Below, one piece after another: positions 1-64,000 of a stretch of DNA of 64,000 nucleotides. A program made the position numbers and the translations under genes. A model generated the notes under the pieces. That model saw only the letters and a program-made list of their open reading frames with translations, was not told the DNA's origin and did not search any database. The DNA is from Branchiostoma lanceolatum. Lineage: Eukaryota > Chordata > Leptocardii > Amphioxiformes > Branchiostomatidae. Every line of letters starts with the position of its first letter. The stretch's first letter is position 1. The stretch covers positions 7,629,501 to 7,693,500 of the forward strand of contig NC_089736.1 in the NCBI RefSeq assembly GCF_035083965.1, given 5' to 3'.

Positions 1-195
1 GTACGGAGTCACTGGGAGAAAAAAAAGATTATCGTTAGTATTATTTTACTAAATTCTATCAAAACCACTAATAAAAAAATAACAATACCTATCCTTTTAC
101 TTGTTATATATGTATGGAATTTCTTAGTAGTTAGGGAATATTACAACATTTACTGGTACAGAAAAACACAAGAAAATGAAGATAGTAAAATGTAC

Positions 196-3100
196 CTTCC
201 ACTTCTTGGTTGAGTGACAAGGAGGCCCATTTTCTCTGTAAGAGAAGAAAACAACTTTAAGATTCAGCAACATTTCTTTTCATACTGTATAGTAGTAATT
301 GGTTTATCAATAAAAACATGGGACAAAACGGCATTGCAGAATGGAGACTGAATTGCGCCGCAGCTTACAATAACGTATACAGTAAAGTCGACACGATAAT
401 ATTACTATGTACTGTACAAGTAACGTGGTTAACAGTTCGTACATCTCAATAATCGTTGAGATGTTAACCAACGCAATTAAAAGCTGGATCTATGTTCAAC
501 ATTTCTATAAGCAAGGTTACTGTCATCCGGAATAACAGATCTTTTTTTTTGTCCGCCAAGAAGTTGGTGTTTAACAACAACTTTAACTTTAGAGTTCAGT
601 ATGAGGGGTTGAAACTGTGTTGGATATTTGTCAATGCCTCTTGTATTTCTCTGATCATCCTTTGGCAATTGTAAATATCTTAAAGGCATCCAGAGCATTT
701 TATGAGGCTTGAAACTTGAATAAAAAAACCAAATTTCTAGTCATTCCTACACATAGTAAGTTTCAATAAAACTATACCATTACATTTTGACATTAAAGGA
801 GCAAAGATACGATGCCGTTGTGTGGTGAGAACTGATAGAAAATCCAAGCCCTAATAGACTGATCCTGACTGTCCGTCAGAATTAGCGGTTCGACCAATGG
901 GAGAGTGACTGCATGTCCGTCAAATATTTGCATCTTTATGTTTTAATTTTGCATTCTACGTTTTGACGGAGGTGGGTGGGGCTATGGTGTCGGTCTATTT
1001 ACACTAGGCGCGTGAAACAAAAATATCACCATGTAGCTTATATTTGTGCCGCCTTTGAGCACTTTTGATAAGAAATCCGCACACAAATGTGGTAAACAGT
1101 GGCATTAAATGTTAATTTCATAAAGATTACAGCAACTAGAATATTTCCAGTTTTCAAGCCTCATAAAATGCTCTGGGTGCCTTTAAGTTCCTTGCTTTCC
1201 TAACTTGGGTGCCTTCAGGATTCAACAACGGCAGAGAAAAGAACAACAGATTCATACATTTTTCGATAGAAGACAAGGCAGTAAGAATAAGCCCCCTTCC
1301 TTTTCCCTTCAAGATTCAAAACAGTGATAAACTACTCCAGACATGGGCGCTATCCCCTCTGACACCCACTATCAGCATGATACATGACACTTGTACTGGA
1401 ACTTGACACACGTATATGGAATCATGTGAGGAATACAAATGTCATAGACTACAGGGTTCACAAGGCCTTCTGATTTATCATGTAGCAGGTACAGCATTGA
1501 AAGACCACAGCCTCATTAATAAAGTATAACAACATCCTGCTACTGTACTGTACATACATCACATGTTGGGGACAGTTTTCTCTCAGATAAAGAAATTCTG
1601 GTGGAACTAAAATCATTTTCCTACATTTTGACATTTATGCAAGAATATCTTTTTGTTATTTTTGAAGTCGGGTTCTCATTTATTTCGATAACTATTTGTG
1701 ACAAATTTTGCTGTGAACTTATTTGCCAAAGACTTGATTCTATCTATGATAACTGAATTCTCATACTAACTAAATCTAAGTACAGATAATATGCAACATA
1801 ATACTATTAATAGAAAACAATCCATTTGACAAAAGTAAAAAATCATTACAGTTATCAGCTGCAAAATGTTTTCCATTGAAAACAAATGAATCATTTCTGC
1901 ACATATGACCTTTACACAACAGTTTAATGCATGTATATTATTAGTTTAACCTTTTGATGCCCCCTGATACTAATCAAGTGACAATTACTGCACAAGAACT
2001 GATTGTGGAATTCCATTAGAAAAGGGATCACCATTAACAACAGGCAGTCGGGATCTGTCCCTGGTGCTGAATTATGCAATACTGTTATGAACAGTCTGAC
2101 TCTTGGATTTCTCTTTATTCAAAGAATGATATAAATGCATAGCAGAGATTTTTTTAGGCATCTAGCTGATTGTTATGATGTTTTAATGTAATATATTACA
2201 TGCAAGTTGCATTTTAATCTGAGCCTTTTTTTCACAAGGAAATATTTCTTTTGGAAGATGGACATCAAAATAAACTCAAACGCGAATACTAGTAGATGAT
2301 TTAGAACTTAAACATTAAAACAACTAACAGTAACAGGATACATTACATTAAACATGAAGTGAATCTAGATTACACTGAGACTTGAATAACATTCAGAGAT
2401 TAGTATGCTGAAAATAGTGTGTGCCCGTAACGTAACAGACATGCCCTGACGCATAAAGATTTTGTATCAAAACATGGGGAGACAAAAAATTGTCTATTAC
2501 TGGGCTTATTGACATGCAACACAAATTCTGTTTTGCTATGGTCGACATAAATACCTGGAGATCATGTTGTAATGGAGTGGTATCATTAATACACCAATAC
2601 CAAAGTCATGCAAGGTTGTTGTATTTTGGAGTGTTATATGGTGTGTGAAATCAGACCACCATTGGCAGGCCACACCAATTTACTTTAAATGTTGACATTT
2701 TTGCAGTGGCTTTATGTTTGTGGTTTTAGGCGGTGCCCTTTTCACTGCAAACATTAAGCCACTGTGAGAATGCTTGTTCTGTCTTCTATCCGCCTACACC
2801 CTCGAGCTAAAAACCTCCCAGAACGTCAAATAATCTCCCCATAGCGAAATTAAATCCCTGCACACTGATACATTTACTGTATTTCCTTTGACATTGTAAA
2901 GACACATTGTGAGAATTTAACAGGCCAAGATGAAAGCAGATGGTTTAGGGGAAAACATAAATTCGACTATATTTTCAAGATTGTGTATCCATGAAAATGT
3001 TGCAAAATATACATTAATTTTGTATCTCCAAAATTGAAACCGGCATTCTTTTAATGCATGAGACTGAGAGTGTATGAGGGGAGACTCAGTCCCGAGAGAC

Positions 3101-6100
3101 ACCAGCATAGGTCACCCACTTCAAATAGCTCTGCTGTACTGAATTATACATGGTGGATTAAGTAAAGCCTAGAAAAGCCCTGTTTAAACGAAGGGATGAA
3201 AGTCTGGGTTCATTTTGTAATCAAGACAGTCTCTAAGACACAAGACTGTGATCCTCCCCTTGGGTAGCTTTGCTCTTCTGCTGATCTGATATCACATCTC
3301 TTGGGGTTCTAAGTCATGTTGGAAAGGCATTTCAAGGTTACATGCTAAAATTATGCCTGCATTTGCAAGATACCGCATGCTCTGTGGATTTGTCTGAAGA
3401 CATACGGAATACAGAATTAGCACAGAATTGTGATTTGGGAGTTTCCAGTCTTCATGGTCTTTATGAAGAATCAATTTCATACCCTAATCCTTATAATAAT
3501 GTCAATTTGGTTTTTAACAGAATTTAATGCCATTGGTTGAACCTTCTCAATGCAATTCTTTAGGCAACAAATTTGTAACGGTTATTGGGGTTAGGAAGCA
3601 GGAAGGAGGTTAAACTTAAGAGAATGATCAGACCTGAAATGTGATACAGTACAAGGTAACTGTTATCGTTTAGCTCCTTAACACACTTAGAACAAGATTT
3701 AATAGCTAATTATCCTTATCAGTATGCAAATTTTAATGGCTTAAACCTAAGTCCTGAATCAGGACTTCCAAATGACATATTGATTTTTTGAGCTAATGAA
3801 ATTTGGTCTACATTCATCAATGCATGTAAAGATCATATGATTGTGAACATTCACTCTCTAAATGCAAACGTGCCTAACATTTCTCTACATTTTGTTACAG
3901 CATGTATCTATTGGGATTGGAATTTGTCAGTCAGTAAACTCTAGATCCTTTAAGCCATGTAAAAATTCCATGTCACCACAAATGTGCCCATAATTTCTCC
4001 TGAGTCCTTCCAGTGCAATTATGGGTAGAAAGTGTTTTTGGTTGGTTGGTCACGAAATGCCTGCTGGCTTGTAAAAAATCAATAAAACAACACGATGTGT
4101 GGTGCCTAGAATTTCTCTTCAGTCAAAACAGTGCTGCTATGATGGGATTGTTGTGTTGGTAACTTGGTCATGATTCTTGATGGCTTGTATTATATAGTGA
4201 ATCTTTGAAACAACATGATGTAGCTAGATTTTTTGACGAGTTATATCACTACACAGTGAATAATGTTTCGATGGTCAGTTGGTCACAATTTCCAAGGGCT
4301 TGTACAAAATCAATATAGACATCAAACTATGTTAAATGGAGATGAAATAGCAGGGCTCGAAATAGTGCATGTGCACCTGTGTGCACCCAAAATTGGAGCT
4401 GTGCACCTACTTTTTGATAAAAGGAGCCAAAGTTATAGTACTCTATAACCATCATCTTGCCGTCCAACATACTGTAAATTGTGATAATTTCACTGGTGAT
4501 CACTGTGGTTTTATTTTCACGGTCTCGTTCGCAGCACTGTGTAGTACATGTAAAACTACATACTGTGCTACCGCATTGTTGCAACCATCAATTTAAAACA
4601 CAGTGAAAACCTACTTTTCTCTCCTACTGCGAAATAAAACCACTGCAAAAGTAGGTAACTTGACAACATTCTGTTGGCTCTGATCAGTAGGTGATTTCCA
4701 TGCGAGCCTGGGATTTTATTCTGGCCCTGATGACTGATTGATGGTATTTCATTAGCGGTACTGTGGCTGTATTAATGACCTCAGCTTCATCTCTCCTGGC
4801 CTAATCTAACTGGCACAAATACTATCAGTAATGTCTCTGTTTTGGGTGAATAGTACTGTAAATTCATTAACTTTCACTGTTGTTTCATTTTGTAGTATGA
4901 CAGGGAAAAGAGGTGTTTACTGTGTTTTAAACTCGGGGTTGAAACAATTCTGTAGAATAGTAATATGTTTGAAATGCACATTTGCAGTGTCATGAATTTG
5001 TGATGGAGAGGTCACTGAAAACTGGCACAAAAACCGCTTCAAAAGTTTCTAAAGTGCGCTTGCCCCTCTGATTTTCAACACTATGGGGAAAATTTTGTAG
5101 CACGGTAGTAATACATTGGAATGCATATTTACAGTGTTGTGAATTCAGGATGGAAAGATCACTGTGTAATCTGCAATTGAAAAGGTGGATGGAAAATCTG
5201 TGAGAGACTGAAGGCCAGGGAGAACACCTGTGTACAGTAAAACTGACCTATATGAGACTGAAGTCAGAACACTAGTGTGATACCTTACAGCAAAACTGAT
5301 CTGAGACTAAAGACCAGAACACCAGTATGATATCTTCCATTAAACTCTTTTTTTGTTAAAGCTGACCTGTATGAGACTGAATGCGATGGTACCAGGCACA
5401 ACACTGCTGTGAGACTTCAGAGTGAAGATAAACTTGTCTGTAGGACCAGTCCTCACGGCTACATGTCTGAAAAGTAAACAAAATCAGAGATGTCAACTAT
5501 TGTATCAAAATCAAATCTGATATCAATAATTGATAAAGAGTGCATATTTGTAATACATGTAGAATATTGAAACAAAAATATAAAATGTGAACCCAGGGCA
5601 AACAATCGTTAAAAAAAGGCTCTACCATTTTCTGCCAGGGCTTGGAAAGTCTGAAAGGCAAACTAACCCCACTTATCATAAATGGAATTCTGACTTTAAT
5701 CAGTAGCACAATATTATGGCACAGGATGGGAAGTTATGTGCATTCTACTGATCATCTTTGTGAAAATTTGTATTATTCTCGACTAGAATTGAATGTGTGA
5801 TATACTGTTTCACTATTCTACAAGAATTTCCCAGAGGTTTAACAACAATATTACAAGGCCTTTACTATAGCCAGCCAGTCAGCCATCCACAAGCCACCTG
5901 ATGAAACCCTCATACCTGAGCCCTCAGCTATTGAGGTTTGGCATGTAGTTGAAGAAAAAGAAGAGAAACCAAAAGAAGCAGCCCCACCTGATCTTCTCCA
6001 CATCAAACTCCTTGTCGTTGACGACAGCACAGTTGGACAGGGACAGCTCGTCTGTCGGACAACGAGCCGCTTTCATCACCTGGGAGACAAACAGGAGTTT

Positions 6101-7054
6101 GTTGATGAATGTTAGATACGCCAAATGACAGTTACTCAAGCAACTGGATATAATTTTGGGACATTCAGATGTTTCAGACAGCATCCATATTTCGTCAGTG
6201 ACAAAAGGAAAGAACTGGAGGACTCAAGTTTGCATAATTCTCAAGCATGGCTTCAGAATCACAAGGATAACTTTCAATGTAGGAAATACTATAAACAATG
6301 ACCATTACTAGTATGGGGATACCCAAATCATAGAAGCATAAAATTATTGATTTCTATCATCAAACATTTGAGTCAAGGTCAAAATCCAAAAGAGAAAGTA
6401 AAATGACACGCCCCCTGCACACAAAATTGTGATTAATGACAAAGTAGACAAAGCGTTATCATTTTTCATCTTTCTTTTGACATATTTTGCTTGATTCCAA
6501 ATGCACAATAGAAAAATAATTCCTGAACATTTCAGTGAATGTCTTTTAACCATAAGCCTTTATTCATGCCGATGGCCTTACACTGTTATAAATTTATACA
6601 CGGCGAGAATCAAGGGAAATCGGTGTTTTATAGCATATTTCATGCTCCTAACACTTAACAGTGACGGGTTGTTCATAAAATAACCGCATTAACAGCAAGC
6701 TGTTTTGGTCACGACTACAAAAGTAAAAGCGAAACTGTTCTTTGGATCAAGCAGATTGGACTTTCTATGACTCAGCAAGGCCAGGGGAGTTTTCCCACCT
6801 CATCACACTATTTTCACATGCAGGGGAAACAGAAAATTTTCGATCAAGTCACCGACAGACTGTAATCGTCAACTTTTAATAGCACATTGATTTACAATCA
6901 AAACCCCCGATAAACAGAATATCACTTGGCCCATACTATTCCTGGTCATGTTGGCTATCACTGGAAAGGTACTAACTATCGATGGGTGACAGGAATAGTT
7001 ACTAGTAACTAATTTTCGGAAGCGACTTGGACAGAAACTCACCTTCGCCGCCAT
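196..7054 (-). CDS. NSF: Vesicle-fusing ATPase NSF, 5' part (four exons, continues beyond left edge)
   Basis: N-ethylmaleimide-sensitive factor, the cytosolic AAA+ ATPase that disassembles SNARE complexes with SNAP adaptors after membrane fusion. Coding exons on the minus strand: 7043-7054 (MAAK), 5988-6079, 5367-5466 and 196-235. All junctions are AG/GT and the phases agree (0, 2, 0). The visible ~81 residues cover part of the N domain. [17 protein letters not shown] is close to the near-invariant NSF N-terminus, and a later stretch [12 protein letters not shown] matches the family's QRKWAGLSIGQEIE region. The two AAA domains lie outside the window. The start is the ATGGCGGCG at 7054, just before a gtgag donor; its context (AAGATGGCGGC) matches a YY1-type initiator motif. 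Intron 3 is about 5.1 kb and holds degenerate repeats. Identification is from remembered family sequence, and I am confident of it. Confidence 0.93.
4033..4325. repeat. Degenerate ~115-bp direct repeats (three copies) in NSF intron 3
   Basis: Three successive segments share 'ttggtcac' or 'ttggtcatg', then 'ggcttgta', then 'aatcaata' or similar, then 'caacatgatgt' or similar, at a spacing of roughly 115-120 bases. Divergence is high, so this is an old duplication. No coding potential is seen. Confidence 0.45.
4351..4415 (-). mobile_element. Solo end of a CAGGGCTC-terminated DNA transposon
   Basis: Begins with CAGGGCTCGAAAT. The following ~65 bases match the reverse complement of the right end of the longer element at 56680-57080, including the gtgcacctgt, aaaattggagctgtgcac and ctactttttg blocks. 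Only one end is present, so it is a truncated copy. Confidence 0.6.
5195..5366 (-). repeat. Short tandem repeats copying the NSF exon 3 / intron 3 boundary
   Basis: Read on the minus strand, exon 3 ends TTCAGTCTCATACAG and is followed by gtcagc. About 120 bases downstream (5244-5268) a near copy reads TTCAGTCTCATATAG and is followed by gtcagt. A weaker copy sits at 5293-5318 and a fourth trace near 5200-5215. The unit is about 50 bp. These are potential decoy 5' splice sites. Confidence 0.55.
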
Positions 7055-7509
7055 CTTGGATTTCGGTGTGTGTCAGGTGACTCAGCTGTCCCCTGTAACA
7101 GTGCCTAATATATCAGGTTTTCGCCTGTACGAGTTTTTATGTTTATGATCAAAATTCTGATATGATATCCGATTTCAACGTATAAATTAGATATTAGAAA
7201 ATTCTTTCTTTAATTCTATTTGAAGCAGTTGCGAATTTCCGTTCACAATTTTGACAGGCACAATATTGTTGGACAGCATGTCAACAATCTCCACGTGGAA
7301 GCGATTCCGTGGCAGAACTGACAGGAGGATGAGTCATCGTGTGTCATGACTCATGGGACGTTTTCGTCTTCAGTGTTACGTTTAGAAACCGTAACAATGG
7401 TTGCGACGTTTTCTACACAAAAGACACAAACAGTAATCAACTCGTGGAAGAATCTCAATGTCTACTTGAGTAATGAAAATCACTAGAGTGACTCGACGCA
7501 TGATGGAAC

Positions 7510-7540
7510 CACTGAGGAGGTTTCATATAAAACCTCCTTG
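7510..7540. mobile_element. Micro-palindrome insertion 1 (31 bp, 7-bp direct repeats)
   Basis: A 31-bp near-palindrome from CACTGAGGAGG to CCTCCTTG. It is flanked by exact 7-bp direct repeats ATGGAAC at 7503-7509 and 7541-7547. The left end carries CACTG where the other copies have CAAG. The target duplication supports transposition; the superfamily is unknown. Confidence 0.75.
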
Positions 7541-7835
7541 ATGGAACAAAGTATCATAGATGTTAACAAGTTACGCAAAATACGAGGGAAGTAAATTCTG
7601 TAACGGACATGATCTTGACAGACATATGCAATATATGTAAGCCCCTCCTCCTATATGGTCTAACTACTAAATACAATGCCAGCAAATGACTTCATTCTTA
7701 CTTCAAGTGCATGACTTCTCAAGACCTATCTTTATTGCGTGTAGTGAATATGATCGTAACGGTACATGTTTTCATAGAATTACATGCGTTTCGTTCAACA
7801 GTGGTGCTAAAACGCATTCTAGTTGTTAGTACCAC

Positions 7836-7857
7836 CAAGGACATTATAATGTCCTTG
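7836..7857. mobile_element. Micro-palindrome insertion 2 (22 bp)
   Basis: A perfect 22-bp palindrome starting CAAGGAC and ending GTCCTTG, flanked by exact 7-bp repeats GTACCAC at 7829-7835 and 7858-7864. It keeps the family's CAAGG/CCTTG termini with a different inner sequence. Confidence 0.72.
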
Positions 7858-8288
7858 GTACCACTATTCCACTTGCTTGTCTGAACTGGAATTGGATACG
7901 GGTCATCTATATTTTTTTTATAAATATCATCATAAGAGAAGGCCCAGGGCCATTTCCTAATCGATACCTGCACAGAGATGCTGTCCTGTGCAAGGTGGCA
8001 TGTTTTAAAGGTTGGTGGTATAAAATGTGAAGTGCTGCTTACCCTGACGGTCTCACAGCGACGTCTAGCGGGTACAATAAAAAATGCAACTAAAAATCAA
8101 TCTTTACGTTTAGCACCCCTTGGGAAGTTCGTCGACATCTCGCCACAGGATAGCGTCAGACAACTTGCAAAATGCCACACACACAAATTGGACAACACAT
8201 ATATAGAGTTAAGTCCACCTCTATAGTCCAATGCTGGTTAAAGATTTCCCAGTAGCAATACATATAATAGTCATAGGCTTGGATCAAC

Positions 8289-8321
8289 CAAGGAGGTTTA
8301 AATACTATTTAAACCTCCTTG
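8289..8321. mobile_element. Micro-palindrome insertion 3 (33 bp)
   Basis: A 33-bp near-perfect palindrome with CAAGGAGGTTTAAA and its complement as arms, flanked by exact 7-bp repeats GATCAAC at 8282-8288 and 8322-8328. It lies about 430 bp from insertion 2. Confidence 0.78.
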
Positions 8322-9330
8322 GATCAACATCCATCATGTGAAGTTGGACGGTTGTCAGTAGGGTTGTCAGCGCCATTTTGACACTTCTAGAAGATCTCAC
8401 AGCAATAGCATCTAACGTTTTTGCCATGTCACCTCTGTAAGACTTTCGTACGCACCTGTCTGTTCCCTAAAGACAGTGTTAACCAAGTCTGTTAATCATT
8501 TAAATGATACAACAAGGTCAAATGTTAAGTCTCTTCTCATACTCGCTGTGGTACAAGGACGCCATCGTTGCACAGCGGAATGAAGTAAAACTGCACCTAA
8601 GGTGTCAACTAGGTGATGAGGTTGCTGATTGGTCCAATAAAAAGCTGTGGCCAATCAGTGGAGAGCAATATTTGCTCTGCGGGAATATGGCACTAAGTAA
8701 CCCGTATATTGATTCGTAGTTGAATGACCAATGGGTAAGTTCAATGGATTTCTTATCAACCAATCAGTAGACAGCTATTACTATGTTGATTTCGTCACAC
8801 TGCACACCTGCAGCATTTATTTCATTGACTGCTAGGGGTCGCTCTTAAATATCCAATGCAAAATCGTATTGACAATATTATCATAGTGCTATTCTTTTTT
8901 AATCCACGTAATGACGCCCCTGACACGCGACATTAAATTGGCGATGCTGCCGGATTGCAGTTATTGAATTGTTCTCTATTGTCTGGCGAAGGGAAGTAGA
9001 GAAAATATGCATTAGAGGTAACTCTCTACAATTTCTTTTGCCTTAAGCTTCTGTTGCCTCTAATCTTCTCAAAGGTGTTGGGTAACGTTGCCCGGCGTCA
9101 TGTAACTGCTAAAAAATCTTCCTGATTTGCCCCTAGGGTTGAGTTGATCCCAGCCGAGGTAACATGCATTTCCAGCGATTTTAACTTGCAATCGCCGATC
9201 TTTCTGATCTATCGTTCATTCCGTGTAGAACAGTAACATGGGGAAGTTGACAGGAAGGCGATACCAACTCACTATTATATATAGAGAGATATTCAGACAC
9301 CAGGCCACCATGTGAACTGTCTATCGTTAA

Positions 9331-9336
9331 TTTATT
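9331..9336 (-). promoter_or_regulatory. Probable EcKL1 polyadenylation signal
   Basis: AATAAA on the minus strand, about 420 bases past the EcKL1 stop codon. It is the first canonical signal I find downstream. Confidence 0.45.
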
Positions 9337-9583
9337 CACGTATGAAATGCCCCTGTGCGATACAGTAGTAGCATGTGTATCTATCTCAGGATGTCTAGAT
9401 CAAATCTACCCGGTCACTCCTCTGATATTCTGCGGAAATTCAAGGACAAAAAAAAAAGAATTGGTGTGACCCAATATTCTGTCTTGCGAGGGTTCGATTG
9501 AAGTTGACGTCCAAGTGATTTCTCATCTGAGGAAGTGACTAAGTAATGACTAAGAACTAGAACAGGGGTGCCTATAAGCATTC

Positions 9584-9712
9584 ATACGAATTTTATGAAA
9601 AACGCAAGAATTATCATGCAAAGGCACACGAATTCTATGGAAAAGCGTACGAATCACTATGAGAATACGCACGAATATTATGAAAATCGCACGAATTTTA
9701 TGCGAAACGTAA
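9584..9712. repeat. Degenerate 21-22 bp tandem repeat in the EcKL1 3' UTR
   Basis: About six imperfect units of the type 'cgcacgaattttatgaaaa' run head to tail and end about 40 bases from the EcKL1 stop codon. The near 21-base period keeps a plus-strand frame open with recurring HTN/RTN...EN peptides, but this follows from the period and is probably not a gene. Confidence 0.7.
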
Positions 9713-9752
9713 AATTGTGGGCCAAGAGAAAAGATGCCCAAATTTGGTCCGT

Positions 9753-11785
9753 CTAGAGAACTCCCCATTCCGCGATCTCCTGGACCATCCGCAGCATGTT
9801 CTGGTCTGCAGGCAGGACCGTCCGACACATGAGCCGGCAGAACACCCCGTACTGACAGTCGGCCTTGAAGTCTGTCTTCAACTGCTCCAGTGTGTAGCTC
9901 TGTAGACCCGAGGGTTCTGGGGAAGATACCACGTGTATATAATAAATTGAATTGTTAGAAAAGAATGCTGAGTGATGAAATTAGTTTCAGGGGTCCCCGT
10001 TTGCTTCACCAATTTGATATCTTGGTCCTCGAAATTTGCAGCAAAATAATAAAACTTGGCGGATGGAATAAGATGAAAATGAGAAAAGAAAGTCAACACT
10101 AGTTTAAGGAAGGGTGTGTCGGTTTGTAATGTTGCAGTACCTGAAAATACTGCTTGGGGCCCAAAATTGCCATGTTTTTTTGGGACCTAAATTTTTATCA
10201 AACATACCAACGTTCATACAAATCCATCAAAATTATCTTGAGTTTTAGGTGTGAACACACAAACACGACCAAAACAGTACCCCAGTCGGAGATGAACCTC
10301 CTTCTACGAGGAAAGTAGGAAGGAAAGTACTGTACTAGTACTTTTCAGTTAAAGTCTAATACGGAGGAAGACAGGTTCTTACCGCCGAGGTCCAGTGTCT
10401 CCTGCAGTTGTTGGTGATAGTGAGCTAGGATGGCGTCCCTGTGCTTGTGGAAGACGTCCCAACCCGTACCACAAAGGAACAGATTGGCCAGGTCATAGGT
10501 CGGTGGGAAGAACTTGATCCCCTGCCAGTCCACCAGCTTTACTGCGATGGGGACGTCACCTTCGTACTATCCCAGGGTAAACGAAAATAAGAAGTTTCAT
10601 GGAGATGGGGATTAACCTTTAGCATACTAAACGCAACCGTTTTGCACCCAATTCCTTATTTTATAAAGTTAGGCAGCAGGGATAAGGTTAGAAGAGGCAG
10701 CATACATTAAAGCCCAACAGGCTTTCTATAGCAGCTTTGGCCTAGTACTGAAGTCACGTGTCCATACGTTTCCTGTCGTTTCAAGGTGTTATTCCCCTGA
10801 CGAAGGCCCAAGTTATTGCTGATATTTCTGGTAAACGCCATTCCCTCCGAGCGTGCACGTAAGTCTACCATCTTTGACAAGTATTTTTCAATTTAACGTC
10901 CACTGCAATTTATATTGATATTCGCATTTGACCAAAAAATGCATCATCTACCTTGATCATGATGTTGTTGACCCAGCAGTCTCCATGGCTGAGCACCTTC
11001 AGCCTCGGGCCTCTTTCGACATCGAGAACTTTCTGGACGTTTAACCGCTCAAGACGAGCTACAAGGTCTGGATAGTCAGGGAAAACCGCCGCGAATGTCT
11101 CCACACACTTCTGATATTCGTTGATGTAGGCCTTCAGCGTTGGCTCATTGGCTGAAATGGCACCTGACAGGATCCAGTCGTACTTCTCGGGAAGGGGTTT
11201 GCCCAGACGGTGCTCCAGCCGATGAGACTGGCCGTGCAGCTGAGCGAAGGCCCCGACTGTCAGCATCATCTCGTCACGGCTCAGCGGTTGGCGGTTGGGT
11301 TTGATGGAGAATCCCTGGCTTTTTAGATTCTCCATAACCCTGACGGACAACATTGAGCTTGGGTCGGTGGCGGCAAAGTAGCATTTTGGATGGAAGAAGG
11401 AATCAGTATGTGAGTGATCTCCGTCATTTGTGCCTGATGTGCTATGGACCACCACACATGGAAGCTCGGGGACCAAAAGAGAGTAAAACTTCACCTCCAT
11501 CATATCTTTTTGGACGTGAAGAACCTTCGAATATTCACGCCTCGGCCGCTTGAAGTCTGTCAGTTTGGCCACGAGACTGTAGCGCTGACTTGTACCGTTC
11601 CTGGTCCCCACGGCATCAAATGCGACGATGTCGCTCATGAACCCCTCGTCTTGGTTGATGGATCCCTTCACGTAGACGTCCGTGATGGTGACGTCAGGGA
11701 GATCCCTCTGCAGTACCTGCTGCACCCAGGAGGGGGCGATGTCTTCAGCAGAGTGAGGGATGGTGATCCTGCCTGATGTTGTCAT
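9753..11785 (-). CDS. Ecdysteroid-kinase-like (EcKL / CHK-type) kinase 1
   Basis: Predicted small-molecule kinase of the ecdysteroid 22-kinase-like family, related to choline/aminoglycoside phosphotransferases. Insect members phosphorylate ecdysteroids and xenobiotics; the substrate here is unknown. Exons: 10952-11785, 10383-10566 and 9753-9916, phases 0 and 1, total 393 aa, a normal length for the family. Visible motifs: SLVAKL with the presumed ATP-binding Lys74; the catalytic HGDCWVNN (Asp269, Asn274); and KLVDWQ (Asp291), the DFG equivalent, which starts exon 2. I chose the ATG at 11785 because MTTSGRIT aligns with MSASGMIT of the paralogue at 23113-24966; the open frame upstream is AT-rich and unlike the family. 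There is no signal peptide, so it is probably cytosolic. It is not adjacent to its paralogue: the NIK-like gene and a CXXCH gene lie between. Confidence 0.9.
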
Positions 11786-12154
11786 TTCTTTTGAATAGTG
11801 AGGAGAGAATACATAATAATAATATATGTTCATATAGCAAAAAAAAAAACTCAAAATGCACAAACAAAATGCATGGCATGCGCATATATGTTCAACCCGT
11901 AGCCAGGTCCTGTTATACTTTTTGCGAATAGAGTAAGAGGGCCTGCATGCCTTTTCCCGTAGGGAGTAGTGAGCTAATTCGCCGGTCCACTCTAATTCGA
12001 CGTTAAGCGTTATGGGTAAAGTATTCGTAAAGCGTGATTTAATTCCACGCCGCATAAGGCCACAGCAAGTAAATTTTATGGATGACATTACAGTGCGCAT
12101 TGACTTTCGCCTGGTTTCGAAATAAAAAACAATAATTTTATTTACCCTTCGGCA

Positions 12155-12538
12155 ATGGTCAACATATGGAACATGGCACAACATGTCGCAAACGTTTGTC
12201 AGTTCTATCGCCAAAAAAACATCCTTGATGCCGTAAAAAGGCAATATTGCACAAGTGGGCGTCCTTTCTCTATTGTTGATGTGCTGTACAAACCCGGATC
12301 TATCATGATGTTAATGTTGACACCAGTGCTACTGACTGTTTTATTGAATACAGGAATAAAAGAGTTGTTGGTTGTGATACCATATTTTATCGCTTCAAGT
12401 ATTTTTACATGCTTTATGGTATCTTTATGGTATCTTTTTTCTCGCCCGCGCGCACTTAATTTGGAGTCTCTAGAGTATGTCATCCCTAAGATTTACTTGC
12501 TGTGGCCTAATATTTGTTATCCAGAATTGGACTCTTGA
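12155..12538 (+). pseudogene. Possible decayed NAT8/camello-like N-acetyltransferase fragment
   Basis: A 127-codon ORF with two adjacent hydrophobic segments at roughly residues 50-66 and 72-95. Their spacing (KPGSIMMLMLTPVLLTVLL, then a second segment ending SLWYLFSRPR) resembles the membrane-anchoring N-terminus of NAT8/camello acetyltransferases. The acetyltransferase domain that should follow is absent, and I find no continuing exon. It is divergent from EcKL1. It could equally be a chance hydrophobic ORF in AT-rich DNA; treat as weak. Confidence 0.22.
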
Positions 12539-13013
12539 GTAGTGCGTAAAGGAATATGCTACCACTAATTATAAGCGTTGTCTGCCTCCCTAATCTTACC
12601 GTTCAGCGTTGCCGGTCCTCCTAAATTTGCTGTCAAGCGATGCCAGGATCCCTCCCCATGCAGACAATCGAGTATGACACGTTCTGAGAGATCATCATTT
12701 CTTTGATATTCAGAAACGCTATCGTCTTGCTAAATTCATGATTATGAAGCTAGTGGCAGTTTCTGAGCCCCATGCCCCCAAGTGCAAAGTTCATGAGTGA
12801 ACATGACGTTGTCCCGCCAACAACCAATCAATCAAACGTCTCTCTGACCCAGAGTTCGTGCACTTTGACCCTTAGCCCACCTGTCCACCTGTTACCTTCT
12901 TCCTCCTCTCACGACGAACTTCCGGGTCTGCGGATCGCGATTTAGTTTATAATCTCCAAGCGGATCTGCCGGTGACAAGACAGTATCAGTGTGTGTATTT
13001 GTGTGTCTGTGTT

Positions 13014-13032
13014 TGTTTGTGTGTGTGTGTAT

Positions 13033-13063
<31 letters not shown>
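13014..13063. repeat. (TG)n microsatellite
   Basis: About 50 bases of near-pure TG dinucleotide, with a few TATG interruptions, preceded by TGTGTTTG-rich sequence from about 12990. The minus-strand His/Thr-rich ORF across it is an artefact. Confidence 0.9.
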
Positions 13064-13721
13064 AGTGCGTGCATGTCACCGTGTACACTACTCAACCCCC
13101 CCTATATCAGATTTGAATCAACACAGTACCAGAGTGTATTTAAAGTGCTATGGATATTTACTTGAAAATGTACAACTTTGTAAGAAGGAACATTGATGTT
13201 TTAAAAACTCACGATAACAAAATCTTTATGCATATCCTAAATAAATAGTCAACCATGGCTTTGAACCATCTCAGAATTTGTCTTCACGTCATTAACATAC
13301 CTATTCAGCGTTGCGGTTTAAAACCTGGTAACTCTAGTTCCTTGTCCGGTCACTGACGAAAGACAGCGGATTCTGTTTATCCAGTTACTTAAGTAACTGT
13401 TATATCTTATTACCTGGATGTCTAAACTACATCGGCAAACCGTGACTTTGGTTCAGCTCACAGCGCTCTGAATACTGATATCTGGATTACAAGACACTTC
13501 TCTCTTACAAAGTTCTATTGAACATAAATAACTTCAGCTCCATTTAGTACTGACAGCCAACACAAGGCCACATGAATAACTTACATGCCATGCCATGTTA
13601 GTTGGCAAGATATTGGACCCTGAGACCTTAAAGTGTGAAAATGCAAGAGAGAAACTTAATGTGCTACTGTAGTTGAATTCTGTTTCAATATTTTCCAGTT
13701 TCTGCTTCATCATGGATTTAT

Positions 13722-13872
13722 CTATCTTTCCACCAAATGCATGATGATCTTTAGTAGTACTACTAGTGGTGTGGTCCCAGTCTCATCCAACTTCTCTATC
13801 TCTTCTATCTGGGTGTAACAGGACAGTTTCCTCAAGATGCCTGCATCCTTCTTGTAACAGCAAAAGATCCAC
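13722..13872 (-). other. Possible alternative last exon of the NIK-like gene
   Basis: A good acceptor (tttccaacag) is followed by a 49-codon frame open to a TAG at 13722-13724 (peptide begins WIFCCYKKDAGILRK). It could be joined in phase to a weak donor (gtttgt) inside the final exon, replacing the last residues after GGYIM. The simpler model stops at 14075. A second option from a better donor gives only about 11 new residues before a stop. Confidence 0.3.
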
Positions 13873-14074
13873 CTGTTGGAAAGGTATTTACTAATTTAGC
13901 AAGTTGAGCATCCAGTGAAATAGTTTTCCTTGCACAAAGCTATTGAAAAAAACCTGTTGCTTTGTCAATGTTTGCAACAAAAGAAATGATAAAAGAAACA
14001 AAAAATGTTTGTTTTCTAGATCTTTGATGTTAATAGTGGCTTTAAAGTCAATCTGTGATCGTTGATTCACAAAC

Positions 14075-17000
14075 TTAGACATTCACAAACATGATGTAAC
14101 CACCTTCCGGCAGTGCCGCAAAGATATCCTCCAACGAGTCCCCCTGGCTGAAGTGGTTGTGAACTGCAGCGAGCACATCTTCCTCACTTGCTGCTGCTGC
14201 AAATGACTCCCTGACAATATCCTGTCTGCCACCAGGAGCTGAGTCCTCCTATAGCAACATGAAAAACATTCATAGTATGCAACATCAACTGATCAAAATC
14301 ACAGCACTTTTGCAATTGTAGAGAGAGGAGACTGTGATTCTTAATGAACCTGAATGTTTACTAGAGGATTTGCCATGTGACTCTGACTTTTTAATAGTAG
14401 CATTGCTGTTCAGTGTACTTCAGATACAATTTTGGTGTTGGCTCTGCATTGGAACTACAGTACCTGAAACATGGCAGATTGCACATTTTTGACCAACTTT
14501 CTACCAAATGGCATTGTCCAAACCCTGCCCTGTATTGAGATCACCTCAGCACTGTACCATGACTTCTGTGTGAAAGGAGTGACCACAGGTGATCTTTTCA
14601 ACGTGACCATTTCTGTATGTCTCCCAAGACTTTACTGAGATACTCAGTTTTAAAGGTTACCTTTTTTATCCCATCTGCTTCATCAACACCTTTCACTGAT
14701 CTGCAGGCTGAAAACTCCTGAGCGAGCTCTGCTGCTGTCTGATTGGTCACCGGCTGGAACATCTTCAGCACCAATGGGAGTACTTTAGCATCCTGGAGGA
14801 TTGACACATAGTATTAGGATACTGGTATGTTGTCTGAAGTATTGAAATACTATCACATAAAGCTGCATTAAACTGGCATCCTTCCCTTTGGAGAAAAAAA
14901 TGAGAATTTGGAAAATCTACTCAACTTCTAAGGAAAATATCCTTCTATGGAAGTTATGACAGAAAACGGACATTGTATCATAATACCGGTAAAAGGATTT
15001 TTCAGTTGATATGTGAAACTTGACATTCAGTTGAAATCGAAGAGTAAAAATCTGATTTCTGAAATCCAAATAGTGTTTCCAAAGTCAAAGTGACAGGTGG
15101 TTTTAACCAAGGAGGTCTGATTATAAACTAAACATCCTTGGTTTAACATAAGGCACTGTGTTCTAACCTTCACATGTTCCTGTACCAAAGCTTCTGTCCA
15201 TGAGAAGCGGAAGCTCTTAGCAGTGAGCATGTGCAGGAAGAGCTGCAGTCCGTTCTGTATGTCCAGACTGAAGTCATCGTCAGTTACTGCAGGCTGCAGT
15301 AGGGAGAAGTCGATCACCTTCACACGCAGGTCCTTACACAACATCACGTTTCCAGCTGGGGGAATCAACAATTGTCAAACATTATGTATGTAGAGGACAT
15401 GTTTGATCTAACCATGTAGAGATCGTACTATGTGTAGATTTTAAGCCAAGCCTAGTTGTTTAAGCTATGATGGAGTTCATATGGAATGAAATGAATCTTG
15501 AAATTCAGCCTCTTGGCTGCAAAAAGGTTGCAATCAGTAATAAACAATAAACCAGTCATATCAAGAAGAACAGAAAACCGAGAAGGGTGGAGAAAACTGG
15601 TTGTCTGATCTGCAACGGTGGCCCAATGGTCAAATAGACTAGGGCATAGGTGAGATGAGGATGAAAAACTGTAATCTATGATTAGACGTGTTTTTTGTTT
15701 GTTTTTAAACATATTTCTGCTTGTTTTGTTGATTGTATATGTGGCATGGAGGTTAGGAAATGTAGTGTAAAAAGCAGATTATCTAATATGTATTCTTGCA
15801 GATATAACATCATCAAGCAGGTCAATACTTTATAGTTTTGACCACACATTGAGATATGTGGAGATGATAAAAAAAATGTAAACAGTAAAGCAGAAACATT
15901 CAAACTTGCAGGAGGAAACTTTCCCAGCATAGGGAAGTTTAGAAACAGTTCTTCCCTACTTACGATGGAGATCACAGTGCTTGACACGACAGCTGTGCAT
16001 GTGGGCAATGGCGGCAAAAACTCCTGTTGCTATGGTAACAGCATCCCTCCAGTGAAGAGGTTTGGGCTGATGGATTTCTACAAGCTGTTTCAGTGAGACT
16101 CCTGGAGAGAACAACAAAAACAAATGTTTTTGCTTGAAAGTTTATTTTGCATGGTTGCAAGAAAAAACAATTGGCATAATGCTAACGTAATGTTGTAATG
16201 TAATTGTTTTACATTTATCAATTCTTTATTTCAAGCACCAACTGGCCCATAATAAAGAGAAAAAAACATACATAAGAACAGTGAGAAAGTATACATACAT
16301 CACTTAAAAAATGATAAGATAAAGAGGAAAATAACAATCTACATAGTTTACACAGATACCTCCAGAGGTTTTAGAGATTATTGTTGCAGTAAAATGAATC
16401 TGTACTGGCCATGGTGTTAGTTGAATGGAAAAGTGATGGACATTTTTTACAGTCTTTTTTTAAGTGGACATTAAAAACAGGCGTCTCACTGGGGTTGATG
16501 AGCTCCATGTGCCACCACACGGCTCCGTCCTGCAGTATGACGGCGTTCAGACCGCAAACTTGGCGGCTGAACCCCAGCCGCAACCACGAGTTCGCTTCTA
16601 CTGGGTTAAACTCACGCAGTTTGGTCTGCAAACAAGCAAAGTCACGATATTGTCTTTTTTGGTAAACAAGTGGTTCATGGTATCAGCTGTAACTTGGTTT
16701 TGATTAGAACAAATGTTAGTTTTTAGCATAGTCACATTTTTTTTCCTTTTCTTTTACATCACTGCTGGTACAGTCATAAACATGGACATAGAGTTTGATA
16801 AAAGTGGTCTTTTTCCAACAGCATATTCAGCAACTCTTCCTTCTGAAGATACATTCAAGTCCATTTATCAGTCTTCCTCGGACTCTAATTAAGATATCTC
16901 ACCAAAGTAAAATAAATTCACAATGACATACCAACCTCTTTCACCGCATGTTGTTTTTTGATACTGGTTGCCAGGTCCTCACAGAGGTGCACTTTTCCGT

Positions 17001-18824
17001 AGGCCCCCTCCCCCAGCAGCCCCCCTGTCACCCACTCTGCTGAGGAGCTGTATCTCTCCCCCCTCCGGTAGTGGGTACCGTCTGGTCGGATTATCTGTAA
17101 TAGTAAACAAATGCATTTGATTATAAAGCTACACCAAACCAAACAAAGCTACAAAATACTATACAGAAAGGGTAACAGTGCTTAGGTTCAAAATCTCAGA
17201 AAATGGTTCCAAAAAGATATCCACAACCCAACAGATACAACAACGCTATTTCAAAGGGATTCACCAAGGGGTCTAAAATTCTGGACTTTTTCTTCCCACA
17301 TATAAAAAATTACTAACCTCCCTCAGTTTTGTTAGTCATACTTTCAGTAACACCATTTGGCTGAGATAAACAGAAACATCAATATATCACACATAAAAAT
17401 ATACCTCCACTTTCTTTCCTGTGCTGGTTACAATGAACTTGGAAAATATCACTCCCTCCTCCAGCTGGACATAGTCGGGTGATTTGCTGGCTTGGGATGC
17501 TGCCCACCTCAAGAATTCCTCTTCTTCCTTTCTGACCCTATAGCTAGGTAAACTCTTACCTGTGTATAAACATGAGAAAAGCAAATGGCTTATAACGCTA
17601 TTTGTGGAGAGGATTAAAGAGACTCAATAGGCATGGATTCCAGGCTATTATAACACATGTACATTTTATAATATAAGAACCCTTACTACATTGTGCGGTC
17701 ATTGATGAAAAGGCTGAATTATGTATGTTGCTAGTTCTAAGGATATAATGCAGAATTTGTCATTTAGCTTCAGATCTGTGTTATAGCATAATTTGATATA
17801 TGATGACAACAGGGTTACAAATATCATAGTTACGAACTGTGGATTGACGTGTTCAAAATTTATTCTTTTGTAGAGCTGCTGCACTAAAATGAAACTCATC
17901 GTCACCAAGTAGAGTAGGGATAGCCTCACTAGATACATTGTATATCTAACAATGCTCAGAGTTACAAATTCAAATGATGAATGTGTGCATGTGTTATGGT
18001 CCCTGCAAAGCTGGTGTGTTACGGAATTATAGCAGTTATACAGACTGAACACTACTGCAGCTAATACCAAGACAGTATTGCTCAAGTACTATTTGAGAGT
18101 CCCTCTCTTTACCTTCAGCAGTATGAGAGGCTGGCTTATCAAGCTGTGCATCGACTGTATCAGAAGCGTCCTCCCTGCTGAGATGATGACTGTAGTAACC
18201 GGAGTCTCCCTGTCTTAAGGCTGATCCATCCTCGTCTTGAATCAACCCTCCGGTACTGCTGGGGTTTCTACACAGGTGTGACGTCATTGGATGTTTGTTA
18301 ACACATGAGAACACTATATGGGGTGTCACAGGAAACAAAATGGCTGTCTCCGTGGATTGCAGGTAAAACAGTAACAGATATTGCTGATGCAAAACTGTCA
18401 TAAATCATTCATAATTTTTAGGATTAGGAGAAAACAGTCACTGTATACAAGGAGGTTATATAACCTCCTTGCTGTATATTCTGACATACCTCAGAGCAAA
18501 AGAAAATAAATACATACGCAGTGGTTGAAAAATCAACACCTTGCAGTTTCCCAAACACAGTGTACTTTACTGAAGGAAGGAGGAACAACTATTTGACATG
18601 GTTCTGTCGACACAGTAAACAGATTTCACCGGACTATATATTGCCAAAAGTCTGCATGACGTTTTATCATCACAGTATGACAATTTAACAAATCTTAGAT
18701 AGTCTATAACTGTAGAATCGATACGGAACTTATATGCTACGTAATACATGTTCAAACGGTGTCGAACGTACGAAGAAGTCTCAGAAGCTCCAACTGCTTC
18801 TTTTTTGTTGTGACTGTCCGCCAT
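14075..18824 (-). CDS. NIK (MAP3K14)-like kinase with degenerate catalytic core
   Basis: Nine exons: 18772-18824, 18113-18267, 17405-17559, 16936-17094, 16490-16625, 15964-16101, 15168-15355, 14661-14792, 14075-14248. Phases agree throughout; about 429 aa. The core resembles NF-kappa-B-inducing kinase: AEWVTGGLLGEGAYGKVH (P-loop, about 140-157), AVKE with Lys173, then a block like the NIK segment up to the hinge (WWHMEL, 211-216). The catalytic loop reads HCDLHPGN (Asp263, Asn268), without the usual Lys two residues after Asp, and DFG is DFS (281-283). Only about 14 residues separate DFS from the helix-F-like SLDIQNG, so the activation segment and APE motif are missing within one exon, not lost by mis-splicing. 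NIK drives non-canonical NF-kappa-B signalling downstream of TNF receptors; here a regulatory pseudokinase is likely. The start MADSHNKKEAVGASETSS is plausible; the exon 2 acceptor could be at 18267 or 18258, both in frame. Confidence 0.78.
15108..15140. mobile_element. Micro-palindrome insertion 4 (33 bp) in a NIK-like intron
   Basis: Termini CAAGGAGG and ATCCTTG with a diverged interior. Flanks are TTTTAAC (15101-15107) and GTTTAAC (15141-15147), 6 of 7 matching. It sits 28 bases inside the intron from the donor of exon 15168-15355. The oldest-looking copy. Confidence 0.6.
18448..18471. mobile_element. Micro-palindrome insertion 5 (24 bp) in NIK-like intron 1
   Basis: A perfect 24-bp palindrome starting CAAGGAGGTTAT and ending with its complement, flanked by exact 7-bp repeats CTGTATA at 18441-18447 and 18472-18478. 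It is nothing but two abutting inverted repeats. Confidence 0.78.
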
Positions 18825-19470
18825 GTTCGTATGGCACTTCCGGGTTGTGGACTGTACCACTAGGCAGAGGGGTGATTATGTACTCTAAGTTTAACACTGT
18901 ACCACGACATGATTCTAGATCTTTCTGTGCATAAGAAGGGCAATCTTGCGCAGCCGGGATGCCTTCTAAGAAAACCAGAAGGCCGAAGTTTCGGTCAGTT
19001 TGATGACCGCTATAGTCAGTTCTATTTAGTAGGGGAATACCATGTACCACTTGATGCCGTGACGTAGGGAAACTGGAACGGTGCATTATATCATTAGGGG
19101 GGATTATGTCATTTTGTACTCAAGGCATTTACAGTAATTGAAAACATTCAGTCACATGACATGACTTGAGCTGAGTTTTAGTTGTTTCTGCATCACATAA
19201 ACATATTATTCTGCCATATTGCGGATTATGACACATCTTGAAATTAGTTACGTCGCGGTGTGTGTGTGTAAACCAACAGGTGTATTGTTTCGGGGTGTAT
19301 AAAGTTTCGGTCGTTCGGGGCGTATAAGGTTTCGGTTATGCAATCACTAGAAGGCTGTACGCAACTTTCGGGGATTTCCAGTGATACGAGTATATAAAAA
19401 GCTTTCGGTGACACACGCCAGGCGACCAGTCATTTAAACATCTAGAAGGAGAAAACACGTACGTAAAAAC
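18825..19470. promoter_or_regulatory. Divergent intergenic region between the NIK-like gene and CXXCH gene A
   Basis: 646 bases separate the two start codons. The right half carries the TATA region of gene A. No TATA box is seen on the NIK-like side. A short purine/pyrimidine spacer fills the middle. Confidence 0.6.
19285..19412 (+). promoter_or_regulatory. Core promoter of CXXCH gene A with TATA/TTTCGG modules
   Basis: TATATAAAAA at 19391-19400 lies about 75 bases before the start codon and is followed by GCTTTCGGTGAC. Two upstream tandem modules of about 26 bp read GTATAAAGTTTCGGT and GTATAAGGTTTCGGT (near 19299 and 19322), so the TATA-plus-TTTCGG arrangement occurs three times. Gene B has a similar but single version. 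Confidence 0.65.
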
Positions 19471-21647
19471 ATGTCGCTGAGCAGATTTTGCAAGTTTTCC
19501 GTGTTTGTGGGAACCACAGGCGTGGCGGGAGCTCTCCTTTTCCAACAACACCGACAGACTCGGGAATGGCAGCGGGCAGCACGGCAAGAATTCCGCCGGG
19601 CATCGTTCAACTCCCCACCGCCTGGGTACCGGGGGCCGCTGTTCAGGCCCCGACTGGACTTCCCCTCCAAACCGCCGTCTGGGGACGAGACCTTTCCCTG
19701 GCTGGACCTGGACTTCAAAACAGAACCAGAAAGGTACTTGAATTTACTCGAACTTATGTCGTGATTTTCAATGTCCAAACCTACACAATTTATAATGTAG
19801 GTGACATATGTGCAAAGGTTTGTATTAGTCCTGAAATTCTATTTGAACATATGTACCAGCCTACACATTTTATTATGTAGAACACCTCATGAGTAGGTCA
19901 TTCTAACTCGATGTCAAAAGAAAAAAACAACACTCTAACGTACACGATATCATACTTTCGCTGTGTGCTATATGTTCCTGAAATATAGCTGTCAGTTTAT
20001 TCTTACAAGTAATATGTATAGTGGTTAGATTTACACTGAACAGAATATGATTGGCAAGGCTGTGGTGAGGTCATGACATGCAGCTGTAATGGTTCTCAGG
20101 GTTGTTGCACTTGTCTAGTTACATGTCACATGAACTATAACTATAACTGCAGTTCTAACAACTCACAATGCTTCAGATCGATATCATACATAATTGTCAA
20201 CACATTTCTTATTGATTTAACGTTATATGTATTTCAGATATCTGCGCACCGTTCGTGACTACTGTTTGGAGGGTAACACCGAGTGTGACTTCAGAGTAGA
20301 GGAGAATGGAAGACGGGACTGGTACCACATTCCCTGGATGTCCTTTCTCCCGACGGGACGTGAGCCTATCCACGGGATGACCATGGAGCGGCCCGCCGCC
20401 CCCGGCATGCTGGCGGACACCCAGCGGCGGAGACTGCAGACCTGGGCCGTAGCGTTCTACAACGCGCCCGGTGCCTTCGTCATCGGCAACGTCTGGAAAG
20501 AACCGTCGCGGCCCAAACTGGACGGCGTCGTCTTTCCTGAAGGAACGATCGGTTTGAAGCTTCTCTTCACAGAAGGGAGTGCTGAAGACATCCCGTACCT
20601 GAAGGAAAGTCCCGTCTGGCACGCGGCCATTGCCAGGGAGCCCGAGGCACCTGGTGACAGGGGTCCGCCCGTTGAAATGAGACTCATCCAAGTGGACGTC
20701 GCCGTCAGGGACGAACGTGCTGATATCGGTATGTACAGAATTATCATTAGTTTTTTTAGCATAAGAAGTGCCTTATAAAAGTATACTTATATGTACTGGA
20801 ATTCTGGTTGTTTCAGAGCTAAACGTGTCTTGCATTTATCGTAAAGCTATAAAAAAGCTTAAAAAACTACAGACATTTGTGATGATTACAACTTCATTTC
20901 GTTTTTCTTCCAACATAGGCTGGGTGTTCGGGACGTTTGTATACCACAGCTCCCAGTGCAGCAACGCTCCCTGGCGGAGACTGGTGCCCGTCTGTCTGCA
21001 GTGGGGGAACGACCCGGACCTGACTCAGCAGCGGTACCAGGAGGGCGCCAGGCCCGTACAGACATGGAACAACCCGCGGCTCAGGGACTTGGGGATACTA
21101 CCAAGTAAGTTTGTTTTTCCTATAATGTGTTACACTCTTTGAAATGCTTACCGTGGGTAAAAGAATATATTGTCTTAATTCCATGCACTCGCAATTAAAA
21201 TTCGTCCTTTAATATATCTAAAAGATACTATAAATTACCCGTCGTTTCCCCCTTTCTGTAGGTTCCCGCCCGTACCTGGGCTGGCTGGGCCGGGCAAACG
21301 GACCGGTGGACAACTTCAAGTCATGTTGCGCCTCCTGTCACTCTACAGCCTCTGTACCGGACAAGGACAACGCCGTTCCTCGGGCGATACCCCCAAAGCG
21401 TCCCGAGAACGACGGCGAGCTGATGCGGTGGTTCCGTAACCTGAAAGCAGGGCAACCATTCGAGGAAGGCCGGAAGTCCATGGACTACTCCCAGCAACTC
21501 AAGAGTAGTATCAAGCAGTACAACGAATGGGCAAAGGAGCACAGACCCAAGACACTTCTGAACAGGGTTGTGCTTTGGTGGCAGGGACTGCTACAGGTGC
21601 ATCCGTTTCCTCGTTCATCAGCGCCATCTAGCGGAAAGGATAACTAA
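19471..21647 (+). CDS. CXXCH (cytochrome-c-like) protein A, membrane-anchored
   Basis: Four exons: 19471-19733, 20238-20728, 20919-21104 and 21262-21647; intron phases 2, 1, 1; 441 aa. The N-terminus (MSLSRFCKFSVFVGTTGVAG) is a short basic segment plus a hydrophobic stretch, residues ~9-24, fitting a membrane anchor or mitochondrial signal-anchor. Conserved blocks shared with gene B: FPEGT, a DRGPP loop, GWVFGTFVYHSSQCS, WGNDPDLTQQRYQEGARP, GPVDNFKSCCASCH (CXXCH Cys336-His340) and MDYSQQL/LDYSLQL. CXXCH is the covalent c-type haem motif. I associate this architecture with uncharacterised bacterial cytochrome-c family proteins, not with any animal family I know; this is recollection, untested. 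Function unknown; an oxidase or peroxidase role is possible but unsupported. The 3' end converges on EcKL2. Confidence 0.82.
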
Positions 21648-22050
21648 TGCAAGGATAACTAGTCGATCGACGATAACAAATATACTAGACTCAAAAACAC
21701 TTATTAATCAGGTTATGTTATGTCCGATGAGCAAGTTTCGCCGTCCTTTGCTGCCAAATAGAACAGTGTGAAAAGGACAATAAGTGCACTCCCTCTGTGG
21801 GATTTAAAACTAGAATGTGTACATGTACGATTGTGTGTGCAAAATAACAATGCTGCTATACATGTAATTATTACTGCCAAATCAAATCAATTGATTTGCA
21901 ATTCTCAAATAACAAAAGCAACCCAGATTAAGTTCCGCAACCGTTAAGGGCACTGAAATACTGTTGTGTATATCAAGTTGTTGCTACATGAAAAAAAAAT
22001 ACTGAAAAGAGTGTAAAGCAAAGAGGAATTAACTTTATATATTCATAAAG

Positions 22051-22080
22051 ATGTACATATCGTAATCATAAGTGTGACGT
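22051..22080. repeat. Exact 30-nt direct repeat, copy 1, in the gene A 3' UTR
   Basis: Starts ATGTACATATCGTAATCATA and is identical over 30 bases to 22244-22273, 193 bases downstream. Flanking sequence (aatgtaaag..ggaatta before, and a ttgtat tract after) is also loosely repeated, so about 90 bp was duplicated. Confidence 0.8.
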
Positions 22081-22243
22081 CAAAAGATTTGTATTGAACC
22101 TAGCAAAGGTTAGCTTACAAAGCTTACATAGTAGTATAGGCTATGATGAAGTGAAAAAATATATAGTGGTGGGAAACTGACTATTAGAAAAGAATGTAAA
22201 GAAAAGGGGAATTAAGGTATTTTGATACTGTGTATGCATAAAA

Positions 22244-22273
22244 ATGTACATATCGTAATCATAAGTGTGACGT
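22244..22273. repeat. Exact 30-nt direct repeat, copy 2, in the gene A 3' UTR
   Basis: Second copy of the 30-nt sequence at 22051-22080. The exact core within otherwise diverged flanks suggests either a recent duplication plus indels or constraint on the core. Confidence 0.8.
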
Positions 22274-22615
22274 TAAGAATTTGTATGGAGGTTCTCTAAT
22301 ATATGCATTAAGTTTATTTTCTACATATCACAGTGAAGAGAGTGAATATATATGAGATTATGAAATTTATTCTGACTGAAGAGACAATGTTCAAAGCATA
22401 TAATTACATGTATGTAGCAAATGCTGCAAATCTACTCACTGCCAATGTCTGATTGTAAAATGCTCTTTTGATAAAACATGTGGAACGTGCCATTCCATTA
22501 CATGATGTACCGGTAATGAGTAATGATGTTAGACTAGTACACTAGTATAAATAGGTCGTAGCTGTTGATATTTCATGCTATTTTCTATACATTGTACCTG
22601 GTGCAATTGTTGTGC

Positions 22616-22621
22616 AATAAA
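22616..22621 (+). promoter_or_regulatory. Polyadenylation signal of CXXCH gene A
   Basis: AATAAA about 970 bases after the stop codon, in the context gtgcaataaacattgact. It is the first canonical signal I find downstream on this strand. Confidence 0.6.
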
Positions 22622-22834
22622 CATTGACTCTTGTATACAAAAAGAATACGCCATCATGTGTCAGAGACAAACTAGTACTACAGACTAGCAAGGTAGTTAG
22701 GCATAGACGAGATAGTTTATTTTTGCATACTATATGACGAAATCAAACAAATATAGAAAAAAAACACTTTCGAACGTTTCAATCAATATCGGCTTTCGGT
22801 CAATTTTTAATGGAAGCAAAGAATTTAAACGGAT

Positions 22835-22840
22835 TTTATT
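22835..22840 (-). promoter_or_regulatory. Polyadenylation signal of EcKL2
   Basis: AATAAA on the minus strand about 273 bases past the EcKL2 stop. Together with the gene A signal it places the convergent transcript ends roughly 200 bases apart. Confidence 0.5.
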
Positions 22841-23112
22841 AGAAAAAAATCGAAATTAAGCTTTAAAATCACTGTAAGTAATCCCGAGTGGTATTACATC
22901 CGTGAAGAAGGTATTGTTTTTAGTGTGTCTGTCTGCTTGCACACTCACACTTTAGTACAGTTGGAGCAGACTAAAGCTAAATACAGCTGGATCTCAGGCT
23001 GCTTTGCAAACAAGTCCAACTGTCTTGAATATTTTACACACTTGGTAAACAATGTTGCTCCTGCCCGACACTGAAGTTATGAAACACATCTGAAGGGAAG
23101 AAACATCTAGAC

Positions 23113-24966
23113 CTAGATCACGCCCCAGTCTTTTACTTCCTGTACAATCCGCAGCAGTTCTGGCTGTTGGCTGGGGAACAGACCCGGAGCAAATATCATC
23201 CGCTCAAAAACACCGATCGCACAGTCAGCACGGAAGTCTGCCTTCAACTGCTCCAGGGTGTACAGATGCAGACCAGCAGATTCTGTAGGGAAACACAATG
23301 AAGATAATAACTATGTGTGTATGTAGTCACCGCCGCCCCAACGTTGACTGGTTGCATAGATCCAAGATGGAGACCAGCCTTACGGGATCTTACTGAAGGC
23401 TCAAACAATGAGAGACAACACATGATGAGGGGGATACAAAGCTTAGTCATGTTTGGGACCGCATTCGTACCACTGCAGCGCCCTCTAGCGGTAATAGGTA
23501 GATCTGTTATCATTACGTTGGCAAGTAAATTCCTCATTGCTAATGGCTGTGTATAAAACAAAACCTTATTATCTCATTGTAGAAAAGGTATTATCTACAG
23601 TTGGGTGTTTTTTAATGTACTTGAAGAGATTAAGTGAAATATATCGCTCATGACTGGTTTCTTTGGTGCTGTCATATATAGCACCATTTTGAAGTTGATA
23701 CCCACTCTTTTCTCCCAAGGTCTTCTGTAGTTCTTGGTGATAATGTTCCAAGATGGCGTCCCGCTGGTTGTGGAAAATGTCCCAACTTTGGAACATAAAG
23801 AGGACCACCAGGTCATAGGTCAGCATTCGGTAGGAAGGAGTCTGCCAGTCCACCAGCTTTACGTCCGTGGCTTTACCGTCTTCGTACTAAGAGGGGGCAC
23901 ACAAAAATAAACTTTGCATAAAAGTTGAGCAATACATACAGTCCCGTCATATAGCAGCAATGGTAAACTGCACTTAACTTACTTTGAATAATAACATAGA
24001 ATAATAACTAATTTAAATGATAACATGGAACAAATAAATAATAAATTACTGTTCAAAAACACAGAACAAAAGTAATAAGGGGAAAACAGGTTCCCTTCAC
24101 GACAATACCATCCTGAATAGCTGAGTAGATGTTTGCTGTACCTTGAACATGATGTTGTTGTTCCAGCAGTCCGTATGACACAGAACCTTCACCCTCGCTG
24201 GGTTCTTCACTGCCTCAATAATCATCGGGACAGTGTTCAGCTTCTCAAGACAAGCCAACAGATCTGTGGCGTCGGGAAAGGCTTCTGCGAAGGTCTTGAG
24301 ACCCTCGTGGTAGGATGCTTCATACCACTGTTGTTTAGTAGTGTGGATGTCCACCATCCAGTCGTACCTGTCGGGTAGGGGGGTTCCAGACTGGAGCTCC
24401 AGCCGATGAGAGAGACCGTGGATCCGGGCCAGAGCGCCTACTGCCAGCTTCATCTCCTGCAGGTCCAACGCTTGTGGGAACGGTTTGGTGGAGAAGCCCT
24501 GAGTTTTCAGATTCTCCATCACACGGACGGACATCTTGGAGGTCTGGTCAGTCGCGGTGAAGTAGCACTTTGGGACAGGCACGGCGTCTTCATCGGTGCC
24601 GACTCCAGAGTCCTTGGGTGCGGGGAACACGGACTGGAAGTCCGGGACTGCCACGGAGTAGAACTTAGACTCTGCCGTGTCCAGTTCGAGATAATCCTCC
24701 TCAGTCATGAAATCTACCACCTCCATAATGTGAAAACTTGTCAGCTTGGCCACGAGACTGTACCGCTCCTCTTTACCGTTCTTGTTCCCCGTAGCAACAA
24801 AGGCGACGAGGTTGTTCATGAAGCCCTGACCTTCACCTATGGGTCCCTCGATGTTGACCTTGGTGATGGTGACGTCAGGGTCGGCATTTTTGAAGACCTG
24901 CTGGATCCAGGGCGGGGTGATGTCTTCTACTGACCGTGGGACGGTGATCATGCCGGACGCTGACAT
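23113..24966 (-). CDS. Ecdysteroid-kinase-like (EcKL / CHK-type) kinase 2
   Basis: Paralogue of the kinase at 9753-11785, with the same three-exon structure and phases: 24142-24966, 23706-23886 and 23113-23282; 391 aa. Motifs: SLVAKL with Lys74, HTDCWNNN (Asp266, Asn271) and KLVDWQ (Asp288), so all key residues of an active phosphotransferase are present. The last exon (LYTLEQLKADFRADC) aligns closely with that of paralogue 1. I chose the ATG at 24966; an in-frame ATG at 24993 lies beyond a credible acceptor (tcctttgcag at about 24990), so the 5' UTR is probably spliced. The exon 2 donor (GAAAAGA followed by gtgggt) is fixed by phase but atypical at position -1. Substrate unknown; a detoxification or small-molecule conjugation role is inferred from insect relatives. 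Divergent from CXXCH gene B. Confidence 0.9.
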
Positions 24967-25983
24967 GTTTAGAGAGATCGGAGCTTTCTGCAAAGGACAA
25001 TTGGAGTCCTGTAGAGCATGTAAATGCAGAACGTTTTCTGCTCTATGCTTCCTAAAAGTGTTGTTGCTATGTGTTTAAGGTGCGCCGATGTCTTAAAGCG
25101 AAATGATTTGATGTTATCCAGCACCAAGTTTACTTCATCTTCAAACAAAAAGAACAGTTGAAATCTCCAGTGTAGTTTTACGCTTCCATTCACTTTGGCG
25201 GCCAAAGGCTTCCGTACCGACACCACCCCATCCGATAAATATGGCACGCTCCCTATTGAACTTCACATGCTCCCCTAAACCTATTATACCAGTGGCCGCC
25301 ATCTTTTATTTTGTCGTGCTGTGTTTACCTAAAAACGGTGTCCCAAGTCAACTTGAAGTACAAACACAACCCCAAATTCCACAAATTCCAGGTGTTCTTG
25401 CATCTTTGATGCATGGTACCTTACTATAGACGTGCAGAAATACAGTAGAAAGCCAAACCATTTTCCACAAATACCTGTTACCTCGTAAGGACCTCAGGGT
25501 TCAGGACTGAGACGATGTATTACAGCTTGAGAGAGGACTCTCTATTTGACCCTCACGGCCTCACGTCACCTGATGTCGACTCTATGTGCGGACAAACCAG
25601 CGTGGGTGCTGTGGGAAGGGCAGGCCGGCCTGAGGGCAGGGTATGGTTTTACGGGACGATCCAAAATGGATCGGAAGGTAGGGTGTGTGAACAATTGGAC
25701 CGATTGGATTTCACAAAAACGCAAGCGCACAAACAACACAAACAACAGACATACAAAGACGGACATTGATAAAAAGAGGCAAAATTCCTACACGGCAGTG
25801 ACCAATGCCACCCCCATGTTCATTTTTGGTTCGTCCCAGGTAAATTCGGGTCAGGAATACAAACACGCCCACAAATACCTACAGATGCATTGGAAACCGA
25901 CAGGTCACCATGTAAGAATGGAATGTAAATATATACAGAAAGAAAGACAAAGAAAGACAAAGAAATTTTGGAATGTACATGTA

Positions 25984-26003
25984 GTGTGTGTGTGTGTGTG
26001 TGT
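25984..26003. repeat. (GT)n microsatellite
   Basis: About ten GT dinucleotides in a row. No further significance seen. Confidence 0.85.
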
Positions 26004-27412
26004 TAGAGAAAGTGAATGTGCACTACTTTAGCCGTACCGTCAGGTCTTTGATTTTTCAAAACCACCGTCATTATGCAAGGGTACCCGGGTCACAACGGGA
26101 TACAGGCCAGGCCATGTCATGTGACAGCATGTGGGTTAATCTCCAAGATGTCGAGATGGAAGGATTCTTGAATCAACTGATCCCACTCTTAATCACAAAT
26201 TGGATTACTATCTTTGAGATGCAAGCCATAAACACATATCATTCATCTGAAATAATGATAGGGCCCAAAATTTATTTTCAGGTGAATTATGAATTATGAA
26301 TTCTCTTTCATTGATATCATTGACTTTAGATGAAAGCTAGTGTATTACTGACAGAATTGAAGTAGGAAAGTTTCAGTATCCGATTGATAGGTCGGACGTT
26401 TTATTTTTGTCCTGAGTGCTGCGGTTACGCGCAGGAGGCACAAAAGCGCCTCTTGTGGATAGCGGGTAATTGCAGTTTGCCATAAATACCGTTTCATTCG
26501 TTAAATTTGGGGGACATTTTCATTGCCTAAAGAGCAACTGTGCTTGCAATAGAAATCAAAACATCTGTAGAAAAACTATTTGTTTATTGGATATGTAGCC
26601 ATAGTTTTGATAAAAGGTGATTATTTGGATATTGAACCCACTGGAAAAGCCTAATTGTCGTATGAGACCGTAGGCACAGTGCCAAGGTACATGAATTCTA
26701 TAAGATTATACAGTCTGAAGCCCGTATTAGACAGAGTTTTTTTCACTCGCAGATTGTGACCAATAAGCGAAACAATTTGAAAGAAAAATCTATCTAAAGT
26801 CCCAAAAACCATCCTTCATTTTCATTTATCTATTTATTTTAGAAACAATAAGTTCATGCTAAAAGTAGGTACATCATGAGAGTTCGTCATGCAGAAATTA
26901 TCTGACTTGATTAAGCTCTGGGAATTACGTTTCTTCGTATCAAAATGTATTTCTTATAGCAACACCTTGATTTTGATGAAGACATTTATAACAGCATGAT
27001 AACTTATAACATTTGAACCTCTGAATGGTGGGGCTGTAAAATGTACATATTTAACATTCTAATGCAAAAATCCTAGCTTGTGTATTCAACTCATCTTACA
27101 CAATGTACATATAGTTGTGGTACGTTCCATAACAGCACACAAGCGAACATTCAGACGTTTAAAAACAGATATGACGTATCGAAACTGGTTTCTGTCCTGT
27201 CAACATTGGCAACGGTGGGACAATGGCCGTCAACAAGCAAAACACTTTCACCTGTTTTTATATAGGGTACAATCAAACAAGTTCAAGGCCTATATGTACT
27301 ATTCTGCGTGTCAGAATTTCCAGCGATATTAAAAGGTTAATTAATATTTGCCAACATGTGTTGTAACATACTTTAAGTGACTTTGTCGTGACGAGAATAT
27401 CAATAGGTTACA

Positions 27413-27464
27413 TATATAAACCCGTAAGTTGGCTGAGTGAAAGTTTCGATGACGTAACTTAAAA
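27413..27464 (+). promoter_or_regulatory. Core promoter of CXXCH gene B
   Basis: TATATAAA at 27413-27420, about 150 bases before the start codon, followed at 27441-27455 by AAGTTTCGATGACG. The latter resembles the TTTCGGTGAC that follows the TATA box of gene A. The shared arrangement supports common regulation inherited from the ancestral gene. Confidence 0.6.
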
Positions 27465-27571
27465 CCTTACGTCACGTATGTAACTTCCCCACATACATTG
27501 TATGCTAGTCTATTGTTGTCTTTAAACCATACTGCGCAGTTAGGAATACTGCTCTTAGTCTTACCGCTAAA

Positions 27572-30500
27572 ATGCTTTCTAGCCATGTTAGTCGTGCTGT
27601 TGCTTTAACCGGTGCCGCGGGCGCGGTAGTCGGTTTAGTGGCGGGGCTGCAGCGACGGCACACCGACGAGTTTCAGGCGGCTGCCCTGGGCGAGTTCTCC
27701 CGCCCGTCTTACAACCCTCCACCCGCCACTTATGACGGGCCCGTCTTCAAGCCTCGACTCGACTTCCCGAGCTGTGCAAACCCAAGGAACGAGGCTTTCC
27801 CCTGGCTGGGCATAGACTTCAAGGCGGAGCCAGAGAGATATCTGCGTACGGTTCTGGACTACTGTTTGGAAGGAAATGTCGAGTGCGACTTCAAGGTACG
27901 AGTGTCTGTAAACTGTATAGTTTTCGGTGCGACGCACCAGTCTAGCAGACACGCCATTTCATATATTTCAGGTATATACAAAGACCATGGGTTGTTGACT
28001 TCCACGGCCGTGGAACTAACCACGTTTGGTGGTGAACTTCATTACCTGGGGTAGTGTGAACATTTGGGGAAATGTGAATCGCGAAATGGGGATTCTAAGA
28101 CGCCATAGTTGGTGCTAAATACTCAACATTTGCCCTATGCCTTTAGGTGTCTTCGTGCATCCATGTCCTACTTATTCACTGTCCCCTGAATTGTGTTAAT
28201 TTACTAGTAACTTTTTATTGTCTGTTGGTCCCTTTTCTGTCATCCAAGAATGATACTGTCCCACTAGCACTAAACTAACCTGATTTGATTGTAATGCAAA
28301 CGGTACCATCATTGTTCCAGACTGGTACAATCATTGTTGCTTACTCTACTCTACTCAACAGACAGTTTTACAAACGTCTTAACCTCACCTTTCCTTGAAA
28401 ACTGGTTTTTCTTCTTCATTTTGCTGCCATGCAGTGTTATGGCCTGGATATTTTCAAAAGCAGCCACCCGGAACATTTGTTGCCTGCACAATTGTGTGAC
28501 AACACCCCCTTTCTAATTCTAGCAGTCAAGAATTTCAAATTGTTATGCTCCATATTTCATTTATTAGCAAAAAGAAAATCGCTATCACTAAGTCCTTACA
28601 CCAACGTGAAGTTCACCACTAAAAGTGGTCATGGAAGCTAAGAATATTATTCAAGAACATCAAACAATACACTCTATGGTCTTCGATAACACAAAAATGA
28701 ATGGTACAAACTGTTTCTTGTTAGGCTGGCATATTAAGATATTTGATATTCATTAGTACTGAATGGTACGTGTGCAAACTTGTTTGCGAACGTATACATA
28801 AAGTTGCTTTTATTTTCACAGACAGATACGTCTGATACCAGATGGTATAAACAGTGCTACACTGCTATCACTGTGTATATCGGCTTTTCCATTCATCTAA
28901 TACCACGTCACTATGCAGTCTATGCTTAGGTCAGATTCATTCTACCACAATTCCTACCTAAAAACCCGTCTGGAGTCGCCTGTGTACACAGACTGTACAT
29001 GTTCCATGTGCATGTGTTGTTTGTATATATTCTATGTTTTCATGTATGTTTTTAATATGGGTCTGTTTGTGCCTGAAATAAAGGATTAATAATTTATTAT
29101 TAGGTGGAGCAGAACCGGACCCGTGACTGGTACCATGTACCGTGGATGTCCTCCCACCCCAAAGGACGCGAGCCCATCCACGGCATGACCATGGAGAAAC
29201 CGTCCAAACAGGGGATGCTGTCGGACTCGCAGCGGAGGGAGGTGCAGAACTGGGCGGTCGCCTTCTACAACTCGCCCGGAGCGTACGCCGTCGGCCGAGT
29301 CTGGTCCCTCCCCTGGCAACCTACCCAGGACGGCGTCGCCTTTCCAGAGGGTACGGTGGCCTTTAAGTGGTTTTTCACACAGGCGACGGAGGAGGAAGTT
29401 CCTTTTCTTAAGGGTGCTCCGGTCTGGAAAGCGGCGATCGCTAAAACCCCACGAGAGCCCGGGGACAGGGGTCCGCCTGTGGATACCAGACTAATTCAGA
29501 TGGACGTCGCCATCAGAGACGATAGAGCCGACATAGGTAAGGAAAATGGTCAAAAGACTAAGTTTCAATAAGAGACGCAATCCATTTACATAGGTAAGGC
29601 AAGAGGTTGTATCTCCCTACAACTTCCTCGGGCAAATGAAGGACTAGGTTTCAATACTACACGTAATTCAAGTTTTTGCGTACGTACACATTGTCCCCAA
29701 TACAAGGCCTGTAAGTTGACTTGAACTTCTAAACAAACAAGAAGGCGGCAAAATAACAACACATGGCGTTGGTAGTATAACAGTTGTGTTGTTATTTCTA
29801 GGCTGGGTGTTCGGGACGTTTGTGTACCACAGCTCGCAGTGCAGTAACGCCCCCTGGCGGAGGCTGGTGCCCGTCTGTCTGCAGTGGGGAAACGACCCGG
29901 ACCTGACTCAGCAGCGGTACCAGGAGGGCGCCAGGCCCGTACAGACATGGAACAACCCCCGGCTCAGGGACTTGGGGATACTGGCTGGTGAATAATGCAG
30001 CTTTGCATATTTCTACTGAGTAGTTGCAAAGGACAGATGGTTTTGGTGACAAATAGAACTGTCTTTTGTTGTGCAAAATAACTAATAATATCAGTATTTT
30101 CATATATCAGTTTTCGCACCATGGAATGCTAACACCCGTTTCAGCACCAAGGAATGTTAACAGCAGTTTCAGCTCCATGGAATGCTAACACTTGTTTCAG
30201 TACCATGGAAAGCTAACACCAGTTCCAGTACTGTGTAAGGCTAACACCAGTTACAGTACCATGGAATGCTGACATTAGTTTCAGTCCCATGGAAAGCTGA
30301 CATCAGTTTCATCACTATGGAATGCTAACAGACGTTTTAGAACCATGGAATGCTAACATCAGTTTCAGTACCATGGAATGCTAACATCATTTTCAGCACC
30401 ATGGAATTCTAACACCAGTTTCAGCACCATGGAATGCTAACAGCAGTTTCAGCACCATGGAATGCTAACAGCAGTTTCAGTCTCAATATTGTGTTGTGCT

Positions 30501-30928
30501 GTTTTTCTCACTCATCACAGTGTTTTTTGATTCCTATTATTCTTTTAAACCTGCTATTTTTTCCAGCTTCCCGCCCATACCTGGGCTGGCTGGGCCGGGC
30601 AAATGGACCGGTGGACAACTTCAAGTCCTGTTGCGCCTCCTGTCACTCATCGGCCTCCGTACCAGACAAGGACAACAAAATCCCTCGCGGTGTCCCCCCC
30701 AACAACGACCAAGCCCTGTGGTGGTTCCGTAACCTGAGACCCGGACAGGCCTTCGAGAAGGGCGGCACGTCACTGGACTACTCCCTACAGCTCAGCAGCT
30801 GTACCACCCAATACCACAACTGGAAGAAGTCCTACCTACAAAATACCCTCTTAGGTAGACTAAAGGAATGGTGGCTGGAGGTGCATCCATTTCCAACAAC
30901 AGCGCCTCCTAGTGGCAAGGATGATTAA
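27572..30928 (+). CDS. CXXCH (cytochrome-c-like) protein B, membrane-anchored
   Basis: Paralogue of the gene at 19471-21647. Four exons: 27572-27895, 29104-29536, 29802-29987 and 30567-30928; phases 0, 1, 1; 434 aa. It begins MLSSHVSRAVALTGAAGAVV, a basic then hydrophobic N-terminus suited to a membrane or mitochondrial signal-anchor. The haem motif CCASCH (CXXCH Cys337-His341) and surrounding GPVDNF are conserved. Introns 2 and 3 match gene A exactly, but intron 1 follows CDFK (phase 0), whereas in gene A it splits the Arg codon of PER/YLRTV (phase 2), about 20 codons earlier. Exon 3 matches gene A at every residue up to its last codons, while exon 2 is much more diverged. Intron 3 holds a 13-copy minisatellite. 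Divergent from EcKL2 and convergent with MAIP1. Function unknown. Confidence 0.82.
27896..29103 (+). other. Intron 1 of CXXCH gene B (1.2 kb)
   Basis: AT-rich intron with gtacg donor and attattag acceptor, at a position with no counterpart in gene A. No gene or intact element recognised inside. There is an AATAAA at about 29076-29085, shortly before the acceptor, so premature polyadenylation is conceivable. Confidence 0.6.
30117..30480. repeat. 28-bp minisatellite, 13 copies, in intron 3 of CXXCH gene B
   Basis: Thirteen head-to-tail units of exactly 28 bases, with no length variation over 364 bases. A unit begins CACCATGGAATGCTAACA and most end GTTTCAG. Most units therefore carry an acceptor-like TTTCAG directly followed by CACCATGG. 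The last two copies are identical; inner copies differ by several substitutions. Confidence 0.92.
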
Positions 30929-30953
30929 TGCATACATTGAAAACAAGTATGGC

Positions 30954-30959
30954 AATAAA
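30954..30959 (+). promoter_or_regulatory. Polyadenylation signal of CXXCH gene B
   Basis: AATAAA only 26 bases after the stop codon, implying a 3' UTR of about 50 bases, unlike the ~1 kb UTR of gene A. Confidence 0.6.
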
Positions 30960-31008
30960 ACTGATCCTGGGAAACCCAGCTAACTGAAAAAAACCCACCT
31001 GAGCCTAA

Positions 31009-31265
31009 ATTGATATAGACACAGTTTGCTGAAACCAGCCCAGGGGCGCACCCGGGGGAGCCACAACCTTAAGTTTGACACCATTCACTCAAGAATCGAT
31101 ACGTATAAACACTGATTCTTTCCCCGCACTATCCCCCAGTGGAACACCCTGCCTGGCACGGTTGTGACGGCTCCCACCGCCTTAGCCTGGGACCTCAACT
31201 CCCCCCCCTACTTTGCCCCTGAAGGGGCTATTTGGGGGTTAATGGATGTAGATGTAATGTCTACC
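31009..31265 (+). mobile_element. 3' end of a non-LTR retrotransposon (LINE), decayed
   Basis: Translates as the C-terminal tail typical of LINE reverse-transcriptase ORFs: FFPRTIPQWNTLPGTVVTAP, with an in-frame stop just before FFPRT. A 3' tail of GGATGTAGATGTAATGT follows. A related copy lies in the opposite orientation at 62650-62935. 5' truncation is usual for such elements. Confidence 0.72.
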
Positions 31266-32753
31266 CAATTTGCCGTAAATCCTGAAAAAAAAGTATTCTC
31301 ACCTGTTGAAGGGCATGCTTGTCACCAACTAATCAGTGACAAAAATTACGCCTGGACACACAAGAGTGTTTATCAAAAACAAGTTGGATACCAAAGCCAC
31401 CAATATTTTTCTCCCATGTTTAAAATTTCTATATTGTTACGGCCACAATAATACAGATTACCATTAGCAAAGAATGTTATTCTAGCATTCGCTCATAAAT
31501 TATGTAAATATCATAAGGATCCAGGCACAGCTTCTCAAGTTATTGTGTACACAGAAATATGGAGTACACGGACATTACAGAAATACCTGATGAAGTCCTA
31601 GATAGGGACTTATACTATGCTCATAGGCTAACCCCTGAAGTCTGTTGAACATGAAGTGAAAGGATTTTCTTCCTGAGATTTCTAGCTGATAACTGATATG
31701 AATGGAAGATAGGGCCACAGATAGTTAACAACATTTTAAACCAGAATGTATGTAAATAACGCAGGATACAATATTTTTCAGGATAATCTAAAAGAGTAAC
31801 ACTGATATCAACTGTAATACTGATAGTCAGCACTCTCAATGGTTGTTCTTCTCATTTATGAAACAAGTATCTTTTCAGATAAACACAGACTTTGCATGAC
31901 ATTTAATGTTGTCTTTAAACACTATCATAAACTAGTAGAGACAACCATTAAGTTAGATGGATGTTAACGATATGCAAATAAAGAAATATGCAGTGATCAA
32001 GGAATCAGGATTGGCATAGATGTATTTGTGGCAAGAAATTGTCATTGGAGCTAATTTCATTTCACAGATCATTTTCAAGTGGAGTGAACCTTAAAACACA
32101 ATCACAAAAATGATACAGAAAAACGTTTAATAATGTACCTGTACACCTGTAATGATACTCTAATTGTGAGTGAGTGTCACACATTGTTAACATTTGTTTG
32201 TAATAGTTTTGCCAAAAAAACAACCTTTGTTGAATACAGATCACATTATGACTTTTGATTTTGAGTTTGGCAGATCATTTTGTAAGTTTCAAGGCCACCA
32301 TGTTAATGGTCACATGTTTACTACATATGAGGATGGACTTCGCACAATGTGAAGTTAAGTTCCACACAGCACAAATCATGGTATATCCTTGTTTTTGGCA
32401 AGCATACATATGTAGTAGTCTGTATAACACAAACTTTCCCTGTCTGGGGCTTTTATGGCCCCTCCCCACTGGGGGCGAGCACTGTTGGGCACCTGAATTC
32501 AATCAGGCTGTCATACGTACCGTAAATGCTTTTGACTTCATATAAAAGTGCTGGCGATTTCAACAGGTACATGTTTATAGGGGGACCAGGATTTGGGGAG
32601 TGTCAATCGACGTGTATTGAGTAACTGTACTTTGTGCTAATCCTTGTTTCAGGTGCCCCAAATCTCGATTTCAAAGTCTGAGAGTCTTTCCAGATTTGAC
32701 CAGTGTTATGAGGTTGGATGTATCTATGAAAAGGACTAAAACCAGACTAAGAG

Positions 32754-35753
32754 TTACTCTAGAAGCTTCCAGTGCTGTACTTTGGTTACCGTCCAGTCCG
32801 CTGTCACTCCTGGGGTGAACTCTCGATGGAACCTGGCAAGAGAGAAGGTTTTGTGTTGGTTTCAAGAAAACAGTGGGAATCCTTTTTATTGTTGGCATAT
32901 GCACAGGTATTTGTACCTACAACTAGGTCAATTATATGAATATTCATTGAACATTTTTATATTGATACTTTCAGCAAAATGTTTGAACATGAGTAACATC
33001 AATATCATTCATGATAATAAACCGGTAGATGTACCGACTACTAGGTACATGTACATGTATCTCATACCAGCTAAAAAAAAAAAATAGTCACACCTTCAAT
33101 TACCAGATCGAGAGTTATCAACCCAAAATTGAGGTATTCAAAAACTAATTTTTTCATAGAAGTGTCGTAGAGTGGAACTTGTTGCAACCAAGTACTTTAG
33201 GAGCATCCTCACTAGATAAAAAGCTTCAAACAACACAGTTTGATGTGAAAGATTAGGTGTGCGTCCATGTGACAGAAATATAACCAGCCTGCCGTGTGCC
33301 TGCAAAGCTGTGTGTTGCGCCAAAGGGTGGTTTTACTGGCTATACAGAAAAAGATACAGACTGGAAAGACTTACTCGTAATTACAGGTGAGGATCTTCTT
33401 ATCCTCCTCTCTGCCATCCATCCCCTCTATTCTGGGAACCTTGAATATCTTAATCCCTTCTGGATCATCCTCCATAGGGTGCCACCTGGCCTTGCTCAGG
33501 AACCAGAACCTCACCATCACATCCACAAACTTACGACCTGAAGAGTGCGACAAAGAGCTGCATTTTTTTTTCTTTAATTTTTCTTTAATTTTTCATAACT
33601 TTATTGAATCAATCGTCTCAAATTACAATCAATCGTCTAAAATTACAATCACAAAACACTAGGTTACAACATCAGTTTGCGTATACAGAGCTTAATCATA
33701 ATGATTGCATGCAGTTGCAAGACATCACAATATCTGCTTTTACTTTTACAGCTTGTCAACAGCACCTGTATGTCTTTATGTGGCTAAAGGTTCTGGGTTT
33801 GAATCCCTAGCAGACTCCAATGTTGTTCCCTTGCGAAAGGCACTTTACACCTATTTCCCCACTTGACTTAGGTGAAAATGAATAACTATAGGGACCTCTT
33901 CTTGGATGGTCCCATGTTTGAGGAGGGCAATACCTTGAGCATGATAAGAAACTCAACCACAAAAAGAGCACCGGTCAATCCTAGTTTTAGTGGATCAAAC
34001 CTTACAGTTTTGCTGGTGTGCTTTGCGAAACAAACAAACTCCTACCTCCTTCATCGTAGTAGATAGCGACCTCCTGAGGAAATGTGATCATGATGTCCTC
34101 CTTGTCCACCCTCAGACTTTCCCTCTGACTCAGTGACAGGGACGTACACTTGTCTTGTACTGTGGGTAAGGCCTGTGGTGGAAAAGTCAATGCAATAACA
34201 AACACATAATTTTCTATTGTAATTGGGGAGATTTTTCAAAGTTCATAATGTTGAAAGCTACATTACAGATCCACAAAGCTTGCAAATGTTATCTACAGGA
34301 ATGAAATAAAATTCATTCAAACATTCAAAGATGGCTGTCTTAACCCCCTGTTTTCTTCTGATTCAAGTTCTGAACATCATTATCTAGTCCCAATGATGTT
34401 GAAATTAAATGGCAGATTGATACCACCCCTTGACCCTTAATGTGAAACATCTCACCGAGAGAGGGACATCTAAATCATTGCACAAAGTACAAACGCACAC
34501 ACACATCAAACTGACACCAAACTTACCTCTTTTGATATGAGCTGGTCCAGCCCTTCAAAATTGCACTGTGAGAGTTTCTCTGAGATTACCACCAGGGCCT
34601 GAAAGTAAGCAGAAGGGGAAGAAGTTAATGTGTTAATAACAGTTACTGTAAAGTGTGCATCTAAGGCTTTGCAATGATAAAGGAAACAATTATGTTGACT
34701 TCAGGCAGTTTCTTCCTCTTCCGCAAGGATCATGGCAGCGAGGCTGCCAGTCCAGCCCTAAAGGCCTCAACTGTTGGTGCAGTTTCCTCACCTCCGTTTA
34801 CTGGTTATGCAAAATAACCAAACAAACAAATCTTACCTGTTTTGCCCCTGATATGAAGCCTCCGTATGTGAACTCTGGGTCGAAGTAGATCTGAATGAGC
34901 CAAAAGTAGACCTTATTTCTGATCCATCTCAGTGGACTGGGGACCCCGATCACTTGTACTGTTGGCGAGGGCTTGTTTTCTGGTTTCTCTGGTTTGGAAG
35001 GACCTGTAAAAATCAACATCAAAAATCACAAGTGACATATCACAAGTTGAGAAAGCTTACCAGTGTTGCCTTCTAGTACCAGAAATATGCTACAGTGTAG
35101 AGCTTACTAGAGGTCACCGCCTGTCCAAAATTATTGATTTGGACAAAGCTGTGACAGGTGGTCAATATGGCCATTCTGCGCCTGCAAAGGGGATATATTG
35201 CAGAATAGATATGTACAGATATTTTTGTATAACTGTACAATAATGCTTTTAATATATATATATATATATGATAAAAAAACGTAACTAGTATTATCACGCC
35301 CATTTCTAGTGGGCCATGTGCGGCCAAGGACAACAGACCTTTCTCAAGAACTAAACACACGGCAGTTGAAGTTCTTCATTTTTCTGCACAATTCCTTAGA
35401 CTTAATATCTTCAATTGTTAAGGAACCTTTCTCACGAAACCTAGCAATTTCAATTAAGTTGATGACTGCAATTGTAAACACTGGTGATCACACAAATAAA
35501 TACCTTCTTCTGATCCGGGCGACGAAAAATGGCGAGTTGAGAAGGCGGCTGGCTGAGAAGGGCAGCAAAGTTGGGGCGTTCTGCGGCAGTCTATCGCTCT
35601 AGAATACCGGTGACCTTGTGAAAAGGATCTACCACATGTCTGAAGTATACTTTGTGAAGATCTGCCGTGATTAGCTGAACTTAAAAGGATGCTTTGAGGT
35701 GATAAATTACAGAAGCCGAAAATCCGGCGCCCGAACAAGCTGGCGGCAGCCAT
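32754..35753 (-). CDS. MAIP1: m-AAA protease-interacting protein 1, mitochondrial (MAIP1)
   Basis: Orthologue of human MAIP1 (C2orf47), a mitochondrial matrix protein that binds the AFG3L2 m-AAA protease and protects newly imported EMRE, an MCU calcium-uniporter subunit. Six exons: 35504-35753, 34837-35003, 34527-34598, 34046-34172, 33375-33537 and 32754-32832; phases 1, 0, 0, 1, 2; 285 aa, close to the human length. Residues 1 to about 60 are rich in Arg, Ser and hydrophobics with almost no acidic residues, a mitochondrial targeting sequence. Diagnostic blocks: RWIRNKVYFWLIQIYFDPEF (about 107-126), EVAIYYDEGGRKFVDVMVRF and the C-terminal FTPGVTADWTVTKVQHWKLL, matching the Tim44-like fold of the family. 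The start is MAAASLFGRR at 35753; the upstream in-frame extension lacks targeting character. It shares a 305-bp promoter region with TYW5. Confidence 0.95.
33750..33890 (+). mobile_element. tRNA-derived SINE fragment in MAIP1 intron 4
   Basis: Contains a B-box-like GGTTTGAATCC (about 33795) followed by GTTCCCTTGCGAAAGGCACT and TTACACCTATTTCCCCACTT. I recognise this as the conserved body that follows tRNA-like heads in many invertebrate SINEs. The A box is poorly preserved. Confidence 0.55.
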
Positions 35754-36058
35754 GATGGAAAAAATTAAACGCTTAGAAATAAGAAACAACATATAAAACT
35801 GATTCATAGAAATCATTTCTAATCTTATAAGACATATAAGACATGTAGTAAAATCAAATTAAAGCAGGAAAGAGTTTATATTCTTGAAATATTCACAGTA
35901 TTTGAAATACCGAGTACTTATATAAGTGCTCGCATGATAGTTTGGATGCGCTCTCACATATGACATTTTGTAACCTCACGTCAACTTTGACCTAAAGTTT
36001 CAGACGACAGCGCGCAATTTTTGTCAGAGTCCTGTGAAAATTCACCTAAAAACCCAAG
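35754..36058. promoter_or_regulatory. Bidirectional promoter region between MAIP1 and TYW5
   Basis: 305 bases separate the two start codons, which face away from each other. No TATA box at an appropriate distance for either gene. The TYW5 side contains GACAGCGCGCAATTTTTGTC; the MAIP1 side has ATGATGGAAAAA-like sequence. The gene pair is also neighbouring in vertebrates, so the shared promoter may be ancient. Confidence 0.7.
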
Positions 36059-39000
36059 ATGGGAGATTCAGAAAAGGATGGAAAGGTTACATTGTATGAA
36101 GATGTCAACAAGGAACGTTTTCTGAGCGAAATATATCCAAAGGTATGGTTTATTTTGAAATAAGAAAGATAAAGTTGCATATGAATGATTTTAAAAGGGT
36201 CTTAAAAGTCAGGGTGCCAAAATTTGAAAATGTGTTGTGTCAACGTGATTACTTAGTTGGTTGAAGTTAGTCTTTTGCTTCACCCCAATGGAGTGTTTTG
36301 CCCTGTCATTGCGTGTGTGTGTTTGTTTGTGTGTGTGTTTGTGTGTGTGCCTGTGTGAGAGTTCATAAATTTGGATTAACTTCATATCTCATTATTAATC
36401 TTGAGTTGATTATCATTATGATGCAATACTAAAGAAATAAGAAGATACCATTAAAAGGTTCAAAAATTTAATGGTTGGGAGATGCAGGGATTTTTTGCAG
36501 TGGTTTCATGTTCATGGTTTTCACGGTGACCACTTCACAGCGACCTCAAAACCACCGCCATTTTCTCCTTTCCACAAAATCAAATCCCTGTGAATTTACA
36601 GTGTCTTTGCAGTACTTCTTGTAGGTGTACGCAGTTTTGCTGTTGCGATATTAACATTTATTTGGCAACATTTTTATTTTTCTTATTAAGATTTGCCATT
36701 ACATGTAGATTATGATTGAATGATTTTTCTATTGTTTCTGTCAGAGAGTGCCAGCTGTATTACGTGGAGTGAACATCGGTCCCTGTGTGGACCTGTGGAC
36801 TACCGACTACCTCTGTCAGAAGGGCGGAAATAGACAAGTCAAAATCCACGTCTGTCCCATCACACAAATGGACTTTTTCAACAAAAACTTTGCTTACAGG
36901 TGATAAGATATGTTGTTTTTAAAATGGGAGGAAAATGGTGGGAAAATGAAGTTGTTTTGCCCATACTCCCCTGTACTATAGTACTAAAGCCAAACTTTCC
37001 AAAGAAGGCAATTCTCAGGACCTTTGTGGGAGGAAAGAGCTCAAAAGGCATTCTGTTTTTCTTAAACAAAAGGTGGTAAAGGGAACACTTTGAATTCATG
37101 ATATGTGTAACTTTTTGTGTAAGTCAAGTAACTTTATTGCACTCAGGACATTGCCATTTGATGAGTTTGTGAGAAGAGCTGCAGAGGAGAAGCACACAGA
37201 CTTCTTCCATTCTCAGGTATCAAGCCATGCTAAATTATACTTGAAATTTATACGGAAAGAATTTGATCTTAACAAGGCATATATACTGTGTGTGATATTT
37301 TCTTATTTAGTTATCACTGCCATATTTGATTAATGTTAGACAATTCTCTGTTGCAAGACTATATAAATGTGGAAGGAGACTATGTTTTAGATATGGAAGA
37401 CTTAGTTCATTGTATACAATGTAAGACAGCATCTGTGCTTGTGTTACAGGATGAAAAATATTACCTACGTTCATTGGGAGAAGACCCAAGAAAGGTACTG
37501 GACTTTTCTTCTTGCTGAATATTGTAATGGCAGGAACAGCAGAATACTGTTTATGATTTTGAGTTGTTATTGTTATTTTGAGTTGTTTTAACCTGTTTGT
37601 ATGATATTTTACTCCATGTTCGCTGATAACTACTTTATGTTACATTATTGTGAATGTCTGATTTGTTCAATATATGTTAAGTTCGTTAAAGTGATTCCCT
37701 TCTTGAAGGGACTACCATAATAAGATTCATTATTAAAGATAATTAAATCTGCAGAAATGGTTTTCCAACTTGAAAGCTCTTAGTAAAACTTCAGACAACT
37801 TGTGATATTTCTGGTAACAGAAGAAAAAGTATCTATTAAAAGTTGTGAGATGTGACTAATGTACTAACCCTTTCCCCCAGGATGTAGCAGACATCAGGAC
37901 ACAGTTTCCTGAACTTGCGGACGACATCATCTTCCCAGAGTTCTTTTCTCCATCACAATTCTTCTCCAGTGTGTTCAGAATAGGCTCCCCTGGGGTGCAG
38001 CTTTGGACACATTATGATGTATGTTTTGTGCATTTGTTTGTTTTGGCTAGACAATCACAAAACAGTCACTTTGCTTGCAGTACCACGGAATTTTACTAGA
38101 TAGCAGTATTGCACTGGGCTATATTGGGATAGAAAAAGCCCAACAAATTTGTTGGTGAAATTTAAACTGCTGCTTGCACAAATGTTACACATTGTCATGA
38201 ACCCAATCTACTCCAAATATTGGATTGCCAACACATCACCATTATGTCCTTCTTCAGTGGTAGTTCATTTTGTAAGATAAACTGCAGCTCTTAAATGTAA
38301 TTTATTCCGGCACCTGCAGATTATGGACAACCTTCTCATCCAGGTGAGCGGAAGGAAGAGAGTTGTGCTGTTCAGTCCACGAGATGCAACACACCTGTAC
38401 CTGACAGGTAGGATGTGCATGCATGTCAGTCGCACCTGGTGGGTCTGAATCTTAGCCGTACAATGGAAAGACAGAGTGATTTTGATCCTGAAGAATGTGA
38501 CAGTGATCACTGAAAATTTGATCCGTGTATACCTTAGAGTTGGAAGAAAGTTTACCATTGTACTTGAGCTTCCATGATAATTTGATATTGAAATAGTTGA
38601 CTGTTGTTGGATGTATTTCTCACAGGTGACAAGTCTGCTGTTCTTGACCTTGAAAACCCTGACCTTGAGAGGTTTCCCAAGTTCTGTCAGGCCAGACCCT
38701 ACACCTGCACTCTGGAGCCTGGGGACATCCTTTTCATACCAGGTACTTCCTGTTATCTTTTAGAGATGGAAAGCCAAGGTCATGCTTGTGTGATTTTTTA
38801 TAATACATGCATGTGATCTCCCACAGGACAAAGGTTTTGCACAATAGTTAATTTAAAACTTTGCAGTTCTGCACTCTATCTTGTAGTGTATGTATTGTAT
38901 TTGTGATGCTTTGATATTGGATTATGCATGTACTTACATGTAGACTATCATTGAGTTTATGGGCACCCTTGTGTATTTTTAGTGTTTTAGGGTGCTCGTC

Positions 39001-39423
39001 ACATCTTTGTGATTTTTTTAAATACATGTGCAATGTTCAGTGATAACATAAGAAAAATCTTAACAATTTATATTTAACAAGGTACATGCAACCCTCTTCA
39101 AAAAAGTTTTCACTTTGAGTACAACAAAGTCTATATACAATGCAACATTATTGTATTTTCTTCCAGCTTTGTGGTTCCACAATGTAGTCTCTCTTGATTT
39201 TGGTGTGGCCGTCAACGTATTTTGGAGACACCTAGATCCTGTTTTTTATGACAACAAGGATCCCTATGGCAACAAGGACTTATTATCGGGTCAAAGGGCA
39301 ATGCAAATACTGGACAGAGCCCTAAAAACTTTGGATGACCTTCCTGTGGAGTATAGGGACTTCTATGGGCGAAGGATGGTGTCCAAAATACAACAGACAG
39401 TATTAGATAAAGAACTACCATGA
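36059..39423 (+). CDS. TYW5: tRNA wybutosine-synthesizing protein 5 (JmjC hydroxylase)
   Basis: Fe(II)/2-oxoglutarate-dependent JmjC-type oxygenase that hydroxylates a wybutosine precursor at position 37 of tRNA-Phe, giving hydroxywybutosine. Eight exons: 36059-36142, 36745-36899, 37147-37216, 37450-37494, 37881-38018, 38320-38407, 38626-38742 and 39167-39423; phases 0, 2, 0, 0, 0, 1, 1; 317 aa against about 315 in human. Iron ligands are visible: HYD (His162, Asp164) at the end of exon 5 and the distal His237 in ALWFHNV at the start of exon 8. [20 protein letters not shown] and the C-terminal [11 protein letters not shown] are diagnostic. AATAAA at 39747-39752 is the likely polyadenylation signal. 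Divergent from MAIP1. No truncation or missing key residue. Confidence 0.95.
36315..36360. repeat. (GT)n-rich microsatellite in TYW5 intron 1
   Basis: Interrupted GTGTGT/GTTTGT tract of about 45 bases. Confidence 0.8.
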
Positions 39424-41955
39424 TAGCAAAAGAAAAGACTGATTTGAATGGAAAGAGGACAATCAATCAAGTCATCATATCAACTATATTTATCCATAAC
39501 ATTGATCATGAAAATGACGATTTATAAATACAAAGTCCATGTTAAACATTTTGACTCTAACAAGAAACACCGATGGACAAAAAGACAGTATGGTAACAAG
39601 CTCAACCTCTTGAGCATGCACAACACTTGAAAGTTATAAAGTACTGTGTATGTGCATTGCATATAATGTAGATATCAACGTCCAGTTGAAAGAATATCTT
39701 ACATCAGGTCTTGATCTATTGTTAAGAGAAACAGCCTAAGTCATAAAATAAATTCAAGCAAAATAATATTTTTCAACGGAATATTACAAATATGTGACCC
39801 TCACCATGGAGTCAATAAATGTAAGAAAACACCTAAAAAGGCATGTCCTCTACACCTTTACTCAGGTGATGATGTGCTGTCCACTTTGAGACTTGCCATA
39901 AATCCTTTAATGAATTTGATAAGGTGTAACTTCTCCACGCAGGTGGTACACACGTCTGGTGACTCATGATTTACTGCCTTCCAAGAGACTAATGAAGTTT
40001 CCCAACCCTTAGTCTGCTGTGGTGCTGATCGTGCCACTGGCTTCCTACAGAGCCCATAAATGTAATAATACTATATATTATCTAAATTAAGACATTTCTT
40101 TTGAACATTGCCAGAAATAGCTTGTGTTAGTCATAGCCAGTGTGGAAAGTTGTTGACTGACAATTTTAAGTCTATTTTTGCGCCAAGTATCTTAGTGAAT
40201 GTTAAAAGTCTCTTTCTGATAATGAAGTTGGGACCTATTTGAAAAGCTTATAAATCAGTAGCAGACTGTTGGTGGCCTGACTCAAAAAAGACAAGCATTG
40301 AAATGCATGCCAGTAATGACATCAGTATACGCCACCTGTTTAAGTGTGTGGGTGTGAGAAGGTGCAGCTACCTTATGCATTGTCTAGCTTTGGGTGTATG
40401 ACAGAAAGCATGGATGGTTTTTCTGACAACAGACACTAGAAATCAGTGCGATTCCTGCCTATTCCATCCATCCGTCCTTCTATTACATCAGGATGTTTTA
40501 CCCTGGAGCTGAGAAATTTTGGTGAATACAAGTTTAAGGTGAGTTTTGCAAACTTCTACAGTAAGGAACTCATTTTGGGGAAGATTATACTGTGCATCAC
40601 TCATTTCCTTTAATAATACAGATTTACCAAATTTGAAATACTGAATTCAAATGCTTGAATTTTTCAAATATTATTCATTTCAGTGTAACAAAAGAGCAAA
40701 GAAAAGTGTCTGAATGTGGTCAGGCATTGTGAGGTGAGTGCTGGATGACTAATGAATCGTTTGTGTCTGTTTGTAACACTTGTGAATTCAATCAAGGAAG
40801 ACAAACACTTACATACCTCAACTAGATTGTAAAATTATTGCTTAAGCATACAGTCATGTGGTAATTGTTTTGTCCGTGCTAGAATAAACCATCACAATTG
40901 ACATGTTTAGGGTTAATAAACAATGTAGCTTTATACAAGCTAAACTTCATTTTAATTTTTCATGGTTGTTTTTTGGAAGCGTAAAATACAAATTAGATCA
41001 GTGTAAAGAGGTTCATGTCAAAATGAATTTTCGGACTTCAGTTTATTCAGTTTGAATTCAGTTCCCAAAGAATGTGAACAGAGTAACTTTATTAGGATAA
41101 CAAAGGCACTGTTCACATTTAAGCATTGTTCCATACAAAATTTAATCTACAATTTACGACTTAACAGTTTACTTGTTGTTGCTGTGAGACATCATGATTT
41201 AGCGTTACGTTATCACAGTGCTAGCAATGCAGGTGGTGTTATATCGGCAAGAGCTGTAAACCTTGTGGTTTCTGCTATTTACCCATAGCTCTGTTGTTAT
41301 AGACAAGTTAGTGTAATCTACATCGTACATGTCTTGTTTTCAGAGCTACTGTGCTAAAATGTCTGCAAACTTTCTAGACATGTCGTTGATTTCCACTGTA
41401 CAGATAAACCTACAATGTAGTTCACATACTAACCAATGATAACACACAATGTCATATAACATTGCTTAGTTCATCAACAATACTGGTAGGGGTATACTAA
41501 TTACTTTAATTGTTTTGCCAAGTAGGGGGTCCTAAGTCTCGTACATATAGTCTTCAAGCAGTTTCTTGGAGGTCATGTCATATATCACAATTCCCTATCT
41601 CCCTGCTGCTTGTTTGCTTTTTGGGGGGTGAATTCCTGACATTTCATGTAAATCAACCGGGTAAATTTGAACAATAGACTTTAGGGGTAAGCTATTAAGT
41701 TAGAGCTTAGAAGTTGCACAAAATTATCTTAAAGTTCTGAAACATTTACGTTTACACAGAGATGAATCATACACAATTGCCTCCAGGAGCAAATATGTAA
41801 TGAATGTCATTCAGCCACTTATAATGTAACAAAAAGAGCAGAAGCTAAAAGTCATGAGTTTTTTCACCCCCCTCCGTCCAAGTCTCTGTGGTCTACTCCA
41901 TACTTAGAGATTTATATCATGTGCCATACCGGTATTTTAGTTTTCTACATTGCAG
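39424..41955. other. Region downstream of TYW5
   Basis: TYW5 3' UTR to about 39770, then spacer. Two exon-like segments with good splice signals occur at 40492-40538 (acceptor tattacatcag, donor gtgagtttt) and 40684-40733 (acceptor ttcatttcag, donor gtgagtg). They do not form one open frame with each other or with the exon at 41956, so they may be untranslated exons or chance. Confidence 0.35.
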
Positions 41956-42026
41956 ATGCCAGCCAGGAGCATGTGGAACAGGTGCATGATTATCTGATCA
42001 GGATACAGCCGGAACCTCTCTTACAG
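41956..42026 (+). CDS. Candidate internal exon of an unidentified gene
   Basis: A 71-base segment between an ideal acceptor (ttctacattgcag) and donor (gtgaggaaag). It is more GC-rich than its surroundings, and only one frame is open: it needs one base from the previous exon and reads ASQEHVEQVHDYLIRIQPEP then LLQ, ending in phase 0. The peptide looks like an amphipathic helix. I do not recognise the family and could not find a compatible next exon in the following 22 kb, so it would belong to a gene with very long introns. It could be chance. Confidence 0.4.
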
Positions 42027-44920
42027 GTGAGGAAAGAACTGTAGTTGCAGTCTTTATCTCAATGTGTTTTGTATTGAATACACTGTAATGTGTTTAGCTC
42101 TTCTCTATCAAGGCAAGTTGTACCCTGATATATGTAATTGTTTTGAAGAATTCCTAATACTTGAACTGTAACAGTTGTATATGCATTGTACATAGATATG
42201 TACATCTATAAGTGTTTCATAGTGTATTCATTTTGTGCTGATGTTGTATTGTAAATTATTTGTAATATACTGTATTATAATGTTTTTCCCAAAACCACAG
42301 GAATAATTATAAAATCTTGCTAAAGGCAAGCGTAAAGTAAACTCTAACTCAACTCCATACACACGTATGCCTCCTCAGATTTTATGCAACGTTTGAATCT
42401 TTGTCTTTCAATATTGCAACCTTAATTATTATTTCATGCCAGTCTTAAAGGTAACCCAGTAGCTGCACGTAGTTATTTTAGCTTTGTAGACTGGTTTATT
42501 CAGAAACAGCAAGACTTACAAACCTCCAGCCCCAGCTCTGACAGCTTTGTTTGCAATGGTTTGATTGGTAAGAAATCGGAATGTTTGAGTAAGTCAAGTG
42601 ACACAAATATTGTTATTGATGTTTTTACAAGCAAGTTCTTCAAACACTTGGCCACCTACAGCTACCCCCCACAATCCACAGTCTCTAACCAACTGTTGAG
42701 TTACTCTCTTATGTATGAGCATTTGCTTCCCCATATTAGATGTATCCAAGAAACTGCAAGTTTGTGTCACAAAGATCTAAAGGAGATGATCATCGCAATT
42801 TAGTTAGTTGGTATTTTGTCCATTGTTCTTCTTGTTATTATACTTATTATTCAGTAACACCTAATTATGACTTATTGCTCAGATGATATCAACTTGCCGA
42901 CGCATATTTTCAACTGGTGCCTCAGTTACATAATTTGTTTTACCAAACTTTTCCCAGATTTTCAAACAGAAGAATGGTTGTTATGACAACTTTAAACAGG
43001 TGGTTCCATACAATAAAAGCTTCTATGTCTCAAAGGTCAGATGACTTGAAAGTATTTTCAGCTAGATATACCACATCTAACTTAGCAGCTACATTTTGGA
43101 TTAAACTTTTTTTAAAGTCTTCTTGATATACACTTGCTCCACAGTAGATATTTACAATGTCCTTTGAAAGAGTGTCCTTCTATTTTCAGTGTTATGCATG
43201 TGACTACTTTTCTGTCTATCAAACTAGAAGGTATTTCTTTTCTTACAGACTTTAAACTTTCAGTGTCTTTCTAAATGGAAACTTATCTTAAGTTTGGAAT
43301 TTTCTATGCATGTAAGGAGGTCCAAGAGAGTCACCTTTATTGCCATGTGAAATGAAATGAAAGGTGCTCTGCCATCATGCAATATCGGGTTGAAGCAGGT
43401 GTTTGATTATCTCTCACCTGCTGACAGATGTTCTATTCTTTAACTGGCTGTAACCTTAGTCTGTAACCAAAGGGCTCACAAACTCAGGCATGTAGTTTAC
43501 ATAATGGCAGTCATGATTCAAACACTTTCTTTTGCTATTTAGACAGCAATCCTATAGGATGAAAAAGGCACTGAAGGTTGACGTTGACAGACATAGACAA
43601 TTTAAGATGTCAAATACAGTGCATTAATTTTGTAATGATTTATTACAGTTAGTAGAATAGAATAAATTTCATGTCCTGACTTCAAGAAGTTTTTCCAAAG
43701 CTAATGATTTGTCTTAGACGTTTGTGCGTATATCAGTAAGCTGGGCTTAAGTTTTAGTGATAATCAGAATTATTTTGGTTGAAGTTGGTGAGAAGTTATA
43801 CTTGAATGTGTAAAGACCTTATTGACAATGTAAGATATTTGCAGAATAGTAAACTTGTTTGATTTGTATGGAGGATACACCTTGGCATTGTCTAACTTGA
43901 GACACTCTCATATCTAGTACACAACCTAACTGTATGGAGGTGAAGTCACTTTTAAAGTATGTGGTCACGTGACACTTCTGTAATTCAGACATATGGTCAA
44001 TGTTTATGGCAATGTAACTTTGCACCCCAGACATGATAAATTGGTTAAATCAATTAGCCAAAGAAGACATGTGCATTATACTTTTCGGAATGCAATGAAA
44101 GAAAGCATAATTGTGGTCTTGTTTACACAAATGGTTCATTTTCTCCCTCCATACAAAAAGGATATTTCTAAAAGGAATACAGCTGTCGGATGGCAATGTG
44201 CAGGGTAAACAGAGGTCAACTACGTGGTCAACAATGAAGGAAGAATGGGACCAATGGTGTGTGTTTTCCCCAACCCGTATCTAATAAGGACACTCAATCA
44301 GTTGATACAGGGAGCCAATCACACGGGCTTTGAGTTTTTCTATGCCAGCTGTAATCGATGCCAGGGATGAAAGGCTTGCGTGATGTTTAGCGTTGAAGCG
44401 TGCCTGTTTGTCTTACTTGGTCCGGCGCCAATAGGGGCCAGGCAAAACCGTGGTTTCCGAGAGGGTACGAGTCACACTGCGCACTACAGGACGTAAACGG
44501 GTCGTATCTACAGGGAGATTCGAAAGTACGTTGGGCTTTTCTTCTTCCTTTTACAGGTGATCTTCTTATCCATATGTTTATACAAGGTGTTTGATTGTAA
44601 AACATTTACTTTTGACAAACAGGTACTGGTTAAGATCACGAGAGTTCTCTGGTCTGTAAAGTACAGTATACAACTCTACTTTATAAAAAAGAAACAACAC
44701 ATTTGTTTGTTTCTTGTAAGGTGATGAGCAACAGTTTTGAAGATGTGCCTGTGTGCATTTTGAGGTAAAACATTTTAAGGCAGCAGAATCTTTGAAAAAG
44801 TAGGTAGAGATTGAAGTCAATTTAACTATGTCGAAAGGTAAGATATAACCTGTATTTCGGAGATAGCATGATTGTCATGTGACAGCAGAAGTTTGAGGAA
44901 GTTTGAAGACTCACACAGAG

Positions 44921-44942
44921 CAAGGAGATTATATCCTCCTTG
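44921..44942. mobile_element. Micro-palindrome insertion 6 (22 bp)
   Basis: 22-bp near-perfect palindrome from CAAGGAGATT to TCCTCCTTG, flanked by exact 7-bp repeats CACAGAG at 44914-44920 and 44943-44949. Confidence 0.77.
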
Positions 44943-47164
44943 CACAGAGATTGTAGCACCTTTAAAGAAATGTTAGTCTAAGTGAGTATCCTTGTAAAAA
45001 AGCCATTAACCACTTGATACAGGAATCTATTGTGACTATTGATAGGTAGTTATGAATGCTGTGGTGAAAAGACTAACCCCTAAGTGGAACACAATCCTTA
45101 TGAGCTCTTAGCTGTTACTTTCAAGTTTTAAGTCGTCTCTTTGAACAAGCATAGAGATTTTTAGTGAGACCACAGTCAGCTGAAAGTTTCAAAAATTAGA
45201 AGTTAGTTTTAGAATCATAAACAACTTTTTGAGTCAGTGTAGTTTTCTGCCATTATAAAGTTAAAGCTATTGTGTGCAGTTGTAAACTATGACTTCAGGC
45301 TAGGTTTTTGTAAAAATGACCATTTAAAAGTTTGGCATGTCTCTAATAATTTCTCTGCCACCTGTCCTTGGCTTTGTGACCTCAGATTTGTCCTAAACGT
45401 ATCCTACAATGTTCGGGTGAGGACGCTATTTTCAAGGTCATCTCTGCAGGTTTTTGTAAGGTGGCAGACATGTTGTTTTTGCCACTGGACTAGCAGTCTC
45501 GTGTTCCCTTGAGACCAGAGTTGTTTTATTTGCCCCCTCCTTACGTGCTTACTGCTACGGAGCTATGTAAACAGTCCCCCCTTTTATACCTTAATCCAGC
45601 ACTGTGTAAGCAGAATCGTTGGACATGGTATTCGTTAATGAATGCCTGTGAACTTCAAGTCACTGCTGGCATTGTGTTCATTTCGGCCTCAAAGTTTATA
45701 ACTTGTAAGATTGTTACACTGTAGACAATCAAGCCTAGCTCTATAAGTTATGAATTTGCATTATTGCAAACTTCAATGACATAGAATCTAAATTTACCAC
45801 ATTGACAGAAATTGGCAGGCCATAAGATTTTGTTGTGTCGTCTGGACAGAGTAGCCTTAGTCTGGGCAAGCCGCCCGACATGATGATGATGAAGATTTTG
45901 ATAGCGAAAGGTGTGAGTTATTGGAAAAATAGATAATACTAGATTGCAATTTAAGTTAGAATTTTTCAGGCAGTACATGAGATGTACATTTGCCACAGTA
46001 GAGCCTCCTGAAAGCCATCTCTATTGCCTTTGTTTGTCCTTTAAGCATTTAAGGTGGAAAAAATAGGCTCTAAGTGCCAGGTGAACCTTCTCACAGGTCC
46101 ATTATATGTTATATGATCACTTACCGTGTAACTGTTACTAGTGTCCACTTAAATCTGAACTGCACTTAACCATAGCTATCATAACGTTCAGTGTGTGTTG
46201 TGGTGTATACACTAAATCTTCATGTAATTGATGGTAAATTGTAGGTGTTTGTTACAGTCAGAGAACAATACTATCAATGTTATCAAATGTAATCTTAATT
46301 GCTCTATCGGTCAAGCCATTATGCAGCTTTCTAGTTTATTAAAATCCTGAAAAAGCAAAACGTTTCTACATGCAGGTAACATAGTTATTAAGGTGTGTAC
46401 ACTTGATGTTATTACCTCATCCAAAAATCAAAATTTACTCTTGTTTAAAGCAGGAAGATTGAAGGCTCATTAGAATGAGATCAGAACGGAGGAAACTATA
46501 CACATGCAGGTTTTCACACCTTTTCTTCTCTGATTGACAGGACCTATTCTGTCTAAAGTGAGTCTTTGATGGTGTGCCTTTGTGGAGGTGTATTTGTTTT
46601 GATTGTGAAGTACCACACACTATGGCTCCATTAGTAGGGATGGTGCAGGAAGAGCGATGTAAGGAAGGCCTTGTGTTTAATAGCTCATGTTGATAGCAAT
46701 GTTCATTGAGAACAATTAGAGGCGGACCAGCAGGAAGGATCACTTGGTAAACAGCTAAACTGTGTGTTCTAACGGTTCGATCACCACAAGGAAATCTCGC
46801 AAGTTTATTGCTGTTTACACTGTTGCCATGGAATCATGGGTTTGTGGGAGATTTTTTCTCTTTGGTCTTGTGGCCATGGTGCAGCATATTTTTAATGCTT
46901 TCAGAACCTGAACAGAAACAGCAAAAACATGAGTGCCAGTATTCCAAGTTAGAAGCTTATGACTGTACATTGTACATTGTAGTTACAAACAGAACTTAGT
47001 AGTGCTTGGATGTGTGATCTTTCACCAATAATTCACCAACATCCCCCAAGTAAAGACTAGATAGTCAGGAATAACACACATGGAGCCTCAAAGACAAACC
47101 ATGATATCCACACTTAAACCCACAAAGCCCGTGCCTCAGGTGATAAAGCCCTTTGATCACAGGA

Positions 47165-47240
47165 AGCCTACGCAGTGTGTTTATCCGGATTAGCCGGTGA
47201 AACCAGAGATGTCTGAAATAAGATTAATCCGGTCCCCGTC
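47165..47240. promoter_or_regulatory. Possible homeodomain-type site cluster
   Basis: Within about 75 bases there are ATCCGGATTAGCCGG and AGATTAATCCGG, i.e. a GGATTA core and its reverse complement TAATCC in a GC-richer island. This resembles OTX/bicoid-type sites. No other evidence of function. Confidence 0.2.
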
Positions 47241-48017
47241 CATTGACTGTGTGGACAGCATAGAAGCGTGATCGTCCACTGTTTGGATGAAGATTTGATA
47301 GTGATCCTAGAAACAACAACAAAGCCTAGCTTCTTTTTGTTAGACTGTTTTTGTAAGTTACATTTTTAATGGTATATCGGATAAACCTATAGGATTGAAA
47401 TATTCAAGGGACTTTGTAGAAAAAGTCAATTATCTTGATATTTTTTTCCATTTCCGAAGTCTTTGAATGGTTTCTTTCAGTCATTAGCTGTTGTTTTTTC
47501 ATAGATATACGTTCCAGGTGTCCACCGTACTGGGAAGATGTTTGCTAGACTTTTGTTTTGGAACAGGTGCATTGTAAGGTCAATGACCTGTTGTTTTGTA
47601 GAGAGCCTTGAGTTCGTACTGCTTGTCTGTTCTTGACCACGGGTGGTTAAGAGGGCAAGGAAAGGAGAATAAGGTCTTGTTGACAGTTGACTGCTCTGGT
47701 CACGTTGAATTTGTAAGAACTCTATCTTTGATTCGTTTTTAAGTCAAATGTTTCAGTCTGCAACTAAAGGTTGAACATTACAAAATGTACAAAGTCTAAG
47801 ATGTAATTATGAAGAAATTAGCTATCAAGGGATGCAAATCTTTACTGTGCAGCCTGGAATGAGTTGAAATATACTTACTAGGCTTTCCTATTTGGTTCAA
47901 CATTGAAATTTAGAAAAAAGAAATTTGATACTCTTTGACAGATTTTGATTGATCATCATTCATTGGATCAGCTTATATGCTTTGTTTACTCTTAAGACAT
48001 TTCATCAAGAATATCTG

Positions 48018-48175
48018 CCGAAGTCACGTGTAGGGAGTGTCTCCCGCTATGTCTTGATATGCCCATCGTTTTTGTCAGAGCGTACGCTATCGCTAGTATC
48101 TGTGTCACCGGTAACCATACACTGGTGTATTATCACACATACATGACGCACATCGAGTTGGGTCACGTGGCATCC
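48018..48175. promoter_or_regulatory. Island with two GTCACGTG E-boxes
   Basis: A locally GC-richer stretch carries GTCACGTG at about 48023 and again at about 48161. A fully palindromic GTCACGTGAC occurs separately near 43965. This is the core bound by USF/MITF/TFE-type bHLH factors. Chance occurrence is possible. Confidence 0.25.
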
Positions 48176-49234
48176 TGTTACCTGTCATGATCCAAGTGTT
48201 GAAAGAATTCCATAAAAGAGCTTTGTGAATAGTTCTTGGGGGAAAGCTAACATAATCGTGTATTAACAAAATCACTAGTAAGAAGAAGATTGGGAAAGAA
48301 GACAGTTAACTATAAAACAACATCCTTTGCAGTTGATTCTTTAGAGATATAAAAGCTTTACAGAGTTAGTGAATAGAGATTTTTGCCAAGATAAGGCGAT
48401 ATCAGTGTGTCGATCAGAGAATGCCACAATGAAATTAGATATCATCTCGATTTAAACAAAGTATCTGCAAACATTTGAGGCTTTGCTTCCAGCCTCCCAT
48501 TCGAACACCTGTCCATCAAAGACTTAATGGGCAGAAGAAAGGGAGGCCACCTACACTGAATTGTGGCCTAATTTTCAGATGATTCAGTTAGTATAAGTTG
48601 TCTTTGAAGGTCTAAAAAGCAATTAAACTTTCTCACCACTGAAGTAACCTTTTTGCACCAAATTTGTGTTGGTAATGTGCTTAGGCTGCAGTGAAAAGTT
48701 ACTTTAACTAACAAAGGGTTGCTCTAGAAAAAGGAAATTAGGGGATCTTGGAGCAAAACCTCAAGCAATTAGTAAGAGTATAGGTATTGGAGGTTCTGTC
48801 CAATTGTAAACCAATGAAGTATACTAATGAAATAAAACTACAGGTGTGTTTCAATTGTCCAACTGCCTTTGTATATTATCTGTATACACTGTGCACATTG
48901 TGAACACAATGTTCCAAGGCAAATCTGCCTCTAGCAAACATACTTATGACTTACAATTTTGATTTCAGTACTGCTTTTTGTAGTTTTTGAGAATGCTTTT
49001 AGGTAATTTTTTAGATATGTCATCACTCTGTTAGTGTCTTAGTAGATTATATATACCTATTACTCGCTAGCTTAGGCACAATTTATCCAGTACCTTTAAG
49101 TTAACTCTTCGCTGTTTTCGTCAAAGGTGAGAGGTGAAGACTGACGTGTTAAGAAGCGTGTCGTCTTACATATCTGTCTGCTTGCCTGCACGTACACATG
49201 TCACTCCTGACTGCAAAACGTTGTGTTCTGAATG

Positions 49235-49546
49235 TATGCAAGGCTTAACTTACATTAGTCAAGTGTATTGATGTGTGCTTGTCTTGCATGGTGCTTGAAG
49301 ACAGCAGGCAAGAAAACAAAGAGTAGCGAAAGCTTGCGGCATGTATTTGCAGGTGTTAGTTTTTTTAATGCATGGTTGGGATGTTTTAGATATGCCAGAC
49401 TTAACATACGTTAGTCAAGTGTATTGATGTGTGCTTGTCTTGCAAGGTGTTGGAGACAGCAGGCAAGAAAACAAAGAGTAGCAAAAAAGCTTGCGGCATG
49501 CATTAGTGTAGGTGTTAGTTTTTTTAATGCATGGTTGGGATGTTTT
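49235..49546. repeat. 156-bp tandem duplication
   Basis: Two adjacent copies with an offset of 156 bases (49235-49390 and 49391-49546). They share long runs such as GTCAAGTGTATTGATGTGTG and GCAGGCAAGAAAACAAAGAG with a few substitutions and small indels. No coding potential. Confidence 0.85.
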
Positions 49547-52059
49547 GAAAGCAAAAGATTTTTTCAAGTGAGTTGTTGTAAGAAAAGCTGCCATACAGTC
49601 AACAGTTGTGCTGTTTCCCAGGATCAGATCCTGTTCGTGGTAGGCCAAGGGTGATAGAAAATGTCTTTTATATGCTGGGCACTTCAACTGAGTGAGTAAA
49701 AAGTGGTGTGTTTATTCTCACTTTGCCTGAACATAGCAATTGCAAGAATTGTTAGATCATTACATATTAAGAGTTTGACTCTAAGTCTAACTTGCATTTA
49801 ATCATAAGATAGATAAATGGCTTTTCTACTAGAGAACAGTACTGGTACAGTAATAAACTTGCCTTCTTTTATTCAAATTCACCAGTGTTCAGTTAAACTT
49901 CTGTCAGTAAAAGTTCTAAGACTTTAATTATTTTGAATTAGCAGTATGTCAGCGCATGGTCCTAGGCCTGGCATGGTGGATCTTTCCATGGAGTGATAAA
50001 CTGTTGTGTGTCTGTCTATTCTCATTGTGTAAACAACATGTTTTTCCTCTGCCTTCTGAGGTAGCCCTTTGGCTCCAACTTAAATTTGGTTATGAGATAA
50101 GGTAGCTGGGAGAAGCTTACAAAAAAAAACATACATGAAAGGACATGTTGACATAACATTTTAAACCTTAAGAATGCAATTTAGATTCAATGTCTTGAAA
50201 AAGCCACAACTGCAAGAGAGAGACAAACCTCAAAATCTATAGAACCCACTGCCAACCACCTGTTTGCAATAGGCCTCTGGGTGTTTTGAAGTTTACCCAA
50301 TGCTACAAGTGGTGTGTAAATGTTTGGCTGCTTGGATGGACCTTCCCAAGTGCTATTGGGGTAGGTGAGGTCATATTTACATTTTCCTAGACTTTATACC
50401 CTGCTGTTTTTCAAGAAGACAGTCAGTGTTTTATTGATTTTTTAAAGAATTTATTCAATGAAGATTCTGCATAAACTTATGGCCAAGTGTTGAAAGGAAG
50501 TTGTTTGAATATCATTTTGTTTTTCTGTCGATTTTCTTCAACATTATTTTTTCAAAACTTTTCTCCTGTTGCAAGTTTGTTTCCATCTTTGCATCCCTAT
50601 ATGACTCTTCCTTGTCTTTCATTGAATCAGGATGAAATGGGATATTGAACAATATATTGTTTTTTTCTATCTTCAGATTTCATAGAATGCCCTATTCATG
50701 TTTTCTAGGATAATCAAATCTTGCTTTTTTTAACACATTCTTAGCATTACTCATTATGATACATAATTGATAGATTCAAGTGAAACAGATCAGTGCAAGT
50801 AAAACATTCCCCATGTGGTAACCCCTATCATACCCCCTGCTGTGTAGGCTCCGGAATGCTTGTGAAACCTGCTAAGTGCACATTATTGATTTTCTAACAG
50901 TACTGAAGGAAAATTTGCAGGCAAGTGTTATGTGGTGTATGAGCAATGGTTTCTTACAACTGGACAGACAAGGTGTATAACTTCAAAGCAGAATCTGTTG
51001 AGAAATAGAAGGTGATCAACTATTTTGTTTTCAATAATTGTTGTTTTGCAAGCAGGTTGTTTGGTTTATTTATTACATGATAAGTTGCAGCCATATGTTT
51101 TAACCATCGGAGATGGTTGTGTGGCATTTGCATTGGATAGAAAGATTGGAAGAAAACCTCTTCTAAATTGTCTACATGTGTCATCTGACTCATTGGTATC
51201 ACACTGTTGCTAACTTTTTTCACTAGATCAGTAGATGTTGTCTGAAATTGCTTGCAAAAAATCATCTTGCTTTTCAGTTGTTAAGATTACTGGGTTGAGG
51301 AAGTTGACAAGATGGTAGAGTTACTAAAAGTTGTTCTTAAAATTCATATGAACTTACTGGTTAAAATTAGCCTTGTCTGACTATAACAAATTGATTTTAA
51401 GTTTAAAGTCCACATCCAGACAATGGTTTGCAGCTGTGTTGTTGTTTTTTGTTATTGTTGGAGAAAGACAGACAAATCAATTTTTTACAGTTTTATTGGC
51501 GACCAAGGTAATATTTCTCAGCTGCTGAAAAATGTGTGTACGACACATGTGCAAGTTGTATTCTACCAGAGTCAAGCAGATATTACACCAGACTTCTTAC
51601 TCTTTTCTGGAATGTCAATAGGATGTTCTTGAAGTGTCGACCTGTTTTGATGCTGTAATTCTTCAAAATTTGTTTTGTTTATTATTCTTGTTCTTGCAAT
51701 TACATCTGAATAGAAACTTGACAAGGCTTGTCTTTCTTTCTCATACATGGTCATACATTGTAGCAGGCTTTTCGGTTGTGGAGGTCTGCATAGACTAAAA
51801 GTTTTTGCTGTCTTCAAGTCTTTGCATTAGTGCGTCAGTGTTTCCAATATCTTCCTTTATGCACAACATGCCATGATTTTAGCATTCAACAAACTTTTTA
51901 AGTGAAGCAAATTGTTTTTTTCTGGTCCTGGTACAGTGAATGGACTAATATATCCAGCATGACTAGGGCTTTGTGAAATGTGTCCTATTGGCATGTTGTA
52001 CTGACGTCTTTACCTGCAAAGATGCGTAGGTTTAACGACATAAGGAAATGACTCAATGA

Positions 52060-52195
52060 CACCTCTCTTGAGTGTTTGTCTGCACTTGAACTAGAGAAGC
52101 CATGTGCCCAAGTTGGGAATTGAACCAGGGTCTTATGATCTCTCAAATCCTGAATGTAACTAACTATTTTGAGTACTACCGCATGAACATGCCTT
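52060..52195 (-). mobile_element. tRNA-derived SINE fragment
   Basis: On the minus strand a tRNA-like region contains a good B box (GGTTCAATTCCC, about 52106-52117) preceded by GTTAGTTACATTCAGG. Downstream sequence includes TTATGTCGTTAAACC, a type seen in SINE bodies. It does not fold as an intact tRNA. Confidence 0.5.
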
Positions 52196-52559
52196 TAACC
52201 TTGCTCTCAATTGCAATACTCTCTCTGTGAGTATAGTTCTAGAGGATTGTGTTTTGGCAATCTTTGTGTTTTGGTCATTAGTATGGCTCCTGTGCATTAA
52301 CTTGCATTCTTTCTTAAGGTAGGAACTTAAAATACATTTATCACTAGTCTTATATGTATGGTTTCGACCAGGCATTTCTTTGTTTAACGTTAACAAAATT
52401 ACCCAGGGTGGTCTGAACAGAGACCAACTTTCCCCAAGTGTATCACAATCAATGGTGTTTTTATTTTTGTTATGAAAACTAGTGGTGAGCTATTTGAACT
52501 GCTTTTCTCATATTTCCTTCACAACATGTGAGCAGTGTTAGTCCTAAGATTTGGGCCAA

Positions 52560-52700
52560 TATTACAAACACACTTAGATGTAGGTCCCACTAAGCCACTA
52601 ACTATGTTTAGCATTAGCATAGCTGGAACTCTAACCCACAAGAAACCGGATGTATGCCTGTACATAATCCTCTAACCACTACACCACCGCACATGTAAAC
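52560..52700 (-). mobile_element. Second tRNA-derived SINE fragment
   Basis: Minus-strand GCGGTGGTGTAGTGGTTAGA (about 52670-52690) is a typical tRNA-like 5' half with A box. About 45 bases later GGGTTAGAGTTCCAGC resembles a degenerate B box. Confidence 0.5.
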
Positions 52701-53185
52701 CTACCCCCTTTGGATTGTCTTAACCTTAGTTTTTTATTGTTTAAATGATAAGATGTTTACATTGATTAGGTTAGTCTTACATCTAGTGTCTCTTAGTGAT
52801 GATAAACTTGGTCAAATAAAGGGGAAGGGGGACAAGACGAAGCCTTAGCAAAACAGTTTATGACATACGTTGTGTAACGCTCTGTATTAGATGTATAGGA
52901 ATGCCTTTTCTGACATTGAAATATGGTCTGACCTTCAAATCTGGGACTCCTTTGTGGTACAAAATGTCTGTTGTTCCCGGGTCAGTGAGTTTAGATAATG
53001 TAGGTTGATATAGATTTATTACGGTGAATGATGCATGGCTTTATGTTTGCCAAGGCATCCTTTAATGTTTTACAAAATTCAATATTTAGATAAAAGTTTA
53101 CAACTTCAATGAAGAAAGATAATCGATTTAGACATAGCTGCGATACAGATTTAGACACACACACAAAAATAATATTGCTAAACTA

Positions 53186-53236
53186 GTTTTTAATTTCTTG
53201 TTATAGAAAGTTTTTAATTTCTTGTTATAAAAAGTA
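53186..53236. repeat. 24-bp tandem duplication
   Basis: Two adjacent copies of AGTTTTTAATTTCTTGTTAT plus A-rich tail, differing at one base. Minor slippage event. Confidence 0.75.
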
Positions 53237-56200
53237 CATGTAAATGATTATTGCATGTGAGTGTGCTATGCATGAAGAGTGAGTAGCTACAAAAACATGT
53301 TTAGATTTACCTGAAGATTACTTAATTGTAGATTAAGACATGAAAAATAAGTATGGTATTATGAGAGTTCTACAGTTACGGGAGGATCTATATGTAACGT
53401 TAAGTACTCAGGACTTAAGAAGAGGAATTCTAGAAGAATATTGCATGACAGGCCAACTTGCTCCCTACGTCACAGTTAGGATAGCTGTTGTGATTAATTA
53501 ATGGCCAGGTGCCTCAACATGCATTGAACTGACAACGTGTGGTCTACAGTGACCAGAAGGCTTATTTTTAAGTCCGTCTTATAGTCACGCTTTAATCCAG
53601 AACAAAGGCACAAGGTCTAACTCCCCCTGGAGAAAACAGTGCATCTCTTAATTTCCTTGGCATTCAACCAACACAATATAACATTCATAAAACATCTATT
53701 ATTAATGCTTCTCTCAAGAAAAAACATTTGTGTAACATTCAATCTGGCGTGCCATGTAAAATTCATATTTGATCAAAGCAATCGCTGTGTGCATACCATC
53801 ACGTAGTGATTGTTTGAGGCATGTTGTGCATTAATCTGATGTGATCTGTATTATTCACTTTGAAAGCATACTTTCCATATGTATAATATCAACAACTTAA
53901 AACAGTTTTTGTAGATTTGCTGAGTCAGCATGTTTTCTATCATCAAGATTAAGTTCTCAGTTGCCACAGTGATGACAATATTGAATGGTATGATATCAGT
54001 TCATTTAAGAGATTTGAATATAAGACTTACACATTAAATCTTGCAAGGATACATATATTGCACTATGATTTTCTCACTCGAAATAAGTTTATAATTAAAT
54101 CACAAATTGAAACAGCAATTCTGAGAATCAAAAAATTATAGTTCTGACAAATTTTCTTTGAGTTTTGTGTTCTGAAAGTGGTTGCTATCAAGTAAGGTAT
54201 GAGGCGTTTGCTAAAACCAAAGAAGTCAAAATTTTCTGTCAGCTGTGTCAATCATCTTTTTTCCATGATGAATCTGTACTATTACAAAGTAGGTCACACC
54301 AACCATAGATAATGTACTGTTGAGGTCACTTGGGGGCCAGTTGACGTGCTATTCTGTGTTCATTTTGCCATTAAACAACGTGCCCTGGCCATCCTGTTAT
54401 TACACGTACCGCACATTGTCATTTTTTTCGCTGGAACATGCCATCTATTTTTCCAAAAAGGAGGGACACCCTTTAATGTTAAGATCACCGTCTATAGTTT
54501 GACCAAAAACTTGGCTAAGGTTAGAAAAATATGAAAAAGAAAGAACATTGAATTTCGTTTAAGCCATATACGAGGATGGAAGCAAAAACTAGCTTTGCAC
54601 ATCCCTGTCAGTCGTCCCTATAGTGGTACAACCCAGTGCAGCTATTGCATATGCATGTGGTGCATTACTGTTTTTGGTGGCCGTCTGCTTGCAGCATGCA
54701 TTCGCTGTGCCGTTGGGTGAACGAGTGAGATGTATTGGGATGGCCGATATGGCCTCCTAGACGAAAAGCTTCTGCTGATGGGGTATACATGTACATGTAC
54801 ACACTCACATGGGTGTAAACGGAATATACAAATGGTAGGCTTTGTGTGCAGGATACAGTTGTGATGTGGACTGAGTAGCGAGTACCCTATTCAAAGGTGA
54901 GTCAGAGCAGGTTTGTCATTGTCTGCTATTCTCTGTCTGCCAGAATTCAGGCACAGGTTTTATTGCAATGTCTGCATTTCTCACATTGATACATGGAAGG
55001 TAGTGATTTTGATTTGAGTGTAGGCCATTATGTTTAAGGATGAATTTGCTTGTGAGAAAATCAGCACAGATAGCAAGGCGTCTGTTGCAGAAGAATAAGA
55101 TCTGACGTTCAAGGCTTTGAAAGCATTCTGAGCTCTCAGTTACCCTCTTGCTTGGATTTGTTAAGAGAATAAGAGTAGGTTGGCCTTTGTGAGGGTTTAG
55201 TGCACTGGAGTGCAAAGTGGCTTGGCTTGACTAGGGACAGATGAGGACTGTTTTGACGGTGTGGATAGAAATTCTGTGCAATTTTTCAAGATTCTGTGTA
55301 AGATTCTGAATTTGCTACACATATCATAATGTGATATGACTTGATATGAGCATAAGGAATTTATGTAAAGTGTAATGCTCTACCACTACCTCCAATGCAG
55401 ACCCCCATGAAAATTTATTTTTCCATGTCCATTTAATTTGTTGTTTATCTATAGTAACACTCAGCCTGGTATTGTAGATTTAAAATAGCTTTTCCTCCTG
55501 CTGTGAATCTATATTCATTTTCATATGGCTGCATGCATTGCAATTTGCAAGGAGCTGGAAAGTGGGTCAATGATATGCTCTATAGTGCATGAATCCTTAT
55601 AGTAACATGTACCAATTTAGTTTCTGTAATTAACCTTACATATTATTTACTAAGAACAGTTACTGATGTTAACTATAGAATGATAACGGTGCCTTTTTTC
55701 TCACTTGAATATACATTGTAGATATTCTGAAGCATGTCAATACTTGTTGAAAATAATTGAGCTCTGTAAATTTGGCTATTCTTTGATTATTAGAAAATTT
55801 GCATCAACGGATATACTAGTAGTGTCATGACTTAAACTTTGTGATTTTTATGTAGAAACATACATTTATATGAGAAATATAATGTAATATGCTATTACTC
55901 ATTAAAGTGATTAGCACATTATTAGCATTTAAGTTGAATTTCACTTAAGACGGCTGTCCCTGTGGAGACCAGTGGAGACCAATAAAACTTTGGCATGTTT
56001 GGGTTCTGAAGTTTCAATTTTCACAGACTACTAGTACTCTTTTGTCTAGTCCTGTATGGCTTCTTCTTATCTCCTATTTACAGCAGATAATGACCACTTT
56101 TCTCATGATAATCAGATGGTGGGAGGATTACCATGTCAAACAGGCTACTCCCCTGGCCACAATATACTTGCCAGGAAGTGCTCGACTAGTTTTCCAAGAA

Positions 56201-56679
56201 CTGTGTAGGACCCACCCTGAGTGTATACTGTTGCCCTTTCCCCCTTGTTGGTGAGTCAGAGTGATTTAATGGTTTAATGCATATTACATGGTCTACCCTT
56301 GGGTGGCGTGTCTGCTTCTGGTTAAAGACTACAGCTGTGCCACATAGACAGAACCTCACCCATCAAGATGGGTAAGAAGGAGAATAATTAGATCCATTGT
56401 TAGATGCTTTAAGTGAGAACAATGGCTACGTTTAGACTGTGATGTTATCTCGATCTTGTAATGGTTTCAGAGCATTTTGATCATAAGGTCTGGTCTCTTT
56501 CTTCAACCTTTCACACAGTATCAGCTGTGGAGACAGTCAGCTCACAAAAGCTGCAGCTTAAATCTTCTGCAATGAAGAAAGACTGGTTTGACTTTGTGGT
56601 ATTGTGCAGTAATGCATTGTTGGACAAGAATGTCTTCAACGGTGTGATACCTGTGTCCTTTTTTTCATCTTTGTATGTG

Positions 56680-57080
56680 CAGGGCTCGAAATTCATTTTT
56701 GGAAAAAGGTGCACTGGTGCACCCAACCCGAAAAATTAGGTGCACGGAAAGAATTTTAGGTGCACCACATAAAATAAAGTTGAATGTCAGCAAAATATAT
56801 TTAAATCTAAAGCTCTTGAGAACTTCAATCTGTCATTCTAAAGCTAGTTAATTTCAAACAAGTAGTACATCAGCTGAAGTAGAACAAAAGGTTATAGTGC
56901 TTTTTCTGACACTTACAAATCAAGAATATTCTGTATACTAGTGCACAATAGTACATTTACCCTTAGCTATTGCATACAAAAATATTTAGGTACACTGGTG
57001 CACCCACAGTCAAAAAGTAGGTGCACAGCTCCAATTTTAGGTGCTCACAGGTGCACATGCACCCACTATTTTGAGCCCTG
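56680..57080. mobile_element. 401-bp DNA transposon relic with CAGGGCTC termini
   Basis: Begins CAGGGCTCGAAAT and ends ATTTTGAGCCCTG (inverted). It is flanked by the 5-bp direct repeat ATGTG at 56675-56679 and 57081-57085. The interior carries several GGTGCAC blocks near both ends. CAGGG-type termini with a 5-bp duplication fit a hAT-related group. No transposase is visible, so it is non-autonomous. A solo end lies at 4351-4415. Confidence 0.72.
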
Positions 57081-60000
57081 ATGTGGCACCAGTTTTGTGA
57101 CTGGTTCTCCTCTCCGATTATCAAGTCACTTTTACCCCAGACTCTCCTTTCTGTAACCTAAAGGCAATGTTTTGATCACAGGATAAAGGGGTTGGTGGAC
57201 AGACAATCTGAATAACCGGTGGTCCCAATAAGTCCTTGAATTGAAGAGTTCTCACGGTGTCGAACAAGTCCATTTCTTCAGATCTCATCCCACTTACAAT
57301 TTTATCCACACCGAATTGCAAGGACAGTTTGTTTTCCGATGTATCACTTTATTCAGGTACGTACCACGACCCCTTTTGTTTCCTGTTGATCCTGAATCGT
57401 GGGCAAAAGGGCCAGATAAAATCAGACCTGCCCTGCGGTGTTTTGGTTGGAACTCTAGCCGCTCCGAGAGGTAGCGCAGCGCGGCGCCCGGCGTCCAACA
57501 TCAGAGGGAAGCGTGTTTATTTTGACTTTGTGGCAACGTCACCAGATGCCGCATAACTCAGCTTTCTCTGTCATATCCTTGTTGTTATGCATCATTAATG
57601 ACAGACAAAACCACCTGTTATAGTTAGCAACCCACAATATTGAATATGGGGCATGGTAGGTCAAGGGACAACAAAGAATACAGATTGTACACTCTACTGG
57701 TGTTACTCCAGTTACTACTGAGAAGGTGTTGTGCAATGTGCAAGCTGACAATGTGTATAAGTACAATGTGCAAAAAGGCGTTGACGTCATACACCAAGTA
57801 TTCTTTTATCATATACAATAGTTGTCTCTGTTGAGGCAATTGGCTAATGGCTTTTTATTACAAGGTCTTCCTAAGACTGATATTTACAAGTTTATTTGAC
57901 CTTCAAACGCCATATGTTACATAGATCACAGTTACTGTACTGTAACTAGCCTCCTTCACAGATTTCTAGGAGCACCAACATTTATTTTTAGGGAGAGCAC
58001 TGATTTGCGATTTTCGACATGGGACAGATTAGTTTCACAGCGCAGAAAGTGTGATTTACATTTTTAGTAGAGACCAAAACCTGTTGTACAACTTTGAAGA
58101 GTTACATCCCATTCGTAAACACTTTCATTTTCAGATCGTCAAGGCCCCAGGAGACCAAAACAAGTTGTACTGATGTTGCATGCTACTTCAATTTGTGTTG
58201 CATCTCTTAGTCATTATAAGATGATTGTTGAGATACAACTAATGCTAAAGGGTTTGAAATTGAAGTTTTGATTAAAGCTTGAAGCTCAGAGTTTTTTCTT
58301 TGAAAGGTGATTGAAGTTTTATATTTTCAATATCTGAAGCAAGCCTCCCAAAGAACTTAGATGTTTCAAACGTTGCCCACAAAATAATTGTCAATGAATA
58401 TAATTCTTAATATGTAATATTGCATATCTTAGACTGAGGCGTTTTTTACTATATTGAAAGCTACATCCTTTTTCGATTAAGAAATGGGAGTTTTTATAGT
58501 ATCTGCCAGAATTCTTGGTGTCACTCGCCACAAATGTGATGCCTTTTAGAAGGAATCATTCCCTGTGGATTTATCAATTATGTATGGAGTGTTGTACAAG
58601 GATGGCTTGTTGGTTACAGAATCAAGAATTAGCCAATTAAGTGGATGGAAGGAAAACTATCTGGGTAGATTTATTGCTTTGACACAGTTACGATCATATC
58701 AGGTAGTTCCAAATGTCTGGACATAATATGTCTCTTACAAAGTGCGGAGAACATGATTGTTGTGTCAGCACTTGAGGTAGTGCATTGTATATTATGTACA
58801 CTATATGACTGAAATTAATATCACAAGTATTGAAAGGTCCTGTAACCAATACGGTACAAAAAAAGACAGCCATTGTATGGTTCATAGAGGTCAAATGTTA
58901 TGAAAAGTATCCTTCTTTCTTATCTTCTAATCAATCTAATGCAGTTATTAAGTGCATTTATGATTATAGATTATGAGAAAGGATATTTTGATCAGGTTTC
59001 CAGGCTTCGAGAATCAGACTTGCTTACCTATGAACCACACAAGCATGGCATAATGGGAAGTCAACTATGGACTAAAAGATTCAGGCTGAGCAATGACTTT
59101 ATATACAGTGAAGCCAGCCCCCTCGAATGTGTCAATTTTCTCTCCCATGCATGCATGCACGTCTTCTTGACAGTCCACTTAGATAACATTGTTTAAAACT
59201 TATTTCTGTCACGACACCTCAGCTCAGACCCTTTGATACATTTCGATAGTCTTACCAACTAGTAAAGTGTGCTTACCCGTTGTCAAAGCAATGTCAGATC
59301 CAAGATTAGAACCAGAATCCGTGACTGTTTGAACCAAATTAGCATGAAATCTGTTTATCCTCCTGTGAAAGGAAAGTAACATGTTAATCCAAGTTGATGT
59401 GGCCGCCTGTCTTTCTTGGTTTGCATCAAGCGTTTGACAGATCGTGCTTGAAAGGTTTGGCCTTTTCAGGACATCTTCTTGTGCTGTCGTGATTTAAATA
59501 TCGATCAGTACACGTCCTGTTACAAGGATCTTTGAGGACACGCATCACCAAGCATGTTGATGATTGTCTTAATTCATCCTTGAATATATTCCATTAGGAT
59601 TGGCTGAATGCAATAGATATAAAGCACTGCTTGTATTTCTGATTTCACTTCATACTAACCAAAAATGTAGTACAATCATGGTTGAAATGCATTAATTTTT
59701 CATAAAACCTCAGAAGCTGAAAGAATGAGGAAACAGGTGGTTGTGACTGCATACATTGCCTTTATTAGCAAGAGCAAAGTACGTTGAGAAATTCAAGGTC
59801 ATAAGGTGCTGACCTTCACCTCCATAAAATCGCAACTGGAAGCCATTTTGTTTCCTGCTGCTTCCTGGCCGGAAGTCCTCCAGCATCCATTAGAAGTGGT
59901 CCTTGCAGTGGAGAGAACATCGCTTGGTTCAACTCTATGGAGGACCATTAGATGGAATCTCTTGATGGTACTCTTGGTGTATCTTGAAGCTCTTAGTTTA

Positions 60001-61614
60001 ATTGTAGTCTTTATACCTGTGTGTGTATGTGTGTACTGGTGTCTATGCTATAAGTAGTTCTTCCTTCTTCACTGTATTAACAGTTCCTGTTTTGATATTT
60101 TACGAATTTCATACAGCAGCTTGTCATATGATTAGTAGTCAGATTTGATTAAAAAAACGTTTGCAAGACATCATACAGACACAGGTAAAGAGAAGGCTTA
60201 CACAGCTGTCTGACTTTCAAAAAAAAGATGCTAATTGTTAGAGATAGCTCAAGGTCCAAGCAAGAAAAGTTATGGTACAAAACAGGCGCACAAATCTCTC
60301 TGAGGATCAAGTTACAGTATGAGTCTGATCCTACTGGCTTTGGGTACAAGTCATTCACAACAAAAGGCTTTGTGATTCTGATGTTCATAAATCTGCGGCA
60401 AGAGGAAAATACTGGAGGAAAATGTCAAAACAGCTTTGTCCGAATTCCACGGCTTAATCTGTGACGCACGATGAAGGCTATAACAGGCTGTAGAAACCCT
60501 GCAGTTCTGGTAAACATGTTTTACTGCCTATTCACATGTTTTACTGGTAAAGTGTATGATTTACTACTTTTGAATCCTTCTGGGGGCAGACATTACGTAT
60601 ATTTTTTATTATTTTGACTTTTACAATCATGTTGCATTAGGTCTGGTGCCAGAAAGTCTCCCTGTTCTTAAGTTAGGGATTCTTTCTAAGGTCACACTAA
60701 ATGTGGTTTATAGCTGACTGACATTATCGGAAGAGCCCAGATCTGATGTTCGTGCAAGACACTGTGGAAAAAATTCAGATTGTTCATCAATTATAGATTA
60801 TGCTACGTCAGAAATGTGTGTTTTTTCTTCAGATTAGTCTTTGCACAATTGCAACATAGTCTTTCTTTTCTTTGTAGTTCTAAACTAAAAGTGCATGGAT
60901 GGTAAAAAGTTTATGGCTCACACTAAGTAACTTCCCAATCACTTTTTGCCTGGATGCATACATTGTGGAGTTTCTTTCCCATCTGTTGCAAGGATGAACA
61001 GCTGTCAAATATAAACTTAAGCAATCAAGGTTTTGTGGTCTGCGTGCCATTGCCTTATATAAATTCCTTTTCCCTATAAAAGCTGTAATAACTCAATCAC
61101 AGATTACCTTGTAGTTAATCCAAAAATCTTCTCTAATAACACAGCATAAATTTTGGTTGTGGAAAGTCTGAATGCCTTTAAGTTAGTTTACAATGCTTTA
61201 TTGACCACCATTTGAATGTCCAAACAGGTGATTTTACGCATGCGGTATCTATGGGTATAAACTTTTGTTCCGGGAGTGTAGACACTTGTCTGAGATGCCT
61301 GAAAACACCTGTCAAAGGTGTATGCTAACATCTCCACATCTCAGAACATGTGTTTTAAGACAGACAAAAGGTATATTTTCCAGCCAGCTGCACCACAATG
61401 CAAGGGCACTTATGTGTATGGCTGGACAATAGAAGAAATGGAAGGTGGTATAAATGCTTTGGTTCTTTGTGACTTGATCGCTTAGATAGCTTTGTGTTCT
61501 TCCACTCTTCTTTTTCAAACAGCTGAATACAAAGTAGAAGCATCACTGGTATCATGCTGGTATCTATGAAAATGAAATGTTAGAACTGCAAGACAGTGAT
61601 GTTTGAAACAGTGT

Positions 61615-61656
61615 AAAACGATGAGTGGGGAATTTTTTTGGCCCACTCATCGTTTT
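61615..61656. repeat. 15-bp perfect inverted repeat with T-rich loop
   Basis: Arms AAAACGATGAGTGGG (61615-61629) and CCCACTCATCGTTTT (61642-61656) are separated by 12 bases rich in T. There are no flanking direct repeats, so it does not look like the micro-palindrome family. Confidence 0.75.
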
Positions 61657-61841
61657 GGAGCCCATGTTGTTAATTTGTGTTGTTAAATCCGTCATTTTAT
61701 TAAAAAGTTAGAAAAACACATTTTCATCAATCTAATGTCTTGAAGATTTTTTAGATGAATGGTGTGAAAATTTTTTGTCCGTCCTAACAAGCAAATGTCC
61801 ATCTAAGGACGGAGGTACAGGTCCTGAAGACAGCCCTGACT

Positions 61842-61954
61842 GTAATCTCCAAGCAGAGCCCTACCGGGCTATTGGACCCTCTCTGGCTTACTGGACCTTC
61901 TCTGGCTAGCATACTACGATTTTCGCGCCCGGTGTGGATCTGCTTGGAGATTAC
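61842..61954. mobile_element. 113-bp MITE with GTAATCTCCAAGCAGA inverted ends
   Basis: Sixteen-base perfect inverted termini (61842-61857 and 61939-61954), flanked by 6-bp direct repeats CTGACT (61836-61841 and 61955-61960). The interior is GC-richer and has two imperfect copies of a CTATTGGACC/TACTGGACC unit. No coding capacity. Superfamily unknown. Confidence 0.75.
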
Positions 61955-62649
61955 CTGACTGCAACATTGTAGGTAGTTGAAAATTGATGAAAACAAACAA
62001 ACTTTTATGGCATTGTCGACTTTAATCATAAATGCAATGATGATAAAAAGATGATTGGAGGTTGTGAATAAAGCCACTATAATGTTTGTAGCGTTACTTG
62101 AATCGATGCCTTTTGATACATTTGTTGATCATCATTATTACTTTAGTTTTATTCTTGGCTTTGTTTGCTACTATGCAGACTTTCCATTTATAAAGTGGAG
62201 TGACAAGATATGATGATGATAAGGAGGGTATTGCAGTAGATACATTTTTCTTGAAAGAAATTCCCAATAGTCTCAGTTAATATAACAGTTGTTGTTTAAC
62301 CTAATTTCACCACCTGTGGTCAATAAGAAATTGTAAACTCTTGGGTGTTTACGATAATGTCCCCTATTCCTTGGTTCTCAACACCTTGAAAGCGGTAATT
62401 TTCTTGTCATTAGGACAAGACACAGGACCTTTCTACCTGCTCATCCCAGGCTTAAGTGTGCACAAAAGGGAGCTGCTCTGTTGAGCCTCTCTTTGTCAGA
62501 TGTCCTAATCTGGGATAGCTCAAGTGAGAGAAAATGCCACATTTAGAAATGAGATATCTTTCTTTACACCCTCTGTCTGCCACCAAGCCGCGACAAGACA
62601 AGCCACCTTACATGTACTATGTAAAAAATGTTTACAGTCTTTCCAGACT

Positions 62650-62935
62650 AGAGTTCAACTTCAACTTAAAGTACCCCCAGATGACCCAGCGAGGGGCAAA
62701 GTAGGGGGGGAGGAGGTCCCAGGCTAAGGCGGGCAGGCCTCCAGCCTGGCACGGAACGACTCAACGGTGGGAGCCGTCACTACCATGCCAGGCAGGGCAT
62801 TCCACTGGGGGATGGTATTAATATTTTTATATATTTGTTCTAACGTTGATTGTTTCAAGTTTGAGAGTATGGTTCGCCCAGATGCGCCCCTGAACTGGTT
62901 TCAGGAGACTGTCAGTGTTTATATTGATGTGGTTT
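62650..62935 (-). mobile_element. 3' end of the same LINE family as 31009-31265, opposite orientation
   Basis: On the minus strand it encodes TIPQWNALPGMVVTAPTVES and further LINE tail sequence, with an upstream match (CTCCTGAAACCAG..CAGGGGCGCA) also present in the other copy. The SFFPRT region is deleted and frames are broken. The plus-strand ORF here is its shadow. Confidence 0.7.
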
Positions 62936-64000
62936 ATGGAAAAAGGTGAGGTGGGCGTTCCTCCTCCAGGCTCCCCATGCATCTCTCTCCTTTATTGCCT
63001 GGATCATATTGTCTACCTTGAGGCCAGTGTCTATGTAGGTTGTTACTGGTCTTCCTGGCTTCCTTTTTTGGAATTCCATGTTTGGGTATCCAAAACATCA
63101 GGTCAGCCATTTAATACATGTATGATATTCAATGAATAATGCAAACACAAAGAGACTTAAGAATTTGGAAGAACTAATAATAAATTGTACTATTACCCAG
63201 CCTCCCAGTTATGTGTACTGTTTAATCTAACTTCAACATGATCTTTGTTTTGAGTGTTTACTTATTATTTTCTTTGAACATTATAAGCATGTTCCATCTA
63301 AACTACTGTCAGACTAGGAATTTGGAAAGTGCTTTTAGTATCTTTGCCAGCTTTTTAGTTTTTTGCAATTAAAAAAAATACTAATAATAAGTTTACTTTC
63401 GGTAAACAAAGGGTGTTTTTTGTGTGGCTAATAATAGTAATTCAGCTCTTTTCCTTTGTGACCTGTGGTATGTTGAACAAAAACCAGAACTATTTAAAAG
63501 AACATAAGCATTTTTCTTCAGGGCAAAGATACTAGTAGCAAAAGTTAGGACCATGGATCCGAAGTGTTTAGGAACTTGTTTAATTTGGGAGGATGTAAGG
63601 TACTATAACCCTCCCACTTCTGTCCTCCTTATTATCTTTAAACAATTACCAAGCTTAAGGCTACCTTTAGTTAGTTAGCAGGAAGAAGGGTAACTATATG
63701 ACATAATGATGACATTTTAAAAATATCCTAAATTGTCTTGTCTCTTTACAAAAGTATAACTTACAGTAAACAGTATCAAGTCGTTCTTAAGTGTGCATAA
63801 AACTTACAGATGCCATACTGTAAGAACATATTGACTGCTGTGAGTTTTTCTTTTTTTTTACGCTATGCTGAAAGCTTTTTAGAGTCTTCTAACACCTTTA
63901 TGATTGGTCCAATACGGCTATTATCCGTGAAAGAAACCGGTGCATGAAAGACTCCTGACGTTATACCTGAGTTAACTTGTAGCATTTATTTTTGTACCTC

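Follow-up and report, generated by a model that had tools for sequence, protein, structure and literature searches.

The window, i.e., the whole 64-kb stretch of DNA analysed here, contains two four-exon genes on the plus strand, at 19471-21647 (gene 1, 441 aa) and 27572-30928 (gene 2, 434 aa). The plus-strand exons of gene 1 lie at 19471..19733 (exon 1, encoding the N-terminus with its hydrophobic stretch), 20238..20728 (exon 2, where the P460-like core begins), 20919..21104 (exon 3, with 96% nucleotide identity to exon 3 of gene 2) and 21262..21647 (exon 4, with CCASCH and the stop codon). Those of gene 2, on the same strand, lie at 27572..27895, 29104..29536, 29802..29987 and 30567..30928, the last again carrying CCASCH and the stop codon. 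All six introns are GT-AG and the frame is preserved across every junction in both genes, so that the spliced animal gene pair of 441 and 434 aa proposed in a sequence-only reading was confirmed. Introns 2 and 3 are common to both genes, each in phase 1. Intron 1 is placed differently: in gene 1 it interrupts Arg88 in phase 2, and in gene 2 it comes after DFK in phase 0. Downstream of gene 2 there is a poly-A signal (AATAAA) at 30954; neither AATAAA nor ATTAAA is present 3' of gene 1, between 21648 and 22400. Intron 3 of gene 2 contains a 28-base tandem repeat of 13.3 copies (30108-30480). The window has two occurrences of the DNA pattern for CCASCH, one at 21324-21341 and one at 30629-30646 (mean of 0.00 in 100 shuffles), and the CXXCH haem motif itself, CASCH (Cys336-His340 in gene 1), is encoded on the plus strand at 21327..21341 in gene 1 and 30632..30646 in gene 2. 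The earlier statements that both proteins carry CCASCH, with WGNDPD and GPVDNF upstream of it, thus hold.

We compared the two copies with each other. Their proteins are identical in 291 of the 442 alignment columns, and overall dN was 0.22-0.24 against a dS of 1.06 (NG86) to 2.30 (YN00), indicating that both proteins are under purifying selection and that the duplication is old. By exon, dS was only 0.22 in exon 3, and it was 2.33 in exon 1, 1.52 in exon 2 and 0.90 in exon 4. The introns flanking exon 3 are dissimilar between the genes; this looks like a conversion restricted to the exon, which may perhaps have proceeded through a cDNA. No third copy or fragment was found within the window, where tblastn matches outside both genes had E values no better than about 1. 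The minus strand carries two genes resembling ecdysteroid kinases (PF02958), at 10913-12310 and 24100-25074, which share 47% identity. The gene order along the window is therefore kinase, P460, kinase, P460, an arrangement that looks like the duplication of a two-gene block. Human C2orf60 (3al5), which we take to be TYW5, is matched in its C-terminal portion by an exon at 39064-39420 (+), with an E value of 4.1e-32. Searches with this DNA gave no Rfam match and no tRNA.

Relatives of the two proteins were found in bacteria. A tblastn search against plasmids returned 28 records, the top one from Variovorax sp. RA8 (identity 43.5%, E 1e-81), a likeness far above chance. The Variovorax protein, WP_162590200.1, is annotated as 'cytochrome P460 family protein'; it is homologous to the animal proteins over the full length and has all the key residues described below. 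The bacterial family differs from the animal genes in lacking introns, in its signal-peptide-like N-terminus, and in the Ser that precedes the haem motif, whose first X residue is never Ala (0/90). When an alignment (A2) was used as the query for scanning bacterial genomes, 190 of 219 stretches were confirmed, and the best 80 of these 190 were retained (L010-L089); a scan of genome contigs with a single sequence matched seven stretches, none of which was confirmed. The best 80 of 190 loci come from Pseudomonadota, Acidobacteriota, Actinomycetota, Bacteroidota, Planctomycetota, Verrucomicrobiota, Armatimonadota, Chloroflexota and others. Including them, the comparison set consisted of 92 sequences, 2 animal and 90 bacterial. 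Note that the search patterns for the 80 loci covered columns near W253 and R324-N331, so that conservation near these positions partly reflects how the loci were selected; K195, Q239, D241 and CXXCH lie outside the patterns.

The distribution of this long family across bacteria is patchy. With classes assigned from the record titles, only one of the 385 alphaproteobacterial genomes drawn was positive at E<=1e-20, this being the centre genome itself, and in the class of locus L072 five of 369 were positive, the centre genome counted. Of 143 genomes of this second class, 40 have a match to the short P460 (PF16694). No homologue was found by tblastn in phage records. On viral contigs, one of 14 stretches was confirmed (L090, at 4752-6176 of a 113,838-base contig of a viral collection). 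Its best-segment identity of 47% is the highest among the bacterial-type homologues; it entered the analysis as sequence only, and the list of neighbouring open reading frames contains nothing specially viral. Gene neighbourhoods were compared downstream of 42 loci (46 neighbours found at 47 loci, with 4 short ones removed) and upstream of 46. The commonest Pfam family occurred in 2 of 42 downstream and 1 of 46 upstream neighbours, and there was one similar neighbour pair on each side; no conserved gene partner was present in these sets and the neighbourhood therefore gives no functional clue. In NCBIfam, gene 1 had no match, and 47 bacterial members gave merely three weak lectin matches and one weak fimbrial match. 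A sequence search of the PDB had no match, and an HNH endonuclease hit obtained there with profile A3 (E 1.4) was discarded as unrelated.

We then examined to which family these proteins belong. Judged from sequence and predicted fold, the animal genes and their bacterial relatives form a long branch within the cytochrome P460/c'-beta superfamily. The predicted model of a bacterial member has the five-stranded antiparallel beta-sheet of this superfamily, and CXXCH lies within the C-terminal portion of the domain in 92/92 sequences (best 80 of 190 loci included). The sequence-only reading had placed the proteins with bacterial cytochromes of the c family; the bacterial relatives and the c-type haem motif are real, but the kinship is with this long branch rather than with a generic cytochrome c family. 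The Pfam profile Cytochrome_P460 (PF16694) scores them at 16.3 and 19.3 bits, under its curated cut-off of 27 bits, so that we class them as divergent relatives and not as PF16694 members. Specifically, the 92-sequence profile was compared by hhalign with short P460s (17 sequences from bacteria, together with the Methylococcus P460 chain fragment, 6hiu), and single comparisons gave E values of 3e-06 and 8.2e-09. The alignment pairs FPEGTIGLK195 with WPDGAILVK78, and Q239-V-D241 with Q100-A-D102. It begins downstream of the distal capping residue (Phe41/Arg50/Phe76), and, since about 83 residues separate W253 from CXXCH in the long family, it stops short of this motif.

The cross-link of Methylococcus P460 is made by Lys78, and its distal carboxylate is Asp102 (Glu96/Asp102 in the P460s); cytochrome c'-beta has Met or Phe in place of the Lys and Ala or Gly in place of the carboxylate (PMC11928373 Table 2). 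According to PMC12352625, Asp102 is hydrogen-bonded to Gln100 in one chain. By profile alignment, the counterpart of Lys78 is Lys195, whose codon is at 20557..20559 (+) in gene 1 and 29365-29367 (+) in gene 2, and that of Asp102 is Asp241, at 20695..20697 (+) and 29503-29505 (+), respectively. K195, Q239, C336, C339 and H340 are invariant in all 92 sequences, and D241 is present in 91 of 92, the sole exception being L007 (both counts include the best 80 of 190 loci). The animal proteins thus resemble cytochrome P460 of Nitrosomonas europaea and Methylococcus capsulatus (PF16694) in the fold predicted for a bacterial member, in CXXCH and in the aligned Lys, Gln and Asp. However, they have about 440 residues instead of roughly 140-170, with long insertions and an N-terminal extension, and the long form sits in an animal and below the Pfam cut-off; the cross-link and activity are putative here.

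Attachment of haem in an animal would involve holocytochrome c synthase (HCCS). The substrates of human HCCS are cytochromes c and c1, in which CXXCH and the preceding helix are recognised, according to PMC11727520, and an aromatic residue, Phe or Tyr, is needed three residues ahead of CXXCH (PMC4158909). Both animal copies read N-F-K-S-C and then CASCH, with Phe at the spacing required by HCCS, as in the mitochondrial cytochromes c (Phe) and c1 (Tyr). They showed no further similarity to these and have no evident upstream recognition helix: Gly-Pro stands 9 and 8 residues before CXXCH, and in the bacterial model the only helix (294-298) spans the motif itself, from the first Cys to His, with none upstream. 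Among the 90 bacterial sequences (best 80 of 190 loci included), the aromatic position is Pro in 70, Phe in 4, Tyr in 2 and Trp in 1, and Ala is never the first X residue of CXXCH. We considered whether Phe is an adaptation to HCCS and set this idea aside; the four bacterial Phe carriers (L018, L019, L026 and L072) are all in the nine-row group nearest to the animals in the tree below, so that inheritance accounts for Phe as well as adaptation does. The question of haem attachment raised by the sequence-only reading is thus well posed, with mixed signs on HCCS recognition in the residues around CCASCH.

At the N-terminus, the best 17-residue Kyte-Doolittle mean is 1.49 in gene 1 and 2.05 in gene 2. 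The hydrophobic stretch taken earlier for a membrane anchor is thus real, though modest in gene 1; anchoring itself is a plausible guess. Neither N-terminus has an acidic residue before position 32, and basic residues flank the stretch, a pattern that would suit a mitochondrial inner-membrane anchor and equally an ER signal anchor. In addition, bacterial uniformity reaches at least 80% in 107 columns; at 11 of them both animal copies have one and the same other residue, which is rare (<=5%) in bacteria, and the 11 include two new cysteines (G277C and S335C). Cysteines 104, 265, 277 and 335 (gene 1 numbering) are present in both copies, against 1, 0, 0 and 0 of 90 bacterial sequences (best 80 of 190 loci included). 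These four are candidates for disulfides, and an oxidising compartment is therefore plausible.

To place the animal genes among the bacterial ones, a main tree was built from 52 rows, the 2 animal and 50 of the 90 bacterial sequences, with near-copies and some long branches omitted. In this tree the animal pair joins nine bacterial rows with support 95/84: Stappia, Granulosicoccaceae, Sulfitobacter and six rhizobial or unnamed rows, two of them plasmid records. A quick tree of all 92 rows puts the pair inside an 18-row group (SH-aLRT 94), drawn unresolved. With groups chosen after inspection of the tree and p values uncorrected, the AU test disfavoured forcing the animals together with any of three partners, namely L051 (p 0.003), L090 (p 0.025) and Variovorax plus L020 (p 0.014), and did not reject L072 plus L012 (p 0.103). 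Acquisition of the gene from bacteria is likely, as judged from a tree that is unrooted and has the animal pair as its sole eukaryotes.

Other origins were weighed against this. Bacterial DNA in the animal contig, through contamination or mis-assembly, would explain why the closest relatives found are bacterial, but we regard it as hardly credible, given the six introns of the gene pair, the age of the paralogs and the TYW5-like exon within the same window. Third-position GC is likewise host-like: the P460 genes have values of 0.70 and 0.71, and the neighbouring kinase-like genes 0.64 and 0.70. Vertical descent from an ancient eukaryotic P460-like family, perhaps inherited from the alphaproteobacterial ancestor of mitochondria and lost in many lineages, is a more serious alternative; the nearest tree group is mainly alphaproteobacterial, and the introns and the dS of 1.5-2.3 in exons 1 and 2 show that the gene is old in its host. 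However, the bacterial family is scattered across many phyla and plasmids, which indicates frequent transfer, and Alphaproteobacteria seldom carry it, as counted above. To our knowledge, no long P460-like gene is known in the best-studied eukaryotes, and overall we consider vertical descent unlikely. An old bacterial acquisition fits because of the introns, the two diverged copies and the best tree placement, which is beside proteobacterial members. We thus favour, with moderate confidence, the reading of the genes as tandem paralogs of a long P460-like haem protein that was acquired from bacteria and has since gained introns, duplicated and diverged; the donor was probably from or near Pseudomonadota.

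As for function, the protein could be an apo- or redox-regulated one that retained the fold and has no c-type haem since HCCS rejects it. The described substrate range of HCCS and its reading of the upstream helix, the Gly-Pro pair, the motif-confined helix of the bacterial model and the four extra cysteines speak for this, but the Phe ahead of CXXCH is in place, and CXXCH, K195, Q239 and D241 are unchanged in both copies despite their large divergence, which is hard to explain without haem; we rate such a protein as rather improbable. A gas binder of the cytochrome c'-beta type, with the same fold, binding NO or CO and having neither cross-link nor oxidase activity, appears slightly less probable still, since both animal copies have the P460 version of the residues that separate the classes (PMC11928373 Table 2), with Lys and Asp at the distal-pocket positions. 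From these residues, P460 chemistry, namely NH2OH oxidation (for its mechanism, see section 4 of PMC11928373), seems more likely than c'-beta gas binding. For the favoured P460-like protein we propose that its location may be an oxidising compartment, the mitochondrial intermembrane space being the simplest choice, where an N-terminal anchor would hold it, and that haem would be attached through CASCH. Lys195 would be cross-linked to the porphyrin, Asp241 with Gln239 could act as a proton relay, and the protein might oxidise hydroxylamine or an N-O compound related to it, or handle NO; a partner, for instance cytochrome c, would receive the electrons. The strongest form of this reading, an animal P460 haem, lysine-cross-linked and matured in the intermembrane space as the third covalent-haem CXXCH protein after cytochromes c and c1, and oxidising hydroxylamine or a similar N-O compound to NO or N2O, is offered tentatively, as a possibility that falls short of even chances.

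Among the results listed by searches of an open-access library, we found no paper tying cytochrome P460 to an animal gene; a database annotation of these genes may possibly already exist. Neither 'P460' nor 'cytochrome' appears in the main text of a compendium from 2026 on metazoan transfers (PMC13342648), and the main text of a review of the P460 superfamily, which treats proteobacteria, contains neither 'eukary' nor 'animal' (PMC11928373). The only animal proteins described with covalent c-type haem are cytochromes c and c1 (PMC11727520). The analysis also reveals a long, unnamed bacterial branch of the P460/c'-beta superfamily. Conservation of a P460-type site in two animal genes would make it testable whether a haem-lysine cross-link forms in an animal, whether HCCS matures a third substrate, and whether an animal oxidises hydroxylamine or produces NO/N2O. 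If the site works, haem chemistry studied only in bacteria could belong to an animal as well, and bacterial nitrogen-cycle haem chemistry would persist inside it.
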